Shown: positions 1 through 64,000 of the stretch, in pieces | How the letters are laid out: each line of letters starts with the position of its first letter | How positions within the stretch are numbered: position 1 is the stretch's first letter | Assembly: GCA_903789415.1 (NCBI GenBank) | Contig: CAIFEG010000002.1 | Span: forward strand, 83,730 to 147,729 | Reading direction: 5' to 3' | DNA length: 64,000 nt | Origin: an uncultured Eggerthellaceae bacterium | Lineage (GTDB): Bacteria; Actinomycetota; Coriobacteriia; Coriobacteriales; Eggerthellaceae | Notes under the pieces: model-generated | Databases searched by the model: none | What the model saw: the letters and a program-made list of their open reading frames with translations, nothing else | Told to the model about the DNA's origin: nothing | Translations under genes and position numbers: made by a program

Positions 1-95
1 CCTGCATCGTCTAATATTAACAACGGCTTGGAACGGCAACAGAATTGCATGAATTCATGAATTGCAATGAATGTCGATGATGAAAGGGCGGAAAA
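1..95. other. Intergenic leader upstream of pyrH
   Basis: No gene is visible. By usual gene order it separates tsf, outside the window, from pyrH. It holds an 8-base direct repeat GAATTGCA at 42-49 and 59-66 (offset 17) and a perfect 12-base palindrome CATGAATTCATG at 48-59. A purine-rich ribosome binding site (GAAAGGGCGG) lies just before the pyrH start. Confidence 0.6.
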
Positions 96-818
96 ATGAG
101 CGAAGGCCAAAACGCATATAAGCGCGTCATGTTAAAACTTTCTGGCGAGGCTCTTATGGGTGACAGAGGCTACGGAATCGATACAAAAGTCGTATCTGAT
201 CTGGCTTCTCAAATTAAAACAGTCGTTGATGCGGGAATTCAAATTGGCGTAACTGTTGGTGGTGGAAACATTTTCCGCGGCATGGCTGGTGCAGCAGAAG
301 GCATGGATCGAAGCCAGGCAGACTACATGGGCATGCTAGCTACCTGCATGAATGCATTGGCCCTGCAAGACGCGTTTGAGCATGCGGGCATGGAATGTCG
401 TGTGATGAGCGCCATTGAAATGCGCCAAGTTGCCGAGCCGTACATCCGTCGTCGTGCAATTCGCCACTTGGAAAAGGGACGTGTCGTTATTTTTGCTGCA
501 GGCACCGGAAACCCTTATTTCACCACCGATACCACGGCTGCGCTTCGTGCATGCGAAATTGGAGCTGAATGCCTGATGAAGGCGACAAAAGTTGATGGCA
601 TCTATGATTCTGACCCGAGAAAGAATCCGGATGCAAAGCGCTTTAGCCACGTCACCTATAAACAGGTGATTGCAGAAGACCTCCAAGTCATGGATACCAC
701 GGCAACATCACTTTGCATGGATAATGATTTGCCGATGCTGGTGTTTGACATTCGCGAACCGGGCAATATTATTCGCGCACTGCGTGGAGAGTCGGTTGGC
801 ACAACCGTTACGAAGTAA
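96..818 (+). CDS. pyrH: UMP kinase
   Basis: Phosphorylates UMP to UDP with ATP in cytoplasmic pyrimidine nucleotide synthesis; bacterial UMP kinases belong to the amino-acid kinase fold. The 240-residue length is normal. Visible signs are an N-terminal KLSGEAL phosphate-binding strand, the [12 protein letters not shown] glycine-rich loop (about residues 51-62), the [14 protein letters not shown] segment (about 132-145) and [13 protein letters not shown] (about 162-174). The ATG is preceded by GAAAGGGCGG. It opens a run with frr, uppS and cdsA, the usual bacterial order after tsf. The stop codon sits inside a 14-base tandem duplication, annotated separately. Identification is secure. Confidence 0.97.
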
Positions 819-834
819 TAGTTACGAAGTAATA
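807..834 (+). repeat. 14-bp tandem duplication over the pyrH stop
   Basis: GTTACGAAGTAATA occurs at 807-820 and again, without mismatch, at 821-834. The first copy carries the last pyrH codons and the TAA stop (816-818); the second is wholly downstream. It is one of several 3'-end duplications in this window. Confidence 0.9.
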
Positions 835-956
835 GTATGTGGCTTTTTGCATAACCGTGTACAATAAAAATAGTCAGTGCAAACAATGTGTTGCACCGCT
901 TATTTTCGAGAATTATTCGCGAAAGCGATTTATACCAATTTATGAAGGGGACTCCC

Positions 957-1520
957 ATGGCAGAGGTAGACGACATCTTAAAAGAAGCAGAAGAGCGTAT
1001 GAAAAAGGCGCTTGTATCTCTTCAGAATGGCTTTGCAAACGTGCGTACGGGACGTGCGAATGCAAAGTTGCTCGATCATATTACGGTCGACTACTACGGT
1101 GTTCCTACGCCTATCAATCAGACGGCGGCAATTAAGATCCCCGAAGCTCATCTAATGACCATCACGCCGTGGGACAAGGGCATGCTCACACCTATTCAAC
1201 GTGCAATTTCTGAAAGCAATTTAGGAATCACCCCAAGCAATGATGGCACATGCGTTCGTCTTGCCTTCCCGCAGCCAACGAAAGAGCGCCGCGAAGAATT
1301 AGTCAAGACGTGCAAAGAATATGCGGAAGAGGCGCGTGTCGCGGTGCGTGGAGCCCGCCAAAAGGCAAACGCCGCAGTTGCTGATCTTGTTAAATCTTCC
1401 GATCTTCCTGAAGACGATCAACGTCGTGCCGAGGGTCGTGTACAAAAACTTACTGATTCTTACATTGCAAAAGTTGATGAGGCTTTTAAAGCTAAAGAAG
1501 CAGAAGTCATGGAAATCTAA
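957..1520 (+). CDS. frr: Ribosome recycling factor
   Basis: Acts with EF-G to split the post-termination ribosome and release mRNA and tRNA. The 187-residue product has the family pattern: an N-terminal helix (DDILKEAEERMKKAL), then VRTGRANAKLLDHITVDYYG (about 28-47), the NQTAAIKIPEAH region and a C-terminal coiled-coil arm. The frame is open further upstream, but the ATG at 957 has GAAGGGGA about six bases before it and begins where the family begins; an ATG at 942 has no such site. It follows pyrH after about 140 bases and probably shares its transcript or has a promoter in that gap. Confidence 0.96.
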   Translation: MAEVDDILKEAEERMKKALVSLQNGFANVRTGRANAKLLDHITVDYYGVPTPINQTAAIKIPEAHLMTITPWDKGMLTPIQRAISESNLGITPSNDGTCVRLAFPQPTKERREELVKTCKEYAEEARVAVRGARQKANAAVADLVKSSDLPEDDQRRAEGRVQKLTDSYIAKVDEAFKAKEAEVMEI

Positions 1521-1562
1521 TTTATTGGCTTCGTCTATTCGTTTTTGGCAAGGAGGGTCGAG

Positions 1563-2348
1563 ATGTCATTTCATAAGCCACTTGACGAGATTTTTCCGAA
1601 TCCGCCAGCATCACTTAACCCTGCAGATCTTGACCCGAATAAAGTTCCTACGCACCTCGCGGTGATTATGGACGGGAATGGTCGCTGGGCCAAAGAGCGG
1701 GGAAAGCAGCGTATTGCAGGGCATCGCGCTGGCATAAACGCCGTTCGTGAGCTCATCCGATGCTCGTCTGATGTAGGGATTCGGTATCTGACCATCTATT
1801 CGTTTTCAAGTGAAAATTGGAAGCGTCCCGAAGATGAAGTTTCGGGCTTGATGAGCTTATTTGCGCGCACTATGAGTGCAGAGGTTGATGGCTTAGACGA
1901 AAACAATGTGCGCGTCATGACCATAGGCGACACGTCTAAATTGCCCAAGGCGACGCGGAAGGCGTTTGATGAGGCGTGGGAGCAAACAAAACACAACACC
2001 GGTCTTACCCTGGTGATTGCCGTTAACTATGGTGGCCGCGATGAAATTATGATGGCGGTCAACAATCTTTTGCGCGAGCGTTCCGTTTCAGACGCGGCTG
2101 GTCGTCCGCCTAAACCTATCGACGAAGAAACGTTTGAGCGTCATTTATATACCGCCGATATCCCCGATCCCGATCTGGTTTTGCGTACGAGTGGAGAGAT
2201 GCGCATTTCAAACTTTTTGCTATGGCAGATTGCATATGCGGAATTTTATTGCTCAGACGTTCTTTGGCCTGATTTTGACCGATATGAACTTTTACGCGTG
2301 CTTTTAGATTTTCAAGGCCGCACCCGTCGATTTGGCGGGGTGAAATAG
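1563..2348 (+). CDS. uppS: Undecaprenyl (polyprenyl) diphosphate synthase
   Basis: Cis-prenyltransferase that extends farnesyl diphosphate with isopentenyl diphosphate to make the lipid carrier of peptidoglycan synthesis. The 261-residue protein shows the catalytic aspartate in MDGNGRWAKERG (about residues 36-47), the TIYSFSSENWKRP stretch and the C-terminal RTSGEMRISNFLLWQ motif. The ATG at 1563 is preceded at five bases by GGAGGG; an in-frame TTG at 1545 is less likely. The short gap to cdsA (stop 2348, next start 2350) implies translational coupling. Its substrate comes from the MEP pathway, four of whose genes lie in this window. Confidence 0.95.
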   Translation: MSFHKPLDEIFPNPPASLNPADLDPNKVPTHLAVIMDGNGRWAKERGKQRIAGHRAGINAVRELIRCSSDVGIRYLTIYSFSSENWKRPEDEVSGLMSLFARTMSAEVDGLDENNVRVMTIGDTSKLPKATRKAFDEAWEQTKHNTGLTLVIAVNYGGRDEIMMAVNNLLRERSVSDAAGRPPKPIDEETFERHLYTADIPDPDLVLRTSGEMRISNFLLWQIAYAEFYCSDVLWPDFDRYELLRVLLDFQGRTRRFGGVK

Positions 2349-2349
2349 C

Positions 2350-3372
2350 TTGAACGAAACGAAATCTCCCCAAACAGAAGAAGAAATGCAACAGCCGGAA
2401 ACAAACGAAAAACATCATCGCAGAAAAAATCGTGAGCCTTCATCTCGTGTGACGGGCGAGCCGAACCCGCAGCTGCAAAAGATGAAAAAGGCCGCAAAAC
2501 GAGGCAAGCAGAAGGCCTATAAAAAAGTTCCCAAGCGTTTTAAGAATGCTTCGAATTTGCAGGTTCGCGTGCGCACGGGCGTCGTGTATATCGGTGTTTC
2601 GCTTATTTGTGTGCTCTGGAATGACTTCACCACGGTTTTGTATCTGTGTGCCGTTTCCGCCATTTGCGCGGGTGAGTTCTATTGGATGATGCGCCAAGAT
2701 GCAAAAAGGCCCAATTCTGGCATCGGAATTGTCGGTGCGGTTTGCTATCCCATTAGCGTGTGGCAGTTGGGGCTTACCGGTGCGCTCTTAGTTACCGTTG
2801 GCGTGATGATTGCCGTCCTTGTGTGGTATGTCTATTGGATGCGTGCACGCATTGGCGATGCGGCGATCACACTCTTTGGTTCAATCTACACGGGCCTTCT
2901 TCTTTGCGGACTCATTCTTGTACGCCAAGCATTGCCCCAGCCGTGGGGCGGAATACTGCTTTTGCTGCTGCTCATGAGTGTGTGGATGAACGATGCTGCG
3001 GCATATGCGGTAGGACATCGTTGGGGCAAACATAAATTGGCTCCGCGCACGTCTCCTCACAAAAGCTGGGAAGGCTTCATTGCTGGCCTTGGCGCTTCGG
3101 TTCTGTTCTGGCTGTTCATGACGCTTGTCCCTGGTGTGTCTATGGACATTCCGTTGGCGGTGCTTGATGGCTTGCTGTGTGGCGGTTCGGGAGTTATCGG
3201 AGACTTGGCAGAAAGCCGCATGAAACGCAACGTCGGCGTCAAGGATTCTGGAACAATTATGCCAGGTCACGGTGGACTTATGGACCGTTGTGATTCGCTT
3301 ATCGTGTGCAGTGTTGTCGCGGTAGTTTTGTTCTTGATTGGAGGATGCATCCCCTATGCAGGACGATATTAA
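2350..3372 (+). CDS. cdsA: Phosphatidate cytidylyltransferase
   Basis: Integral membrane enzyme making CDP-diacylglycerol from phosphatidate and CTP. The 340-residue product has a hydrophilic, lysine- and glutamate-rich extension of about 75 residues, then several hydrophobic helices and the CdsA signature near the C terminus: SRMKRNVGVKDSG followed by PGHGGLMDRCDS. The start is a TTG one base after the uppS stop, with GGCGGGG upstream. Internal ATGs would remove part of the charged extension, which is not typical of the family, so the exact start is uncertain. The 3' end overlaps dxr by 17 bases. Confidence 0.93.
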   Translation: MNETKSPQTEEEMQQPETNEKHHRRKNREPSSRVTGEPNPQLQKMKKAAKRGKQKAYKKVPKRFKNASNLQVRVRTGVVYIGVSLICVLWNDFTTVLYLCAVSAICAGEFYWMMRQDAKRPNSGIGIVGAVCYPISVWQLGLTGALLVTVGVMIAVLVWYVYWMRARIGDAAITLFGSIYTGLLLCGLILVRQALPQPWGGILLLLLLMSVWMNDAAAYAVGHRWGKHKLAPRTSPHKSWEGFIAGLGASVLFWLFMTLVPGVSMDIPLAVLDGLLCGGSGVIGDLAESRMKRNVGVKDSGTIMPGHGGLMDRCDSLIVCSVVAVVLFLIGGCIPYAGRY

Positions 3373-4645
3373 GTTCCACATGGACGGTGCGCCGATGGAA
3401 GACAGCGCGCCCATTCCCGAAGGGTTGAGTTCTCGCCTGGGCGTATGTCCGGAAACAGGACTTTGTGATGAGGCGAAGGCGCCGAAGGAACAAAAACGTC
3501 CCAAGCGCATTGTGATTTTGGGAAGCACCGGCTCAATTGGCCGTCAAACACTTGATGTTGTCCAGAAGCATCCCGATGCCCTACATGTCGTGGGGCTGGC
3601 GTGTGGTCGCCACATTGCCGATATGGTGGCGCAGGCAAAAAAGTTTTCGGTGCCCTCACTTGCGGTAGGGCAGGCAAGCGAAATTCCCGAAGGCGTCGTA
3701 ATCCCTGATGATATTGATCTGCAATTCGGACCGCAGGCAGTAGTTGACCTCTGCACGCTCGACGAAGCAGATCTTGTCGTAAACGCGCTGGTAGGAGAAG
3801 CGGGTTTAGCTGCGAGTATCGCAACGCTGCGTGCAGGCAAAATTCTTGCACTTGCAAATAAAGAATCGTTGGTTGTTGGCGGCGATCTGATCATGCCGCA
3901 TGCATCTGCGAGTCGACTCGTTCCTATCGATTCCGAACATGGCGCAATTTTCCAATGCCTTGTGGGCGAAAAGCACAGTGAAGTTGAGCGTTTATGGGTG
4001 ACCGCCTCGGGTGGTCCGTTCCGCGGTATGACGCGCGAACAACTTCAGCATGTGTCTCCAAAACAGGCACTGGCGCATCCCACCTGGCATATGGGTGCAA
4101 AAATTACCATTGACTCTTCGACTTTGATGAACAAAGGGCTCGAGGTCATCGAAGCTCATCACCTATTTGCCATGCCGTATGATCGCATCAATGTGGTGGT
4201 CCAGCCGCAATCGCTCGTGCATTCGATGGTCGAATTTCGTGATGGAAGCGTAAAGGCGCATATGGGCGTCACCGATATGCGCATTCCTATTCAGTATGCA
4301 CTCAGTTATCCCGACCGCTGGAGTGCTCCGGTGCAACCGCTCGATTTTTGTACCTTAGGAAGTCTGCAGTTCGAGCCCGCCGATACGAAGACATTCCGTT
4401 GCTTAGATCTTGCTCGCAGCGCGGGACAAGAAGGCGGAACGATGCCGTGCGCCATGAATGCGGCAAACGAAGTTGCGGTCGCGGCGTTTTTAGACGAGCG
4501 ATGCTCATTTTTGCAGATCGCTGATACCGTTGAGCACGTGATGGACAACCACTGTGTGGAACGGGTTACAAGCTTAGAACAGCTTCAAGAAGTTGACCGC
4601 AAGGCGCGCATTTCTGCATCAAAATACATTGCATCAATAGGGTAA
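3356..4645 (+). CDS. dxr: 1-deoxy-D-xylulose 5-phosphate reductoisomerase
   Basis: Converts DXP to 2-C-methyl-D-erythritol 4-phosphate with NADPH, the first committed MEP step. The 429-residue protein has the NADPH-binding VILGSTGSIGRQTLDVV after an unusual leader of about 45 residues, then ANKESLVVGG, the metal and substrate loop PIDSEHGAIFQCL, and TASGGPFRG. GGAGG precedes the ATG at 3356 by 11 bases; a TTG at 3338 in the same frame would put the Shine-Dalgarno inside the gene. It overlaps the cdsA end, so the two are coupled. Dxr, an M50 protease and ispG in succession is a common actinobacterial order. Confidence 0.95.
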   Translation: MQDDIKFHMDGAPMEDSAPIPEGLSSRLGVCPETGLCDEAKAPKEQKRPKRIVILGSTGSIGRQTLDVVQKHPDALHVVGLACGRHIADMVAQAKKFSVPSLAVGQASEIPEGVVIPDDIDLQFGPQAVVDLCTLDEADLVVNALVGEAGLAASIATLRAGKILALANKESLVVGGDLIMPHASASRLVPIDSEHGAIFQCLVGEKHSEVERLWVTASGGPFRGMTREQLQHVSPKQALAHPTWHMGAKITIDSSTLMNKGLEVIEAHHLFAMPYDRINVVVQPQSLVHSMVEFRDGSVKAHMGVTDMRIPIQYALSYPDRWSAPVQPLDFCTLGSLQFEPADTKTFRCLDLARSAGQEGGTMPCAMNAANEVAVAAFLDERCSFLQIADTVEHVMDNHCVERVTSLEQLQEVDRKARISASKYIASIG

Positions 4646-4709
4646 GTGTGCCGAGTGCGCTGCTCGGACACTGCGCCAAAGCCCGTACGGTTTGAAAGGG
4701 TATAGCAGC

Positions 4710-5795
4710 ATGGATATCGTGCTGATGATCATATATTGTGTTTTGATCCTGGGATTTCTTGTCGTGATCCATGAGGGCGGCCATTATTTTATGGCGCGTG
4801 CCTTTGGTGTGCGCGTAAGCGAATTCATGGTGGGACTTCCGGGCCCAAATATCGGATTCACCGCAAAAAATGGTACGAAATACGGCATTACCGCCGTTCC
4901 TTTGGGCGGATATGCGCGCGTGTGCGGCATGGAGCCGGGGGACGAGAGTCCCTACCTTGAAGATGCTGCGGCAATCGTTTTTCGCGAAGGCACCGTAAAC
5001 ATGGATGATGTGGCAGCAGAACTCCATATCGCAAAAGACGATGCGTATACTGCCCTCAGTGAGCTTGAAGAATGGGGCACCATCGCGGGGCCGCATCGCA
5101 AAGATAAATACAATACATTCCGCACGAAAGCTGTGTTTGGCGATAAAGGTCGTACGCCTGTGTTCGCCGAAGGCACGCCGCAAAAGATTCCTGCGAGCAG
5201 CGTCAAAGCATTTATCGATTCCGAGCGAAAGCAACAATATCGAAGCCTTCCGTTCTGGAAACGCAGCATGATCTTGATTGCGGGTCCTGGTGTTAATGTT
5301 CTGTGCGCCATCCTTTTGATTGTTCTTTTGTATTCGGTCATCGGTGTTGATATGACGACGGCTGAAGGAGAAGTGCAACATGTAACGATCAGCCCTCTGC
5401 GTTCCCTTGAAGCGGGATTCATCTATACGGGAATGGTGATCCAGGCTGTGGCGGGGCTGTTTAATCCGCAAACTGCCGCGCAGGTCGTGTCGGATTCCAC
5501 TTCTGTTGTTGGTATCGCAGTGATGTCAAAGCAAGCCGTTGATCAGGGTTTTGCTTCAATTATGGCGTTTACGGCAATGATTTCGGTATCTCTTGGCATC
5601 ATGAATATGCTTCCGATTCCCCCTCTTGATGGAGGACGATTTATCGTCGAAATTGTACAGCGTCTGCGCCACAAGGAAGTCACGATTCGCGCCCTGAACT
5701 ATATGAGTATCATAGGTATCGCGTTTTTCATGGCGTTCTTCGTTGTCATGCTCAACCAAGACGTCCAACGATTTGTATTTAACAACTGGGGTTAA
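4710..5795 (+). CDS. M50-family site-2 metalloprotease, variant lacking a PDZ domain
   Basis: Predicted intramembrane zinc protease of the RseP/RasP family, which cuts membrane-anchored anti-sigma factors and signal-peptide remnants. The 361-residue protein has HEGGH at residues 21-25 in the first membrane helix, VPLGGY near 63-68, AGPGVNVLCAILLIV near 191-205, and NMLPIPPLDGGRF as the second metal-binding motif. Between VPLGGY and AGPG there are about 120 residues rather than about 40. Part of this (about 90-130) looks like a winged-helix unit. Only about 22 residues follow the second membrane helix, where RseP has PDZ domains. The ATG at 4710 has GAAAGGG nine bases before it. The target is unknown. 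Confidence 0.85.
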   Translation: MDIVLMIIYCVLILGFLVVIHEGGHYFMARAFGVRVSEFMVGLPGPNIGFTAKNGTKYGITAVPLGGYARVCGMEPGDESPYLEDAAAIVFREGTVNMDDVAAELHIAKDDAYTALSELEEWGTIAGPHRKDKYNTFRTKAVFGDKGRTPVFAEGTPQKIPASSVKAFIDSERKQQYRSLPFWKRSMILIAGPGVNVLCAILLIVLLYSVIGVDMTTAEGEVQHVTISPLRSLEAGFIYTGMVIQAVAGLFNPQTAAQVVSDSTSVVGIAVMSKQAVDQGFASIMAFTAMISVSLGIMNMLPIPPLDGGRFIVEIVQRLRHKEVTIRALNYMSIIGIAFFMAFFVVMLNQDVQRFVFNNWG

Positions 5796-5828
5796 TTACC
5801 GCTGGGGCTAATAACAACTGGGGTTAAT
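5781..5828 (+). repeat. Three 16-bp units over the M50 protease stop
   Basis: Three adjacent 16-base units: AACAACTGGGGTTAAT, TACCGCTGGGGCTAAT, AACAACTGGGGTTAAT. Units one and three are identical. The first holds the stop codon TAA at 5793-5795, and every unit keeps a TAA at that position. Confidence 0.9.
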
Positions 5829-5857
5829 TTTTGCAGTATCAGGGAATGGTGAGATAA

Positions 5858-6928
5858 ATGCCCAAAAAGTTACGTCCGAATGAACGTACACATCGTGTGT
5901 ATGTGGAAGGAGTAGCAATGGGCGGAGGTGCGCCATGCGTGGTGCAGTCGATGCTCAATCGTCCGCCCGACGATGTTGAGGCAAATTTGGCTCAGATTCG
6001 CGAGCTCGAACAGGCGGGTTGCGAAGTTGTGCGTATGGCTATTCCGCGACGTCGCTATCTTGATTGCTTTGAAGAAGTTTGTAAAAAATCGCCGCTTCCC
6101 GTTGTTGCCGATATCCACTTTGATGCTGAATGTGCCATTCAGGCGGCGCGTCGCGGTGCCTCGAAATTGCGCATCAACCCGGGAAATATTGGCGGGCTGG
6201 AAAAATGCAACGCGGTCATAGATGCTGCTCGTGCGGCAAAGATTCCCATTCGTATTGGCGTCAATGCAGGATCTCTTGATCAAAAACTTAAGGATCGTAC
6301 CGATCTCAAGCTTCCCGAAAAGCTTGCACAATCAGCTGAAGATTACACCAAGTATTTTTACGATCACGATTTCGAAGATGTCGTGGTGTCGGTTAAGGCA
6401 TCCGATGTTCCCTGTGCCGTGGCGGCATATCGACTTTTCTCCAAGCGCATGCCCATGGTGCCGCTTCATATCGGCATTACCGAAGCGGGAACGCTGTTCC
6501 AGGGACTGGTGAAATCAGCAAGCGGACTGGGAATTTTGCTTTCTGAGGGCATCGGAGACACGATGCGCATCAGCCTTACCTGCGATCCTGTTGAGGAAGT
6601 GCGTGCCGAATGGACGCTTCTTTCCGCGCTTGACCTGCGCCGACGCACTCCAGAAATCATCAGCTGTCCCACGTGTGGGCGCTGCCAAGTCAACCTTATC
6701 GATCTCGCACAGAAAGTTGAAAGCAAACTTCAGAATGTGCATTCATCTGCAAAGGTCGCCGTCATGGGCTGTGTCGTAAATGGCCCCGGTGAAGCACAGG
6801 ATGCCGATGTGGGCGTTGCGTGTGGAGATGGCTGCGGCATGATTTTTCGTCATGGTAAAATTATCCGGAAAGTTGACGAGGATGATATCGTCGACGCGTT
6901 AATGCAAGAAATTGGAAAGCTAAAATAA
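5858..6928 (+). CDS. ispG: 4-hydroxy-3-methylbut-2-en-1-yl diphosphate synthase
   Basis: Iron-sulfur enzyme of the MEP pathway that reduces methylerythritol cyclodiphosphate to HMBPP. The 356-residue product shows the N-terminal TIM-barrel pattern (VQSMLNRPPDDVEANLAQI, VVADIHFDAECAI, KLRINPGNIGG) and the C-terminal cluster cysteines in CPTCGRCQVNL (about 269-279) and GCVVNGPGEA. The barrel-only bacterial length fits. The site before the ATG is modest (GGTGAG). The last base of the stop TAA is the first base of the proS ATG (TAATG), so proS is translationally coupled. Confidence 0.96.
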   Translation: MPKKLRPNERTHRVYVEGVAMGGGAPCVVQSMLNRPPDDVEANLAQIRELEQAGCEVVRMAIPRRRYLDCFEEVCKKSPLPVVADIHFDAECAIQAARRGASKLRINPGNIGGLEKCNAVIDAARAAKIPIRIGVNAGSLDQKLKDRTDLKLPEKLAQSAEDYTKYFYDHDFEDVVVSVKASDVPCAVAAYRLFSKRMPMVPLHIGITEAGTLFQGLVKSASGLGILLSEGIGDTMRISLTCDPVEEVRAEWTLLSALDLRRRTPEIISCPTCGRCQVNLIDLAQKVESKLQNVHSSAKVAVMGCVVNGPGEAQDADVGVACGDGCGMIFRHGKIIRKVDEDDIVDALMQEIGKLK

Positions 6929-8730
6929 TGACTCAAATCATTCGTATGACCAGGCTCTATGCGCCTGCGCTCAAAGAGGATCCATCTGATGCAGATATTA
7001 CCAGCGTGCGTCTGCTTACGCGTGCGGGAATGATCCGCAAAACTGGTTCTGGTCTCTATACGTATCTGCCGCTTGGTTGGCGTGTTATTAAAAAGATCGA
7101 AGAAATCGTTCGCCGCGAAATGGACGGGATCGGCGGGCAAGAAATTATGATGCCGATTCTGCAGCCAGCAGAACTTTGGCGCGAGTCGGGCCGCTGGGGC
7201 ACCTATGGTCCAGAAATGATGATCGTCAAGGACCGCCATAACCGCGAGCTTTGCTTGGGGCCAACGCATGAAGAAGTCATAACCGACCTGATCAGAAACG
7301 AACTTCGGTCATACAAAGAGCTTCCGGTCACGCTTTACCAAATTCAATCGAAATACCGTGATGAGATTCGTCCGCGCTTTGGGCTTATGCGCAGTCGCGA
7401 ATTCATCATGAAAGATGCCTACAGCTTTGATGCCGACACTGAGGGCATGGATAAAAGCTATCAGGCAATGTATGACGCGTATGGGCGTATTTGTGAGCAA
7501 TGCGGCCTGGATTGGCGTCCCGTTGAAGCCGATACGGGTGAGATCGGTGGCAGTGGTTCCACTGAATTCCATGCACTAGCCGATTCTGGTGAAGCCGAAC
7601 TGGCCAGCTGCACCTGTGGATGGGCAGCAAATGCAGAAATCGCCGAATGTGTTGCACAGCCAACCGAAATTCCGGATCACGATTCAATCGAAAAAGTTGA
7701 AACACCTGATTGTGGCACCATTGCAAAACTCGCTGATTTCTTGGGTGTTCCGCAATCTTCAACGGTTAAAGCACTTGCGGGTAAAGTTGCAGACGGAACT
7801 CCGGTCGTAATTTTTGTACCGGGCGATCACGAACTCAATGAACTCAAGCTTTCGCATATCAAAGAACTTGCCGGTTTTGAACTGATGACTGACGATGAGC
7901 TTCAATCCACTGGTTTGGTAAAAGGATTTATTGGACCTGTTCATCTGCCTAAAGGGGTAAAAGTTGCTGCAGATCAAAGCCTGAAAAATGTAGCGCATTG
8001 GGCCGTTGGTGCCAACGAGTATGGCTACCATTTCTTAGGTGCAACCCTCGATACCGATTTTACTGTCGATGTGTGGGGCGATCTTTGTGCCGTGAAGGAA
8101 GGGGACCTATGCCCTCACTGCGGCGAACCCATCAAGATGTCACGCGGCATTGAAGTTGGCCAAGTGTTTAAACTCGGCGATAAATATTCGCGCGCTTTGC
8201 ATGCGACCTACCTTGATAAACAGGGAAAAGAACAGTTCTTCCAGATGGGATGCTATGGCGTTGGCGTTTCGCGCACGATGGCTGCGGTGGTCGAGCAGTA
8301 CAACGACGAATATGGCATGAAGTGGCCGGTAACAATTGCTCCTGCTCATGTGTGCATTCTGCCGCTGCAGATGAAAAATGAACAGGTGGTTTCGGAAGCA
8401 GAAAAGCTTGCACAACAGCTCGCCGATTTGGGAGTTGAAACCGTGCTCGATGATCGCAACGAGCGCGCGGGCATCAAGTTTTCTGAGGCGGATCTTATTG
8501 GCTGGCCGGTACAGATTGTTGTGGGTAAACGTGGCGTTGAAAATCAGACGTTTGAAATCAAGAATCGCATGACCGGCGAAAAACAAGACGTTACCTTCGA
8601 GGCAATGCGTCAAGCAATTGATTTCTCTGGTCGTCAGGAAGATCCCGTGAAAGTTTTCCTTGGGCGCATTGCTAACGTTCAACTCGGCAAGCCTGATAAA
8701 GCAGCCTATACGAAATCACTTGCTAATTAA
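6928..8730 (+). CDS. proS: Prolyl-tRNA synthetase, bacterial type with editing domain
   Basis: Class II synthetase that charges tRNA-Pro. The 600-residue length matches the bacterial form carrying an INS editing domain between motifs 2 and 3 (roughly residues 230-400 here). Visible are TGSGLYTYLPLGWRV near 31-45, the motif-2 region YRDEIRPRFGLMRSREF, the GPTHEEV loop, and a C-terminal anticodon-binding domain starting near APAHVCILPLQ. It overlaps ispG by one base. A tRNA-Pro gene lies far downstream at 44285, with no sign of linkage between them. Confidence 0.96.
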   Translation: MTQIIRMTRLYAPALKEDPSDADITSVRLLTRAGMIRKTGSGLYTYLPLGWRVIKKIEEIVRREMDGIGGQEIMMPILQPAELWRESGRWGTYGPEMMIVKDRHNRELCLGPTHEEVITDLIRNELRSYKELPVTLYQIQSKYRDEIRPRFGLMRSREFIMKDAYSFDADTEGMDKSYQAMYDAYGRICEQCGLDWRPVEADTGEIGGSGSTEFHALADSGEAELASCTCGWAANAEIAECVAQPTEIPDHDSIEKVETPDCGTIAKLADFLGVPQSSTVKALAGKVADGTPVVIFVPGDHELNELKLSHIKELAGFELMTDDELQSTGLVKGFIGPVHLPKGVKVAADQSLKNVAHWAVGANEYGYHFLGATLDTDFTVDVWGDLCAVKEGDLCPHCGEPIKMSRGIEVGQVFKLGDKYSRALHATYLDKQGKEQFFQMGCYGVGVSRTMAAVVEQYNDEYGMKWPVTIAPAHVCILPLQMKNEQVVSEAEKLAQQLADLGVETVLDDRNERAGIKFSEADLIGWPVQIVVGKRGVENQTFEIKNRMTGEKQDVTFEAMRQAIDFSGRQEDPVKVFLGRIANVQLGKPDKAAYTKSLAN

Positions 8731-8732
8731 AT

Positions 8733-9503
8733 ATGAGTAACTTGAAGCGTCAAAAAGAGAATATTGTGGGCGGTGGAGAGGCGAATAGTTCTTCCTCTCT
8801 GCGCCAACGTATGTCTGACGTGCGTAATGAAGCAGAAAAAATGGATAACAAACAATCGTATGGCGTTCTTTTTGATGTAGACGGAACGCTTTTGGATACG
8901 TACCAAATATTGGAAGACTGTTTTCACAAGGCATATAAAACAGTTTTTGGGCATGACGGATCTTTCGATAAATTTGCTTCTACCATAGGACAACCATTAA
9001 CGGAACAACTTTGGCTGTATACCGATGACCCCAACGTTCACGATCGCCTCCTCGAAACATATCGAACGATAAACAGCAGTCTTAAAGATGAAGGTCAACC
9101 ATTTTCGGGTATTACTGACGTGCTCAAGATTCTTCGCAGAGATAGATACCCTATCGGCGTGGTGACGTCGAAATTGTTTAAAACGGCCCATCGCACGCTT
9201 CGAAAAGCGGGGATCGAGGATTGCTTTGATTGTGTTGTAGGTGCAGATGAAACCGCTCATGGGAAACCTTCTCCCGAGCCAGTTCTGCTCGGAGCAAAAC
9301 GTCTGCAGCGCCCTCCGGAACAATGTATCTACATTGGTGACAGCCCCTTTGATTTGGAATCGGGGATTTCCGCCGGAGCGAAAACAATTGCGGTTGCGTG
9401 GGGTCAACATTCGCTCGATGTGCTTGCTGCCGAACATCCCGACGCAGTGGCTGACCGTCCCCAGGATTTGCCGCACATAATTAATGAGCTTTCTCACGTT
9501 TAA
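8733..9503 (+). CDS. HAD-superfamily phosphatase, phosphoglycolate phosphatase-like
   Basis: Haloacid-dehalogenase-type hydrolase, probably a phosphatase of small phosphorylated metabolites or nucleotides. Motif I is FDVDGTLLDT with the nucleophilic aspartate at about residue 47; motif II is VVTSK; motif III/IV includes KPSPEPVL and IYIGDSPFDLESG. An alpha-helical cap follows motif I, as in the Gph and PpaX group. Residues 1-36 precede the usual fold; ATGs at 8811 and 8841 are alternative starts, and none has a clear ribosome site. It begins two bases after proS. The substrate cannot be told from sequence. Confidence 0.85.
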   Translation: MSNLKRQKENIVGGGEANSSSSLRQRMSDVRNEAEKMDNKQSYGVLFDVDGTLLDTYQILEDCFHKAYKTVFGHDGSFDKFASTIGQPLTEQLWLYTDDPNVHDRLLETYRTINSSLKDEGQPFSGITDVLKILRRDRYPIGVVTSKLFKTAHRTLRKAGIEDCFDCVVGADETAHGKPSPEPVLLGAKRLQRPPEQCIYIGDSPFDLESGISAGAKTIAVAWGQHSLDVLAAEHPDAVADRPQDLPHIINELSHV

Positions 9504-9518
9504 TTTTCGCGCGTAAGG

Positions 9519-9569
9519 TTGCGAGACATAAATTCCCCGTTGCGGTTTGCCTGCGCAAACCGCTCGCAA
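9519..9569. other. Nested inverted repeats between the HAD gene and the U32 gene
   Basis: A perfect 9-bp stem (GCGGTTTGC 9542-9550 with GCAAACCGC 9555-9563) has a 4-base loop. An outer pair TTGCGAG (9519-9525) and CTCGCAA (9563-9569) surrounds it. No T-run follows, so it is not a classical terminator; it may be a structured RNA leader or a weak terminator. Confidence 0.55.
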
Positions 9570-9643
9570 ACGAACATGGTGCAATCACTTACAATATTGA
9601 AGCTACTATTTCAAAATGAATTGTTAAGCAGGATTCCCTTTAA

Positions 9644-11035
9644 ATGACTACTGAGCACATATTGAAGCATCGTAAACCTGGCAAACCCGAGCTTCTTGCT
9701 CCGGCAGGAGGCTGGGAACAGCTTACCTATGCGATTGCATATGGAGCAGATGCGGTGTATTTGGCAGCGGGCAGGTTTGGAATGCGTCAGCATGCCGATA
9801 ACTTCACAATCGAAGAAATGCCTCAAGTGGTTTCATACTGCCATGATCGTGGTGTCGATGTGCATGCAACGGTCAACATTGTCATGCACGAAAGCGATCT
9901 TTCGGTTCTGCCTGACTATTTGCGTGCTCTTGATGATGCGGGTGTCGATGCGGCCATTGTCTCGGACATGGGTGTGGCGGCGATGCTTAAAAAATACGCA
10001 CCACATGTGGCACTTCACGTATCCACTCAGTGTTCGGTTTCTAATTCTGAGGCGGCACGTGCGTGGTACGAACTGGGTGCAAAGCGCATCGTGTGTTCCC
10101 GAGAAATGTCTGTCGATGATATAGCCCAGATGCACAAAGAAATCCCCGATGATCTCGAACTTGAAACGTTTGTCCATGGATCGATGTGTATGGCAGTTTC
10201 TGGCCGTTGCCTCATCAGTGATTGTCTTACGGGGCGCTCGGCGAATAAAGGTGATTGCGCGCAACCTTGCCGCTGGGAATATATGCTTTCAGAACACCGC
10301 CATCCCGATGTGTACTATCCCATCGAAGAAGATGCGCGTGGTACCTACATCATGAATGCTCAGGATATGAATATGCTTTCTCATCTGGATGAGCTTGAGC
10401 AAGCTGGCGTCGATTCATTCAAGATCGAAGGCAGAAATAAAAAAGCGTTCTACGTAGCGACTGTTGTAAATGCGTATCGCCAGGTTATCGACGGCGCAAA
10501 TCCTGACGACCTCCAAGCAGAACTAGATACGATTTCGCATCGTCCGTATGGAACGGGATTCTATTTTGGACGCGCAACACAGAATCTTGATTCCAATCGC
10601 TACATACATAAATACGAGTGGGTGGGAAAACCTGTCGATTGCGAAGAGCCGCGCGATGGCTCGAATGATGCAGCAACCGAACATGGAGAAACCAACCCTG
10701 CGGCAAATGGGCCGGCGGAAACCAAACTTGCAGAAAACAAGCCGACGCGAATCGAGTTCACGGAAGTTGAACATGGGTCATCTGATGGAGAAAATTCACA
10801 AACCGCAACCATCTTATGCCGCAATCGCTTCTGGGAAGGCAGCCAGCTTGAAGTGCTTTCACCTGGTCAACCTGTACGAACATTTACGGTGAAAAATCTC
10901 ACCTACGTTCCACCTACAGGTGAGGGGATGCCCCATCCAGTTGACATTGCAAACAAGACAATGCAAATTTATAAAATTGATGTACCATTTAAGCTTCAAA
11001 AATATGATCTATTACGTATAAAACGCGATAGTTAG
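9644..11035 (+). CDS. U32 peptidase-family protein (tRNA hydroxylation TrhP-like)
   Basis: The U32 family includes TrhP and RlhA, which take part in prephenate-dependent hydroxylation of tRNA wobble uridine or of rRNA; proteolysis is not its general role. The 463-residue protein begins with ELLAPAGGWEQLTYAIAYGA and carries the family signature ETFVHGSMCMAVSGRCLIS (about residues 171-189), with further cysteines in the following CAQPCRW. FKIEGRNKKAFYVA lies further on. A polar, repeat-like insert of about 50 residues (about 335-385, rich in Glu, Asn, Ala, Pro) splits the C-terminal part. Upstream lies the nested inverted repeat. The exact RNA target is inferred only by family. Confidence 0.85.
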   Translation: MTTEHILKHRKPGKPELLAPAGGWEQLTYAIAYGADAVYLAAGRFGMRQHADNFTIEEMPQVVSYCHDRGVDVHATVNIVMHESDLSVLPDYLRALDDAGVDAAIVSDMGVAAMLKKYAPHVALHVSTQCSVSNSEAARAWYELGAKRIVCSREMSVDDIAQMHKEIPDDLELETFVHGSMCMAVSGRCLISDCLTGRSANKGDCAQPCRWEYMLSEHRHPDVYYPIEEDARGTYIMNAQDMNMLSHLDELEQAGVDSFKIEGRNKKAFYVATVVNAYRQVIDGANPDDLQAELDTISHRPYGTGFYFGRATQNLDSNRYIHKYEWVGKPVDCEEPRDGSNDAATEHGETNPAANGPAETKLAENKPTRIEFTEVEHGSSDGENSQTATILCRNRFWEGSQLEVLSPGQPVRTFTVKNLTYVPPTGEGMPHPVDIANKTMQIYKIDVPFKLQKYDLLRIKRDS

Positions 11036-11055
11036 GTGAATATTGATCAAATTGT

Positions 11056-11085
11056 TTGCACGTAGGGCATTATGATCTGTATACA
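11056..11085 (+). promoter_or_regulatory. Possible sigma-70-type promoter for the DUF4012 gene
   Basis: TTGCAC at 11056-11061 and TATACA at 11080-11085 are separated by 18 bases and lie about 45 bases before the start of the next gene. This is a match by eye only. Confidence 0.4.
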
Positions 11086-11127
11086 TCTTTCGATATAGAG
11101 AAAAGTTCAAAGTAGGGAAATAGGTTT

Positions 11128-13341
11128 ATGAGCTTCAGGAAATCTGATTCAGATTGGGATTCAACAAGACATCCCAAGCATGGAAAACACGCAAAAAATC
11201 CGAGCGCGCTTCAAGATGACGCGGACTTCTCACAAGCCGAAGATAGTTCCGCATATAGTGAGCGCCCTACGCAAAACTATGGATATTCCTCACAGGACAA
11301 TACCCCGTATCAAAACTATCGTCAGGATTCTGCACAAGGCTACAATCAGCCCTATGCGAATCAAGGGTACGATCAGCCCTATTCTGATCAAACACGCAGA
11401 TTTTCTGGGCAAGGTTCAAACAGACAGCAGGGTTACTATCAACAATCCGCTGGTCAAAACCAAGGATATTCCCAAGGGTATACGCAGCAAAATTACAATT
11501 ATGCTCGTCCTCAAACGGGCCAAAGCTACGTGCGAAATGCTGAAGATGTCTTTTCTGACGATGTTTCGAACTATGCTCCATCTGAATATGCGGGCGCCAC
11601 GACACGCCATAAGCACAGAAAGCTTAAGATCGTTCTCATAATCATCGCAATCATCCTTGTTCTTCTTGGTATCTTTGCGTATACCTTCTATCAAAGTGCG
11701 CGTGCAGTTTCTACATCTGCTCGCAATGCAGTCGCCACCACTTCCACCATGTCGGATGAGCTCAGAAACGGAAACACCGATAATCTTTCCGCTCATGCAC
11801 AAGAACTTTCGCAGGATGTTGCGAATATGAAGTCGGAGACAAATAAGCCTGTGTGGCGAATCGCGGAAGCTGTTCCGTACTATGGCGAAGACATCAATAA
11901 GACGATGCAGCTCATCGACATTATGCAGGGTCTTTCAAACGATGTCGTCACACCCGTGGCCCAACAGGCAAATGGTGTTTCCCTTAAGCAATTATTTACC
12001 AACGGACAGATTGATGTAAACACTTTATCGAATCTCTGCAATACGGTAAGTGCTGCTCAACCCGCACTTTCGCAAGAAACTGATGCGATTAATGCACTTG
12101 GCGACACACATATTGACCGAATCAATACGCCACTCCAAACTGCTCGCGACAGATTGAACCAGGCCAATAGTGTGGTATCTGATATTACTCAGATCACGCC
12201 GTATCTACCGGCATTTTGTGGAAGCAACGGTGAAAGAAACTACCTTGTCATCGCACAAAATAACTCCGAGATTCGCTCCACCGGTGGATTCCCTGGATCG
12301 CGCATGCTTATGACGGTTGATAACGGCAAAATTTCTCTCGGTGATTTTGCACCTGCAGGACTGCATTATGATAGAGGCACCATCCCTCTGACTGACGAAG
12401 AATACAACGTCACGGTCAACATTATGCAATCGAACGCAGATCTTGCCCCTGGCGATGTTAATGCTGTTCCAAGCTTCCCCCGTGCGGCTCAGCTGATGCA
12501 ATGGTGCTGGCAGGAAAGCAATGGTGGCCAGATTGATGGTGTTATCGCTGTTGACCCTGTCTTTTTGCAGAGCCTTCTGCAACTTACTGGTGGGGTAACT
12601 ACATCAAATGGCACAAGAGTTGATGGTTCGAACGCGGCGCAAGTTCTGTTGAATCAAACCTATTATTTGCCTACAGCAGAACAAGATCCATTCTTTGATG
12701 AAGTTGCCGGACTTGCCCTGAATTCAGTTCTCGGGAATATTGGTGGCTCAAGCACCATGAGTTTGCTCCATACCATTCGTTCCGGTGCGCAGTCTGGGCA
12801 TCTGATCGTATATATGGACGACCCTTCTGAAGAAGCTTGTATTAATAGAATGGGAATGGCGGGAGAAGTAAATCAGGATCCAACAAAGCCGCAGAATGGC
12901 TTTTATCTCTATGACCGCACGGGTTCGAAGCTCGATTGGTACCTTGATTTCAGAAGCCAAATTTTGCAGTCAACGAAAAACTCCGATGGCAGTACTACCT
13001 ATTCGGTCCAAGTTACCCTTACGAACACAACTACCTTGGATGAAATGCAAGAACTTCCTCAATATATCACCGGGCTTGCTCCAGAATCGCATAATTATTC
13101 GATGGTAACGGCGTTCTGCATCATGGCCCCAGCTGGCGGTACAATTTCAAATCTTTCGATTAACGCAGATGTCGTTAATAACCAAGAAGAAGCTACGTTG
13201 TATGGCAATGATGTGTGGGCTGGCTCAATACAAACATATCCGTCGGCAACTTCCACCTTTACCTACGATGTAACCACATCTCCCAATGCGCAAAGTGACC
13301 TCACCGTTTGGAAGACGCCAACGGGCAGAACATTCCAATAG
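11128..13341 (+). CDS. DUF4012-family membrane protein with Gln/Tyr-rich head
   Basis: A 737-residue protein with one membrane helix near residues 168-188 (IVLIIIAIILVLLGIFAYTF). The first 160 residues are cytoplasmic by prediction and unusually rich in Tyr, Gln, Asn, Ser and Gly, with repeated QGY, NQPY and QGYSQ motifs. The extracytoplasmic part has helical segments and the pattern NNSEIRSTGGFPGSRML (about residues 376-392) that I associate with DUF4012, a family of unknown function common in Actinobacteria and often linked to envelope or polysaccharide loci. It ends at a strong terminator and seems monocistronic. Family assignment is likely; function is unknown. Confidence 0.75.
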   Translation: MSFRKSDSDWDSTRHPKHGKHAKNPSALQDDADFSQAEDSSAYSERPTQNYGYSSQDNTPYQNYRQDSAQGYNQPYANQGYDQPYSDQTRRFSGQGSNRQQGYYQQSAGQNQGYSQGYTQQNYNYARPQTGQSYVRNAEDVFSDDVSNYAPSEYAGATTRHKHRKLKIVLIIIAIILVLLGIFAYTFYQSARAVSTSARNAVATTSTMSDELRNGNTDNLSAHAQELSQDVANMKSETNKPVWRIAEAVPYYGEDINKTMQLIDIMQGLSNDVVTPVAQQANGVSLKQLFTNGQIDVNTLSNLCNTVSAAQPALSQETDAINALGDTHIDRINTPLQTARDRLNQANSVVSDITQITPYLPAFCGSNGERNYLVIAQNNSEIRSTGGFPGSRMLMTVDNGKISLGDFAPAGLHYDRGTIPLTDEEYNVTVNIMQSNADLAPGDVNAVPSFPRAAQLMQWCWQESNGGQIDGVIAVDPVFLQSLLQLTGGVTTSNGTRVDGSNAAQVLLNQTYYLPTAEQDPFFDEVAGLALNSVLGNIGGSSTMSLLHTIRSGAQSGHLIVYMDDPSEEACINRMGMAGEVNQDPTKPQNGFYLYDRTGSKLDWYLDFRSQILQSTKNSDGSTTYSVQVTLTNTTTLDEMQELPQYITGLAPESHNYSMVTAFCIMAPAGGTISNLSINADVVNNQEEATLYGNDVWAGSIQTYPSATSTFTYDVTTSPNAQSDLTVWKTPTGRTFQ

Positions 13342-13348
13342 GCCTTAT

Positions 13349-13388
13349 ATCTCCCATTTCTTGTTAAGTAAGGAATGGGAGATTTTTT
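13349..13388 (+). terminator. Rho-independent terminator after the DUF4012 gene
   Basis: ATCTCCCATTTCTT pairs with AAGGAATGGGAGAT around a short loop and is followed by six T residues. Confidence 0.88.
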
Positions 13389-13486
13389 GATTCTCAAGGA
13401 TGTACCAATTGTGACCCACATGAAGAGTCTCTCTCTGCAATAATGTCTGTAACTAATAGAAGTGCAATTTTTTCGCGGAGAAAACT

Positions 13487-14329
13487 ATGGGCCTGGATGC
13501 AACAGTGAGATGCAATTGTTTTGAAGAAGGCAAGCTTAAGCCCGGCCCTGTTCCTTATGAAGATCTCTATATCGATGCTGAGGGATATCTTGCTTCTCGG
13601 AAACTTGATGAAGCATCCAGAAAATATGATCATCGAAGATTCCAAGCACGTTACGGTGCACTCGAAGAGGCATTCGAAAAATGGTCAAGAAACTGTTGTG
13701 AGCATAGCTACGGAGAATATTGCGACGAATGGGTGAGTAATTGGACCGGAGTGAGAGAGTTCTGCGATCTTGTGGAAGAGGTTGGTGGAGAAAAAGAATT
13801 TCCGCTTTTAAGTAAACTCTTGCCTCGCGCGAATGGTGGAACATATCCCGCAGAAAAAGCTCAAGCTACGTTAGAGGAACTTGATCGCTTTATCAACAAG
13901 GTTACTACCGTGGATGAATGGGTTCTTTGTGCGGCTGATTCAGATGAAGAAATTTGGTCGTCGACCAAAGGCGGATCATCTACTTGGATGATAGGGCCAT
14001 TTGATAGAGCAGGTATGATTGGCGGCAAAGTATTTTTCGCGCACGCCGGTCTTCCTCCTGTGGAAACAACGTACTTTAGGCAAGTTCCGATCGGCGATCC
14101 CGATAATAACGGGAACCAAAGAATGAAGATAATGTGCCTTGATACGGGCGAAGAATCGCAGATATTTGATTCCCTCGGACCAGAAGATGAACCGAAAATT
14201 GAGCGCGAATTTTATGTAACTGGTAAGCGAGCTCCATTTCTCTTTGAGGGCAAATATGGGACGGCAGAACGTATAAAGATTCTATTGAAAGCGTCCTTGA
14301 AAACCGGAAATCCTATTAGGTGGTGCTAG
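13487..14329 (+). CDS. Unrecognised 280-residue protein (MGLDATVRCNCF start)
   Basis: I do not recognise a named family. The protein is acidic and Trp/Cys-rich, with no signal peptide or membrane helix. It starts MGLDATVRCNCFEEGK and has a cysteine pair in SRNCCEHSYGEYCDEW (about residues 66-81); the C-terminal half looks like mixed strands and helices. MGLD-type starts occur in some uncharacterised proteins encoded near toxin-immunity loci; that is a weak memory-based association. GGAG precedes the ATG. It overlaps the next gene by about 10 bases, so the two form one unit. A role as a solitary immunity or defence protein is speculative. Confidence 0.8.
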   Translation: MGLDATVRCNCFEEGKLKPGPVPYEDLYIDAEGYLASRKLDEASRKYDHRRFQARYGALEEAFEKWSRNCCEHSYGEYCDEWVSNWTGVREFCDLVEEVGGEKEFPLLSKLLPRANGGTYPAEKAQATLEELDRFINKVTTVDEWVLCAADSDEEIWSSTKGGSSTWMIGPFDRAGMIGGKVFFAHAGLPPVETTYFRQVPIGDPDNNGNQRMKIMCLDTGEESQIFDSLGPEDEPKIEREFYVTGKRAPFLFEGKYGTAERIKILLKASLKTGNPIRWC

Positions 14330-15087
14330 TGGTGGAAAGGCGCAATATTGTCGAAGATAATGACGCTCCAACCCCACTTCCATGGCTAAAACCCGAAGAA
14401 TTAGATATGCTAAATCGCCAAACGGCATACAACCGAACACTCATTGAGAACTCTCAAAAATGTGGCTGCTTTCACTGTGGAAGTACCTTTACGAAAGATG
14501 ATATTAAAGATTGGTTGCACGAAGAAGACGGAGAGGATACGGCACTTTGCCCTTACTGCAACGAAGATGCGGTTATTGTGGGAACTGATGATCTTCCTCT
14601 GTCTACAGGGCTCTTATCACAGCTTTATATCGAGTGGTTTCCTCAAGAATATAAGAAGATAAAGGAGGCAGAAAAAAGAGCTCCTTCTATTAGGGAACTC
14701 GATAATTATCTTCGCAAGGGCACTCCTTTCAAGATTGCGTATGCTCGGAAAACAGAAGGCAATTTTGTGGGCGATATAGACTTATGGGTGCAGTCTAACT
14801 TTGATGACGCGTGGGATGAGGAATTTGATGATATTACGGTTGCGGAAAGTAAAGATATTCAGACCTTACTCCTCGGACGAATAGTCAGTGTTAAGGCGTA
14901 CTTTAACAACAATGATCGCTACGTGTGCGAAATAAGAGATGCTTCGGGTCGCCTACTTCCGTATGAGCCTTGGTCTGGGGAGGACCAAGATCTTCTTCTA
15001 AATTTGACTAAAAAGTATGGCAACAAATTGAAAGGAATCCTTACAGCTCGGAAATATGGAAGGAGCATAAAGCTATTTGTGGAATAG
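14320..15087 (+). CDS. Unrecognised 255-residue protein with N-terminal zinc-ribbon-like cysteines
   Basis: The first 80 residues carry CGCFHCGSTF (about 45-54) and CPYCNEDAV (about 77-85), a CxxC...CxxC arrangement able to bind zinc. The same pattern (CFxC, Trp, TALCPYC) occurs in small uncharacterised bacterial proteins. The C-terminal half, from about residue 130, has no recognisable motif and looks like a beta-rich domain. The start is GTG at 14320, or GTG at 14332 just after the upstream stop. It is cotranslated with the preceding gene and ends facing a minus-strand gene. Function unknown. Confidence 0.78.
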   Translation: MVLVVERRNIVEDNDAPTPLPWLKPEELDMLNRQTAYNRTLIENSQKCGCFHCGSTFTKDDIKDWLHEEDGEDTALCPYCNEDAVIVGTDDLPLSTGLLSQLYIEWFPQEYKKIKEAEKRAPSIRELDNYLRKGTPFKIAYARKTEGNFVGDIDLWVQSNFDDAWDEEFDDITVAESKDIQTLLLGRIVSVKAYFNNNDRYVCEIRDASGRLLPYEPWSGEDQDLLLNLTKKYGNKLKGILTARKYGRSIKLFVE

Positions 15088-15185
15088 AAGGGCTCCCCAT
15101 GGCTCTAGCTGTGCATTCGGGCGGTGCAGATTGAAACCTCATGGCACAAATAGCTAATGGCTCAAATGGCTTCCATTTGGTGGGC
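15088..15185. other. Short gap between convergent genes with degenerate repeats
   Basis: The sequence repeats ATGGCT and CATGGC several times (CATGGCTCTAGCTG, AATAGCTAATGGCTC, AAATGGCTTCC). No clear terminator hairpin with a T-run is seen. It resembles the degenerate 3'-flank repeats elsewhere in the window. Confidence 0.45.
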
Positions 15186-15686
15186 TTATTTTGCCTCTGC
15201 TTTTGTCTTCGCTTCTGATTCTTCGGTAGCCTTTGTTGTCTTTTTAGCCGTTGCTTTTTTCGTTGACTTTTTTGCCGGACGTTTGGGATTTGCAGCTTCT
15301 TCTTGCTCTTCAAGCGCCTTCTTGAAGTCTTTCCATACCGACACTTTTGTTTTTCTGATTTTCGTTAAATCTTTGCTCCAGCGTTTTTCGCCCTCAACGG
15401 TGGAAAGGGTGGTTTTGTATGCTTCGGTCATGATGCGGCGTTCGGGTTTGCCAAACCCGGGGATAACGACAAGAAGCGAAATCATAGGGAAATTCATACG
15501 GTCGGAATAATTGCAGAGCGCTTTGAGATCGTCGAGGTATCCGCGGTGCCACGGACCATTATCCACCGCTTTTGCCAGTGCGGTTTCGTCCATGCAGATA
15601 TCTTCATTCGTTCCGTCTCTATGTGCTAAAACCCAATCAATCAACGTCATTGCAACATTGCGTTGTCTATCGTTGAGCGTTTCCAT
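15186..15686 (-). CDS. Unrecognised 166-residue protein with Lys/Ala-rich tail
   Basis: On the minus strand an AAGGAG site precedes the ATG at 15686. Residues 1-125 look folded and contain LKALCNYSDRMNFPMISLL followed by VVIPGFGKPERR, which resembles a small module (helix, then a two-strand LVV...G.P pattern) seen in some proteins near restriction or HNH genes; the resemblance is weak. Residues 130-166 are a histone-H1-like tail of Lys, Ala, Thr and Glu (PAKKSTKKATAKKTTK), compatible with nucleic-acid binding. It converges on the two unknown genes above and may belong to the same accessory island. Function unknown. Confidence 0.75.
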   Translation of the reverse strand: METLNDRQRNVAMTLIDWVLAHRDGTNEDICMDETALAKAVDNGPWHRGYLDDLKALCNYSDRMNFPMISLLVVIPGFGKPERRIMTEAYKTTLSTVEGEKRWSKDLTKIRKTKVSVWKDFKKALEEQEEAANPKRPAKKSTKKATAKKTTKATEESEAKTKAEAK

Positions 15687-15814
15687 ACGTCGCTCCTTTT
15701 ATTCGTTCTGTGCTATGAAAAAGTAACAAAGCAAAAGTTTAGATATTAGATATGTCCCTCTATATTACCGCAGCCAAAACTTCGCGGATATGCTGTCATG
15801 TTTGCGTCACATGA

Positions 15815-15848
15815 TTGTGGTGTTGCATTATGCTTGTATACATATAAT
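15815..15848 (+). promoter_or_regulatory. Possible moeA promoter
   Basis: TTGTGG (15815-15820) is followed after 16 bases by TATACA (15837-15842), directly next to TATAAT (15843-15848). This lies about 50 bases before moeA. Assignment by eye only. Confidence 0.35.
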
Positions 15849-15895
15849 TTTGATCTAGACACAATACGCCTACAGACGTTACTGAGGATATGTAT

Positions 15896-17155
15896 ATGAA
15901 TAATGAAATGATTTCTCCTGAACACGCCCTCGATATTATTTTGAGCAAGGTGAATTTGCTCCCTACCGAAAGTGTTTCGCTTGTTCAATCGAGTGGACGC
16001 GTGGCTGCAGAAGATCTCAGCAGTGATATTGATCTCGCGCCGTTTGACCACTCATCAATGGATGGATACGCCGTCCATTCTTCTGACCTCGCAAAAGCAA
16101 GCACAGATCATCCGGTAACCCTTGAAGTGATCGATGAGGAAGCTGCAGGTCATGTTTTCTCAGGTCAAGTGCCCCAGGGTAAATGCATTCGCATCATGAC
16201 GGGCGCGCCGATGCCTGAAGGTCTTGATGCAGTCGTCAAACAAGAAATCGTCACCGTTGTCTCTGGCGACGGCGCGGCCGGCTCGACAATTTCGGTATCT
16301 GAGCCTGTTCCTGCGGGCAAATTTATCCGTCCAAAAGGGCAAGAAGCGCATGCGGGAGACGTCGTGGTAGCGCAGGGAGAAGTTATCAACCCTGCGGGTG
16401 TAGGATTTCTCGCAAGTTGCGGAATTACCAATGTGCTCGTGCACTGCCGTCCTCGCGTGGCTGTCATTGCTACCGGTACCGAACTGGTGCCACCAAGTGA
16501 AAAACCCGCGCCGGGAAAAATTCGCAACTCCAATAGCTATGCCATTGCCGCATGTGTCGCTCAAGCGGGTGGCATTCCTGACATTCTGCCGATTTGTCCT
16601 GATGACAAAGAACTGTTGGCTTCAAAAGTTGTGTCGGCGTGTGTCGACCATGATTTCGTCGTTACGACCGGTGGTGCAGCAAATGGTGATTTCGACTTTA
16701 TCAAGCAGGTCATCAGCGAACATGGCGACTTGTATATGACACTGGTGAATATGAAACCCGGGAAAAGTCAATCCTTCGGAATTGTTGACGGAACACCGGT
16801 TATTGGACTTTCGGGAAACCCCGCAGCTTCATATGTAGGATTTCAGATGCTCATTCGCCCCGCATTGCTAAAGATGCAAGGATATACACAGCTTGAGCGC
16901 CCCCATGTCACGGCGCGCCTGGCAACCGATCAGCATCGTCGTGATCCGCGTCGTACGTATTTACGCGCCACGCTTGAGCACACCGATGCCGGGCTTGTTG
17001 TCACGCCGTATAAAAACCAAAGCAGTGGGTTGTTCGGTCCGCTCCAGAGAGGCAATTGTCTTGCGATTTTGCCCGAAGGGGACAAGAGCATGGCAGCAGG
17101 CGATGAAATTGATTGCATTTTACTTGACGTTCCAGAAGGAGTGGTTCTCTCATGA
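15896..17155 (+). CDS. moeA: Molybdopterin molybdenumtransferase MoeA
   Basis: Inserts molybdate into adenylylated molybdopterin in Mo-cofactor synthesis. The 419-residue product shows DHSSMDGYAVHSSD near residue 47, the IMTGAPMPEG loop, TGTELVPPSE, TTGGAANGDFDF near 259 and GLSGNPAAS near 303, in family order. The frame also has an ATG at 15890, but GAGG lies eight bases before 15896. Its end overlaps mogA by four bases (ATGA), so the two genes are coupled. Their presence implies molybdoenzymes encoded elsewhere. Confidence 0.95.
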   Translation: MNNEMISPEHALDIILSKVNLLPTESVSLVQSSGRVAAEDLSSDIDLAPFDHSSMDGYAVHSSDLAKASTDHPVTLEVIDEEAAGHVFSGQVPQGKCIRIMTGAPMPEGLDAVVKQEIVTVVSGDGAAGSTISVSEPVPAGKFIRPKGQEAHAGDVVVAQGEVINPAGVGFLASCGITNVLVHCRPRVAVIATGTELVPPSEKPAPGKIRNSNSYAIAACVAQAGGIPDILPICPDDKELLASKVVSACVDHDFVVTTGGAANGDFDFIKQVISEHGDLYMTLVNMKPGKSQSFGIVDGTPVIGLSGNPAASYVGFQMLIRPALLKMQGYTQLERPHVTARLATDQHRRDPRRTYLRATLEHTDAGLVVTPYKNQSSGLFGPLQRGNCLAILPEGDKSMAAGDEIDCILLDVPEGVVLS

Positions 17156-17682
17156 GTTTGCCTCCACAGAAACATATTCCCCGTATTTCCATTGTGACAT
17201 GCTCAGATACACGGCAGTTAAGAGAGGATAGCGCAGGTGCAGCCTTAGAAGATCTCATCCACGAAAAAGGCTGGGTGGTGTTGAGCCACGTGGTAGTAAA
17301 AGATGAAGTTCCGCAGATTTCCGAAGCAATCGTGCATGCGTGTGACGACGAAGATGCTGATGTCGTGCTGACATGCGGGGGAAGCGGTCTTTCCTTGCGC
17401 GATGTTACGCCCGAAGCGACGCAGAAGGTGTGCGAGCGTAACGTGCCGGGCATCGCGGAGGCGATGCGTGCGTATTCGCTTACCAAAACGCCGTTTGCGA
17501 TGCTTTCCCGCGCGCTGTGCATGCAGCGCGGACGCCATCTGGTCATCAATTTGCCTGGAAGCGAAAAAGCAGCACGTGAAAATTGGGAGGGAATCAAAGA
17601 TGTACTTCCTCATGCTGTTTCGATGATGGCTGGTGAAGGCCATGTGCATCATGATGGAGATAAGAATCAGGATCAAAAATAA
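17152..17682 (+). CDS. MogA/MoaB-family molybdenum cofactor protein
   Basis: Predicted molybdopterin adenylyltransferase acting before MoeA. The 176-residue length suits the family. It has the SIVTCSDTRQLREDSAG start, the VVLTCGGSGLSLRDVTPEAT segment that replaces the usual TTGGTG loop with TCGGSG, an EAMRAYSLTKTPFAMLSR helix and the C-terminal LVINLPGSEKAARENWE. MogA and MoaB are hard to separate by eye, so no symbol is fixed. It starts inside the last codons of moeA. Confidence 0.88.
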   Translation: MSLPPQKHIPRISIVTCSDTRQLREDSAGAALEDLIHEKGWVVLSHVVVKDEVPQISEAIVHACDDEDADVVLTCGGSGLSLRDVTPEATQKVCERNVPGIAEAMRAYSLTKTPFAMLSRALCMQRGRHLVINLPGSEKAARENWEGIKDVLPHAVSMMAGEGHVHHDGDKNQDQK

Positions 17683-17754
17683 TTATCTTCTCTAACTTGT
17701 GCCTGGTATACTTTTCGAAGTTCCATTTTCTATATCAGCGAAAGGCGAGAGATC

Positions 17755-19020
17755 GTGCCGACACCAATCATTAATGGATTTACTGGATACGCGGGCGAGT
17801 CGATGAATCCGCCAGAAAAAAATGATTCTGAGCAAGAGACGGCGAAACCGTTTTCCCGTGAAGAAGTTGATGAAATCGATGAGCGCGATCGTCGGTGGGC
17901 GTGGGTCGAGATTGATCGTGGAGCAATCCGCAGCAACGTTATCGAAGCAAAACATCACATGCGCTCTGGATGCCGTCTACTAGCGGTTGTCAAGGCTGAC
18001 GGGTATGGCCACGGAGCGGTTGAGTGCGCACGGATTGCGTTGAATGCGGGTGCAAGTTACCTCGGCGTTGCGACGGTAGATGAAGGTATCCAACTACGTA
18101 AGGCCGATATTACTGAGCCCATCCTTATTCTTTCGCAACCTCCCCAAACATCTATTCCGCTTCTTTTGGCATATAACATCATGCCGTCGGTTTACACGAC
18201 CGAATTTGCCCTGGCATATGGAGAAATTGCAGATCATCACGGGATGAAAGCGCCATTCCATCTCGCGGTCAACACCGGCATGAATCGCATCGGCGTGCGC
18301 TATGACGACGTCGTCGAATTTGAGCGCGTGATCGGCTTTCATCGCGCGCTTGAACAGAAGGGCATGTTCACCCATTTTGCTACGGCGGATTGCCCAGATA
18401 ATATTGATTTCACCATTGCGGTAAATCGTTTCAATAAGGCGCTCGAAGCACTTCATCAGGCAAATATTGATCCAGGTATTGTGCACGCGGCAAACTCGGC
18501 AGCGCTCTTCCGCTATCCAAAGGTTCACTATGATATGTGCCGTCTTGGCATTGCCATGTACGGAATCCAACCGTGCAAGGAAACGCGTGGCATCGCGGAT
18601 CTTAAACCTGCAATGTCAGTATATGCGCGTATTACGCAGACCAATCAAGTTCCGATGAGCGATGGAGTAAGCTACGGCCTTAATTGGCGCAGTTCGGGAA
18701 GCACGAATGTATGCACTATCCCTCTTGGCTATGCGGATGGTTTGCGTCGCGGGCTTTCAGGCAAGACAAAGTTCATTTTAGATGGGCAATACTGTGACCA
18801 GATCGGCAATATTTGCATGGATCAAACTATGTTCGCTGTCGACATGCGTACGCTTGGCAATAAGCCAAAGCTTGAACCCCATATCGGCGATAAGGTAACC
18901 ATTATCGGTAGGCAGGGAGATGCCGTCCTTACCGCAACCGAGCAGGCATATGAGGCGGACACGATCGAACATGAAATCACCTGTGGATATGCGGCGCGGC
19001 TTCCTCGCTATTACGTATAG
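17755..19020 (+). CDS. alr: Alanine racemase
   Basis: PLP enzyme interconverting L- and D-alanine for peptidoglycan. The PLP lysine is K80 in AVVKADGYGHGAVE, and the second catalytic residue is the tyrosine in DGVSYGLNW near 307. MNRIGVR and NICMDQTMFAVD also match the family. The GTG start at 17755 follows AAAGGCGAGAG; it gives a 45-residue charged leader before the usual start (WAWVEIDRGAI), longer than typical for the family. An ATG at 17803 would shorten the leader. TATACT at 17707-17712 could be a -10 element. Confidence 0.94.
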   Translation: MPTPIINGFTGYAGESMNPPEKNDSEQETAKPFSREEVDEIDERDRRWAWVEIDRGAIRSNVIEAKHHMRSGCRLLAVVKADGYGHGAVECARIALNAGASYLGVATVDEGIQLRKADITEPILILSQPPQTSIPLLLAYNIMPSVYTTEFALAYGEIADHHGMKAPFHLAVNTGMNRIGVRYDDVVEFERVIGFHRALEQKGMFTHFATADCPDNIDFTIAVNRFNKALEALHQANIDPGIVHAANSAALFRYPKVHYDMCRLGIAMYGIQPCKETRGIADLKPAMSVYARITQTNQVPMSDGVSYGLNWRSSGSTNVCTIPLGYADGLRRGLSGKTKFILDGQYCDQIGNICMDQTMFAVDMRTLGNKPKLEPHIGDKVTIIGRQGDAVLTATEQAYEADTIEHEITCGYAARLPRYYV

Positions 19021-19061
19021 TTTGGATACCAAATAATGACGTCTTTGCATCATGTCTCATT

Positions 19062-19079
19062 GCCCCTTTGCGAAGGGGC
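19062..19079. other. GC-rich hairpin downstream of alr
   Basis: GCCCCTT (19062-19068) pairs perfectly with AAGGGGC (19073-19079) around a 4-base loop. No T-run follows, so termination is uncertain. Confidence 0.45.
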
Positions 19080-19163
19080 TACAATGAAATCGGTATTTGT
19101 GCCGCATGAACTCAATGAACGTACATGTACACAAATTCTATTTGCCATTGAAAAGGACGCATG

Positions 19164-19835
19164 ATGCTACAGCATACTCATATTCCTCTTGATGTTTTAG
19201 AAGCTCAAGCAAATCAGTGTCATCGTTGTCCACTCGGAGATTCCAGAAATCATTTGGTATTTGGTGTGGGAAATCCCCATGCTCGTGTCATGATTGTCGG
19301 AGAAGCACCAGGCAAAAATGAAGATCTCCAAGGTATTCCGTTTGTTGGTGCTGCCGGTCATACGCTTGATGGGTTGCTGGAACTGGCTGATCTCACGCGC
19401 GATGAAGTTTATATTGCCAATGTGCTGAAGTGCCGTCCACCAGGTAACCGTGATCCTCGTCCTGAAGAGATTGAGGAATGCACGCCGTTTTTGCGCGAAC
19501 AAACCCGCACGATCAATCCTGAGTTTATTGTCACGCTCGGTAACTTTGCGACGAAGTTTATCTTAAAGACCGATCGTGGCATCACCAGTATGCATGGGAA
19601 ATTGTTCCGCACCGGTCGCTTTAAAGTTTTTCCTATTTTTCATCCTGCCGCTGCGATTTATGACCGTACTAAGATGAGTTCGCTCGAAGAAGATTTCCGC
19701 AATTTTGGTCGTATTTTGAAAGAGGATACGCAGGAAAAACAACGAGAGGCCGAAAAGAAACGTGCCGAAGAAGAAAAACGGCAGCACGAAGCAGCTGAGG
19801 CACGGGCAAATGGCACACAGAATAGTCTTTTTTAA
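19164..19835 (+). CDS. Type-4 uracil-DNA glycosylase (4Fe-4S)
   Basis: Removes uracil from DNA for base-excision repair. The 223-residue product has the iron-sulfur cysteines of family 4: the pair in CHRCPLGD near residue 15, then [11 protein letters not shown] and EECTPFL further on. The active-site loop [12 protein letters not shown] and the FHPAAAIYD motif are also present. Residues after about 185 form a Glu/Lys/Arg-rich helical tail absent from the core family. Two ATGs lie in tandem (19161 and 19164); the second has better spacing from AAAAGGA. It stands 38 bases before folC. Confidence 0.93.
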
Positions 19836-19873
19836 TGAATCGTTTTTTGCTGAACTGTTTGGGAGCTTAACTT

Positions 19874-21307
19874 ATGGAAGAAGTCGTCACACCTCCGCAC
19901 GAGACCGAAAATCCTTTAAATGGGGGGTTGAAACGTCCAGCATCATTTGATCCGGTAATCTATATTAATTCACCTGATTGGCGTAATAGTCGCATGGGGA
20001 TGGATCGTATTACAGAACTCATGCATCGACTCGGCGATCCTCAAGACTACATGCATATCATCCATGTCGCGGGTACCAACGGAAAGGGATCTACCTGCGC
20101 TTTTATCGCTTCGGTTCTGCAAGAAGCAGGCATACGCACCGGTCTTTTTACCAGTCCTTATATCATTCGTTTTGCCGATCGAATTCATGTGGATGGACAC
20201 GAAATCTCTGATGATGATTTGATGCGTGCCACTCTTGAAGTTCGTGCACAGGCAGAAGCGATGGAAGACCATCCGACAGAATTTGAGCTGATGTGCGCGG
20301 TGGCGCTTGTGCATTTCCGCAACATGAAATGTGAATACGCCATTTTGGAAACGGGCCTTGGTGGGTTGTTGGATGCAACGAATGTGGTTGCACACCCGCA
20401 GCTGTGCGTGATGACGCCTATCTCTTTTGATCATATGGCGATTTTGGGCAATTCGCTCCATGCGATTGCATGGCAAAAGGCAGGCATCATTAAACCTGGT
20501 GCGGAAGTGGTCAGTTCGCCCCAAGATGAAGAAGTTATTCCTGTCTTTAAACAGCAATGTAGGAAAACGGGATGCTCCCTCACGTTTGTGGACAATGATG
20601 CAATCGAGGGAACTCCTTCCGATTTCTCTTATAAGCAGTTCAAACACATAAAACTTCGGCTTTTGGGAAGTTATCAGCCAGAAAATGCGGCTACGGCAAT
20701 CGAGGCAATCGAAGCATTGCGCCGTGAAGGGGTCAAAATCACCGACGAACAGGTCCAACGCGGATTAGAAAAAACGCAGTGGATCGGCCGTTTCCAGATT
20801 GTGGCGCACAATCCTACTACGATTGTCGATGGCGGACACAACCCCCAAGGAGCTCATGCGCTCGTGCAATCTTTAAAGCAGATGTTCCCTGGTCAAAAGG
20901 CTGTTTTCTGCATGGGAGTGTTGTCTGACAAAGATTACATAAAAATGATCGATGAGGTTATCCCGTATGCATCACGATTTGTATGCATTACGCCGCCGAA
21001 CCCCCGCGCGCTTGAAGCAGAAGATTTGGCGAAGGTCATTCACAATGAGGGCGAAGACCTTGTCGGATGCGAAGCTGCTGAAAATCCTGTTGTGGCTGAT
21101 AGCATCTATGAAGGCATTGAGCGTGCGCGTGGTATTGCGGGTCGCGATGGTCTTGTTGTTGCGTTTGGAAGCCTTTACTCCATCGGTGAAGTCATGGACG
21201 CACTTTCGAAACAATTTGTGCTGGATAGGGATGCAGAAGTTTCGGATTCACCAAGAAGCGATATTGCGACGCCTGCAGTGAATAATTCTGACAACGGGAT
21301 TCAATAG
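19874..21307 (+). CDS. folC: Folylpolyglutamate synthase / dihydrofolate synthase
   Basis: Mur-ligase-family enzyme that adds glutamate to folates. The 477-residue protein has the ATP loop HVAGTNGKGSTCAFIASVL near residues 61-79, TSPYIIRFADRI, ETGLGGLLDATNVV, and VDGGHNPQGAHAL in the C-terminal domain. GGGAG precedes the ATG. The last 30 or so residues are polar and probably disordered. The stop TAG lies within an 11-base tandem duplication. The same frame then stays open for 29 codons up to a second TAG at 21395-21397, inside the minisatellite. Confidence 0.94.
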   Translation: MEEVVTPPHETENPLNGGLKRPASFDPVIYINSPDWRNSRMGMDRITELMHRLGDPQDYMHIIHVAGTNGKGSTCAFIASVLQEAGIRTGLFTSPYIIRFADRIHVDGHEISDDDLMRATLEVRAQAEAMEDHPTEFELMCAVALVHFRNMKCEYAILETGLGGLLDATNVVAHPQLCVMTPISFDHMAILGNSLHAIAWQKAGIIKPGAEVVSSPQDEEVIPVFKQQCRKTGCSLTFVDNDAIEGTPSDFSYKQFKHIKLRLLGSYQPENAATAIEAIEALRREGVKITDEQVQRGLEKTQWIGRFQIVAHNPTTIVDGGHNPQGAHALVQSLKQMFPGQKAVFCMGVLSDKDYIKMIDEVIPYASRFVCITPPNPRALEAEDLAKVIHNEGEDLVGCEAAENPVVADSIYEGIERARGIAGRDGLVVAFGSLYSIGEVMDALSKQFVLDRDAEVSDSPRSDIATPAVNNSDNGIQ

Positions 21308-21322
21308 CCAATCAATAGCCAA
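21301..21322 (+). repeat. 11-bp tandem duplication over the folC stop
   Basis: TCAATAGCCAA at 21301-21311 is repeated exactly at 21312-21322. The stop TAG is at 21305-21307 in the first copy. Degenerate copies (CGATAATCAA, CTCAATAATCC) continue into the minisatellite. Confidence 0.88.
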
Positions 21323-21349
21323 TTCGATAATCAACTCAATAATCCGAAT

Positions 21350-21480
21350 TTGGGGAACTATTTGGAACTCTATTTGGAACCTCATTTGGAAGCCTAGATG
21401 GACCCTAGTTGGAAGCCCAGACGGAACCCTAATTGGAATCCCAGATGAAATCTTAAATGGAAGCCCAGATGGAAGCTCTC
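21350..21480. repeat. 12-bp minisatellite, eleven units, between convergent genes
   Basis: Eleven head-to-tail degenerate units, all 12 bases except one of 11, with consensus close to TTGGAAGCCCAG. Examples: TTGGAACTCTAT, TTGGAACCTCAT, TTGGAAGCCTAG, ACGGAACCCTAA, ATGGAAGCCCAG. The units start in the folC reading frame. The array fills the space between folC and the minus-strand PAP2 gene. There are no spacers, so it is not a CRISPR array. Confidence 0.92.
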
Positions 21481-21499
21481 GTTTCGAAAACCCGTTTGT

Positions 21500-22012
21500 T
21501 TATATTACGACGAAGCCCACGAGTCCACACGCCAGTGAAATAATGATCGCCCACACGACGTCGCGCGGATAGTGTACGCCTTCGGCAATCCGCGCGTATG
21601 CAAGGATTGCCGTACCTATCCAGGCAATTACCCCGGCAGGGATAGAAACTGCGGTGAGTGCGCATGAGATAATGGTTGCACTTGCCACATGGCGGCTCGG
21701 GAAAGATTTTCCCCTCTCATCTTTTTGCACAAGCGGATTGATGCTGCACGTCTGTACCGGACGTGGTTCGTTGATAGCAACGCGCATGATACTGATCAAA
21801 ACAAACGTGAGGGCAGGAACAACAAAAAATCTTGCCACCATGACATCGTGTTGAATAAAAAGTCCTATGCATGTACCCACGAAAACGATGGCAAAGAGCG
21901 CGACGATTATGCGGTCGGTCGTCAAAAGAGCCTTCCGCTTAGCTGGCGTGCGCCAGGTGGCGGAAATGCGTCGGTAAAATTCTTCATATGTATGCGCATC
22001 TACGTGCTTCAT
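21500..22012 (-). CDS. PAP2-superfamily membrane phosphatase
   Basis: Predicted lipid phosphatase, possibly acting on undecaprenyl or phosphatidyl phosphates at the membrane. The 170-residue protein has about four or five hydrophobic helices and the three-part motif: RVAINEPRP (Arg in place of the usual first Lys), SFPSRHVAS (PSRH in place of PSGH) and ARIAEGVHYPRDV with the catalytic His. It is transcribed toward folC and the minisatellite. The substrate cannot be assigned from sequence; a role in recycling the UppS product is possible. Confidence 0.87.
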   Translation of the reverse strand: MKHVDAHTYEEFYRRISATWRTPAKRKALLTTDRIIVALFAIVFVGTCIGLFIQHDVMVARFFVVPALTFVLISIMRVAINEPRPVQTCSINPLVQKDERGKSFPSRHVASATIISCALTAVSIPAGVIAWIGTAILAYARIAEGVHYPRDVVWAIIISLACGLVGFVVI

Positions 22013-22342
22013 AACAGCTTTCTCTAAAGCTTTTCTGTAACAATCCTGCGGCGTATGGTTTTACCACGATTGTGCCGAATTGACTGCATATGCAACCGGC
22101 AGCGTATGCACACGATAGAATACAAAAAGCTTACTACCTTGTTCGTGATTCGCCGCATTGCTGGCGTTTCATGTATGATTGTGTTTGAAACGAATTCTTG
22201 TTGTCAATTACCTATGCGATTATGGGGCGTAAATAAAACGACACGGTAATATTTTTTCATGTTTCCTGTGTGTTTCGCTTGCACAATTGCTGAAGTAGTA
22301 GCGAAAGTTTTTTATCAAGCTATACTCAAGGAGTCGAACGGG
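22013..22342. other. Intergenic region upstream of PAP2 and SRP RNA
   Basis: No gene is supported; the open frames here are short and run into the SRP RNA. TATACT at 22321-22326 fits a -10 box placing transcription start about 10 bases before the SRP RNA stem. No convincing -35 is seen at the right distance. Confidence 0.45.
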
Positions 22343-22449
22343 AGTATCCCGAACGGGCTTGGGCGGCGCCAAGTTCCAAACCTGGTCAGGTCCGGAAGGA
22401 AGCAGCCATACGGAACCGCTGACGAGCGCCCTTGCCTGTTCGGGATACT
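22343..22449 (+). ncRNA. ffs: Signal recognition particle RNA, small bacterial type (4.5S)
   Basis: The hallmark apical loop GGTCAGGTCCGGAAGGAAGC begins at 22384 and binds Ffh. The ends pair: AGTATCCCGAAC from 22343 with GTTCGGGATACT ending at 22449. This gives one long hairpin of about 107 nucleotides without an Alu domain. The exact 5' and 3' ends are inferred from pairing and could extend by several bases. Confidence 0.93.
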
Positions 22450-22618
22450 TGCGTTTTGCAGGTATTTTCGCAGGAGTATCCATAAACGTGCGCATACGTA
22501 TGCGTTGCGGCTACGGTGCACCCATCATTGCATTAATGCTATTTGACCTGCATATATAGAAAAGATCGTAGGATTTATATTTGAGTCGTCGCTTACCATC
22601 TTACGTCTCGAGGAGAAT

Positions 22619-23308
22619 ATGAATTTTATTTCGTATATTGCCCAGCTTTTGCATGACCCACGTACCGTGATTGCTGGGTGGATTGTTTCACTTGGACCAG
22701 TCATGGTCTACACTCCTCTGTTCCTTGTTATCTTTTGTGAAACCGGTCTTGTTTTTACCCCATTTTTACCTGGCGATAGTCTGCTTTTTGCCGCAGGCGT
22801 ATTCTGCTCAGACGGTGGGGGATTACAACTTATTCCCACGCTTATCGTTTTCTACGCAGCGGCAATCTTAGGCAACACATCCAACTATTGGATCGGCCGC
22901 GCCATAGGACAAAAGATTATCGATTCAGGGAAAGTCAAAGCGCTGACCCCGGAACGTATTATCAAAGTACATCACTATTTTGAGCGCTGGGGCGGACTTA
23001 CCATTGTGATAACAAGATTCATGCCATTCTTCCGCACCTTTGCGCCGTTTGTCGCAGGCACTTCAGGAATGAATTTCGGCGCTTTCACCATGTATAACAT
23101 GATCGGCGGCATCTCTTGGGTGAGCCTGCTTACGCTCGTTGGATATTTCTTCGGCGGGATCCCCTTTGTCCAAACTCACTTCGAATGGATCGTCTATGCG
23201 ATTATTATTATTTCAATCGCGCCTGCAGTCATCGCTGCAATCAAAGCGAAGGTGAGCTCTTCGAAGAAGGAAAGCTCAGTCGCAGAGCACGCATCCAAGG
23301 AGGAATAA
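22619..23308 (+). CDS. DedA-family membrane protein
   Basis: DedA proteins are polytopic membrane proteins implicated in lipid transport or flipping and in envelope homeostasis; some act on undecaprenyl phosphate. The 229-residue protein has the family pattern FCETGLVFTPFLPGDSLLF (about residues 40-58), a GNTSNYWIGRAIG segment, and RFMPFFRTFAPFVAG followed by a glycine-rich stretch. About five hydrophobic segments are visible and the C-terminal end is charged. GAGGAG precedes the ATG. It ends three bases before dnaX. Confidence 0.9.
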   Translation: MNFISYIAQLLHDPRTVIAGWIVSLGPVMVYTPLFLVIFCETGLVFTPFLPGDSLLFAAGVFCSDGGGLQLIPTLIVFYAAAILGNTSNYWIGRAIGQKIIDSGKVKALTPERIIKVHHYFERWGGLTIVITRFMPFFRTFAPFVAGTSGMNFGAFTMYNMIGGISWVSLLTLVGYFFGGIPFVQTHFEWIVYAIIIISIAPAVIAAIKAKVSSSKKESSVAEHASKEE

Positions 23309-23311
23309 CAC

Positions 23312-25552
23312 ATGGCTGAATCGCTCTACCGCAAATATCGTCCACAAGTTTTTGAGGATGTCGTAGGGCAAGATAACATCACCCGAACGTTGCGGAATGC
23401 GGTTCGGGAAAATCGAGTGAGCCATGCGTATTTATTCTGCGGACCCCGTGGTACGGGGAAAACGACCACAGCGCGCCTGCTTGCAAAAGCCCTTTTATGC
23501 GAGCATGGTCCCACCGATACGCCATGTGGGAAATGCCAGGCATGTATTGATATTGCAAATGGCGTACATCCCGATGTGTATGAGCTGGACGCGGCAAGCC
23601 GCACCGGGGTCGACAATGTCCGCGATGAAATTATCAGTCGTGTGAATTTCGCGCCGACGCGCGGACGCAAAAAAGTTTACATCATCGACGAAGTTCACAT
23701 GCTCACCACGGCAGCGTTTAACGCGCTGCTCAAGACGCTCGAAGAACCTCCTGAGCACGTGATATTCATCCTCTGCACGACCGATCCGCAAAAGGTTCCG
23801 CAAACAATACAATCCCGTTGTCAGCGTTTTGATTTTCACCGCATCTCCGATGATGAAATCGTGCAGCGCCTGGGATATGTTTGTGCAAAAGAGAAAATCG
23901 AATACGAGCCGGAAGCGCTCGGGATTATTGCTCAGCATGCTCAGGGAGGAATGCGTAACGCGCTTACCTCTTTGGAACAGCTTTCTGCTTTTGGCGAAGG
24001 GCATGTGACGCTTAAAGGTGCCGAATCCATGTTAGGAAGCATCGATGTGACCGACATGTCTTCCATCATGGAAGCCATTGGCACACGCGATGTGGCGGCG
24101 TGCTTCAGCTGGGTAGATAATTACGTGGAAAAGGGTGCTGATCTGGCACAATTTGCCGATAATCTGGCCTGGCATGTGCGTGATGCCTATGTCCTTTCGC
24201 TCGCGGGAACCGATGCGGCAGTTGATGTAGACGATGCTGAGCGTGCGGAGCTGGTCAAAGAGATACAAATGTTTGGACCGGATCGCTTGGCGCGTCTTTT
24301 AGGTGTGCTGGGGGATTTGATCGAGCAACTGAAGACCTCAACAAATCCTCGTTTGTGCTTTGAAATTGCGCTTACACGAATGGTGCGCCCGGAATGTGAT
24401 TTGACGTTGGAATCTTTAGCCGAACGTGTTGAAGCGCTCGAACGAGGACAGGCGAATGCGCCGGCATCACCTGCCGCGGCGAAGCCGAAAACACCAGAAA
24501 ACGCCAGTGCACCGTCGGCGCAACAGATGAATCAGGCAACGCAACCTGGAGCAAACGCGCGCCCGCAGATGCACCCACAAATGCCAAATGCGCGTCCTCA
24601 GGCGCCAACTGCTATTCCGAATGCACGTCCGCAAGCTCCCAAAGGTATGCCCAACGGTATACCAAACGTGCGCCCGCAGGCTTCTGCTATGCCAAGCGCA
24701 CAGAATAATCCTGCACCGACGGGCCCTGCATCTTCTGCGACTCCAGAACAAAAAGCGATTCTGCAAAAGACAATCGATAATCCTGCGGCGCTTCAGCGCA
24801 CATGGCAAGAAGCGCTGGCACAGATTAAGAAAAGAAAGATACCTTTGGCAGTCATGTTCATGGGTGTTAAAGTTTTGCCAAATCAGACACATGATGGCAT
24901 TGTTTTTCAATTCCAGCCCAATGCGGAAATTGCCATGAATGCCGTGCAAAATCCCGAAAATCAAGAGATTATTCTTCAAGAACTTCGGAAATCGTTTGGA
25001 GAAGGAATTACGTATACCTGCAGGCACGCGACCTCTCAGCAAGCACAAGCTCAGCCGCAGACTGCGCCTACGCGCGCATCTGCACCTATGCCGAACGCAC
25101 GTCCACAGGTGCCAACGTATCCCATACCCAATGCGCAACCGCAGGCACCCACGCGTATGCCGAATGCCCGTCCACAGTCACCTGCACCCGCGCAGCCTCC
25201 GCAGCCGCAGCGCCCGGCAAGGATGCAGCCTCAACCACCGCAACAGATGCCTCAGCAAGGGGCTCAACAGCGCGTGCCCCAACAACAGACATCCCAACAG
25301 GAAGGTGCACCGCACCAGGCGCCTCGGCAGCAAGCATCGCAGCAAACGCCTCAGCAGCAAGCGGCTCCGCACCAAGTGCCCCAGCAGCCGACGCCATCTC
25401 GAACGCAGCAATCTGCCGACAATAAGAGTGGCTCAGATTCGCCAAGTTCGCCTGACGAAATGGGACAATTGCTTTCGGATGCGATGGGCTCAAATATCGT
25501 TTTTCATGAAGTAACAGATGACAATGAGAGTTCGAACAACCAAAATCAATAG
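23312..25552 (+). CDS. dnaX: DNA polymerase III subunits gamma/tau
   Basis: ATPase of the clamp loader. The N-terminal AAA+ part has Walker A GPRGTGKT (residues 44-51), four zinc cysteines in CEHGPTDTPCGKCQAC, the DExx segment VYIIDEVHM and the SRC motif QSRCQRFDF. From about residue 385 the protein becomes rich in Pro, Gln and Ala, with repeated PNARPQAP-type units (24540-24700 and 25060-25390) on either side of a folded block (about 475-575). No slippery A-run for a gamma frameshift was noticed. The site before the ATG (AAGGAGG) is strong. It precedes ybaB and recR, the classic order. Confidence 0.95.
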   Translation: MAESLYRKYRPQVFEDVVGQDNITRTLRNAVRENRVSHAYLFCGPRGTGKTTTARLLAKALLCEHGPTDTPCGKCQACIDIANGVHPDVYELDAASRTGVDNVRDEIISRVNFAPTRGRKKVYIIDEVHMLTTAAFNALLKTLEEPPEHVIFILCTTDPQKVPQTIQSRCQRFDFHRISDDEIVQRLGYVCAKEKIEYEPEALGIIAQHAQGGMRNALTSLEQLSAFGEGHVTLKGAESMLGSIDVTDMSSIMEAIGTRDVAACFSWVDNYVEKGADLAQFADNLAWHVRDAYVLSLAGTDAAVDVDDAERAELVKEIQMFGPDRLARLLGVLGDLIEQLKTSTNPRLCFEIALTRMVRPECDLTLESLAERVEALERGQANAPASPAAAKPKTPENASAPSAQQMNQATQPGANARPQMHPQMPNARPQAPTAIPNARPQAPKGMPNGIPNVRPQASAMPSAQNNPAPTGPASSATPEQKAILQKTIDNPAALQRTWQEALAQIKKRKIPLAVMFMGVKVLPNQTHDGIVFQFQPNAEIAMNAVQNPENQEIILQELRKSFGEGITYTCRHATSQQAQAQPQTAPTRASAPMPNARPQVPTYPIPNAQPQAPTRMPNARPQSPAPAQPPQPQRPARMQPQPPQQMPQQGAQQRVPQQQTSQQEGAPHQAPRQQASQQTPQQQAAPHQVPQQPTPSRTQQSADNKSGSDSPSSPDEMGQLLSDAMGSNIVFHEVTDDNESSNNQNQ

Positions 25553-25692
25553 GTACATGTCATAATGAAGTCATCATTGCATTCCGCATATCGTGTTCGC
25601 AAAGTTTGATAATGAATGCGCGGTTTGTGATGCTACATATTGAAAAAGAAGTTGTACGTTACATTTTCTGATCCTTATTGAGGAGAAATTTT

Positions 25693-26001
25693 ATGGATAT
25701 GAACCAAATGATGCGCCAGGCGCAAAAGATGCAAAAAAATCTTGCGAAAGCCCAGGACGAAATTAAGGATATGACGAACGAAGCAACCGCAGGTGGCGGC
25801 ATGGTCAAAGCGGTTGTTGGCGGCGATATGTCTCTGAAGTCCCTCACCATTAATCCAGAGGCTGTAGATCCGGATGACGTAGAAATGCTGCAGGATATGG
25901 TCATGGCGGCAGTCAACGAGGCCCTCCGTGGAATGGAAGAAATGTCTGAGAATCGCCTGAGCTCTGTTACGGGTGGCATGAATATTCCAGGACTTATGTA
26001 G
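25693..26001 (+). CDS. YbaB/EbfC-family nucleoid-associated protein
   Basis: Small DNA-binding protein usually encoded between dnaX and recR. The 102-residue product begins MDMNQMMRQAQKMQKNLAKA and has the GGGMVKAVVGGDMSLKSL core, matching the family. The frame extends to a TTG at 25678, but the ATG at 25693 has AGGAG seven bases upstream. The 140-base gap after dnaX may contain a promoter. recR starts 24 bases downstream. Confidence 0.94.
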   Translation: MDMNQMMRQAQKMQKNLAKAQDEIKDMTNEATAGGGMVKAVVGGDMSLKSLTINPEAVDPDDVEMLQDMVMAAVNEALRGMEEMSENRLSSVTGGMNIPGLM

Positions 26002-26025
26002 ACCAGCTGAAATTAGGTCTCATCA

Positions 26026-26622
26026 ATGCAAATAGTTCCTGCAATTCAACATCTTCAAGATGAATTTGAACGGCTGCCGGGCATAGGGCCAAAATCGGCT
26101 CAACGCCTGGTGTATTGGGTGTTAAATCACGATCGCGCTTCGGCAAAAGAACTTTCCGATGCCATAATGCAGGCAAAGGATACGGTCCACTTCTGTAAAC
26201 AGTGCTTCAACTATGCCGAGGACGACCTTTGTCCTATCTGCGCGTCTCCAAAGCGCGATCACAGTATCATTTGCGTGGTAAGCGAACCACGCGATATTCC
26301 TCCTATTGAATCTACGGGTACCTTTAACGGGCTCTATCACGTACTCAATGGCGTGCTTGCTCCGCTTGAAGGAGTTGGCCCCGATGATTTGCACATCAAA
26401 GAATTGATGGCGCGCCTCGCAAATGGCGAAGTCAAAGAGGTTATTCTCGCAACGAATCCTGATGTCGAAGGCGAAACTACGGCAAGTTATCTCGCTCGTC
26501 TGATTCGCCCTCTTGGTATTAAAGTTACCCGTCTCGCAAGTGGACTTCCTGTTGGCGGTGATCTCGAATTCGCAGATGAAGTGACACTTGGCAGAGCAAT
26601 TGAAAGCAGAAGGGAAATCTGA
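26026..26622 (+). CDS. recR: Recombination mediator RecR
   Basis: Works with RecO to load RecA at single-strand gaps. The 198-residue protein has the helix-hairpin-helix LPGIGPKSAQRL near residue 16, the zinc finger CKQCFNYAEDDLCPIC (about 57-72) and a Toprim domain starting IICVVSEPRDIPPIE. The length is standard. The stop TGA shares its last base with the next ATG (TGATG), so the HD hydrolase downstream is coupled. Confidence 0.96.
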   Translation: MQIVPAIQHLQDEFERLPGIGPKSAQRLVYWVLNHDRASAKELSDAIMQAKDTVHFCKQCFNYAEDDLCPICASPKRDHSIICVVSEPRDIPPIESTGTFNGLYHVLNGVLAPLEGVGPDDLHIKELMARLANGEVKEVILATNPDVEGETTASYLARLIRPLGIKVTRLASGLPVGGDLEFADEVTLGRAIESRREI

Positions 26623-27908
26623 TGTCGCAAAACAATGATTCCCAAAAAGATATACAAGAAGATCCTCAAAAGGGATTACATGATATAGACGAGCAAACGG
26701 CGCACAGGCTGTTTGACTTAAACGATGATGAACGTGCCTTTTTACGTGAAGGTGCAAAGATACGTGAAGATGCACTTTCCCCTTATGCAACGCGTGATGA
26801 GGATGCGATCTACGAGCGCGAAGAGGAAATCCCCACCGATCAAACTCTTGTTCGCCCCGCATTTGAGCGCGATGTTGACCGCGTACTCAACTGTGCGTTT
26901 TACAACCGTTGCATGGACAAAACCCAAGTGTTTCCGTTTTATCGCAACGATGATCTCACGCGCCGCTCATTCCATCTGCAGTTGGTCTCGCAGATTGCGC
27001 GTAAAATTGGCAGTGCCCTTCGCCTGAACGTAGCGCTTATTGAAGCGATTGCGCTCGGCCATGACCTGGGGCATACGCCCTTTGGCCATGGGGGAGAGCG
27101 CTTTCTCTCGCGTGAGTATCACGCGCAAACAGGGAGATACTTTCACCATAACGTACACAGCGTTCGGGTGTTGCGCACGCTTGCAGGCAGAAACCTCTCT
27201 TTGCAGGCGCTCGATGGTATGTTGTGCCACTGTGGTGAGAGGGCATTTCTGGAGTATCATCCCAGCGATTTGCACACTTTCGATGAACTCAACCAGACAA
27301 TTGAGCGTTGCTATACTCAGCCAGGTGCAAGTCACTCGCTTCATCCATGCACACTTGAAGGATGCGTTGTCCGTATTTCCGATATTTTGGCGTATCTGGG
27401 AAAAGACCGTCAAGATGCGCTTTCAATCGGAGCCATCACGCCTGAACAATACACCGTGCATAGTGCCATTGGGCACCGTAACGCGGAGTTTATTGAGCGG
27501 GCAAGTATCAACATTATCAAGAACAGTATGGGAAAACCTTATTTATCGATGGATCAGGAAGTTTTTGATTCTATCGTGGCGCTAAAGGATCTGAACTTTA
27601 AACAGATTTATACGTCACCGCAGGCCCAAGACACGCTCGAGAAATATATCAGCCCGATGTTTGCGAAGATGTATCCCAAGCTTTTGCATGATGTGAAAAC
27701 CGATAATGAAGCAAGTTATATTTTCCGTCACCACATCAATGCGTGGATGCTTAAGGATCGGCCGGATTATCGCAAACAAGATCCAAACGATATCGTGGTC
27801 GACTATATCGCCAGCATGACCGACGATTACTTTATCGATTTATTCAATGTCATGTTCCCCGATGAAGCAGTTCCGCGTGAAAAACTCTACGTTCCGTATT
27901 TTAAATAG
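26622..27908 (+). CDS. dGTPase-like HD-domain triphosphohydrolase
   Basis: Predicted dNTP triphosphohydrolase that cleaves dNTPs to nucleosides and triphosphate. The 428-residue product has TRRSFHLQLVSQIARKIGS ahead of ALGHDLGHTPFGHGGERFL (metal-binding His-Asp near residues 147-148), then a further FHHNVHSVRVL. The charged N-terminal stretch of about 60 residues is longer than needed for the domain. It overlaps recR by one base; linkage to replication and repair genes suits a role in the dNTP pool. Which dNTP it prefers is not visible. Confidence 0.88.
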   Translation: MSQNNDSQKDIQEDPQKGLHDIDEQTAHRLFDLNDDERAFLREGAKIREDALSPYATRDEDAIYEREEEIPTDQTLVRPAFERDVDRVLNCAFYNRCMDKTQVFPFYRNDDLTRRSFHLQLVSQIARKIGSALRLNVALIEAIALGHDLGHTPFGHGGERFLSREYHAQTGRYFHHNVHSVRVLRTLAGRNLSLQALDGMLCHCGERAFLEYHPSDLHTFDELNQTIERCYTQPGASHSLHPCTLEGCVVRISDILAYLGKDRQDALSIGAITPEQYTVHSAIGHRNAEFIERASINIIKNSMGKPYLSMDQEVFDSIVALKDLNFKQIYTSPQAQDTLEKYISPMFAKMYPKLLHDVKTDNEASYIFRHHINAWMLKDRPDYRKQDPNDIVVDYIASMTDDYFIDLFNVMFPDEAVPREKLYVPYFK

Positions 27909-28313
27909 CAGTAGAGATAAAGAGCGTTAGTGATAAAGAATGGCGCTGTAAAGAAAAAATCGCCAGAAACAGTAAATGCCTCAGCCGTGTTCCCCTCCGA
28001 ATACGGCTGAGGCATATGTCATCAATGATGACGACCCCCCTGACAAAATGTTCTCACCGATAAGGTTCGAACTCGTCATTTCATATTATATCGAAATTTA
28101 CACACTTTTGGTATACAGACGTTATTTTAGATCGCTGTGCGCTTTCACCCGCTCATGGAGGCATTGTGGTGTAAGGTTCCGGTTTGATGTCAAATGATAC
28201 TTCATTAGTGGCATTTAACTTTGCTCCTGCATAATAAGACGTACCAAGAAAGGCGAACTTGCACGTACTTCTTTCGTCTATCTTGTTTTAAATGTATCGA
28301 AGGGAGAAAAACA
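27909..28313. other. Intergenic region with two perfect hairpins
   Basis: Just over 400 bases without a supported gene. Close to the hydrolase end lie two inverted repeats, listed separately or noted here: a 13-bp stem at 27976-28015 and a 6-bp stem GTCATC/GATGAC at 28018-28032. Beyond these, an AT-rich stretch leads to the desulfoferrodoxin gene, with AAGGGAG as its ribosome site. Confidence 0.5.
27976..28015. terminator. Long perfect hairpin, possible bidirectional terminator
   Basis: ATGCCTCAGCCGT (27976-27988) pairs perfectly with ACGGCTGAGGCAT (28003-28015) around a 14-base loop. No T-run follows on the + strand, so it may act as a Rho-assisted or RNA-protecting structure. Confidence 0.55.
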
Positions 28314-28697
28314 ATGGAGCCAACATTTTATACATGCCGCAAATGCGGAAATGTCGTTTTGAAATTTACCGATAGTGGAGCACCGCTTTCTTGTTGTGGT
28401 CAGAAGATGGATACGCTTGTACCGAACTCAACCGATGCCGCGCAAGAAAAGCATGTTCCGGTGGTAACCGTTTCTGGGTCAAATGTTTCAGTTCAGGTAG
28501 GAAGCACACTTCGTCCTATGACCGAAGACCATCTCATCCAATGGATTGTTCTTGTATGCGCTGATGGAACCTATCAGGTGCGTTTCCTCACGGCAAACGA
28601 TACCCCGACGGCTCAATTTGCACTTGCAGAAGGCCAGAAGCCGGTAAGTGTGTACGCATATTGCAACAAACACGGTCTGTGGAAGGCTTCTTGCTAA
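28314..28697 (+). CDS. Desulfoferrodoxin (superoxide reductase) with an altered iron ligand
   Basis: Reduces superoxide to peroxide in anaerobes. The 127-residue protein has an N-terminal desulforedoxin domain (C8, C11, C27, C28) and the C-terminal superoxide reductase domain. Expected ligands of the catalytic iron are present as H47 (EKHVP), H73 (EDHLIQW), C117 and H120 (YCNKHG). The position normally held by His in HPM is R67 (TLRPM), so one of the four equatorial histidines appears missing. The ATG at 28314 follows AAGGGAG. The gene stands alone. Activity as a superoxide reductase is therefore inferred, not certain. Confidence 0.9.
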   Translation: MEPTFYTCRKCGNVVLKFTDSGAPLSCCGQKMDTLVPNSTDAAQEKHVPVVTVSGSNVSVQVGSTLRPMTEDHLIQWIVLVCADGTYQVRFLTANDTPTAQFALAEGQKPVSVYAYCNKHGLWKASC

Positions 28698-28738
28698 ACA
28701 GGCATTTGAAGACGCTTGAAAAGACGAGCGCCAATTTT

Positions 28739-28773
28739 ATGAGTTTGATTATGAGCTCAATGAGGCCCATGAG
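28739..28773. repeat. Degenerate ATGAG repeats downstream of the desulfoferrodoxin gene
   Basis: ATGAG begins at 28739, 28751, 28760 and 28769 (offsets 12, 9 and 9), within loosely similar units such as TTTGATTATGAG and CTCAATGAG. This belongs to the 3'-flank repeats of the window but lies about 40 bases past the stop. Confidence 0.55.
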
Positions 28774-28876
28774 ATAAATAAACTCAACGATCCCAATGAT
28801 CTCATTGAGAGCCGTGAGGTCAAATTTTAAAAAAATGGTTCTCTATATTGAATTTAGATAATTCCTCTCCTCAATG

Positions 28877-28920
28877 AAGCGCGATCGATAATTGCAGTAC
28901 GCAATTCGGTCGCGCTTTTT
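28877..28920 (+). terminator. Rho-independent terminator before pyk
   Basis: AAGCGCGA (28877-28884) pairs with TCGCGCTT (28910-28917) and the inner AATTGC with GCAATT; TTT follows. Confidence 0.8.
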
Positions 28921-29103
28921 GCATCTGTTTTCACATGTAACATCGCGTACAAACTGGATATATGCGCTGTGTGCTCCCGTCTCTGTCAATTATTCCATGT
29001 GCGGTACAATACCAATGGATAAAAGCGCATGTAAGTGCATTATTTTGTCAAAAAAATGACGACAATGCTGCTCACGCGCTAAGGCATTGAAACGAAGGAA
29101 ACT

Positions 29104-30591
29104 ATGGCTAAGCGAACCAAAGTTATCTGTACGCTTGGTCCAGCTGTCGACAATGAAACATCCATTCGTGGGTTAATTTCTGCGGGGATGGATATCGCAC
29201 GGCTGAACTTAGGATATGGCAATCAAGCTGAGCACAAAGCTCGAATCGAACGCGTTAAACGCATTCGTCAAGTACAAGGAACCCCAACTGCAATTATGGT
29301 TGATACCGTTGGCCCAAAAATCCGTACGGGTCGTCTTGCAGGGGGACAACCAATCAAACTTGCGGCAGGTAAGCAAATCGTACTTACCGAAAAAGATGTG
29401 GAAGGCACCGATCGTCTTCTTACGCAAACGCATCCTGACCTGTGGAAAGTTGTCGAACCCGGCACCCAGATCATGCTTGATGAGGGCAACATCGAACTTG
29501 CAGTCGACGAAGTTCGCGGCAGCGATATCGTTTGCACGGTTCAAAATACGGGCACGCTTGGGCAGCACAAGAGTGTTAATTTGCCAGGAACAAATTTGCA
29601 TTTGCCCTCGCTTACCGATCAAGACCGTCAAGATCTTCTGTTTGCCATTGAGGAGGACGTTGACTTTATTGCTATGTCATTCGTCCGAACTGCAGCAGAT
29701 ATCGAACAGCTGCGTCGCTTCTTAGCGGAACACAATGGCTCTGACATCGGCGTTGTGGCACGCATAGATAATCGCGATGCGGTAAAGAATGCCGATAGCA
29801 TTATCGAAGCTGCCGATGCCGTTATCGTTGCACGTGGCGATTTGGGCGTCGAGATTGATGCGACCGAAGTTCCTCATGTGCAAAAACGCATTGTGGCGCG
29901 TTGCTCGGCGATGCATACGCCCGTTGTCATCTCTACGCAACTCCTCACGAGCATGCAAGGAAGTCCTCGTCCGACGCGTGGCGAAGTGACCGATGTCGCA
30001 AACGCTGTGTACGATGGCGTCGACGCGCTCATGCTTACGGGTGAAACGGCAATCGGGAAGTATCCTATTCAGGCATGCCGTATGGTTTGTCACATCGCGG
30101 AATCCAGCGAACCCTATGTTGCGAGTCCTTCGCGAAATGCCGTGGAATATCCAACTGATGCACTTCGTGTTGCCAGAACTGTTGGTGTTGCTGCTGTGTC
30201 TACTGCCGATGCTATCAACGCGAAATGCATCGTCACCCCAACAACATCAGGACGCACCGCTCGTCTGATCTCGAATCTTCGCCCGAAGGCCCCAATTTAT
30301 GCGGTAACGCAGCGCCCAAAAGTTTTCCATCGTATGCAAATTTTATGGGGCGTGACTCCATTTTTGGCTCCTATCGAGGACACCACCATGCATGACACCA
30401 TTGCCGTGGCGAAAAAATGCATGTGGGATCACCGACGGGTACATGCAGGAGACCTGACCGTGTTTACCGCGGGTGATTTCGCAACGGCTCCCTATATTTC
30501 TGAGGGACCGCATAAGGGTGTTCCTACCAACGTAATGTATGTTGTCCAAATCAAACGCGACGATACCAACGAGGCAGAAGAGGAAGAATAA
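29104..30591 (+). CDS. pyk: Pyruvate kinase
   Basis: Final ATP-yielding step of glycolysis, phosphoenolpyruvate to pyruvate. The 495-residue product shows KVICTLGPAVDNE at the start, MVDTVGPKIRTG, MLDEGNIEL and the active-site segment AVIVARGDLGVEI near 239-251. MLTGETAIGKYP is the typical second motif. The C-terminal domain is of ordinary size, without an added PEP-utilising domain. An AAGGAAAC site precedes the ATG. The gene ends three bases before rhaB, and the rhaB ribosome site lies in its last codons. Confidence 0.96.
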   Translation: MAKRTKVICTLGPAVDNETSIRGLISAGMDIARLNLGYGNQAEHKARIERVKRIRQVQGTPTAIMVDTVGPKIRTGRLAGGQPIKLAAGKQIVLTEKDVEGTDRLLTQTHPDLWKVVEPGTQIMLDEGNIELAVDEVRGSDIVCTVQNTGTLGQHKSVNLPGTNLHLPSLTDQDRQDLLFAIEEDVDFIAMSFVRTAADIEQLRRFLAEHNGSDIGVVARIDNRDAVKNADSIIEAADAVIVARGDLGVEIDATEVPHVQKRIVARCSAMHTPVVISTQLLTSMQGSPRPTRGEVTDVANAVYDGVDALMLTGETAIGKYPIQACRMVCHIAESSEPYVASPSRNAVEYPTDALRVARTVGVAAVSTADAINAKCIVTPTTSGRTARLISNLRPKAPIYAVTQRPKVFHRMQILWGVTPFLAPIEDTTMHDTIAVAKKCMWDHRRVHAGDLTVFTAGDFATAPYISEGPHKGVPTNVMYVVQIKRDDTNEAEEEE

Positions 30592-30594
30592 CGA

Positions 30595-32082
30595 ATGGCT
30601 GAGCAAAAAAACGTGCAGTATCATTTGGCGGTTGATGTAGGTGCGTCATCTGGTCGTTTGGTCTTAGGACATACGGAAAACGGCAAGATCATTCTTGAAG
30701 AGATGTATCGATTTGACAACACGCAGATTGATCACGATGGACATGCGTGTTGGGATATCGACGGTATTTACAACGAAATTCTCAATGGTCTTCAAGCTTG
30801 TAATACGGCGAGGAAAATCCCTACAACTATTGGCATCGACACGTGGGGTGTTGACTTTGTCCTCGTAGATGAAAAGGGCAACCGCGTAGGTGATGCCGTT
30901 GCCTATCGCGATGATCGCACTCAGGGGATGGTAGAGGAAGTAAATAAGCTCGTTTCTCCATCGCATGTATATCGCGAATGCGGCATTCAGTGCCAATCTT
31001 TTAATACCATCTATCAGCTTGTTGCACTTCTACACGAACACCCTGAACAGATTCAGGCGGCGCGCAGATTCTTGATGATTCCGGATTACTTGAATTATTT
31101 ACTCACCGGTGTGGCATGCAACGAATACACCAACGCGACGACCACAAACTTGCTTAATGCGCGTACTAAAGACTGGGATAGCGAGCTCATGGATGCATGC
31201 GGCATCCCCCAGCGTTTGTTTGCAAAGCCCATCATGCCTGGTAATGTCATTGGATCTTTTACGAAAGAAGTTCAGGATCGTGTGGGCTTTAATGCCAAAG
31301 TGATGCTTCCGGCGACGCATGATACCGGATCGGCATTTTTGGCGGTTCCTGCAAAAGATGAAGACGCAGTCTATCTTTCGTCAGGCACCTGGAGTTTGCT
31401 TGGTGTCGAACATGAGGGACCCGTTACTACCGAAGCTGCGCGGCTGCAGAACTTTACGAACGAAGGCGGCTACGATTACCGTTTCCGCTTCTTGAAAAAC
31501 ATCATGGGGCTGTGGATCGTGCAGTCTATTCGCCGCGAGCTCAACGGAGTTACCTATGTAAAGGGAGATAAAGTTTCTGAGCATGCAATTCGCAAAGAAG
31601 GGGATCCCGAAATTGGCTTTGGCGATTTGATCGACGCAGCGAAAAAAGAGTCTGATTTTCCTTCGGTCTTTGATGTCAATGATGAACGGTTCCTATCTCC
31701 TGATTCAATGATCGACGAGGTCCAAGGCGCATGCCAGGATACGGGCCAGCCCATTCCGGAAACGCTGGGGCAGCTCATGCAATGCGTCTATCACAGCCTT
31801 GCCGATTGCTATGCTACCTCCATTGCTGACTTGGCTGCTCTGACGGGGCGCACCTACACCTCCATCAACATCGTTGGTGGCGGTTGCCAGGATGGGTATC
31901 TCAATCAAGCAACGGCAGATGCGTGCAGAATTCCTGTATATGCTGGTCCCGTTGAAGGAACGAGCTTAGGAAACTTGATCGTTCAGTTCTTGGCTGATGG
32001 TGAATTTGACAACTTACAGCAAGCACGCGACGCGATCCGCGATTCGTTTGATATCAAACTGATTGAACCATCTCAAAAATAG
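30595..32082 (+). CDS. rhaB: Rhamnulokinase
   Basis: FGGY-family kinase phosphorylating L-rhamnulose at C1. The 495-residue protein has VDVGASSGRLVLG at residues 13-25, the central ATHDTGSAF loop, YLSSGTWSLLGVE, and the C-terminal VGGGCQDGYLNQATADAC followed by GPVEGTSLGN. SSGR and GGGCQ are typical of RhaB rather than xylulo- or fuculokinases, and rhaA, rhaD and rhaM follow. It is cotranscribed with pyk by spacing. A terminator at 32170 separates it from rhaA, so the two parts may also be expressed separately. Confidence 0.94.
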   Translation: MAEQKNVQYHLAVDVGASSGRLVLGHTENGKIILEEMYRFDNTQIDHDGHACWDIDGIYNEILNGLQACNTARKIPTTIGIDTWGVDFVLVDEKGNRVGDAVAYRDDRTQGMVEEVNKLVSPSHVYRECGIQCQSFNTIYQLVALLHEHPEQIQAARRFLMIPDYLNYLLTGVACNEYTNATTTNLLNARTKDWDSELMDACGIPQRLFAKPIMPGNVIGSFTKEVQDRVGFNAKVMLPATHDTGSAFLAVPAKDEDAVYLSSGTWSLLGVEHEGPVTTEAARLQNFTNEGGYDYRFRFLKNIMGLWIVQSIRRELNGVTYVKGDKVSEHAIRKEGDPEIGFGDLIDAAKKESDFPSVFDVNDERFLSPDSMIDEVQGACQDTGQPIPETLGQLMQCVYHSLADCYATSIADLAALTGRTYTSINIVGGGCQDGYLNQATADACRIPVYAGPVEGTSLGNLIVQFLADGEFDNLQQARDAIRDSFDIKLIEPSQK

Positions 32083-32169
32083 CAATGCGAACGACAACCG
32101 GGAACGTTTTCTGAAATTCGAAATCTAAAAACTCGAAAATTCGGGAACCGTCTCGAACGTTTGGCAAAA

Positions 32170-32225
32170 CCTCTTGTCTATGGTGGACTAAAGTCAAACG
32201 TCATGGACAAGAGGCTTCTTTTTTG
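32170..32225 (+). terminator. Terminator after rhaB
   Basis: CCTCTTGTCTATG (32170-32182) pairs with CATGGACAAGAGG (32202-32214), one wobble pair, then CTTCTTTTTT. The loop is 19 bases, longer than usual. Confidence 0.75.
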
Positions 32226-32307
32226 CTGTCGTTCTTTTAACCATTACCAAAGTTTTTGCCGATGCACTTCTTGAAATTGGAGATAAGCGGTACCCTAAGT
32301 AGTTGGT

Positions 32308-32326
32308 TGCAGGTTATATGTCTGCA
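32308..32326. promoter_or_regulatory. Inverted repeat upstream of rhaA, possible operator
   Basis: TGCAG (32308-32312) and CTGCA (32322-32326) flank nine bases, inside a slightly longer imperfect repeat GGTTGCAG/CTGCACC. It lies about 135 bases before rhaA. No rhamnose regulator gene is seen in the window, so operator use is speculative. Confidence 0.3.
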
Positions 32327-32461
32327 CCAAATGACTTTTTGTGTTCATGAGCGCAAAAGGTAACACTACATACGTGGATAGACAGATTGTCATTTCGGCA
32401 TAATGTGTCTTCCACCTAAAGTTCTGTTTGCCAAATAATCTGGCATTTGAAAGGAACGAAT

Positions 32462-33715
32462 ATGGATAACGCGTACGAATACGCAAAGCAACGCTATGCA
32501 GACCTTGGAGTTGATACCGAGGCAGCTATCAACACGCTTGCAAACAAGGCAATTTCCATTAATTGCTGGCAAGGTGATGATGTGCAGGGATTTGACCAGA
32601 AAGATAATGCGCTTTCTGGCGGAATTCAAACAACAGGCAACTATCCAGGAAAAGCGCGCAATTTTGAAGAGCTCACCGCCGACTTTGAAAAAGCGGTCAG
32701 CATGATCCCTGGAAAAAAACGTATCAACTTACATGCAAGCTATGCGGTTTTCACCGACAAAAACCCTTGGGTCGATCGCGACAAGATTGAGTACAAGCAC
32801 TTTAAGCCATGGGTTGATTGGGCGAAAGAGCATGGGTTTGGTATCGACTTTAACCCGACTATTTTCAGCCATCCAAAGATGAATCATGACATGTCGCTTT
32901 CCTCTCCTGATCCCGAGACACGCAAGTTCTGGATTGACCACTGCATTGCGTGCCGCCGCATCTCTGAGCAAATCGGTGAAGAGCTTGATGATCAGGTATT
33001 AGATAACATTTGGATTCCTGATGGTTTGAAGGATTGGCCTGCAGATCGCTTAGGACCTCGTATGCGCCTGAAGGATTCCTTGGACCAGATCTTTGAAGAG
33101 AAGTGCCCCCATGTCATTGACTCCGTTGAGTCAAAACTTTTTGGCATTGGCTTGGAAGGATATACCACCGGCACGGGTGAGTTCTATTTGAGCTATGCGG
33201 CAAAGCACCCTGGTGTCTATGACTTGCTCGACATTGGACATTATCATCCAACCGAAAATGTTGCCGATAAAATTGCATCCTTGCTGTGCTTCTTTGACAA
33301 GGTCCCTCTGCATGTCACCCGTCCAATGCGTTGGGATTCAGACCATGTCATCCTCTTCGACGACACCATTCGTGATCTCGCGCAGGAAATTGTTCGCTGC
33401 GACGCAATGGATAAAACCATTATTGGTCTAGACTTCTTCGATGCGTCTATCAACCGCGTGGGTGCGTGGGTTGTCGGCACGCGTTCGATGGAGAAGAGCC
33501 TGCTCTTTGCGCTTCTGCAGCCAAATAAGGAGCTCAAGAACCTTCAGGATACGTACCAGTTCTCTGAGAAAATGATGGTTAACGAAGAAATCAAGACGGA
33601 ACCATTCGGCATTGTGTGGGATGAATATTGCCGTCGTCAGAATGTTCCTGTTGATACGGAGTGCTGGCCTAAGGTCAAACAATACGAAGACGACGTTTTG
33701 CTGAAGCGCGACTAA
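32462..33715 (+). CDS. rhaA: L-rhamnose isomerase
   Basis: Metal-dependent aldose-ketose isomerase giving L-rhamnulose. The 417-residue length equals that of typical RhaA. Visible are the family start YEYAKQRYADLGVD, CWQGDDVQGFD with substrate-binding residues, INLHASYAVF, LDIGHYHPTENVADK and GLDFFDASINRVGAWVVG. The ATG at 32462 follows GAAAGGA; an in-frame upstream TTG (32447) lies within that site. A terminator lies between this gene and rhaD, at 33739. Confidence 0.95.
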   Translation: MDNAYEYAKQRYADLGVDTEAAINTLANKAISINCWQGDDVQGFDQKDNALSGGIQTTGNYPGKARNFEELTADFEKAVSMIPGKKRINLHASYAVFTDKNPWVDRDKIEYKHFKPWVDWAKEHGFGIDFNPTIFSHPKMNHDMSLSSPDPETRKFWIDHCIACRRISEQIGEELDDQVLDNIWIPDGLKDWPADRLGPRMRLKDSLDQIFEEKCPHVIDSVESKLFGIGLEGYTTGTGEFYLSYAAKHPGVYDLLDIGHYHPTENVADKIASLLCFFDKVPLHVTRPMRWDSDHVILFDDTIRDLAQEIVRCDAMDKTIIGLDFFDASINRVGAWVVGTRSMEKSLLFALLQPNKELKNLQDTYQFSEKMMVNEEIKTEPFGIVWDEYCRRQNVPVDTECWPKVKQYEDDVLLKRD

Positions 33716-33738
33716 AACTTCACTGAACGTTGAATATG

Positions 33739-33768
33739 AAGGGCGTGCCACCTGGTGCGCCCTTTTCT
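33739..33768 (+). terminator. Intra-operon terminator or attenuator between rhaA and rhaD
   Basis: AAGGGCG (33739-33745) pairs with CGCCCTT (33758-33764), followed by TTCT. It sits 24 bases past rhaA and 26 before rhaD and could lower rhaD-rhaM expression relative to rhaA. Confidence 0.7.
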
Positions 33769-33789
33769 CAAGTGGCAAAGGAGAAAAAG

Positions 33790-34632
33790 TTGGCGATCGA
33801 ACAATCAAATTGCATTCGTCGTTTTGTACGTACATGCACTGACGGCTGGGAGCAGGGTTGGCATGAGCGTAACGGGGGAAACCTTACGTATCGCATGTCT
33901 CCTGAAGATGTGCAGGTCTGTGAACCGTATTTCAGCTTGGATGCGGGAGATCATGATCACCAATGGCACGATCTTGGTGTTACTGCCGCAAATATGGCTG
34001 GTCAGTTCTTTATTACCACGGGCTCCGGCAAATTCATGCGGAAGGTTTCCGTTGACCTGGAAGGGTGCGTGGGCATCGTCGAGATCAACGCAAAAGGTGA
34101 CGCATGGCGCATTGTGTGGGGCCTTCGTGGTGGCGGACGTCCCACAAGCGAATTTCCTACACACGTGATGAACCACAGTGTGCGTGCGGAGGCAACCAAC
34201 GGTGCAAACCGCGTTATCTATCATGCGCATTGTCCCAATGTTATTGCGCTTTCAACCCTTATTGAACCGGATGCTCGTACGTGGAGCCGCATCCTTTGGA
34301 AATCGATGACCGAGTGCATCATTATCTATCCCGAAGGGGTAGGTGTCGTGCCGTGGATGGTTCCTGGTGGCGCCGATATCGCAAAGGCAACCTGCGAGTT
34401 AATGAAGAAGTATCAAGCATGTGTTTGGACACAGCACGGTCTGTTTGTGTCAGGCGATACGTTTGATAACGCATTTGGGCTCATGCATACTATCGAAAAA
34501 TCTGCTGGTTTGTATTTAAGTGCCTGCGCGGCCAACGGCGGCAATCCACCAACAAAGCTCATTTCCGATGAACAGCTTCGCGATGTGTGCAAAGCGTTTC
34601 ATGTTTCTCCAAACGAAGATTTCTTAGATTAG
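33790..34632 (+). CDS. rhaD: Rhamnulose-1-phosphate aldolase
   Basis: Class II zinc aldolase splitting L-rhamnulose 1-phosphate to DHAP and L-lactaldehyde. The 280-residue product has WHERNGGNLTYRM, TTGSGKFMR, the histidine pair in YHAHCPNVIALS, and WTQHGLFVSG with the third zinc ligand. Length fits E. coli RhaD (about 274). The chosen start is TTG at 33790, six bases after AAAGGAG. An upstream in-frame ATG at 33730 would lie inside the terminator stem region and lacks a ribosome site. rhaM follows after 27 bases. Confidence 0.93.
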   Translation: MAIEQSNCIRRFVRTCTDGWEQGWHERNGGNLTYRMSPEDVQVCEPYFSLDAGDHDHQWHDLGVTAANMAGQFFITTGSGKFMRKVSVDLEGCVGIVEINAKGDAWRIVWGLRGGGRPTSEFPTHVMNHSVRAEATNGANRVIYHAHCPNVIALSTLIEPDARTWSRILWKSMTECIIIYPEGVGVVPWMVPGGADIAKATCELMKKYQACVWTQHGLFVSGDTFDNAFGLMHTIEKSAGLYLSACAANGGNPPTKLISDEQLRDVCKAFHVSPNEDFLD

Positions 34633-34659
34633 AAAAATAAAGAAAGAAGCTAATCAATC

Positions 34660-35007
34660 ATGGCTGATACTGAAAGAAAAACGGGTTCTGGACGTACGAT
34701 TCAGGGTTTTAAGATGAAGCTTTATCCTGGATTTGCAAAGGAATACGAAAAGCGTCACAACGAGCTTTGGCCTGAAATGCAGGATATGATTCACGAATAC
34801 GGTGGCCATAACTACAGCATTTTTATTGATGAAGAAACGGATACGTTGTTCGGATATATCGAAGTGGATGATCCGGAAAAATATGCGAAGTCCGCTGACA
34901 CGCCGATCAACCGTAAATGGTGGGATTTCATGGCGTCTGTTATGGAGACCAATGCAGACAACTCGCCGGTAAGCACCCCATTGCATTGCGCATTCCATCT
35001 TGATTAA
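34660..35007 (+). CDS. rhaM: L-rhamnose mutarotase
   Basis: Small ferredoxin-fold enzyme interconverting anomers of L-rhamnose. The 115-residue product shows FKMKLYPGFAKEYEKRHNELW with the catalytic His, IHEYGGHNYSIF and the NRKWWDFMASVM motif, all typical of RhaM. The polar N-terminal 12 residues are slightly longer than usual. It is the last gene of the rhamnose run, before a terminator at 35090. Confidence 0.94.
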   Translation: MADTERKTGSGRTIQGFKMKLYPGFAKEYEKRHNELWPEMQDMIHEYGGHNYSIFIDEETDTLFGYIEVDDPEKYAKSADTPINRKWWDFMASVMETNADNSPVSTPLHCAFHLD

Positions 35008-35089
35008 TCCTTAAGCGCAAAACAGGCCTTTTGCCATAATTCATTAATGCATTATGCGCAACTATTATGCCCAACGTGGCATTCTCATT

Positions 35090-35133
35090 TCCCGAAATTC
35101 GGGTATCACCCATGCTCGGATTTCGGGATTTTT
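35090..35133 (+). terminator. Terminator of the rhamnose genes
   Basis: TCCCGAAAT (35090-35098) pairs with ATTTCGGGA (35120-35128), followed by TTTTT. Confidence 0.82.
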
Positions 35134-35220
35134 ATGTTTCATGGCATACGGGAAAGCGTGTGGGCTCTCAGAGCAGATATTGATTCAGAGCAGGAATTTC
35201 GTAAACGTTTATGCCCCGTA

Positions 35221-35245
35221 AATCTTTAGCTTCATGAATCTTTAG
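35221..35245 (-). repeat. 9-bp direct repeat beyond the LuxR stop
   Basis: AATCTTTAG at 35221-35229 and 35237-35245 (offset 16). The stop of the minus-strand LuxR gene is at 35250, so the repeat lies just past its 3' end. Confidence 0.6.
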
Positions 35246-35249
35246 GCGT

Positions 35250-36827
35250 CTATTTATTCTGATCCAGCAAATCCAAAATCTCTGCTCGGCTGTGAACACC
35301 GCACTTTTCATAGATGTGGCGCAGATGAGTTTTTACCGTTGCGGGGCTCACGGACAGTTTTTCTTCGATTGCTCGTGACCCGTGGCCGGTAGCCCAAAGG
35401 GTGAATACTTCCGTTTCGCGTGGGGACAGCTCATATTTTTCTGCCGCAGAAGCAATTCGTTCCCCTAGTGAGTCAACCGGTTCCTCCTGCGCTGTTTGAG
35501 TGGAAATATCTAAGAACTCACCTTCCATTTCGTGAGCCGTTGCAGGCTCAAAAGAAAACGTCGTGTCACTGTCTAAAAATGCATAACCTGCGGTGAAGGT
35601 GAGAATAAAAATAGAGATAACAATGAATAGAGTCACATTGGTTGGCATGCCAAATGAGCATATTTCGCCTGTTGCCATTCCCAAATGAATCGCTAAACGC
35701 CCAACTGCGAGAACAAGCAACGATGAAAAATGAGTAGACTGAATGATTTCAATCAGAAGTATCCAAGTGAGCATGTCGATGAGCGCTGATCCCGCAGACA
35801 CAATGACAAAGGAGGCCGCGGTGTGAGTGCTGGATATTGCCACGATCACACATGCAATTGCGAGCAGTGGGATGGATGCGCGATACAGAAGCCCCAAATT
35901 CAATTTTTCATGTGATAAGGACGCACCGTAAAAAAGGAGTGGAACTGCTACGGCCGCGATGGGCAGGGCCATGAGCAATGGCTCACTGTAGACACCTCTT
36001 TCGGCCCCCATGATATACATGCGCAGACCACCGCAGACAAACATTATGAGAATGAGCCCCACAACAATACGTCTAATTCCTGGGTTGCTGAAAAACGTTG
36101 AAAGTTCATCGGGAGAGCTCTCTGAGGCAGAAATATTCCGCGCACCATAAGCAAAACGCATTGGTTCAAATGCGTAAAGAACAAAAATCGAAAGCATGGG
36201 CATAAATGCAACGAGCATGCCGCTTATCGGTTGAGGAATCAAAGAAATTACAACATAGAGTATGGCTGCAATAAGGAAAGAGCCTGCTGTTTGGGTGGTG
36301 ACCTGTCGTGCATTAAGCGAACAATATGCTTGTCCCCAGGCAATCGCTATAAGAGGCGAAGCGAGCCCCGACAGAATTGCGCCGGCCGTAATCATAGAGA
36401 GATTATTTCCACTGAGCGGCAAGGAATAGAACAGGGTTCCTAAGGTTGTACATATAGCAGCCACCCATACAAAAGCATTTTGATATTTGTTCTGTTCGAT
36501 GCGTGTGCGCAGTGCAATAACCACCAGGAAAGTAAACACTCCCGCGAAGCCCGACACAATATGGAGCAGGGGGATTAAAGAAGAGCCGTCAGGTCCATTC
36601 CCTGTAATTTGGACCGAGTTAAAAGATAGGTATACCCAACTCCAGTAAAGACTAAAGCCTAAATACGAGAGACTGGGGTAGCGCTCTTCTTTTGTGCTTG
36701 TATTTTTGTTTTGGTGAAGTGAATCAGCGCTTCTGTTTATATGAACCATATCTGAACAGGCAAAATAATACACATCAACTAAATCAGACGATACGGGTCT
36801 AGCGGTGTTCCTCGCAAATAAACCCAT
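35250..36827 (-). CDS. LuxR-family regulator with multi-pass membrane sensor domain
   Basis: The 525-residue protein has about twelve hydrophobic helices between residues 50 and 425 and a C-terminal helix-turn-helix of the LuxR type (LSPRETEVFTLWATGHGS then IEEKLSVSPATVKTHLRHIY). This fusion of an MFS-like membrane domain to a LuxR output domain is characteristic of Coriobacteriia, where many copies lie beside reductase genes. It is divergent from the flavoprotein at 36985, with about 157 bases between, so it likely senses a ligand at the membrane and controls that gene. The start at 36827 has AAGGGAGG rather far upstream, so it could be off by a few codons. Confidence 0.88.
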   Translation of the reverse strand: MGLFARNTARPVSSDLVDVYYFACSDMVHINRSADSLHQNKNTSTKEERYPSLSYLGFSLYWSWVYLSFNSVQITGNGPDGSSLIPLLHIVSGFAGVFTFLVVIALRTRIEQNKYQNAFVWVAAICTTLGTLFYSLPLSGNNLSMITAGAILSGLASPLIAIAWGQAYCSLNARQVTTQTAGSFLIAAILYVVISLIPQPISGMLVAFMPMLSIFVLYAFEPMRFAYGARNISASESSPDELSTFFSNPGIRRIVVGLILIMFVCGGLRMYIMGAERGVYSEPLLMALPIAAVAVPLLFYGASLSHEKLNLGLLYRASIPLLAIACVIVAISSTHTAASFVIVSAGSALIDMLTWILLIEIIQSTHFSSLLVLAVGRLAIHLGMATGEICSFGMPTNVTLFIVISIFILTFTAGYAFLDSDTTFSFEPATAHEMEGEFLDISTQTAQEEPVDSLGERIASAAEKYELSPRETEVFTLWATGHGSRAIEEKLSVSPATVKTHLRHIYEKCGVHSRAEILDLLDQNK

Positions 36828-36893
36828 ACGAATGATGCCAGTTCCTCCCTTAGAAATTTATTATATGCCATACCAATGCAAGGACCGAGGTAA

Positions 36894-36906
36894 TTGGCGG
36901 AGCCAA
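36894..36906. promoter_or_regulatory. Inverted repeat between LuxR and flavoprotein genes
   Basis: TTGGC GGA GCCAA is a perfect 5-bp inverted repeat in the divergent promoter region. It is a candidate operator for the LuxR protein, by position only. Confidence 0.35.
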
Positions 36907-36984
36907 ACAGGGGATGAATAGTTCCGTTAAAGTTCAGTTCATTGCGATGGTATTTCGAGAAAAATTCTTTTTAGGAGGGAATAA

Positions 36985-38580
36985 ATGGAAGGCAAACGAG
37001 GAATTTCGAGGCGCGCGTTTGTAGGTTTAGGCGCGGCAGCTGCTGCAGGCACCGCATTGGCGGAATTGACTGGGTGTGCATCGCCGAGGTCGGCTTCTTC
37101 TCGTGCGGAAGATACTGCAAATACATCATCATCTGGTCGTAATTTAGGTTCTTCATCATTTGAAGTCACAAGTGATTCGCAAAGCGCTGATGAAACAAAT
37201 GATGTTGACGTTGTGGTAGTTGGCTCCGGCATGGGCGGCTTTTCTGCTGCATTAACGTTGGCAGAGCTTAATTCCGACGCACAAATTGTCTTATTAGAGA
37301 AAAATGACACGCTTGGTGGCTCCACTAATATGGCGGAATGCCCAGCGGGAGCGCGTCCATTTGAGTATACCGAAGCAGAAGCACGTGCTGCTGCTGCCGA
37401 AGCACAAGCATCGACGCAGGGCGTTTCTAACCCTATGTTGCTTTATAGCATGTTCCGCGATGCACGAGAAAACTTTTCCTGGTTGTTTGATACCCATGGG
37501 GTGAAATATACCAAGCAAGGACAGGCTCCCGCTTTCTATGAGGGCGGCAACGGAACAATCGCCATACAAACGCTTAATAATGATGCGCAGACACATAGCA
37601 ATCTACAAATAATTACCTCGAGCCCGGTCACTCAACTTCTCCTTGACGATGAGTACACGGTAACCGGGGTACGTGCACGGCAAAATGGCCACTACGTTGA
37701 TTATCATGCCAAAGCAGTCGTTCTCGCTACGGGTGGTCTTTCTACCAATAAGGAATTGCTGGCAAATTATAGTAGCCAAGACATGGAAAAAATAATTGGC
37801 TGGGGTCAAGGCCAGGATGGCGATGGTCAATTAATGGCTGAGCAAACGGCACATGGTCGAGCCAATCACATAACGGTGGACAGCTTATTCAACAATGTGG
37901 CAGGTTTTTCCTACGACAGCCCATTGGGTGCGTGCGTAGGAATGGAGGCTGCTGATTTTTGGGTCAACGAAGATGGTCTGCGCTTTATGAGTGAAGATAT
38001 TTCCAGCACGGCGGTATCAGGCAAAGTAGTAGAAGAGCAGGGTGATGTGTGGTCGATATTGTCTGCCGACACGGTGCAACGGTTTGCTGATGGTGGGTGT
38101 AACCGCCATTACAGCGGGTTTGCCGATCCTCTGGTAGGTAACCCGATCCCCGGTCTTCAGGATGAAATTGACAAATATCTTGAACAATGCCCAAGCGAGT
38201 GTTTTAAGGCAGATACGCTTGATGAGCTCGCAAACGATATCAATGTTCCTGCGGAAACATTGAAGGCAGAAGTCAATGCATATAACACTGGTACCGATAC
38301 CGAGTGGGGAAAAGATAGCCAGTATATTTGGCCCATGACTACGGCTCCATACTATGCGTTCCGTATTTCAAGTGGAATGCTCAATACTTCGGGAGGCATC
38401 CGGATTAATACGAATGCACAAGTTACTGATGCCCGCGGAAAGGCAATAGACGGTCTGTTCGCAGCCGGTGTGTGCACGAGCGGCTGGGATGGTGAAGTTT
38501 ATGGTAACGGCACATGCCAAGCAGCAGCGCTATGGGCTGGTCGTACTGCAGCGAAATATATTAATCAGAATGTTTTGTAG
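36985..38580 (+). CDS. Tat-exported FAD-dependent reductase (fumarate-reductase flavoprotein family)
   Basis: The leader ISRRAFVGLGAAAAAG has twin arginines and ends at LTGC, so a Tat-exported lipoprotein is predicted. From about residue 73, VDVVVVGSGMGGFSAALTLAE is the FAD-binding start. Residues LNTSGGIRINTNAQV stand where fumarate reductases carry a histidine in HTMGG, so fumarate need not be the substrate. The C-terminal VYGNGTCQAAALWAGRTAAK closes the FAD site. No heme (CxxCH) or FMN-binding domain is attached. It resembles the many paralogous reductases that Coriobacteriia use on dietary or amino-acid-derived acceptors; the true acceptor is unknown. The LuxR protein upstream may regulate it. 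Confidence 0.87.
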   Translation: MEGKRGISRRAFVGLGAAAAAGTALAELTGCASPRSASSRAEDTANTSSSGRNLGSSSFEVTSDSQSADETNDVDVVVVGSGMGGFSAALTLAELNSDAQIVLLEKNDTLGGSTNMAECPAGARPFEYTEAEARAAAAEAQASTQGVSNPMLLYSMFRDARENFSWLFDTHGVKYTKQGQAPAFYEGGNGTIAIQTLNNDAQTHSNLQIITSSPVTQLLLDDEYTVTGVRARQNGHYVDYHAKAVVLATGGLSTNKELLANYSSQDMEKIIGWGQGQDGDGQLMAEQTAHGRANHITVDSLFNNVAGFSYDSPLGACVGMEAADFWVNEDGLRFMSEDISSTAVSGKVVEEQGDVWSILSADTVQRFADGGCNRHYSGFADPLVGNPIPGLQDEIDKYLEQCPSECFKADTLDELANDINVPAETLKAEVNAYNTGTDTEWGKDSQYIWPMTTAPYYAFRISSGMLNTSGGIRINTNAQVTDARGKAIDGLFAAGVCTSGWDGEVYGNGTCQAAALWAGRTAAKYINQNVL

Positions 38581-38887
38581 TTTGCGTTCCTTGCATTAAA
38601 TAACACAATCGCGCGCGTTTCCCCCTCCCAGCGCGTGACAATCAGAAACTAGAGGCTTACCCGACGCCTACGGATGGGCCTCTAGCATTTTAAGCTGCAT
38701 ATTTTCATCATAAAGTCCGCGTGTAAATGGGCATCCAAAGGCATATGAAATCCCTGATAGAGGTTCCATTGATACATCATTTGTAGCATAGATACTATTT
38801 ATGGGAGTTTTTTCCGAATTGTTACGAAATGGTGCTAGTCTTTTTACTTGCGTGCAAATAGCACGTAGAAAAAGAAAGGAATCTATC
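38581..38887. other. Region between the flavoprotein and MFS genes
   Basis: No gene is supported. It contains the hairpin at 38649-38685. The MFS frame is open from 38801 but lacks a ribosome site before 38888. Confidence 0.5.
38649..38685. terminator. Hairpin after the flavoprotein gene
   Basis: CTAGAGGC (38649-38656) pairs perfectly with GCCTCTAG (38678-38685), extended inward by an imperfect CCC/GGG pairing. CATTTTAA follows, a weak T-run. Confidence 0.6.
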
Positions 38888-40267
38888 GTGGCACTCTCTG
38901 AAGAGAAGAAAGGGACGTTCGCCGTCTCTCTCACGAACTTTTTGGATTCAGGGTGTATCGTCGCGGCCAGTACTGCATTTACCTTTTGGGCAGCAGCATT
39001 TGGCATCGGTGGGGCACATGATCCAAGCACTGCTTTCTGGACTGCTTTGTGGGGAGCAATTTCTGCAAATGCGTTCGGCGCTGCTGTCGGTGCGTTAATC
39101 GGCGGATTTTTAACGGACCGTTATGGACGTAAATTCATTTATACGTACAACCTTTTGGTATATGCGTTAGGCGTGTTCTTGATTATGTGCGCCGTAAACG
39201 TCCCAATGGTTACTATCGGAATTATTCTTTCCGGCTTGGCTGTTGGCGCAGGAGTACCTGCATCGTGGAGTTATATCTCTGAAACGTCAGAAACGACCCA
39301 TCGTGCACGCAACATCGGCATCAGCCAGTTCGCATGGTCTTGCGGACCAACCATCATCTTTATTCTTTCACTTATTCTTTCGATGGTGTTCCCTGCAACA
39401 GACGCAGATGGGAACCTCTTCCCTTCAGGTACCTATGGCCCATTTGATGGACTTTTAGGAACACGTATCATCTTCGCGATGCTGTTCGTTGTTTCCCTGA
39501 TTGCATGGAACCTGCAGCGTAAACTTCATGAATCTGACGATTGGGCCCAGAAGCGCCAAGAAGAAGTTGCCAATAAGGTGAGCTTCGGCAAGCTTATGGG
39601 TCGCGTATTCACGAACCCGATCAATGTAAAGACCATTATTTTCTTGGTTGCGGTCTATGTTATGTGGAACCTGGTCGCAGGTACACAGGGCGGCTTTATG
39701 CCATACCTCTACACCGCAGCTGGTGGACTGACCGCAGTACAGTCAAACATCCTCAACACCGTTATGTGGGCTTTGACAGCAATCTTCTCGCTGGTCATAT
39801 TCAGCAAATTCGGCGATCGTGTACCGCATCGCATTATGTTCGGTGTTGGCGCGGCAATGGCACTTGCGGCATGGGTTTTGATGGTATTCTTCGGAACTAC
39901 TCTGCAAAATGGCACGTCTGGTCAATACGGCTGGATCCTTTGGGTATACGTTGCCCTTTGGGGAATTTCCGCAGGCTTTTCTGCTCAATGCTTCTACGCA
40001 TTATGGGGAACCGAGCTGTTCCCGACGCAGTACCGTGGTGGTGCCCAAGGAATCATGTTCTTCTTGGTTCGTGGACTTTCCGGTGTTTGGTCACTCGTTA
40101 CGGTTGCAGGACTTTCTATTGGTACACCTCAAGGATTCACGACTGCTGGCATTCTGATGTGCATCTTCTTGGCCATCTCTTTGATCGTTGGCGTTATTTG
40201 GTGCCCAAATACCCAAGGCAAGACGCTGGACCAGATCACCAAGGAGCGCTACGGAGACAACATCTAG
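38888..40267 (+). CDS. MFS transporter, sugar-porter type
   Basis: Predicted 12-helix sugar:proton symporter. The 459-residue product has GGFLTDRYGRKFIYTYN (the MFS loop 2-3 motif, about residues 75-91), the LFPTQYRGGAQG pattern near helix 10-11, and the C-terminal PNTQGKTLDQITKE that mirrors the sugar-porter PESxGxxLEEI motif. A GTG start at 38888 is seven bases after AAAGGA; the frame upstream has no such site. It is the only sugar porter near the rhamnose genes, which lack a transporter of their own; rhamnose uptake is a guess. A link to the flavoprotein is also possible. Confidence 0.88.
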   Translation: MALSEEKKGTFAVSLTNFLDSGCIVAASTAFTFWAAAFGIGGAHDPSTAFWTALWGAISANAFGAAVGALIGGFLTDRYGRKFIYTYNLLVYALGVFLIMCAVNVPMVTIGIILSGLAVGAGVPASWSYISETSETTHRARNIGISQFAWSCGPTIIFILSLILSMVFPATDADGNLFPSGTYGPFDGLLGTRIIFAMLFVVSLIAWNLQRKLHESDDWAQKRQEEVANKVSFGKLMGRVFTNPINVKTIIFLVAVYVMWNLVAGTQGGFMPYLYTAAGGLTAVQSNILNTVMWALTAIFSLVIFSKFGDRVPHRIMFGVGAAMALAAWVLMVFFGTTLQNGTSGQYGWILWVYVALWGISAGFSAQCFYALWGTELFPTQYRGGAQGIMFFLVRGLSGVWSLVTVAGLSIGTPQGFTTAGILMCIFLAISLIVGVIWCPNTQGKTLDQITKERYGDNI

Positions 40268-40269
40268 TC

Positions 40270-40298
40270 TCTGGTAGATTGAGTTTTCTGGCAGATTG
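40270..40298 (+). repeat. Direct repeat after the MFS stop
   Basis: TCTGGTAGATTG (40270-40281) recurs as TCTGGCAGATTG (40287-40298), one mismatch in 12, offset 17, starting three bases past the stop. Confidence 0.7.
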
Positions 40299-40361
40299 CG
40301 CTTGAAGCACTGAATTCGTTTCGGCGGCGGTAGCGAAAACTCATCAGACATAAACGCGGAA

Positions 40362-40402
40362 GGGCGTGCAAGCGATGTAATTCGTTTGCGCGCCCTTTTT
40401 AG
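40362..40402 (+). terminator. Terminator of the MFS gene
   Basis: AAGGGCG (40362-40368) pairs with CGCCCTT (40393-40399), with TGCAA/TTGCG inside, followed by a T-run. Confidence 0.85.
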
Positions 40403-40470
40403 GTGTACGTTCCTTAGGTTTCATTCCTCAGATTTCACGCGACGCTTCAGGCTATTCCAGGTTGTTGCAC

Positions 40471-40505
40471 GAAAAAAGTCCAGCCGCGAAACGCGACTGG
40501 ACTTT
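40471..40505 (-). terminator. Terminator of the hibernation-factor gene
   Basis: AAAGTCCAG (40475-40483) pairs with CTGGACTTT (40497-40505), plus an inner CGCG/CGCG pair; on the minus strand a T-run follows. Confidence 0.88.
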
Positions 40506-40547
40506 CTATTATTGCCTGTGACAGGTTGCTAACACAGAATGGCTTTA

Positions 40548-41120
40548 TTAGTTCGTCTGCCTTAACAGACCATAGCCGCCATCGTTTCTGCGATAAAGAA
40601 CACATACCTTGTTGCTGTCTTTGTCGGTGTAAGCGAAGAAGTCGTGACCTAACAAATCGATTTGAAGTAATGCCTCATCTTCGGTCATTGGCTCAAACTT
40701 CATGTCCTTTACACGTACAACTTCTTCGTCTGACAGCTCATCCATTAATGCGTCAAAATCAGGCTCTTGGTCTGCACCAGCCTTACGGATGGTGTTTGTC
40801 GCATCAGAATGAGAAGTGTGCTTGATCACGCGCGTCTTAAACTTGCGCAGCTGACGTAATACTTTCGCAGCGGCAACGTCAATTGCGGCATACATATCTT
40901 CTTCATGCTCTTCCACACGGATGATATGACCCTTCGTACGCATCGTAACTTCGCATACCGCAGGGCGTGAATAGGAAGGATTTTTTTCAACATGTAGTAC
41001 AACATTTGCGCTTAATGGGCTAATATCCATGACCTTCATGGAGTTGCCAACTTTTTCCGTAGCGTATTGTCGAAGGGCATCAGTAACGACCATCTTTCGG
41101 CCAGTAACAGAGATATCCAT
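40548..41120 (-). CDS. hpf: Long-form ribosome hibernation promoting factor
   Basis: Binds the 30S subunit and, through its C-terminal domain, dimerises ribosomes into inactive 100S particles. The 190-residue protein has the S30AE start MDISVTGRKMVVTDALRQYA, a middle linker and the C-terminal VVRVKDMKFEPMTEDEAL, typical of the long form. Upstream on the minus strand is an AAAGGCG ribosome site. It is divergent from an NlpC/P60 gene across about 400 bases and ends at a strong terminator. Confidence 0.94.
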   Translation of the reverse strand: MDISVTGRKMVVTDALRQYATEKVGNSMKVMDISPLSANVVLHVEKNPSYSRPAVCEVTMRTKGHIIRVEEHEEDMYAAIDVAAAKVLRQLRKFKTRVIKHTSHSDATNTIRKAGADQEPDFDALMDELSDEEVVRVKDMKFEPMTEDEALLQIDLLGHDFFAYTDKDSNKVCVLYRRNDGGYGLLRQTN

Positions 41121-41516
41121 GCAAATCGCCTTTCTTACTAGAGGACATCATCATTTTTGAAGAGCATGAGAGCTTTCAATGTCAAAGAATATATAATTAC
41201 TCAGACCGTACCGTATCGGTAGGCTTCTTCAAAAATTCATATTTTCAGTATAGCGCTCCTTATGGTCAAAAACGCAAAGAGGTTCGCTCTACAAAAGTTA
41301 AATGATATCCGATTTATAAGGTAAAACACCTAAAGACGTATGAGTCAGGTTCGGAACTTTATGTGTGAGCTCGCCCGAGAAAGCCATTTGGATCATGTTC
41401 CCAAACTGTTTCAATTGGCGTTTCTCAACCCCAAAAAATTGGTAATAATTTTATATCTGACTATGATGGTGTGCTGAACCAAGAAAGGCAATAATCTCCC
41501 TAGGAGGCATATATCT
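41121..41516. other. Divergent intergenic region between hpf and NlpC/P60 gene 1
   Basis: No gene. On the minus strand a TATACT (41248-41253) could serve hpf. TACCG TAT CGGTA near 41210 forms a small hairpin. Upstream of the hydrolase start, CCTAGGAGG is a strong ribosome site. I looked for a c-di-AMP (ydaO) riboswitch, as often found before cell-wall hydrolases, and saw no convincing match. Confidence 0.45.
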
Positions 41517-42707
41517 ATGGAGTTCGGTTTTCATGCCGCACGCACGCATTGGTTTAAAAAAGTCATGATTGGCGCTGCAGCAGGCGCTCTCACATTTGGC
41601 TTAATGGCAGGTGCTTCTCCTGCAAAGGCTCAAGCAGATGAAGTTTCAGATGTACAGGCGCAGGCGCAAACTGCGCTCGACTCACTCAATGATTTGCTTG
41701 CACAAGAAGATCAAGCTACTCAGGATTACTTCACCGCTGCGCAAAATATGGAACAGGCTCAAGCTGATATTGATACGCAGAACCAAAATATAAGCAATTA
41801 TCAGTCGCAGCTTTCTAACCGTGCCCGCATGATGTACCGTGGCGGGCAAGATACATATCTTTCAGTTCTACTTGGATCAAACTCATTTACCGATTTTGCG
41901 AACAACTGGGATTTGCTCAACAAGATGAATCAAAAAGATGCTGATTTGGTAAGCCAGACGAAACAAGCTCGCCAACAGCTTGAAGAAGATGAGCAGAACT
42001 ATTCCGATCAAAAAGATCAGGCTTTGCAAAAGCGTGATGAGATTGCAGCTGAATCTGAGCAGATGCGCGATACTTACAATAATTTGTCTCAACAGGCAAA
42101 AGATATGCTCGCCTCACAGCAGTCCGCAAAGGCAACCCTCACGGCAGTCGGTGGCGACGCAGCTTCCAGTGTAAACGGGGGATCAGGTGGAACTTCAGCA
42201 GACACATCAGCATCGGATGACGGCACCGGTACCGCTGGTGGCGGTCAGACCGAAGTTGTTTCAGCAAGCGAAGTTCAAAGTTACGATGCTAGTTCTGGAA
42301 CGGTGACGCTTTCGGACGGCACACAAGCCCAAGCAACTTATGATCCTTCAACAGGAAACTATATTGTTCAGCGCGCCATGCAGTTTGTTGGCGGAAATTA
42401 TGGTTGGGGTCAGCAGAATGCAAGCACCAATACCTTTGATTGCTCTGGCCTTGTGGACTATGTATACGGATGGGGTTCGAACGGCCAGCACGGTGGAGAT
42501 GCTGAAAGCATTTATGAAAACACCACGCAAATTGATTCCTCGCAGGCTCAGCCAGGCGATATTTTGATTTGGGGCGCAGGAACGGGTAATGCATGGCACA
42601 CGGCGATTTATGCGGGGAATGGCATGATGGTTTCCGCTGATAATCCTTCTTCAGGGATTAACTATGAACAAATTTACGGTAACCCCATTTACACCCGGGC
42701 AAATTAA
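41517..42707 (+). CDS. Secreted NlpC/P60 peptidoglycan hydrolase with coiled coil (gene 1)
   Basis: Predicted cell-wall endopeptidase. Residues 1-40 are a Sec-type signal (hydrophobic MIGAAAGALTFGLMAGAS, then AQA). A PcsB-like coiled coil of about 170 residues (Gln, Glu, Asp-rich) follows, then a Ser/Gly/Thr linker (about 215-255) and the NlpC/P60 domain. The catalytic cysteine lies in TFDCSGLVDYVYG near residue 309 and the histidine in AWHTAIYAG. The strong site AGGAGG precedes the ATG at 41517. Gene 2 downstream has the same layout. Confidence 0.92.
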   Translation: MEFGFHAARTHWFKKVMIGAAAGALTFGLMAGASPAKAQADEVSDVQAQAQTALDSLNDLLAQEDQATQDYFTAAQNMEQAQADIDTQNQNISNYQSQLSNRARMMYRGGQDTYLSVLLGSNSFTDFANNWDLLNKMNQKDADLVSQTKQARQQLEEDEQNYSDQKDQALQKRDEIAAESEQMRDTYNNLSQQAKDMLASQQSAKATLTAVGGDAASSVNGGSGGTSADTSASDDGTGTAGGGQTEVVSASEVQSYDASSGTVTLSDGTQAQATYDPSTGNYIVQRAMQFVGGNYGWGQQNASTNTFDCSGLVDYVYGWGSNGQHGGDAESIYENTTQIDSSQAQPGDILIWGAGTGNAWHTAIYAGNGMMVSADNPSSGINYEQIYGNPIYTRAN

Positions 42708-42888
42708 TTTGTAGGTTTTCCCTGATCATTTGTACATGTTGTTTGATAAAAGAACGTTTTCTGAAAACTTTTAACAGAGGCGTTTGTGTACAAATAACAT
42801 TTCTCGGGAAAAACTATCAATGGCTTGCTAAAATAAAAAGTTGCAACGAGCCTTAAACGAACTACAAAGCTGCTATCCAGGAGGTTTC

Positions 42889-44091
42889 ATGGAACGGCAT
42901 TCAAACGGAATAACACGGCGCGCATTTATGGGTGGAGCTGCGGCATTCGGTGCTTTAGCAGTAATGTCGTCGACAGTAACTTCTCCATCACGTGCTTTTG
43001 CTGATTCTTCAGACACTCAGGCTCAAGCTGACCAGGCACGCAGCGAACTTGCGGACATGCAGACCAGACTTGAGCAAGCTTCAAATGATTATTACCAGGC
43101 CTTAGCCGATCGCGATCAAGCACAGCAGTCAATGGAAGATGCCCAGGGGCGCATTGATGATCTGAATGGCCAGATCAGCGTGGTTCAGGGCCAGCTGAGC
43201 AATCGTGCTCGTAATATGTACCGTGATGGTGCAACGACGTATTTAAGTTGCCTTTTGGGTGCATCAAGCTTTCAGGAATTCACGACCAATCTCGATATGT
43301 TGAACCGTCTCAATCAAAACGATGTTGACCTGGTCAACCAGAGTCGAGATTTACGTCAGCAAGCACAAAATGAGCGTGATGAATATCAACATCAAGCTGA
43401 TGTAGCTGATCAAAAGACCCAGGAAGCAGCGGATATTCGTTCGCAAACTGAGTCTGATATTCAAGATATGCAAAACAGGATTAATTCCTTAGATGAACAA
43501 GCTCGACAGGAGCTCGAGCAGGAGCAAGCTGCACGCGCTGCACAAGCAGCCCAACAGGCATCTCTACAGCAAGTTCAAGAGACGCAACAGGCAACTGCTG
43601 CTGGCGGTAATGACGGCGGCGATGGTGGAGCTGCGGCATCTAATGATGGCGGCGGATCTGCCGGGTATGACGGTGGTGGAGGATCCTACGATGGCGGTGG
43701 ATCTTCTGGTCCTGTCTACGATGGCGGTGGCGGAGGAGGAATTCCTACGCACGGCTCCGTTGTTGACTACGCGCTAAGTCGTATCGGTTGCCCCTATGTC
43801 TGGGGTGCTGAAGGCCCCGATGCCTTCGATTGTTCCGGACTTACCAAGTGGTGCTACGGGCAGGTAGGAATCTATCTTCCTCATCAGACCGAATCTCAGT
43901 ATGCAGCTGCACGTGCAGTCATGCCGATTTCCTCTTGCTCTGCGGGCGATGTTTTGTGGCGCTATGGCCATGTTGGTATTGCACAGATTGATGGCGGTAC
44001 TCAGTATATTCATGCACCAACTTTTGGAGCTCGCGTTCGTAATACCGATGCACTTTCTTGGGCAGGATTTACCGCAGCACTTCGTTTCTAA
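42889..44091 (+). CDS. Secreted NlpC/P60 peptidoglycan hydrolase with Tat-like leader (gene 2)
   Basis: Predicted cell-wall endopeptidase related to the gene before it. The 400-residue product has TRRAFMGGAAAFGALAV, a twin-arginine leader rather than the Sec leader of gene 1. A Gln/Asp/Glu coiled coil (about 45-235), a Gly-rich linker with YDGGGGSYDGG-type repeats (about 240-285) and the NlpC/P60 domain follow, with the catalytic cysteine in AFDCSGLTKWCYG near residue 314 and YGHVGIAQIDGG with the histidine. AGGAGG lies before the ATG at 42889; the frame opens earlier, at 42841, without one. tatA lies about 360 bases downstream. Confidence 0.92.
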   Translation: MERHSNGITRRAFMGGAAAFGALAVMSSTVTSPSRAFADSSDTQAQADQARSELADMQTRLEQASNDYYQALADRDQAQQSMEDAQGRIDDLNGQISVVQGQLSNRARNMYRDGATTYLSCLLGASSFQEFTTNLDMLNRLNQNDVDLVNQSRDLRQQAQNERDEYQHQADVADQKTQEAADIRSQTESDIQDMQNRINSLDEQARQELEQEQAARAAQAAQQASLQQVQETQQATAAGGNDGGDGGAAASNDGGGSAGYDGGGGSYDGGGSSGPVYDGGGGGGIPTHGSVVDYALSRIGCPYVWGAEGPDAFDCSGLTKWCYGQVGIYLPHQTESQYAAARAVMPISSCSAGDVLWRYGHVGIAQIDGGTQYIHAPTFGARVRNTDALSWAGFTAALRF

Positions 44092-44101
44092 AAAAAGTAG
44101 A

Positions 44102-44132
44102 CATGTAGATTGAAAACCATGTAGATTGAAAA
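44102..44132 (+). repeat. 15-bp direct repeat past NlpC gene 2
   Basis: CATGTAGATTGAAAA occurs at 44102-44116 and 44118-44132 (offset 16), starting about ten bases after the gene's stop. Confidence 0.88.
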
Positions 44133-44284
44133 ACTCTTAATACATGTTTGACATTGAATTCTTCACGAGTATGATATTTTACTTGTAAGTACGAAATCGT
44201 ACTTACAAGTAAAATGTGTATCGTGTCTAGGTAGTGCAGAACAGAGTGCATTTGTGCTAATATTGACGCCGCTGTATGAGTAAT

Positions 44285-44361
44285 CGGGATGTGGCTCAGC
44301 TTGGTAGAGCGCTGCGTTCGGGACGCAGAGGCCGCTGGTTCAAATCCAGTCATCCCGACCA
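44285..44361 (+). tRNA. tRNA-Pro (anticodon CGG)
   Basis: Acceptor stem CGGGATG pairs with CATCCCG. The anticodon arm CTGCG TTCGGGA CGCAG gives anticodon CGG, which reads the proline codon CCG. The T-arm contains GGTTCAAATCC. The 3' CCA (44359-44361) is encoded. D-arm GCTC...GAGC is present. Confidence 0.97.
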
Positions 44362-44449
44362 TAAAATATATGTCATGCATATATTTCTCGAATTGCTCAT
44401 ATAAGCGCTGTAGAATGCGCATAGTCGCACTTGATTTACGGAGGTAAGT

Positions 44450-44860
44450 ATGAAAGTCTTCGGTCTTGGTATGCCAGAGCTTATCATCATCTTAATCGTG
44501 ATTCTTGTCATTTTTGGACCAAAGAATCTTCCAAAGTTGGGAAGTGCCATTGGTAAAGGTGTAAAGAATTTGCGTGAAGGCATGGGCGGAAATAAGAAAA
44601 AAGACGAAGATGAAGATACGAAGCAGATCGACACTGCTGAGGCAGAGGTAGAAGAAACCGAGGAGGCTCCTGCTGAGAAAAAGGCAGCTCCTGCAAAGAA
44701 ACCTACTGCTAAAAAGACAAGTTCTTCTGCTAAGAGGCCCGCGGCGAAGACTTCGGGGGCGAAAACTTCCGCAAAGAAGCCTGCAGCAAAATCCACCAAG
44801 ACCAAGAGCGCAGCAAGTACTCATTCAAAACCTGTGCATCATACAGATAAAGACGAATAG
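44450..44860 (+). CDS. tatA: Sec-independent translocase protein TatA
   Basis: Pore-forming component of the twin-arginine translocase. The 136-residue product begins [20 protein letters not shown] with one membrane helix, then [20 protein letters not shown] as an amphipathic helix. Residues 40-136 are a very long Lys/Ala/Glu/Ser tail with AKK repeats, far longer than the typical 40-residue tail. No tatC is nearby in the window. Several proteins here carry twin-arginine leaders (36985 and 42889). A TatB identity cannot be excluded because both share the N-terminal pattern. Confidence 0.88.
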
Positions 44861-44884
44861 TACCTTAACTACGTAAATAAATGG

Positions 44885-44923
44885 ATGCGCGGCATGTGCA
44901 AAATGCATATGTCGCGCATTTTG
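44885..44923 (+). terminator. Terminator of tatA
   Basis: ATGCGCG (44885-44891) pairs with CGCGCAT (44913-44919), extended by CATGTGCA/TGCATATG, followed by TTTTG. Confidence 0.82.
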
Positions 44924-44972
44924 TTACAAATTATCTAATGCAAACGATTTCTTGAGTAAAGGCAGGGTACAT

Positions 44973-45440
44973 ATGGCAAGTGAAAACATCCTTACCGAAG
45001 AGGGAAAGAAAAAACTCGAGGCTGAACTCCATCATTTGGAGACTGAAGGCCGTGCCGAAATTGGCGAGCGCATCAAAACCGCGCGCGAATTTGGCGATAT
45101 CTCTGAGAATTCTGAATACGATGAAGCAAAAAATGCGCAGGGCCTTATGGAGGCACGCATTGCTGAAATTACGCGCATTCTTTCTGAGGCCACCGTTGTT
45201 TCAACTGACAAGAAGAGTGGCACGGTGGGAATTGGATCGACCGTCACGGTGAAAATGGGTGGTCGCGAGCGTAAGTTCAGCATTGTTGGATCTGCGGAGT
45301 CGGATATTACGAACAACAAGATCAGCAATGAATCGCCTGTGGGAAATGCGCTCATTGGTCACAAAGCAGGGGATGAGGTTGTCTCTGTTGGACCGACAGG
45401 CAAAAAGGTTTCTCTGTCCATCGAAAAGGTTGAAAACTAA
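44973..45440 (+). CDS. greA: Transcription elongation factor GreA
   Basis: Rescues backtracked RNA polymerase by stimulating transcript cleavage. The 155-residue product has an N-terminal coiled coil with LTEEGKKKLEAELHHLE and the acidic tip segment FGDISENSEYDEAK, then a C-terminal domain ending in the conserved SPVGNALIGHKAGDEV. The ATG at 44973 follows GGCAGGG; a TTG at 44952 is less likely. A 36-bp tandem pair lies just after its stop. Confidence 0.96.
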   Translation: MASENILTEEGKKKLEAELHHLETEGRAEIGERIKTAREFGDISENSEYDEAKNAQGLMEARIAEITRILSEATVVSTDKKSGTVGIGSTVTVKMGGRERKFSIVGSAESDITNNKISNESPVGNALIGHKAGDEVVSVGPTGKKVSLSIEKVEN

Positions 45441-45453
45441 AACACTGCTATGT

Positions 45454-45525
45454 GTTGGTGCAGATGGCCGTACTGAGCGCTGGTATCTTGTGGGCGCAGA
45501 TGGTCGTGTCTCGCAGGGGTGTCTT
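45454..45525 (+). repeat. Two 36-bp units after greA
   Basis: Unit one (45454-45489) begins GTTGGTGCAGATGGCCGT, unit two (45490-45525) begins GTGGGCGCAGATGGTCGT; they match at most positions without gaps. Thirty-six bases equal twelve codons. In one frame both read VGADGR. Confidence 0.8.
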
Positions 45526-45627
45526 TTTAACACCTTACTGGCGTGCCTTTATGTAATTACCAAACCTGATTCTCTTTGGGAAACGTTGCGCGTAATATCA
45601 AGCGTCATCCCTATACCAAGCAAAACA

Positions 45628-45672
45628 AAGCCGAAAAATGCGGATTCGTTTCCGTATCTTTCGGCTTTTCTT
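45628..45672 (+). terminator. Terminator before lysS
   Basis: AAGCCGAAA (45628-45636) pairs with TTTCGGCTT (45659-45667), with an inner GCGGA/TCCGT pairing, then TTCTTT. Confidence 0.85.
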
Positions 45673-45787
45673 TCTGCAATTCCGTAACCTTTGCATATTT
45701 GTTTGTTTCGGTATGGAATTCGTGCATTTAGCAGGTATATTAATCATGCAACAAATCTCATACTTAAATTTTTGACGAGGCTTATAC

Positions 45788-48088
45788 ATGACAAAGCAAA
45801 AAAGTGCAAACAGTGTAGAAGACGACCCAAGAGCAGTTCGCCTGGCAAAGCGCCAAGCTCTTATTGATGCCGGTGAAAATCCGTATGGTCATGCGTTTAA
45901 ATTCAGCTGCCATGTTGCTGATCTCAACAAAAAATATGCCAATTTAGACAAGGGCGAAAGTACCGATGATGTCGTCCAGCTGGCCGGACGTATCATGTCC
46001 ATTCGCGATCAAGGCAAATTAATGTTTATGACCATTCGCGAGAATGGTGATGATCTGCAGCTGTTTTGCCAGATCAATCGTCTTGGAAAAGAAGCCTTTG
46101 AAAAGATGAAAAATCTCGACGTAGGCGACTGGATTGGCTTCAAGGGCAATGTCGTGCGTACGCTCCGGGGGCAACTTTCCGTCGCGCTTACCTCGTTTGA
46201 ACTTTTGTCGAAATCAATTCGCCCGCTTCCAGAAAAGTTCCATGGCCTCTCTGATAAAGAAACGCGCTATCGCCAGCGCTACGTTGACTTAGTTATGAAC
46301 CCCGAGGTTCGTCAAACCTTCGTCAAGCGGTTTACTATTTTGCGCGCAATTCGCCAGTTCATGGACAATGATCGCGGATTCTATGAGGTCGAAACCCCTA
46401 TTTTGCAATCCATCATGGGCGGCGCAAATGCAAAGCCATTCGTCACACATTTTAATGCGCTTGATCGCGACTATTATTTGCGTATCGCTACTGAGCTTCC
46501 GCTAAAGCGCCTGCTCGTGGGTGGTTTTGAGCGCGTGTATGAAATGGGACGCATTTTCCGCAACGAAGGTATGGACCCATTCCATAATCCGGAATTTACC
46601 ACAATCGAAGCATATGAGGCATTCTCCGACCTGAATGGCATGATGGATTTGACTCAAAAGCTGTTTCAGTCGGTAGCTCAGGCAGCATGCGGAACGCTCC
46701 AGATTACCTATCAGGGGACCAAAATTGATCTCAGTGGTACGTGGCCGCATCGTTCAATGATTGACATTGTTTCCGAAACTGCGGGGGAGCCGATTGATTT
46801 CTCGCGTTCTCTTGAAGACTTGCGCGCGATCGCCAAAAAGAGCGGCGTCAAGTATGAAGAACAATGGGGCAAAGGGAAGCTTATCTCTGAGATTTTTGAA
46901 GCACTCTGCGAAGATGAGCTCATTCAGCCTATTTTTGTTACGGGTCATCCTCTTGAGGTTTCGCCGTTGGCGAAGAAAGACCCCGACAATCCGCAGATCA
47001 CCAAGCGTTTTGAGCTCTATATCTGCGGGCATGAATATGCCAACGCATTTTCTGAGTTAAATGATCCGGTTGATCAGGCCGAGCGTTTCCGCGAACAGGT
47101 TGCGCAAAAAGATTTCGATGACGAAGCGATGGGCTTCGATGCCGACTATGTTCGCGCACTTGAATATGGCATGCCGCCTGCTGGTGGTGTGGGAATTGGT
47201 GTCGATCGTATGGTCATGCTGCTCACCGATTCGCCTTCTATTCGTGATGTTTTGCTGTTCCCGCATATGCGTGAAGAAGGGCCTGAACACATTGAAGGGC
47301 TTACGCCTGATGATGCGAAGAAGGCTGCAGTAAGCCAGGCTCATATGGACACGGCAGCAAAAAAAGAAGCACCTGATACAAAAGGACAACGGGATAATAA
47401 GGGCGGAGCTGCTCAGACAACTGCTGATATAGATGATGAATATGCACGTATTATCGCAGAACTTGCAAAGGTTCCCGCGCCAAAGCCGGGGCAGAAGCTT
47501 GATGCAGGGATTTCGCGTGATGCGGCGCTTGAACTGTTAAAGAAATACAATAAGAAACCGTTCCATATTCAGCATGGCGAAACGCTTGAAGGACTCATGC
47601 GCTATTACGCACAGAAATTTGATCCTGAAAACGTTGATTTCTGGGGCATTGCAGGTCTTCTCCATGATCTTGACTGGGAACAATGGGAAAATTCCGAAAC
47701 TCACACGATTGTAACGGCAAAGCTTCTTAAAGAGGCGGGGGCAAGTCCGGTGCTTGCTCGCGCGATTGCCACGCACAATTCGGATCATGTCGATGCATTG
47801 CCGAAGCCAGAAGCCAAGATGGAAAAAGTTTTGTATGCGTGCGATGAACTTTCGGGGCTCATCCAGGCTGCGATTTTGGTTCGTCCGTCGAAGAGCGTGA
47901 TGGATTTCACCGTTAAGTCTTTGAAGAAGAAGTTTAAGGATAAGCACTTTGCCGCGGGGTGCAATCGCGACGTTATCTCTCACGGAGCGGAGCTTTTGGG
48001 GCTGACGAATGCTGAACTTTTTGCCAGCGTCATTAAAGCAATGCAATCCATTGCTCCTGATAGAGACACATTTAAGGCAAATAATTAA
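45788..48088 (+). CDS. lysS: Lysyl-tRNA synthetase (class II) fused to an HD-domain hydrolase
   Basis: The first 510 residues form a complete class II LysRS: the OB-fold tRNA-binding part (LAGRIMSIRDQGKLMFM), motif 2 GRIFRNEGMDPFHNPEFT, and motif 3 GIGVDRMVMLLTD. A charged linker (about 510-580) leads to an HD domain of about 190 residues: FHIQHGETLEGLMRY, GLLHDLDWEQW with the His-Asp pair, ATHNSDH, ACDELSGL and KKKFKDKHFAAGCNRDV. That module matches stand-alone HDIG proteins common in Firmicutes. What the HD part hydrolyses is unknown. The stop lies within a diverged 36-bp in-frame duplication. Confidence 0.94.
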   Translation: MTKQKSANSVEDDPRAVRLAKRQALIDAGENPYGHAFKFSCHVADLNKKYANLDKGESTDDVVQLAGRIMSIRDQGKLMFMTIRENGDDLQLFCQINRLGKEAFEKMKNLDVGDWIGFKGNVVRTLRGQLSVALTSFELLSKSIRPLPEKFHGLSDKETRYRQRYVDLVMNPEVRQTFVKRFTILRAIRQFMDNDRGFYEVETPILQSIMGGANAKPFVTHFNALDRDYYLRIATELPLKRLLVGGFERVYEMGRIFRNEGMDPFHNPEFTTIEAYEAFSDLNGMMDLTQKLFQSVAQAACGTLQITYQGTKIDLSGTWPHRSMIDIVSETAGEPIDFSRSLEDLRAIAKKSGVKYEEQWGKGKLISEIFEALCEDELIQPIFVTGHPLEVSPLAKKDPDNPQITKRFELYICGHEYANAFSELNDPVDQAERFREQVAQKDFDDEAMGFDADYVRALEYGMPPAGGVGIGVDRMVMLLTDSPSIRDVLLFPHMREEGPEHIEGLTPDDAKKAAVSQAHMDTAAKKEAPDTKGQRDNKGGAAQTTADIDDEYARIIAELAKVPAPKPGQKLDAGISRDAALELLKKYNKKPFHIQHGETLEGLMRYYAQKFDPENVDFWGIAGLLHDLDWEQWENSETHTIVTAKLLKEAGASPVLARAIATHNSDHVDALPKPEAKMEKVLYACDELSGLIQAAILVRPSKSVMDFTVKSLKKKFKDKHFAAGCNRDVISHGAELLGLTNAELFASVIKAMQSIAPDRDTFKANN

Positions 48089-48139
48089 CCCGAATACTGG
48101 GGTACATTTAAGGCAACTCACTAGCCTCAATATTTCGAT
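48068..48139 (+). repeat. In-frame 36-bp duplication over the lysS stop
   Basis: ACATTTAAGGCAA is identical at 48068-48080 and 48104-48116. Across 36 bases the copies stay aligned: TFKANN, stop, PEYWG in unit one; TFKATH, stop, PQYFD in unit two. Similarity persists at protein level on both sides of the stop. Confidence 0.85.
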
Positions 48140-48166
48140 ACCTATCTCACAATGCACGAAATAACA

Positions 48167-48209
48167 GGTACTGCAAAGATGTTTTGGGACGCTTTGCGGT
48201 ACCTTTTTA
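48167..48209 (+). terminator. Terminator of lysS
   Basis: GGTACTGCAAAG (48167-48178) pairs with CTTTGCGGTACC (48192-48203), one wobble pair, followed by TTTTTAATTTTT. Confidence 0.88.
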
Positions 48210-48263
48210 ATTTTTACTTGCAAACGTAGCTCTGGTAACAGTTTTCTTGCAGGTAGGTGTTTT

Positions 48264-48288
48264 TAGCACACTTGACTTGTGACTGCTA
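48264..48288. promoter_or_regulatory. Palindrome-like site overlapping a TTGACT box before clpC
   Basis: TAGCA (48264-48268) and TGCTA (48284-48288) flank a TTGACT at 48272-48277 that could be a -35 box. The inner match is poor. It lies about 55 bases before clpC. No CIRCE or CtsR site was recognised. Confidence 0.3.
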
Positions 48289-48340
48289 ATTTTGCGGTAG
48301 TAAGCTGTAGCAGAACAAAACGCAAAAAGAAGGGGGCACT

Positions 48341-51133
48341 ATGCCGCTCGATAACAAATTCACCGATAAGGCGCGCAAGGCGCTCATGGTGGCACAAAGC
48401 GAAGCACGCAAACTTCACCAGCCGTATGTGGGAACCGAACACATCTTATTGGCATTATTAAAGGAAAGAGATGGACTTGCTTCTCAAGCGCTCGAACGAT
48501 TAGGCCTGCACTATGACGAAGCGGTTGAGTCCATTAAACAAATAGTCAAAATCGATGAAAATGCGGATACTTCAGGCCATCTGAACTTTACACCGCGTGC
48601 CCGTCGCGTTTTAGAGAATTCTTTACGCGAATCAATGCAGATGGGGCAGAGCTATGTTTCTACTGAGCACCTGTTGTTGGGCATTGTTCGTGAGGGCGAT
48701 GGCACCGCAATCAAGGTGTTAGAACGTGCAGGGATTACTCCTGATGCGGTTCGTAGCGCACTCAATGATATTGTTGGTCATTCATCGGTATTTGCAGGCC
48801 AGAATGGCTTTGCTTCAGGACAACCTGCCAAGCCAAAGAGTGTTCTTGCGCAGTACGGCACCAATCTTACCCAGCGTGCAAAGGAAGGTAAGCTGGATCC
48901 TGTGATTGGTCGTGCGGGCGAAATCGAACGCATGATGCAGATTCTGTGCCGCCGCCAGAAGAACAACCCGATGCTTTTGGGTGATCCAGGTGTTGGCAAA
49001 ACCGCTGTCGTCGAGGGTCTCGCGCAGGTTATCGTTTCAGATAATGTGCCTGAACCGCTTCGTGGCAAGACCATCTTTACTCTTGATATGTCTAACCTGG
49101 TTGCAGGCAGCAAATATCGTGGTGAATTCGAAGACCGCCTGAAGAAGTGCATCAAGGAAGTCGTCGATGATGGAAACATTATTCTGTTCATCGATGAGAT
49201 CCATACGCTGATTGGTGCAGGTGCAGCCGAAGGCTCCATTGATGCTGCGGCAATCTTAAAACCACCGCTGTCACGTGGTCAGATTCAGATTATTGGTGCA
49301 ACGACAACCGATGAATACCGCAAACATATCGAAAAAGATGCGGCGCTTGCTCGTCGTTTCCAAACCATTATGGTTCGCGAACCAGATAAAGAGCAGACAC
49401 TTCGCATTCTCGAAGGTCTTAAGGATCGTTACGAGAAGTTCCACAAGGTGCGCTATACCGACGACGCGATTCGTGCTGCGGTTGATATGTCTGATCGCTA
49501 TGTACAAGATCGCTTCTTACCTGATAAGGCAATCGATGTTATCGACGAAGCAGGAAGCCGTGTGCGCATTCGCAGCCTTGCGACATCTCCAGAAATTGCC
49601 AAGATCGATCGCAAACTTCGCGATATAAAAGGCAAGAAGGAAAAGGCCATCACCGACCAGGATTTCGAGAAGGCGGCAAAACTTCGCGATCAGGAAAAAG
49701 AACTGATGAAGCAGCGCGATGCGGCAGAAGCTGCATGGGATAAGGCGCGTGACGATCAGTTCAAGGCTGCAGCATCACTTGAAAGTGGCGATGCGAAAGA
49801 GGCAACGGATTCTCTTACGGCTCCGGCAGGCGAAAAGGAAGCTGAAGCTGGTGGCGCGGATGTTGAATCTGGGCAGACAGCAACGGCGACTGCGGTTGTA
49901 GATCGCCCGAAGTCAGAAGAGAAGGTCGCGCAATCTGCTGCAAAGGCAGCTCATGATGAGAAGAACAACTTCGGCAAGATTCCGGTGGTAACCACGGAAG
50001 ACATTGCAGACGTCATTTCTATGACCACAGGGGTTCCTGTTCGCAGCATTACCGAAAAGGAATCAAGCAAACTTCTGCGTATGGAAGATGCGCTGCATGC
50101 TCGTGTCATCGGGCAGGATGAAGCAGTTACCGCTGTTTCAAAGGCGATTCGTCGTTCACGCAGTGGCTTGAAGGATCCGAATCGTCCTGCTGGTTCGTTC
50201 ATTTTCTCTGGACCGACCGGCGTTGGTAAAACTGAGCTTGCAAAGGCGCTTGCGGAATTCTTGTTTGATTCTGAAAAGGCGTTGATCACCTTTGATATGT
50301 CTGAGTACATGGAAAAGCACACCGTTTCTCGTCTGATCGGTGCGCCTCCAGGATACGTTGGACATGATGAGGGTGGTCAGCTTACGAAGGCCGTTCGCCA
50401 GCATCCGTATTCGGTGGTCTTGTTCGACGAGATTGAAAAAGCGCATCCAGATGTATTCAACATCCTTCTGCAGATCTTAGAAGAAGGTCGCTTGACCGAC
50501 GGAAATGGCCGTGAAGTGGACTTCCGCAACACGATTATCATCATGACCAGCAATGTTGGTGCGCGAAGCATCGCACAGTCTGCACCGTTAGGATTTGGTA
50601 CTGAAGGAAACCAGCTTACCGATGAAGACATTAAACGCAATGTCATGAGTGAGCTAAAGAAGCTGTTCCGTCCTGAGTTCTTAAACCGTGTCGATGACAT
50701 CATCGTCTTTAAGAGCCTCACCAAGAAACAGATTCGTACAATTGCTTCTAAGATGCTTGACGATCTGCGTGAGCGTTTGATTGAACGTCATATGTCATTA
50801 AATGTTTCCGATGCTGCCTGCGATTTCGTGGCTGATAAGGGCACGGATCCTACGTATGGTGCTCGTCCGCTTCGTCGTGCGATTCAAACATACATTGAAG
50901 ATCCAATTGCTGATCAGGTACTTGAGGGCAAGTGGACCAGTGGTTCGGTCATCGATATCGACTATGACAAGGATGCCAAGAAACTCACGTTTACCCCAGG
51001 TGAAGGTCCTATTCCTGAGCCCCGTAAGCATGTGACGGTTCATGAGGATGCAACTCGTATGCTTCCGCAATATGACTTGTCGAATACCTACCATGGTCTA
51101 AATGGTGACGACCTGCAGGCAAGCGATGAATAA
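48341..51133 (+). CDS. clpC: ATP-dependent Clp protease ATP-binding subunit ClpC
   Basis: Hsp100 unfoldase that feeds ClpP and degrades damaged or marked proteins. Two N-terminal Clp repeats come first (GTEHILLALLKERDGLA, STEHLLLGIVREGDG), then AAA-1 with GDPGVGKT near residue 213, a UVR motif (FEKAAKLRDQEKELMKQRD) and AAA-2 with GPTGVGKTELAK near 625. Between the UVR motif and AAA-2 is an Ala/Glu/Gly/Ser-rich insert (about 480-545) not usual for the family. The 930-residue length is longer than the common 810-850. GAAGGGGGC precedes the ATG. No ctsR or mcsAB genes lie upstream, in contrast to Firmicutes. Confidence 0.95.
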   Translation: MPLDNKFTDKARKALMVAQSEARKLHQPYVGTEHILLALLKERDGLASQALERLGLHYDEAVESIKQIVKIDENADTSGHLNFTPRARRVLENSLRESMQMGQSYVSTEHLLLGIVREGDGTAIKVLERAGITPDAVRSALNDIVGHSSVFAGQNGFASGQPAKPKSVLAQYGTNLTQRAKEGKLDPVIGRAGEIERMMQILCRRQKNNPMLLGDPGVGKTAVVEGLAQVIVSDNVPEPLRGKTIFTLDMSNLVAGSKYRGEFEDRLKKCIKEVVDDGNIILFIDEIHTLIGAGAAEGSIDAAAILKPPLSRGQIQIIGATTTDEYRKHIEKDAALARRFQTIMVREPDKEQTLRILEGLKDRYEKFHKVRYTDDAIRAAVDMSDRYVQDRFLPDKAIDVIDEAGSRVRIRSLATSPEIAKIDRKLRDIKGKKEKAITDQDFEKAAKLRDQEKELMKQRDAAEAAWDKARDDQFKAAASLESGDAKEATDSLTAPAGEKEAEAGGADVESGQTATATAVVDRPKSEEKVAQSAAKAAHDEKNNFGKIPVVTTEDIADVISMTTGVPVRSITEKESSKLLRMEDALHARVIGQDEAVTAVSKAIRRSRSGLKDPNRPAGSFIFSGPTGVGKTELAKALAEFLFDSEKALITFDMSEYMEKHTVSRLIGAPPGYVGHDEGGQLTKAVRQHPYSVVLFDEIEKAHPDVFNILLQILEEGRLTDGNGREVDFRNTIIIMTSNVGARSIAQSAPLGFGTEGNQLTDEDIKRNVMSELKKLFRPEFLNRVDDIIVFKSLTKKQIRTIASKMLDDLRERLIERHMSLNVSDAACDFVADKGTDPTYGARPLRRAIQTYIEDPIADQVLEGKWTSGSVIDIDYDKDAKKLTFTPGEGPIPEPRKHVTVHEDATRMLPQYDLSNTYHGLNGDDLQASDE

Positions 51134-51208
51134 TTAATGTTGCGTTAAGCGTGCGATGCGGTACGTTCGCGTGCATGAAAATGAAACAAAGTGCCCTTGT
51201 GACGCTAT

Positions 51209-51240
51209 ACGTTTATATTCCAAAGCGTAGGTATAAACGT
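51209..51240. other. Inverted repeat downstream of clpC
   Basis: ACGTTTATA (51209-51217) pairs perfectly with TATAAACGT (51232-51240) around a 14-base loop. No T-run follows. Confidence 0.5.
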
Positions 51241-51280
51241 TGAGGCATAATACAGAAACTCGGACACAAATAATTTGAGG

Positions 51281-51307
51281 CAAGCGCGTCGTTTTTCGGC
51301 GCGCTTG
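51281..51307. terminator. GC-rich hairpin before ispD
   Basis: CAAGCGCG (51281-51288) pairs with CGCGCTTG (51300-51307) around TCGTTTTTCGG. It probably ends the clpC transcript, although no T-run follows directly. Confidence 0.5.
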
Positions 51308-51348
51308 TCGTATTATGTATCCATGTAATTTGCTGCGGAAGGTGTAAC

Positions 51349-52263
51349 ATGGACGAATTCATTAATGATGACTCAAAATTGGCAGGTTCGTCGGGGTCCG
51401 TTCCCGATCCCATTCAGACTCCTCCCGCACTGCATAATGCTGCTCAACGATTCCTCAATGACGTGAATTTCGATGCGTTGGGGCTTCAAACGCCCGATCT
51501 TCAAGGGAAGGTCAATGCAAATCCGAAAACTGCGGCGATTGTCCTTGCGGGTGGTCAGGGTGAACGTTTTGGGCGGACGAACGGCAAACAGCTTGTCGAT
51601 CTTGCAGGACGTCCCATGCTCTCGTGGTCAGCAAAGGCTTTTGATGCTGTCGGAGATGTTGGCCTTATTGTTATCGTGTGTCCAAAGGAACGACAGGAAG
51701 AATATCGAAAGCTGGCAATTGAGCCATATCATTTTGTAACGCCTGTGGTGTTTGCGGATGCGGGCACAATTCGCCAAGAATCGGCATTTTCTGGACTTCA
51801 AGCAGTGCCTGAAAGCTATCAGTTTGTGATGTTGCATGATGGCGCGCGGCCCATGATTACTCCCGAACTTGTGTCCCACGTTTTGAATACCCTGAAGGGT
51901 AATTTAGATGCTGATGGTGCCGTTATGGCACACCCCTCAGTTGATACACTGAAGGTTGTTGAAGATGGCGTGATTATGGGAACCCCTGATCGCACGGTAT
52001 TTTGGAATGCCCAAACTCCTCAGGTTTTTCGCTCGGAAATCTATCGACGTGCTCAGGCAAGTGCACTCTCGGATGGGTTTGTCGGCACCGACGATAGCTC
52101 CCTTGTTGAGCGACTCGGCGGAAAAGTTCTCGTGGTAGAAGGCAAGCGTGACAATATCAAGCTCACGGTTCCCGAAGACTACACCATGTTGGCTACGGCT
52201 ATTCGCACTCTTATTGAATCACAACAATCTAACGCGAAAACAAATGATGAGAAGGACGAGTAG
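51349..52263 (+). CDS. ispD: 2-C-methyl-D-erythritol 4-phosphate cytidylyltransferase
   Basis: Third MEP-pathway step, making CDP-methylerythritol. The 304-residue protein has the nucleotide loop AAIVLAGGQGERFGRTNGKQ near residues 63-82, VMLHDGARPMITPEL, and the C-terminal NIKLTVPEDYTMLAT. The first 55 residues are polar, low in structure and not part of the usual 230-residue enzyme; an internal start near residue 50 is possible, but the ATG at 51349 follows a GGAAGG site. The ispF ATG follows the stop immediately, so the two are coupled. Confidence 0.94.
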   Translation: MDEFINDDSKLAGSSGSVPDPIQTPPALHNAAQRFLNDVNFDALGLQTPDLQGKVNANPKTAAIVLAGGQGERFGRTNGKQLVDLAGRPMLSWSAKAFDAVGDVGLIVIVCPKERQEEYRKLAIEPYHFVTPVVFADAGTIRQESAFSGLQAVPESYQFVMLHDGARPMITPELVSHVLNTLKGNLDADGAVMAHPSVDTLKVVEDGVIMGTPDRTVFWNAQTPQVFRSEIYRRAQASALSDGFVGTDDSSLVERLGGKVLVVEGKRDNIKLTVPEDYTMLATAIRTLIESQQSNAKTNDEKDE

Positions 52264-52839
52264 ATGTCAGATTCTGAAAACGCAGCTGGGCAACTAGCTT
52301 CGCAACAAAACGCATCTCAGAAAAATGCTTCTCAGCAACAAAATCGGCAGAATACGCTTGGCTTGAAGATTGGACTTGGCGAAGATGTCCACGCCTTGGT
52401 TGAGGGGCGAAAGCTTATTGTTGGGGGCGTAGAAATCCCTTTTGAAAAGGGGCTTTTAGGCCATTCCGATGCCGATGTGCTTGCGCATGCAGTTGCAGAT
52501 GCAATTCTTGGGGCAGCTCGTTTAGGGGATATTGGAAAGCTTTTTCCGGACACGTCCGAAAAATGGGCGGGCGCAGATTCAATGAATTTGCTTTCCATTG
52601 CCGCCGCGCGGGTTCGCGAAGCCGGATATGAAATCCTTGATATTGACAGTGTGCTGACGGCGCAACGGCCAAAGATTTCTCCCTATCGTGATCAGATGCG
52701 CCAAAATCTTGCTCATGCCATGGGAATTGATGTGGCATGTGTGGGTGTAAAAGCCACAACAAGCGAACATTTGGGATTTGAAGGCCGCGAAGAAGGCATG
52801 TCTGCGCGTGCTGTCGCGCTGTTGCAAAAAGTTCATTAA
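52264..52839 (+). CDS. ispF: 2-C-methyl-D-erythritol 2,4-cyclodiphosphate synthase
   Basis: Fifth MEP-pathway step, forming the cyclodiphosphate later used by IspG. The 191-residue product has the zinc and substrate residues in GLGEDVHALVEGR and LLGHSDADVLAHAVADA, FPDTSEKWAGADS, and ATTSEHLGFEGREEG. The N-terminal 34 residues are Gln/Ser/Asn-rich (repeats like QNASQKNASQQ) and absent from normal IspF. The start directly follows the ispD stop, with GAGAAGGACG upstream. IspD and IspF are often adjacent or fused. Confidence 0.95.
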   Translation: MSDSENAAGQLASQQNASQKNASQQQNRQNTLGLKIGLGEDVHALVEGRKLIVGGVEIPFEKGLLGHSDADVLAHAVADAILGAARLGDIGKLFPDTSEKWAGADSMNLLSIAAARVREAGYEILDIDSVLTAQRPKISPYRDQMRQNLAHAMGIDVACVGVKATTSEHLGFEGREEGMSARAVALLQKVH

Positions 52840-52934
52840 GTTTTGGTATCACTTTTGTCGCCTATAAATGTTATCTCCTACTTATTTACTAGGAATGGTA
52901 CAATTCTGCTTAATCAATACAGAGGAGATACTTC

Positions 52935-53951
52935 ATGGGTCTAATTCAGACTATGCGCGAGGATGTGCAGGCGGTAAAGAAGAGTGATCCTGCATCAGAA
53001 AGTTCGTTTGTGATCTGGCTGGTGTATTCGGGACTTCATGCTCGTTGGGCACATGTAATTGAACATCGCCTGTGGGTTAAGGGGCATAAAGGTTTTGCTC
53101 GTTGGCTCGCACAGTGGACGCGCAATCGAACTGGTGTAGAAATTCATCCTGGTGCCCAAATAGGCAAGCGTCTTTTCATTGACCACGGATCGGGCGTCGT
53201 TATCGGAGAGACGGCGATTGTGGGTGATGATTGCACCATTTATCAGGGTGTAACGCTTGGTGGCACAGGAAATGAAACGGGCAAACGCCATCCCACCATC
53301 GGAAACAATGTAATGATAGGCGCGGGTGCGAAAATTCTCGGCAATATCACCATTGGAAATAACTGCAAAATCGGTGGCGGATCAGTCGTTCTTAAAGATA
53401 TCCCCGACAATTGTACGGTGGTGGGTATCCCGGGCCATATCGTGGTCCGTGATGGTCAGCACGTCAGTAAAGCCAAAGAATCTGCCGCAAAACGTCGTGA
53501 GTACCTTCCGGATCCCGTTGAAGAAGAAATTGAATCGCTGCGTCGCGAGATGAAGGCAATTGAGTTGCGCATTGAACAGCTTGCACCTGGATCTATGAAG
53601 GATCTTTGTGATGCACCGAAGGGAACGCATCCGGGACAAGTGAGCACCCCTGAATGTGGATGCGATGTTATTAAGCGCGAAGCCGATAGGGAAGACCAAA
53701 AGGTGCGCGAAAAGAATGCAAATGCGCACGAACTTGCCGAGGATGGATGTTCCGGTGATAAACATGCTGAAAATGAACATTCGCGTGAAAATTCCAGCAG
53801 TGATCATGAGGGTGGCAAACGCCCCATCGATACACATGTTGGCGATGGGAATACGGAAGTAGATTCCCACGGTTTGCACGAGTCTTCCCGCAATGGAAAT
53901 TCTGTTGCACAACAGCCCACAGATCATGAAAAAGTATCAATAAAATCTTAA
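52935..53951 (+). CDS. cysE: Serine O-acetyltransferase with long C-terminal tail
   Basis: Makes O-acetylserine for cysteine synthesis. Left-handed beta-helix hexapeptide repeats are evident: GVEIHPGAQIGKRLFIDHGS, GVVIGETAIVGDDCTIYQG, HPTIGNNVMIGAGAKILGN. VVGIPGHIV ends the core near residue 175. The remaining 160 residues begin with a coiled coil, then become a hydrophilic tail rich in His, Asp, Glu, Asn and Ser (eight His in the last 75 residues). That tail replaces the usual short C terminus. GGAG precedes the ATG. cysS starts about 50 bases downstream. Confidence 0.93.
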   Translation: MGLIQTMREDVQAVKKSDPASESSFVIWLVYSGLHARWAHVIEHRLWVKGHKGFARWLAQWTRNRTGVEIHPGAQIGKRLFIDHGSGVVIGETAIVGDDCTIYQGVTLGGTGNETGKRHPTIGNNVMIGAGAKILGNITIGNNCKIGGGSVVLKDIPDNCTVVGIPGHIVVRDGQHVSKAKESAAKRREYLPDPVEEEIESLRREMKAIELRIEQLAPGSMKDLCDAPKGTHPGQVSTPECGCDVIKREADREDQKVREKNANAHELAEDGCSGDKHAENEHSRENSSSDHEGGKRPIDTHVGDGNTEVDSHGLHESSRNGNSVAQQPTDHEKVSIKS

Positions 53952-54004
53952 AGTTGTCCTTTTTGCGCTAGCATAATGTGCATATGCGATGACAAGGAAT
54001 ATGT

Positions 54005-55516
54005 ATGATCAGAATTTATAACACCGAAACTCACGAAAAAGAAGATTTCAACACCATTGAGCACGGCAAAGTGAAGATGTATGTGTGTGGGCCTACGGTC
54101 TACAACTACATTCACGTGGGAAATGCTCGGACGTTCGTATGTTTTGATGTGGTTCGCCGCTATCTGCAGTATCGCGGATATAAGGTAAAGTTTGTCCAAA
54201 ATATTACCGATGTTGATGACAAAATCATCAACCAGGCGAAAAAAGACCATACGACACCTGAAGCAATCGCGAAAAAGTATTCGAAGGCATTCATTGATGA
54301 TATGCATAAGATGAATGTCTTGGATCCTGATGTGCGCCCTCGGGCTACCGAAGAGATTCCCGAGATGATCAAGCTCATTCAGGCACTTATCGATAATGGC
54401 CATGCGTACGAAGCTGCGGGTGACGTGTATTTTTCTGTACGCAGCGATCCCGATTATGGCGAGCTGTCTCACCGCAACATTGACGAACTTGAGAGTGGGC
54501 ATCGCGATTTGGTTTCAGGCGACGATAGCGAAATCGAATCGAGAAAGCATGATCCCCTTGATTTTGCCCTGTGGAAAGCGGCAAAACCAGGCGAGCCCGC
54601 ATGGGATTCTCCTTGGGGCAAAGGTCGCCCAGGGTGGCATTGCGAATGCTCGGCCATGTCGCACAAATATTTGGGACTTCCCATTGATATTCATGGTGGT
54701 GGAGCTGACCTGGTGTTTCCGCATCATGAAAATGAAATGGCGCAAAGTCGTTGCGGATACGGCACTGATTTTGTGCACTATTGGATGCACACGGGAATGC
54801 TGCAAATCAATTCGGAAAAGATGTCAAAGAGTTTGGGGAACTTCCTTTTGCTTCGTGATGTCTTGAAGACCACTGACCCTGATACGCTGCGCATGCTTAT
54901 TCTGCAAACGCATTATCGCAATCCCCTTGATTACAGCAAAGAGCATCTCGATGAGGCACAAGCAGCTGTTGACCGCATCATGAATTTGCTTGTTCATATC
55001 AATTTCGAGATCGATCAAGCGGACAATGGTTCTGCTCATTTGGATGCAGCCGAAGAAGCGAACCGCGCGCGTCTTCTGCGCATCGCGTTCGTTACCTCAA
55101 TGGATGATGACTTCAACACGGCAGGTGCACTGGGGAAAGTCTTTTCGTATGTCAATGACGTCAACACTGCTATAGGCAAAGATGTTATGGCACTGCCTGA
55201 TGTGGGTAGCCTCAAGACAATTCGGGATATTATTCTGGAGACGACAGGCGCATTGGGATTTGACTTTAAGCAGAAACTTGAAGAGCAAGATTATCCTGAT
55301 GAAGTCGTTGATTTGGCAGTTAAGGTTGCAAACTATAGCGGAAGCGATAAGCACGAAGCAGTTCAAGCTCTCTTGGACGCGCGTGAAAATGCACGTTCGG
55401 AGAAAAACTATGCACTTGCTGATCAGGTACGTGATGGTTTGGCCCAGCTTGGCTTTACCATTAAAGATATGCCCCAAGGTGCATGCCTCTCATACGATGG
55501 GGGAATGAATAACTAG
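54005..55516 (+). CDS. cysS: Cysteinyl-tRNA synthetase
   Basis: Class I synthetase charging tRNA-Cys. The 503-residue product has the zinc-binding VCGPTVYN near residue 28 and the HIGH-like HVGNAR, PGWHCECSAM with two zinc ligands, GGADLVFPHHENE, and the KMSKSLGNF motif. A helical C-terminal domain follows. The site before the ATG is weak (AAGGAAT). Linkage with cysE puts cysteine supply and charging together, a common arrangement. Confidence 0.96.
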   Translation: MIRIYNTETHEKEDFNTIEHGKVKMYVCGPTVYNYIHVGNARTFVCFDVVRRYLQYRGYKVKFVQNITDVDDKIINQAKKDHTTPEAIAKKYSKAFIDDMHKMNVLDPDVRPRATEEIPEMIKLIQALIDNGHAYEAAGDVYFSVRSDPDYGELSHRNIDELESGHRDLVSGDDSEIESRKHDPLDFALWKAAKPGEPAWDSPWGKGRPGWHCECSAMSHKYLGLPIDIHGGGADLVFPHHENEMAQSRCGYGTDFVHYWMHTGMLQINSEKMSKSLGNFLLLRDVLKTTDPDTLRMLILQTHYRNPLDYSKEHLDEAQAAVDRIMNLLVHINFEIDQADNGSAHLDAAEEANRARLLRIAFVTSMDDDFNTAGALGKVFSYVNDVNTAIGKDVMALPDVGSLKTIRDIILETTGALGFDFKQKLEEQDYPDEVVDLAVKVANYSGSDKHEAVQALLDARENARSEKNYALADQVRDGLAQLGFTIKDMPQGACLSYDGGMNN

Positions 55517-55601
55517 ATCCTATTTGACCGTGGCACTCTTTCCGGGTCGTTTTTATATCAATATATTTATATGTCTCAGTGCCTCGTCGATTTCTGAATA
55601 A

Positions 55602-57074
55602 ATGAAAATTCAGCGCAGTCCGCGGTTTATGGTAGCAACGGTTGCCATTTCCTCTGCACTGTTTCTTGGGACAAGTATTGCGCCGTCGTCTGCTCTTGCT
55701 GCATCTACCAATGCGGAGTCTGGTGCGACTCTTTCCAACACCGAGAACGTATCTCAGACGAAAACTGCTGGCACGGTAGGTACAGCCGGCAGCAATGTGC
55801 AAGAAAATAAGGTTCAGGCTGTGCATAAAGCAGCAATTTCAGAGAGTTCAGCTTCAAACGAAGTTCAAACTGCAAACAAAGTAGACGTTTCTGCCCCTGT
55901 CAATTCGGTATCCATGAATAAAGCTGATGCAATTAATAATGCGTCGACTGTCGCAAAAGATACGGACTACTCGCTCAATCACATCGCCAATAGCTATTCG
56001 TACTATGGCAAGGGCAATCTCGAAGGTGTTACACCAGGTTCAGCTGCCAATCATCAGGTTGGCCCTATTGCAGTAGGCGGTAATGCTCATGTGAGCTACA
56101 TTGGCAGGCAAGGTACTAACCAGCCTGAGTACAACTATATCAGGGGCACGCTGACTCTCATCCCTCATGGCAATATTGAAGCCGGTCCTGCCAAGGATGG
56201 CACTATTGTCGTTGGTACAGAGAATAAGGGGAAAAGCTATAGTGACGTCGCCGTTGCTTACGATGACGATCATATCGATTTCAATGAGGCTTTCGCTTCC
56301 ATCGATACCCAAATTGACGACATCGTAAACAATAAGAATATCACGTGGAAAGACATGCCTTCATCAAACTTTGGTATTAAAGAAAGCGGCTATTATAAAG
56401 TATCATTTTCTCACGTCAGTGAGATTGGACTTGATGGAGCAAACCTCGGTAATGTTGTCATTCTCGTTACTGATAATGGCGATCTCAACATGCCCAGGAT
56501 TATACCTTCAAATCTCAAAGCTTCTGAAGAGAAGAATGCTACAGGTATCATCTGGATCTTCCCTTATGCTTCATCTCTATACGTTAGCTCCATGTCAATG
56601 TTTGGCACGGTTATTATTCCCCATGGTGATGTCACCATGGAATCTGGCAACTACAATGGATGTCTTATCGTAGGCGGAGACGGTCACCTTGATGCAGAAG
56701 GGCACCTCTGGTCCTATAACGGAACTGTCCTTCCGAAAGTTGCTAAGAAAACTGTCAAGCCTCATACACCTTCCTCACCTGCTAAACCAGCTGTACCAAC
56801 CATACCAGAACAACCAACCACACCAGAACAACCTACGAAACCTTCTTCCTTAAACAAACCTGAAACACCAGTTGGATCGACGCAGCCATCAACAAAGACA
56901 ACGGAAAAAGCGACTGAAAAAACTCAGGATGTTGCGAGCGATATCGTCGTTGAACAGAAAGGCAATTCTATTCCGAAGATGGACGACGTAATCCCGATCG
57001 TGCCACTTGGAATAGGTGCATTAATCGCAGGAGCCAGTGTGGCTATCCTTCTTCGTCTTCGGCATCTGAACTAG
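55602..57074 (+). CDS. Choice-of-anchor-A-like surface protein
   Basis: A 490-residue secreted protein with a signal peptide (VATVAISSALFLGTSIAPS), a low-complexity region, then a domain from about residue 125 to 380 with AVGGNAHVSYIG and, near the end, GTVIIPHGDVTMESGNYN and GCLIVGGDGHL. That pattern matches the choice-of-anchor A family of adhesin-like domains. A Pro/Thr-rich wall-spanning stretch follows (about 390-450), then a C-terminal membrane helix (PLGIGALIAGASVAILLRLR). No LPXTG motif is visible, so anchoring is by the helix. The first 18 residues before the helix are basic. It may be a surface adhesin; the ligand is unknown. Confidence 0.75.
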   Translation: MKIQRSPRFMVATVAISSALFLGTSIAPSSALAASTNAESGATLSNTENVSQTKTAGTVGTAGSNVQENKVQAVHKAAISESSASNEVQTANKVDVSAPVNSVSMNKADAINNASTVAKDTDYSLNHIANSYSYYGKGNLEGVTPGSAANHQVGPIAVGGNAHVSYIGRQGTNQPEYNYIRGTLTLIPHGNIEAGPAKDGTIVVGTENKGKSYSDVAVAYDDDHIDFNEAFASIDTQIDDIVNNKNITWKDMPSSNFGIKESGYYKVSFSHVSEIGLDGANLGNVVILVTDNGDLNMPRIIPSNLKASEEKNATGIIWIFPYASSLYVSSMSMFGTVIIPHGDVTMESGNYNGCLIVGGDGHLDAEGHLWSYNGTVLPKVAKKTVKPHTPSSPAKPAVPTIPEQPTTPEQPTKPSSLNKPETPVGSTQPSTKTTEKATEKTQDVASDIVVEQKGNSIPKMDDVIPIVPLGIGALIAGASVAILLRLRHLN

Positions 57075-57133
57075 CCTTTGAGCTGCGACGTTGCCCCAAA
57101 GCGTTAAAAATCCATACCTTCAAAAGTGAAGTG

Positions 57134-57173
57134 CCTCTTATTTCTCGGACACAAGAAATAAGAGGTTATTTAT
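57134..57173 (+). terminator. Terminator after the surface-protein gene
   Basis: CCTCTTATTTCT (57134-57145) pairs perfectly with AGAAATAAGAGG (57154-57165), followed by TTATTTATTTC. Confidence 0.9.
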
Positions 57174-57283
57174 TTCTGCGTTTCATTCTTCTTCATGTGA
57201 ACTGTGCCGAAAGCTTTTTGTAAGTATTCGGCATGCAATGTGTAAGTTTCCTCCTTCATGCTTAATGCACGAAAGGGGAAGTC

Positions 57284-58051
57284 ATGATTAAAAAACGTTG
57301 GTCTATAGTTCTCGCTCTTGGCTGTGGGCTCGCATGCGCTATCGCAGTGGGGCAGTTTTTGGGTCATATCGAAAACCAAACAAATGAAGCGCGTGCCGAA
57401 GCCATGGAGCGTTATGGTGGCGAGCAAACTCAAGTTATTGTCGCCACAGCCGATATCGCTCCGGGTGAAGAAATCACTGCATCAAATACGGCAGCTAAGA
57501 TGTGGCTTGTTGAGATGCTTCCTGACCAGGCTGTATCTGAACGAAATCAAATTGCCGGTCTGAAGGCTACAACTGAAATTAAATCGGGAGAAGTTCTCAA
57601 TCTTTCTCGCTTCAAAGAGGAGGAAGAAAAAAAGACATCTATCCCTCAGGGATTGTGCGGTGTCGGAGTTGAAGTTCAAGATTCCCAGACGGCAAGCGCT
57701 GCACTTGAACAAGGGTCTTATGTTGATGTCTATGCCGTATCGCAAGATAGCGTCAAACGTATTTGCATTAAGGCACCAGTAATTTCATCCGAAAATTCCT
57801 CTGGCCATGCGTATTGGGTCACGCTTGCGGTAAAGCCATCTCAAGTTCAAGAAGTACTCGCTGCAAGCAAGAATGCAAGCCTATATTTAGTACTTCCTGG
57901 TGCATCAGTTCCAACGGATCAATCAAATGAAGAAGTTGAAGAACGAGAAGAAAAAACCGAAGAGCAAACGTTGCAGACAGACGAATCAAATCAAGGTGGG
58001 TCTTCTTCCCAGACATCTTCGAATTTGGGTCAATCGAAGGGAGATGCTTGA
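57284..58051 (+). CDS. cpaB: Tad pilus protein CpaB/RcpC-like
   Basis: Tad pilus assembly component with a SAF domain. A membrane anchor lies near residues 7-25; the SAF-like segment TADIAPGEEITASNTAAKMW is about residues 55-74, then KSGEVLNLSRF and a C-terminal beta region. The last 45 residues are acidic and polar (EEVEEREEKTEEQ), probably unstructured. AAAGGGGAAG precedes the ATG. The next gene starts two bases after the stop, so it opens the Tad operon. Confidence 0.87.
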   Translation: MIKKRWSIVLALGCGLACAIAVGQFLGHIENQTNEARAEAMERYGGEQTQVIVATADIAPGEEITASNTAAKMWLVEMLPDQAVSERNQIAGLKATTEIKSGEVLNLSRFKEEEEKKTSIPQGLCGVGVEVQDSQTASAALEQGSYVDVYAVSQDSVKRICIKAPVISSENSSGHAYWVTLAVKPSQVQEVLAASKNASLYLVLPGASVPTDQSNEEVEEREEKTEEQTLQTDESNQGGSSSQTSSNLGQSKGDA

Positions 58052-58052
58052 G

Positions 58053-59768
58053 ATGCTATTTACAAAGAAAAAAGATGATGCGCTTATTAAGCGTGCGTCG
58101 TCCCATCCGTATGGATATGCAGATACTCATGAACATATTGGTGATTCCGAAACAACGGAGGAATTTGTAGAACAAAACAGTCTTTTAGATGAACCGATGG
58201 ATAATCCATCCGAATCTCAAGCACACCAAATAAATAGACGTCACCCACGCAAGGGTGCTCAGAATACGAGTAATCCTGATAGTCCTCAGATTGTGCATAT
58301 ACCAATTGATGTTCGAGTGATTCTTTGTCTTCCAACAGATATCGCATGTCATCCAGAATGGATTGGCCTTGAGGGAGAAAACCTTGAGAGTGTGCAGTGG
58401 CTTTATGTATGCTGCGATGCTGACGAAGCCCGTAAGATTGCAAAAAGCGAATGGCTTGGGGAATTTTGGGTTGTGGGGAGTGACTCGGTAGATGGGATAA
58501 ATCTTGCTGCAGCGCTGAAAAGAGATAGATATAACTCACCCGTGAAACTTATCAATTTTGAGGCATCCGGATCTCTTTGTAGTCGAGCCAGTTCTGCTGG
58601 AATAGATGAAGTTCTTGATAAACCAGATTTTCTTGAAGCATATGCCGATCAAAAATCTTTTTCTCAAGCTTTTTGTCGGATTGGGCAAGATGATGATCCA
58701 ACAGAATCTTTTCCTGGTGTACGAGAAAATCTTGAAACTACAAACATTGAGCCAGATCAGCAGGGAAGATCTTTTTCTGATCAGCAACCGTTGTGTCCGA
58801 GTCAGCAAGCGAAACATTCGAGCCAACAATCAGCTTGTAGTACAAAGACAGATTCATTCGAAAGAACCTCTCGCTCACAAGGCTCAAATTCTTCAACAGC
58901 TCGCTTCAATAACCCGACTTTTAATTATAAAAAGATGCAAAAAAGAGGATCACTTGTTTGCGTTGTTGGAGCAGGTGGCGGCGTGGGGAAGAGCACCATT
59001 TCGGCACTGCTTGGGTATGTCATGCAAGTGTCTGGAAAGCGTGTTGCTATTTTAGATGCGGATTTTCAATTCGGCGATCTCCATTATTTGTTGGGAGAAG
59101 AACGGCCTATACGCGCAGATGAGCTTATCAATATGCCTGAACGTATAGAAGGTCTCGATACTCATTTAGAAACGCCATTGCTCATTGCATCACCTATCCA
59201 TGTTGAGCATTCCGAAGTTGCTAGTAACGGATTGAAAGACCTTGTTGATGCACTTTGTGCACGCTTTGATACCGTTGTCGTAAATACGGGTGCCATGTGG
59301 ACAGATACGCAGATTCAGCTTCTTGGTGAAGCAGCGGCAAGCCTTTTCATTATCGACCAGAGACCTTCTTCAATTCGCACATGCCGTCGTGCACTTGATT
59401 TGTGCTCTCGTTGTGGCGTTGCATCGCAATCATTCTTATTTGTAGCGAATCGTTGTTCGAGAAATTCTCTGTTTTCGTCAATTGATATTTCATGTGCAAT
59501 GAATGGGGCTCATGCCGTCGAGCTAAGAGAGGGAGGCAAAGAAGTCGAAGAATTACTTGGCTTAGGCCGCCCGATGGATCTCATTGAATCAAAGAACCCC
59601 CTTGTTACAAGTCTTTTTGAAGTTGCGCAAACCGAATTTCCCCCCACGCTTCAAATTGAGGCTTCCAGAAAGAATAAAGAGCCTAAGCATCGTAGTGAAC
59701 AGGCACGACGGAGCAAAGGTGAAAGGAGACGGCTAAAGAAACGTAGATCGCGCGAGGGAAGGAGGTAA
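58053..59768 (+). CDS. cpaE: Tad pilus ATPase-like localisation protein (CpaE/TadZ)
   Basis: ParA/MinD-type protein that places the Tad machine. The 571-residue product starts with a polar region and a receiver-like domain (about 90-230). A Ser/Gln-rich linker follows, and the MinD-type ATPase starts at CVVGAGGGVGKSTISALLG (about residues 308-326) with DADFQFGDLHYL later. The C-terminal 30 residues are strongly basic. The frame is open upstream inside cpaB; the ATG at 58053 directly follows the cpaB stop and has GAAGGGAG ahead. Next gene starts two bases after its stop. Confidence 0.88.
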   Translation: MLFTKKKDDALIKRASSHPYGYADTHEHIGDSETTEEFVEQNSLLDEPMDNPSESQAHQINRRHPRKGAQNTSNPDSPQIVHIPIDVRVILCLPTDIACHPEWIGLEGENLESVQWLYVCCDADEARKIAKSEWLGEFWVVGSDSVDGINLAAALKRDRYNSPVKLINFEASGSLCSRASSAGIDEVLDKPDFLEAYADQKSFSQAFCRIGQDDDPTESFPGVRENLETTNIEPDQQGRSFSDQQPLCPSQQAKHSSQQSACSTKTDSFERTSRSQGSNSSTARFNNPTFNYKKMQKRGSLVCVVGAGGGVGKSTISALLGYVMQVSGKRVAILDADFQFGDLHYLLGEERPIRADELINMPERIEGLDTHLETPLLIASPIHVEHSEVASNGLKDLVDALCARFDTVVVNTGAMWTDTQIQLLGEAAASLFIIDQRPSSIRTCRRALDLCSRCGVASQSFLFVANRCSRNSLFSSIDISCAMNGAHAVELREGGKEVEELLGLGRPMDLIESKNPLVTSLFEVAQTEFPPTLQIEASRKNKEPKHRSEQARRSKGERRRLKKRRSREGRR

Positions 59769-59770
59769 AA

Positions 59771-61057
59771 ATGTCACTGATGTCGCTTGTAGAACAGGCA
59801 CAAATGGAGAATGGGACAAGTTGTCATACTAATGACAAGACTGAGCAGCTCAAAGGCCGTATCCGCGACGTTCTCCAATCAGATGAGTTTATCCGACTTA
59901 CGGCTACAAATCCTACCCAGGCGAAGAATGAATTACGTCTTGCCTGCGAGGCTGTCTTTCAAAGCGATCCATGGTTTGAAGAATCCGAAAAAGAGCAACA
60001 TCGGCTTGTTAAGGCCGTCAGTGACACGGTGTTTGGTCTTGGACCCATTGAACCCTTAATGGAAGATGACCAGATAACTGAAATTATGGTTACCGGAACA
60101 AGACCTATTTATGTTGAACGTAATGGCCGTATTGAACGCACTCCAATTCACTTTAGCAGTGACGAAAAAGTGCGTGCCCTTATCGACCAAATTATCGGAC
60201 CGGTTGGCAGACGAATTGATGAATTGTCTCCTGCGGTTGACGCACGTCTTCCACAGGGTCACAGATTCCATGCGATTATTCCGCCACTTGCCCTTGATGG
60301 GCCAGTCATTACTATTCGGAAATTTCGAACGCACGTAATTACGCTTGGGGAGATGAGGGAAAATGGCACGATTGACAATGAAGTTGAAACGTTCCTTCGT
60401 CGTATTGTACAGATGCGCAAGAATATTTTGGTTTCGGGAGGAACCGATAGTGGCAAAACAACTTTGCTCAATGCACTTTCATGCGAAATAGATAAACAGG
60501 AACGCATCATAACCATTGAAGATTCTGCTGAGTTGCGATTTTTAGCGCATCCCCATGTCATTCGCCTAGAGGCACGACCCGTAAATGCAGAGGGAAAAGG
60601 AGAATTTACCATTCGTTCTCTTGTTGCGAATGCATTGCGCATGAGGCCCGATCGAATAGTGGTTGGAGAATGTCGTGGTGCTGAAGCGCTCGATATGCTC
60701 CAGGCCATGAACACCGGCCATGATGGATCTCTTACTACACTTCATGCTAACTCTCCGAGAGATGCTGTACTTCGGTTGCAGACGCTTGTCCGTTTTGGGA
60801 TGGATCTTCCTCTTGATGTGATTGAAGGACAAATCGCATCAGCTCTCGATTTTTTCGTTCATCTACAGCGCGACACTTCTGGAGTGAGGTTCGTAAAAGA
60901 GATTGCCCGTGTGAGGATTACCTCGAATCACTCATGTGATCTGCAAACTTTGTATACACGAGCTTCTTCGAAGGAAAAGGGCCTATGGAGTATAGACGCA
61001 AAGCATTTTCTTGATTGTTTAGCTGAAGGCTCTGCCTCGAAAGAGGTGGCACCATGA
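59771..61057 (+). CDS. cpaF: Tad pilus secretion ATPase CpaF/TadA
   Basis: Hexameric ATPase that powers Tad pilus assembly. The 428-residue protein has EIMVTGTRPIYVERNGRIER, the Walker A ILVSGGTDSGKTTLLNALS (with D226 in place of the usual Gly), the aspartate-box-like EDSAELRFL and the Walker B DRIVVGECRGAEALDML, then the histidine box TGHDGSLTTLHANSPRDA. Strong site AAGGAGG at 59759-59765 precedes the ATG. tadB starts inside the stop (ATGA). Confidence 0.93.
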   Translation: MSLMSLVEQAQMENGTSCHTNDKTEQLKGRIRDVLQSDEFIRLTATNPTQAKNELRLACEAVFQSDPWFEESEKEQHRLVKAVSDTVFGLGPIEPLMEDDQITEIMVTGTRPIYVERNGRIERTPIHFSSDEKVRALIDQIIGPVGRRIDELSPAVDARLPQGHRFHAIIPPLALDGPVITIRKFRTHVITLGEMRENGTIDNEVETFLRRIVQMRKNILVSGGTDSGKTTLLNALSCEIDKQERIITIEDSAELRFLAHPHVIRLEARPVNAEGKGEFTIRSLVANALRMRPDRIVVGECRGAEALDMLQAMNTGHDGSLTTLHANSPRDAVLRLQTLVRFGMDLPLDVIEGQIASALDFFVHLQRDTSGVRFVKEIARVRITSNHSCDLQTLYTRASSKEKGLWSIDAKHFLDCLAEGSASKEVAP

Positions 61058-62022
61058 ACCAACTCGTCAGCCTGTATTCGCTCATCACTGTTTCTGCATT
61101 TGGTTGTGGCTGTTTCTTATTTCATGCGATTTACCAGTGGATTGGTGGTGTGATGCGAGTTGATGCAATGCATAAACGCGCCGGTTCCCGAGGACTATTC
61201 ACAAAACTTTTAACGAAGAAGATTCCCGGATTCTATGCATTGTCGGCGATACTTGTGCGCATAAGAGGAATCCAGGAAGCATGCTCAGAGGTACGCATGA
61301 TTGCTTCTGAACATCATATTCCAACAACAACACGTCGTATCTGTGCCCTCGTTACGTGTGCAAATACGATCTTATGTGTGCTGGTTGGATGCATCTCTTC
61401 TGCGGAGAGTGCGGCAATTCTATTTGTCATTGTTTTTCTTGCTTTCTGCGGGGCGATGGCAAAAGAGAAGGAGAAACGTATCAAGCTTGAACGTGAGGAA
61501 ATTCCCGAAGCGTTGCGCACTATGCAAACATGCTTTCAAGCAGGGCTTTCGCTTGAGCAAACATTTAAACAGCTTTCGGTTTCAGCACAAGGACCACTGG
61601 GACAAGCGTTTGAGAATGTTTCGCACATGCTTGCGAGTGGCCAAACGATATACGATGCGCTTGCGTATCTTGATGGACGTAGTAATTCAGATGAACTTTC
61701 ATTTGTCATTGCATCACTTGCAGTTCAGCACCAAACAGGTGGAAGCATGGAATCAATTCTTGATGCTGCACGCAGGGGTGTTATAAGTGAATTGGAACTA
61801 AAGAGAACGTTACGAGTTCAAACGGCCCAAGCACGGGCTTCTTATCACATCATTTTGCTTGTTACGTTTTCTCTCATCGGTGTGTTGATACTGCTCTCCG
61901 ATGATTTCTTCGAGCCATTTGTTTCAAGTGTGCCTGGGTTCTCAATGCTGATCGTAGCAATTGTGCTTCAGATCCTCGGCATAGCCTCTATTAAACGCCT
62001 CTTGCATAGGCAGGAGGTGTGA
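61054..62022 (+). CDS. tadB: Tad pilus inner-membrane protein TadB
   Basis: T2SSF-domain membrane platform protein. The 322-residue product has an N-terminal helix, two helices near residues 95-135, and the T2SSF core EEIPEALRTMQTCFQAGLSL with LEQTFKQLSV following, and two C-terminal helices. Order after cpaF and pairing with tadC support the name. It overlaps cpaF by four bases. Confidence 0.9.
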   Translation: MNQLVSLYSLITVSAFGCGCFLFHAIYQWIGGVMRVDAMHKRAGSRGLFTKLLTKKIPGFYALSAILVRIRGIQEACSEVRMIASEHHIPTTTRRICALVTCANTILCVLVGCISSAESAAILFVIVFLAFCGAMAKEKEKRIKLEREEIPEALRTMQTCFQAGLSLEQTFKQLSVSAQGPLGQAFENVSHMLASGQTIYDALAYLDGRSNSDELSFVIASLAVQHQTGGSMESILDAARRGVISELELKRTLRVQTAQARASYHIILLVTFSLIGVLILLSDDFFEPFVSSVPGFSMLIVAIVLQILGIASIKRLLHRQEV

Positions 62023-62023
62023 G

Positions 62024-63025
62024 ATGAATGCCATTATGACCACCGAATATCGAGCAATGGTCATGTTCTTTGCTTTTGTATTTGGATTATGTTCGTATTC
62101 CATCGGTAGAAATATATATGAAAACAGGAAACGTCATCGTTTGATACATCGTCAAGCATGTCTGTTAGAAAAAACTGGGAAACAATATCGCCAGAGTTTA
62201 GACAGTGCGATTCTCGATTTCATTCGGCGAAATTCGCTTGGACGACAGCATGATGCATTTTATTCTGCCGAAAAAAATTTCCATATCGGTAAACATGGCA
62301 GAGGTAGACATGGCGTATGGTCGAGCCATTTTTCGTTACGGAATTCGCTTCTTCAAAAAATACAAAGACGCATCCTAGAAGCAGGTCAAGAAAGCTCAAC
62401 AAACGTTCAAGGAGTACTCAATGCGAGTGTGGCGCTCGCTCTCTTCACTGCAATTATTTTTGGTGCGGTTGGCCTTACAATCTCGACGACTATGGCAGGA
62501 TTTGGTTTCGCCGGTGGATTAGCCATTGGAGCGTTTCTTCCCCTACAAACTCTGAAGCGTGAGGGCGAAAAGCGAAACCGAGAAATAGAACGCGGGCTTT
62601 CTGAATTTATAGATGTAATCTGTGTTGGTTTGCATAGCGGTCTCACGTTTGATCGATCTCTCAGCCTTTATTGCAAATTTTTCCATACTGAATTTTCTGA
62701 ACGTTTGACGTGGGCTTATCAAGCTTGGTCTATTGGCATTACGACTCGTAAAGATGCTCTCCGTCATCTTGCATTGGGTTATGACTCAAAAACATTAGAA
62801 CAGGCATTTGAATGTGTGATTCGTTCTGCGACATTTGGGTCTCCTTTGGCAGAAAATCTTGAGAATTTTTCAATTCAAGCACGACGAAATCGTGAAGCAA
62901 AGTCAAAAGAGAAGGCTATGAAAGTTCCAGTCAAAATGATGGTCCCCATTGGCACATTACTCTTGCCTTCAATGCTTCTGCTTGTTTTAGGTCCAGCGCT
63001 TCTCAATCTTGCTTATGGTTTGTAG
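62024..63025 (+). CDS. tadC: Tad pilus inner-membrane protein TadC
   Basis: Second T2SSF-domain platform protein of the Tad machine. The 333-residue product has an N-terminal helix, a basic cytoplasmic segment, two helices near residues 125-180, the T2SSF core GLSEFIDVICVGLHSGLTFD and a C-terminal helix (MMVPIGTLLLPSMLLLV). GGAGGTG lies just before the ATG, which follows the tadB stop by one base. TadB and TadC pairs are the rule in Tad loci. Confidence 0.9.
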   Translation: MNAIMTTEYRAMVMFFAFVFGLCSYSIGRNIYENRKRHRLIHRQACLLEKTGKQYRQSLDSAILDFIRRNSLGRQHDAFYSAEKNFHIGKHGRGRHGVWSSHFSLRNSLLQKIQRRILEAGQESSTNVQGVLNASVALALFTAIIFGAVGLTISTTMAGFGFAGGLAIGAFLPLQTLKREGEKRNREIERGLSEFIDVICVGLHSGLTFDRSLSLYCKFFHTEFSERLTWAYQAWSIGITTRKDALRHLALGYDSKTLEQAFECVIRSATFGSPLAENLENFSIQARRNREAKSKEKAMKVPVKMMVPIGTLLLPSMLLLVLGPALLNLAYGL

Positions 63026-63070
63026 CTTCGTGAGTAAATAACAAAACCCATCGATAAAAAGGAGGAAACG

Positions 63071-63328
63071 ATGAGTTCAGCAAAAGAAACCATGTTAAAA
63101 AAGGGAACAGCGATCCGAGAAAGGGTGCACAATGCATCGACAAATTTGTACACCCGTGCGCGATGTTCTTTTATCTGCTTTCTCAAAGATGCAAAAGGTC
63201 AGGGTACAACCGAATATGCCATCCTTGTTGGTGTTCTAGTCGTTATTGCCTGTCTTGCGATTGCTGTTTTTAAACCTAAGATTCAGGAGCTTTGGGATGC
63301 GATCTCGGCAGGTATCAATGGCCTATGA
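63071..63328 (+). CDS. flp: Flp-type major pilin precursor
   Basis: Subunit of the Tad fibre. The 85-residue precursor has the Flp processing motif at G43|QGTTEY (Glu at +5, Tyr at +6) followed by the hydrophobic AILVGVLVVIACLAIAVF. The leader is 43 residues, much longer than the usual 10-25. The strong AAAAAGGAGGAAACG site suits high expression. The next gene starts inside its stop (ATGA). Confidence 0.88.
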   Translation: MSSAKETMLKKGTAIRERVHNASTNLYTRARCSFICFLKDAKGQGTTEYAILVGVLVVIACLAIAVFKPKIQELWDAISAGINGL

Positions 63329-63606
63329 AAACTGTCTTCAAAACGGCGCATAAAATGCAAGGCTTTATAAAGGCAGCGGCAAATCTATTTGGAAGAAAAC
63401 TTCATGTCTTTACTCATTCAGCTCGTGGTCAGTCGATGGTTGAATTTGTGATAGTATTCGCTGCCTTTATAGCCCTTGTTCTAGCGCTCGGCGCGCTTTG
63501 GCATCTCGGTGAAAGTGGGAAGCTTGTTGAACATGCAACGTCAAGTGCTTCGCACCATTTGAAACTTTCCGATCTTGGTGGGTGGGGAGATGTCTTGTCG
63601 TATTAA
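63325..63606 (+). CDS. TadE/F-like pseudopilin (first)
   Basis: Probable minor pilin of the Tad system. The 93-residue product has a 35-residue leader ending in G|QSMVEF (Glu at +5) and the hydrophobic helix VIVFAAFIALVLALGALW. The ATG at 63325 overlaps the flp stop; an upstream start at 63292 lies inside flp. TadE and TadF cannot be told apart here. It overlaps the next gene by 17 bases. Confidence 0.78.
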   Translation: MKTVFKTAHKMQGFIKAAANLFGRKLHVFTHSARGQSMVEFVIVFAAFIALVLALGALWHLGESGKLVEHATSSASHHLKLSDLGGWGDVLSY

Positions 63607-64000
63607 AGATGCGTTGCATCGAGCTGCCCAAAGAATAATTCACAATACTTCAGGACAATCAAGCGTCGAAGCAGCTTTTATCTTGCCTATGTTGTTCATT
63701 ACCTTACTTATTTTGATTCAACCAGGGATTATTTTGTATGACCGTATGGTAATGAATGCAGCCGCTGCAGAAGGATGCAGGTATTTGGCAACCTTTGCAC
63801 CGAGCGAGGGCATGAGTGGTCAACGCGCTCAAGAACTCATTGGTCGCAGACTTGGCGCAATTCCTGAGCAAGATTTGTTCCATGTTCATCAGCCTTGCTC
63901 ATACGAAATTGAACTATCAGGTGATGAGAATTCAGGGGAAGTTGGCGTTCGTATTTCTAATTCGATTAAGCCGTTGCCAATTCTAGGAATTGGAGCTTCT
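63590..64000 (+). CDS. TadE/F-like pseudopilin (second), truncated by window end
   Basis: An ATG at 63590, with GGTGGGGAG before it, opens a frame that stays open to the end of the window (137 codons). It has a 22-residue leader ending in SG|QSSVEAAFILP, a hydrophobic helix and then a mixed domain with YDRMVMNAAAAEGCRYLAT, as in TadE proteins. The 17-base overlap with the gene before it shows translational coupling. The 3' end is missing. Confidence 0.8.
   Translation, partial: MSCRIKDALHRAAQRIIHNTSGQSSVEAAFILPMLFITLLILIQPGIILYDRMVMNAAAAEGCRYLATFAPSEGMSGQRAQELIGRRLGAIPEQDLFHVHQPCSYEIELSGDENSGEVGVRISNSIKPLPILGIGAS

Follow-up and report, generated by a model that had tools for sequence, protein, structure and literature searches.

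The protease described here is a family-wide variant of a well-known enzyme, the RseP-type M50 site-2 protease, in which a predicted winged-helix domain sits in a cytosolic loop and the extracytoplasmic PDZ domain is absent; the mechanism that we attach to these changes is only proposed. The gene lies in a window of 64,000 nucleotides (the whole stretch of DNA that was analysed, from an uncultured Eggerthellaceae bacterium), where an open reading frame at positions 4710-5795 of the forward strand encodes a protein of 361 aa, a site-2 protease of the M50 type that belongs to the RseP lineage. The winged helix extends through the class Coriobacteriia and the PDZ loss through the family of the window, probably Eggerthellaceae, so that together they form a natural experiment on target selection by proteases of this type.

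The assignment to the RseP lineage draws on a Pfam match to Peptidase_M50 (E 1.4e-47), on the NCBIfam RseP model TIGR00054, for which the score of 150.3 bits is barely above the curated cut-off of 147.55, and on gene order, with dxr and ispG flanking the gene. The locus is the standard cluster pyrH-frr-uppS-cdsA-dxr-[M50]-ispG-proS, the neighbouring genes being named by reading their sequences, and the cdsA/uppS/dxr/frr neighbourhood of RseP has been reported as general (PMC6411480). The closest solved proteins by sequence, RseP and an Aquifex site-2 protease, align with the protein both before and after the insert, and likewise around the site of the missing PDZ. A second M50 protein over the Pfam cut-off in the same genome is short and of a different type, and lacks both RseP patterns, HExGH and N..P...LDG. 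Protein scans of genome and viral contig collections gave few relatives.

Site-2 proteases fall into four groups: group I with PDZ domains, group III with a CBS domain and no PDZ, and groups II and IV, which have no additional domain (PMC10202637). Group I enzymes cut within the membrane, as a rule following site-1 cleavage of the substrate. The 361-aa protein has the zinc motifs of the group I core (HExxH and NxxPxxxLDG), and in the Pfam search neither a PDZ domain nor a CBS domain was detected in it at E<=10, the latter setting it apart from group III (SpoIVFB type). Since all 42 family members searched are without PDZ, the protease is, judged by its sequence, an RseP-lineage protein and not a textbook member of group I.

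The first transmembrane helix (TM1, residues 1-35, positions 4710-4814; all features are on the forward strand) carries the HEGGH zinc site at residues 21-25, with H21, E22, G24, and H25 invariant in the 42 family members. It is followed by the membrane-reentrant beta-loop segment (residues 36-74, positions 4815-4931), which ends in VPLGGYARVCGM and is placed by its alignment to solved RseP and its high conservation. The winged-helix domain comes next as a cytosolic insert (residues about 81-140, positions 4950-5129), delimited from the model, the fold search, Pfam TrmB/MarR matches, conservation, and charge, and is joined to TM2 by a linker (residues about 141-170, positions 5130-5219) in which length and sequence are most variable. 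TM2 (residues about 187-212, positions 5268-5345) was placed by alignment with PDZ-bearing relatives and RseP, and leads into a PDZ-site remnant of about 20 residues (213-232, positions 5346-5405), where the PDZ model matches no family member searched and every relative tested outside the family. A conserved segment before TM3 (residues about 233-290) is retained, and TM3 itself (residues 291-320, positions 5580-5669), the most conserved block, contains the zinc-ligand motif NMLPIPPLDGG at residues 299-309. Judged by these motifs, the protease would be active. In an observation confined to the linker, an Ala/Pro-rich lengthening occurs after the winged helix in two genera (L070, L071), and the linker is nearly absent in another (L072).

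Several statements of the original prediction, made from the letters of the window, agree with this layout. The HEGGH and NxxPxPxLDG motifs are intact as it had proposed, and the long gap that it described before the second membrane helix corresponds to a GGY-to-GP loop of 129 residues, compared with 36-47 residues in 20 of the 23 M50 proteins that represent the phylum's other classes. The insert accounts for ~108 of these residues (about 78-185), and the winged helix for its first ~60. The stretch from N196 to N299, the usual seat of the PDZ domain, has 104 residues, compared with about 180-200 normally. The claim that only about 22 residues remain after the second helix is right for the PDZ site and wrong for the whole region before TM3, where the conserved segment mentioned above is kept.

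According to both structure prediction and sequence matches, the insert holds a winged helix. AlphaFold2 models were built from two sequences, those of the window protein and of L033 from a Coriobacteriia bacterium. For residues 73-184, the model gives the winged-helix part a pLDDT of about 90 and shows three predicted helices (83-93, 98-105, and 109-121) plus wing strands in the arrangement proper to the fold, in the order helix-strand-helix-helix-strands. The full-length model has a mean pLDDT of 49, probably because two sequences alone were given as input, and the winged-helix domain is its sole confident part. The best 50 Foldseek matches are nearly all winged-helix proteins, with E-values of 0.004 and above. 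VIA-align likewise returned a list of almost only winged helices, including the Z-alpha domain 4wcg_A with a Z of 8.9 and an rmsd of 1.5 A over 60 residues; as a Z near 8 is weak on its own, the claim rests on fold, secondary structure, and sequence matches all pointing the same way. Among 46 inserts searched against Pfam, 19 matched TrmB and 12 MarR_2 (best 2.5e-7). A profile of the insert matched DDRGK1 and FtsK gamma in the PDB with weak E-values, and, outside M50, wHTH proteins including FtsK-like and IclR-like sequences. The winged helix first suggested from the sequence is thus what the prediction returned, and neither a PDZ-like fold nor a disordered loop.

The proposed check for the insert in all Coriobacteriia M50 proteins gave profile matches in 290 of 298 sampled genomes. 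Of the eight others, G006 alone encodes an intact RseP, which contains a PDZ-like region but not the insert; no complete RseP was found in the remaining seven. The G006 protein (L171), with its PDZ-sized region, may represent a state before the insertion or a later loss. Outside Coriobacteriia, the insert profile gave weak matches only, to wHTH-type sequences, and none of the 23 readable M50 proteins from the rest of the phylum showed the winged-helix insert; the three of these with longer loops comprise one of 73 residues and two with other long inserts. Loops of 143-144 residues occur at the same site in two M50 proteins of other classes in the phylum (L144, L159), apparently similar to one another and unlike the winged helix.

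Bacillus RasP and Enterococcus RseP resemble the window protein in having dxr and proS as neighbours and a long insert (a loop of 117-118 residues) at the same cytosolic site, whereas their insert has no winged-helix profile match (E > 0.1) and their PDZ is retained. An insert common to Bacillus RasP and the window protein was rejected on this ground: the site is the same, yet the profile does not match. Because the Bacillus and Enterococcus proteins have a long non-matching loop there, the site is one that tolerates insertion, and the novelty lies in the kind of domain only.

The absence of the PDZ domain, also part of the original prediction, extends to the whole family: PDZ models match all 32 tested members of other families and none of the 42 of the window's family, and in none of the 78 family genomes with a match does the aligned protein have space for a PDZ (L070-L072 were read directly). 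In a tree of the M50 core, from which the insert and PDZ columns were excluded, PDZ loss appears as one change with an SH-aLRT of 96, obtained with a quick method and no bootstrap. All 32 of the PDZ-bearing relatives also have the winged-helix insert. An example is the Collinsella aerofaciens M50 protease WP_320678013.1, which shares with the window protein the dxr-M50-ispG order and the same insert (profile E 3e-25), but retains the PDZ. This protein and the named relative L033 support the assignment of the insert-bearing group to Coriobacteriia. Because every tested PDZ-keeping relative has the winged helix, the latter came first, and on this distribution it is the older feature and the PDZ loss the later one.

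By the established topology of RseP, the PDZ lies outside the cell after TM2 and the loop before TM2 is cytosolic, which puts the winged helix and the PDZ on opposite faces of the membrane. From this placement and from the greater age of the winged helix, it follows that neither module replaced the other. The proposal that the winged helix took over the gating role of the PDZ was consequently discarded, given that the two co-occur in every tested member of the other families. A transfer of the PDZ into a neighbouring gene is not supported: there are three PDZ_2 matches in the window's genome (ORFs of 542, 457, and 548 codons, the first being HtrA), none of which adjoins the M50 gene.

The third helix of a winged helix is the DNA reader in DNA-binding members of the fold. 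The mean charge of the equivalent helix is -6.1 in the family and -2.4 elsewhere in the class, compared with +1.5 in 20 DNA-binding-type wHTH sequences found outside M50 with the same profile, and the charge of the whole domain is about -5.5. FtsK gamma, TrmB, and MarR winged helices have the same fold and sequence pattern as the insert, but the latter has an acidic third helix where theirs is basic, and it is embedded in a membrane protease. Because the recognition helix is acidic, and not basic or neutral as in a DNA-binding winged helix, DNA binding is unlikely, and the DNA-binding module initially envisaged is disfavoured. An alternative in which the winged helix binds DNA or RNA, so that the protease is anchored to the nucleoid or a target transcript, would agree with the fold matches, which are mostly nucleic-acid-binding (Z-alpha, MarR, FtsK gamma); nevertheless, a common fold gives no proof of function, and with the charges given above we regard such a tether as very improbable.

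Residues 110, 111, 117, 118, and 121 are acidic in most family members. Among 56 PDZ-less proteins, position 117 is acidic in 47 and position 118 in 48; among 32 PDZ-bearing ones, the counts are 3 and 0. No family member departs from W122 or G123, and L119 is invariant in PDZ-less and PDZ-bearing groups alike. Conservation of this acidic face points to a protein partner of basic character, and a protein-binding role, which the original prediction had named beside DNA binding, is the reading that we favour. By the positive-inside rule, the cytosolic juxtamembrane part of substrates would be a natural candidate for this partner. The domain could instead be purely structural, packing on the protein's own basic juxtamembrane helix or on the reentrant loop, and stabilising or gating the enzyme with no outside partner. 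The juxtamembrane segment beside the acidic helix is basic (+2.9) and well conserved, and the linker is free to vary; its range from nearly nothing to more than 50 residues, however, is a better fit to a loosely tethered module, although not decisive, and a purely structural role seems to us fairly unlikely.

One sigma-70 region 2 protein was detected in the window's genome (G000), as in 11 other family genomes, and the protease is kept in all 12 of these single-sigma genomes, which include the one-contig assemblies G004, G127, and G146. Because single-sigma genomes keep the protease, sigma factors and anti-sigma cleavage are probably not at the centre of its shared role, although anti-sigma processing may still take place in the sigma-rich family members. 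ECF sigma factors are not detectable in G000, G004, G127, and G146, whereas other family genera have 12-15 sigma factors. For E. coli RseP, a clearance of signal peptides and small membrane proteins has been described (PMC8144685, PMC10470546), and such clearance would fit as the job of the protease studied here.

The PDZ might then have been lost by relaxation, once anti-sigma substrates had disappeared and a pure cleaner of signal peptides and small proteins needed no filter. The retention of the protease in the single-sigma genomes is consistent with this, but the PDZ is just as absent from the genera with 12-15 sigma factors, and a PDZ-bearing member of the same order, G278, has one sigma factor, so that the PDZ state does not track sigma number today. 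Loss of sigma factors fails as a simple rule for PDZ loss for the same reason, and we consider relaxation an unlikely account.

Another explanation concerns an HtrA-type serine protease of 540 aa that has a PDZ domain and a single membrane anchor at its N-terminus (L181:3161-4783; G000:C2 about 81890-83512), whose gene ends about 220 bases upstream of the window start. HtrA is encoded upstream of the M50 gene and on the same strand in all 22 family genomes tested, 4.4-77.5 kb away (4-31 kb in 21 of them and 77 kb in one), and is unlinked to the M50 gene in all 20 PDZ-bearing relatives tested. HtrA could act as a site-1 protease, and the PDZ function may have been handed over in trans to this linked, PDZ-bearing enzyme, which would feed clipped substrates to the M50 protease. 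The 22 genomes, however, descend from one ancestor and count as a single event, the relatives also have HtrA elsewhere, and the linkage is one of gene positions; a handover to HtrA is thus improbable in our estimate. The acidification of the third helix and the HtrA linkage both coincide with one branch, and neither is an independent test.

We propose a two-step change of regulatory parts, combining a protein-docking winged helix with the loss of a PDZ size filter, and we give this explanation as a whole, tentatively, a little less than an even chance. In the first step, for which the basis is the distribution, the winged-helix domain was inserted near the base of Coriobacteriia into the cytosolic loop between the reentrant beta-loop and TM2. 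In the second, based on the distribution and the tree, the extracytoplasmic PDZ was lost in the ancestor of the window's family, leaving the 20-residue link. We infer that the winged helix docks proteins and does not bind DNA: its acidic third helix, lying on the cytosolic side close to the active-site loop, would engage the basic juxtamembrane part of substrates or an adaptor.

The PDZ domains of E. coli RseP have been proposed to act as a size-exclusion filter and partner of site-1 cleavage (PMC10202637). Such a filter would prevent the cutting of targets that are still intact. In its absence, a substrate would enter once its outer domain is short, be it a signal-peptide remnant, a small membrane protein, or a protein already clipped by a site-1 protease, for which the PDZ-bearing HtrA is an example. 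The shared task of the enzyme would probably be a sigma-independent membrane clean-up, with anti-sigma cleavage as at most an extra in sigma-rich genera. A stronger claim, that substrate choice moved from the outer face, where the PDZ acted, to the inner one, where the acidic winged helix captures an adaptor or the cytosolic tails of substrates, the family having been PDZ-free since its ancestor, is possible but rather doubtful. A PDZ-less family that retains the enzyme is in itself a natural test of the size-filter idea, and the presence of a cytosolic winged helix across the class suggests that target recognition by site-2 proteases can take place on the inner side as well.

In the literature searched, we found no description of a winged helix in RseP-type proteases or of a PDZ-less RseP in the family of the window, although such absence is not proof. 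E. coli RseP (group I, TIGR00054) has the same HExxH and NxxPxPxLDG core, reentrant loop, and profile lineage as the window protein, but differs in its two PDZ domains and in a cytosolic loop that is short, whereas the window protein has the winged-helix insert there. SpoIVFB is likewise a site-2 protease without PDZ, and its substrate needs no site-1 cut; it differs in belonging to group III, with a CBS domain (PMC10202637) that the window protein lacks. A 269-aa RseP-like M50 protein, with neither the insert nor room for a PDZ, is encoded on an IMG/VR contig (L095:5007-5816).

Follow-up and report, generated by a model that had tools for sequence, protein, structure and literature searches.

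A degenerate 12-bp minisatellite between the convergent folC and PAP2 genes of an uncultured Eggerthellaceae bacterium

The folC-PAP2 junction and its repeats

The window considered here is the whole stretch of 64,000 nucleotides that was analysed from the genome of an uncultured Eggerthellaceae bacterium. Within it, a folC gene and a gene for a PAP2-family phosphatase converge on a spacer of 192 bp (21308-21499) that contains a tandem repeat array lying inside neither gene. The features of this junction, in window coordinates, are as follows.

19874..21307, + strand: folC (folylpolyglutamate/dihydrofolate synthase); TIGR01499 at 386 bits against a cut-off of 162.65, with Mur_ligase_M and Mur_ligase_C
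21301..21323, no strand: perfect 11-bp tandem duplication, 2.1 copies, spanning the folC stop codon (Tandem Repeats Finder)
21308..21397, + strand: open continuation of the folC frame, 29 codons, stopping at TAG 21395-21397, with no coding sign
21359..21477, no strand: degenerate 12-bp minisatellite of ten units (Tandem Repeats Finder, self-match and unit comparison)
21500..22012, - strand: PAP2-family phosphatase gene, convergent with folC; PF01569 at 53.7 bits against a cut-off of 27.2

The folC gene ends with a TAG at 21305-21307 and the PAP2 gene stops at 21500-21502. The PAP2 gene is followed by a gene for a VTT-domain (DedA-like) protein, and the ORF beyond that is one we take to be dnaX. 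Repeats of 12 and 15 bp occur within the second half of this dnaX-like ORF as well (window 24638-24668 and 25320-25388), where the encoded segments are rich in proline/glutamine.

Nine of the ten array units are 12 bp long and one is 11 bp, with a mean pairwise identity of 68% and a core of (T)GGAA..C that is conserved across the units. Despite this low identity, about half of the 12 unit positions are nearly invariant. Tandem Repeats Finder reports period-12 rows at 21358-21438 and 21387-21476 as well as a period-24 row at 21375-21478 with a score of 110, and the higher-order 24-bp period is the stronger of the two. The self-match over 131 bp is 61% at a shift of 12 and 66% at a shift of 24, while the maximum reached by 5000 dinucleotide shuffles was 46% at any shift from 6 to 48. 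The array is a genuine head-to-tail tandem repeat with a periodicity well beyond chance, and its position between two convergent genes, as given in a first-pass annotation of this DNA, is confirmed by these rows together with the folC (+) and PAP2 (-) ORFs. Next-but-one units are more alike than neighbours (75% versus 68%), which is expected if duplications involved two units at a time. Weaker periodicity begins already at the folC stop, with Tandem Repeats Finder rows at 21301-21323 (period 11) and 21301-21342 (period 12). There are no inverted repeats of at least 10 bp in the spacer and array region, and a DNA search found no second copy of the array elsewhere in the same genome. A looser pattern search of this genome, for three TGGAA cores spaced 12 bp apart with 3 mismatches allowed, gave 125 matches, compared with 79 when the pattern was reversed as a control; included in this excess are the present array and a short run of 12-bp repeats at C1:148688-148728.

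Relatives of the junction and arrays elsewhere in the genome

Searches covered 60 genomes (this one included) and 138 genomes of the family, and no second genome of the same genus was returned among them. FolC was found in 59 of the 60 genomes, and its C-terminal tail was read in the 29 relatives that were returned as loci, a subset of the matching genomes. FolC of this bacterium extends some 30 codons past the conserved core, and in most loci the relatives' alignments stop between query residues 437 and 456. Twenty-five of the 29 relatives finish no more than 12 residues past the aligned core; for the remaining four, the translation either continued through a stop within the match or went beyond the edge of the locus. 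A PAP2 match occurs in 75 of the 138 family genomes, and among the 29 relatives' PAP2 loci that were read, two (G028 and G017) have the convergent folC-PAP2-DedA order. The folC-PAP2 gap is 51 bp in G028 and about 22 bp in G017, the latter a hand-corrected value, as the alignment ran beyond the real folC stop (13 codons after the first stop). Neither gap holds a Tandem Repeats Finder row. The spacer is longer here than in these relatives, and the array appears to be lineage-specific as far as the searched genomes go. A conserved array of fixed length in relatives, which the first-pass annotation had set against its own reading, was not found. DNA of the array region had a best match outside its own genome of E 0.005 over 22 bp among the 60 genomes, and the four family genomes other than its own that matched did so through the folC part of the query only. 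A genome-collection scan returned distant FolC relatives at 29-41% identity. Unrelated arrays do occur at comparable places in other genomes, for example a 25-bp unit in 4.5 copies after folC in G007 (L015) and a 27-bp unit in 4.9 copies after PAP2 in G084 (L105).

The folC array is one of many in an array-rich genome. We sampled 364 kb of this genome, made up of the window and 15 stretches of 20 kb, one of which (L074) had been picked for its pattern match, and counted merged arrays scoring at least 50 against crude gene calls (longest ORFs of at least 90 aa). This sample contains 60 arrays, of which 25 are intergenic within 32.4 kb of intergenic DNA, and the 24 intergenic arrays other than the folC one are built from other units of many lengths and sequences. 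Three replicates of dinucleotide-shuffled DNA of the same genome, each of 364 kb, yielded 6 rows in total. When the two chosen stretches (the window and L074) are left aside, 19 arrays remain in 24.1 kb of intergenic DNA, against which the same procedure gave 3 in 20.2 kb for G018 (p 0.002), 0 in 12.8 kb for G028 (p 0.0003) and 0 in 2.7 kb for G009; GC content is similar for G018 (0.499 vs 0.486) and differs for G028 and G009. Intergenic arrays are several times denser in the 364 kb sample of this genome than in G018 and G028, a small comparative observation. Loss of MutS was considered as an explanation for the many arrays and rejected: mutS1 is without a match in this genome and in seven relatives alike, and being unmatched in all eight genomes it does not explain the difference in density. 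Also present, near the start of a contig of this genome (C4:18-1015; L079:18-1015), are 15 copies at an exact spacing of 64 bp that are 75-85% alike over 102 bp and that look like a putative CRISPR array.

Reading frames across the array

According to the first-pass annotation, the frame of folC stays open for 29 codons after its TAG and stops at 21395-21397, and these coordinates are exact. The accompanying description of the units as multiples of three holds for nine of the ten, the 11-bp unit being the exception, and their reading as LE-rich tetrapeptides is correct for the first three units (LELY, LEPH and LEA), which are the only ones covered by the continuation before its stop. However, the 11-bp unit disrupts the phase through the array, and the proposed link to folC does not hold; the open frame is not peculiar to that gene, as two other frames stay open longer. 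One of these is a + frame open for 96 codons across the array (21282-21569), and the other is the PAP2 frame on the - strand, which is open for 83 codons past the PAP2 stop. Since 12 bp make exactly four codons, a tetrapeptide is repeated in any frame that enters the array; a 12-bp repeat always yields such frames, and one shared with a neighbouring gene is no evidence of coding. The frame that the array shares with folC is a coincidence.

We compared each codon with the codon 12 bp further on, over all ten units and in six frames, with 5000 column permutations as reference. Synonymous differences are not in excess in any of the frames; in the best frame, on the - strand, 9 of 23 differences are synonymous, a proportion matched or exceeded by 2062 of the 5000 permutations, each taken in its own best frame. 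Pfam searches with four stop-free readings of the array region returned nothing over the cut-offs, the sub-threshold matches being DUF1601 (E 0.27) and Yae1_N (E 0.0012). A stop-free reading of 36 codons on the - strand (window 21397-21504) places a glycine at roughly every fourth residue (GF[HQ]L).

Two coding origins have to be weighed against these results. That the array is the decayed remnant of a C-terminal FolC extension, formerly a tetrapeptide repeat read in the folC frame, is barely credible, even though the frame remains open through LELY-LEPH-LEA and the protein carries some 30 C-terminal residues that are absent from most relatives. Synonymous changes between units do not exceed chance expectation in any of the frames, the 11-bp unit throws the array out of phase, and the TAG stands upstream of the array in a duplication whose length of 11 bp is not divisible by three. 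The search for LExx-type tails that had been proposed for relatives found them in 0 of the 29 FolC loci, and the array is missing from the two relatives seen to share the folC-PAP2 pair. It is also very improbable that the array is the remnant of a minisatellite coding on the - strand for a GF[HQ]L tetrapeptide, derived from a lost gene or from a longer PAP2 protein. The right-hand units do read FHLG FHLR FHLG FQLG FRLG FQLG, and 9 of 15 codon differences in the right-hand half are synonymous, but this is a hint that is lost in the whole-array test, and the reading spans just 36 codons between stops. The Yae1_N match (18.9 bits, below the cut-off of 27.5) might seem to favor this origin; we take it to reflect the pattern of glycine at every fourth residue in that family, which counts against it. 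Known tandem-repeat extensions of protein C-termini resemble the array in having units that are mostly a multiple of three and some stop-free frames; the array differs in its upstream stop codon, its broken phase and its lack of a synonymous signal.

Transcription termination and the origin of the array

The first-pass annotation also suggested a transcription barrier, which finds no backing from an intrinsic terminator or from stable RNA structure; a Rho-type role is possible and weakly indicated. The spacer contains no intrinsic terminator, defined as a GC-rich hairpin followed by a T run, on either strand. On neither strand does the RNA of 21300-21500 fold better than shuffles (z +1.0 and +1.5). 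The array alone has z-scores of -0.9 and +0.6 on its two strands, and when folded as single-stranded DNA it does worse than each of 200 shuffles (z +3.2). Rfam gave no match for the array region at E up to 1. Rho is encoded in this genome (610 bits against a cut-off of 509), and Rho utilization (rut) sites share with the array a C every 11-13 nt, the lack of notable structure and a position at gene ends. The rut criteria given for RhoTermPredict (PMC6407284) include more C than G and a C every 11-13 nt in windows of 78 nt, and a simplified form of that rule was used for scoring. By this simplified rule, and with C nearly equal to G, 38 of 115 windows in the spacer are rut-like on the + strand and 50 of 115 on the - strand (33% and 43%), the highest fraction among the 21 convergent gaps that measure 100 bp or more and above backgrounds of 8% and 20% across the window.

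These values are consistent with a two-way Rho-dependent terminator, in which a pyrimidine-C step every 12 nt in the 3' ends of both transcripts would allow Rho to load and to terminate both the folC and the PAP2 transcript. We nevertheless consider this reading of the sequence unlikely, because any 12-bp repeat will show the required spacing and C does not clearly outnumber G (43 and 39 on the + strand), both of which set the array apart from established rut sites. In addition, the array RNA is unremarkable in its folding, the periods of the other intergenic arrays do not fit Rho, and a missing simple intrinsic terminator is nothing special, as 14 of the 21 convergent gaps, this one included, lack one on both strands. 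It is more doubtful still that tandem amplification built such a terminator, with a 12-bp unit that would match the cytosine spacing of Rho and a copy number that would tune read-through on both sides.

We favor, with a probability of about 0.82, the interpretation that the array is a lineage-specific, decayed and non-coding intergenic minisatellite in an expanded spacer, made by tandem duplication and without a coding role. The spacer would have expanded in this lineage through tandem duplication of a 12-bp unit, with later duplications involving 24-bp pairs of units, after which point changes and one deletion of a single base would have set the copies apart. The array may have arisen through replication slippage or unequal recombination, and it probably lacks a function. 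Three observations count against this non-coding interpretation. The near-invariant unit positions could reflect constraint, an effect that duplication of variants would also explain. The array ranks first among the 21 convergent gaps by the simplified rut rule. Convergent gaps are richer in arrays when gaps are counted (9 of 36 versus 16 of 187 others, Fisher p 0.008), but not clearly so by length (p 0.06, and p 0.25 without the chosen stretches).

Small variable segments are the subject of PMC2884548. The array resembles bacterial intergenic minisatellites and the VNTR loci used in MLVA typing, in that it consists of imperfect copies of a short unit, arranged head to tail between genes, with several unrelated arrays in the same genome. 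It differs from such typing loci in its 12-bp unit and in copies that are only 68% alike, so that it is probably old and less mutable than they are. The suggestion that it is a copy-number-variable locus is plausible, given its tandem structure and the perfect 11-bp duplication that spans the folC stop. A better candidate for variation in length is an array of the 11-bp unit ATTCTGTCTTA in another convergent gap of this genome, on C1 (L074:8095-8165; L067:908-978), whose 6.5 copies with 98% matches form a much more regular repeat than the one beside folC.
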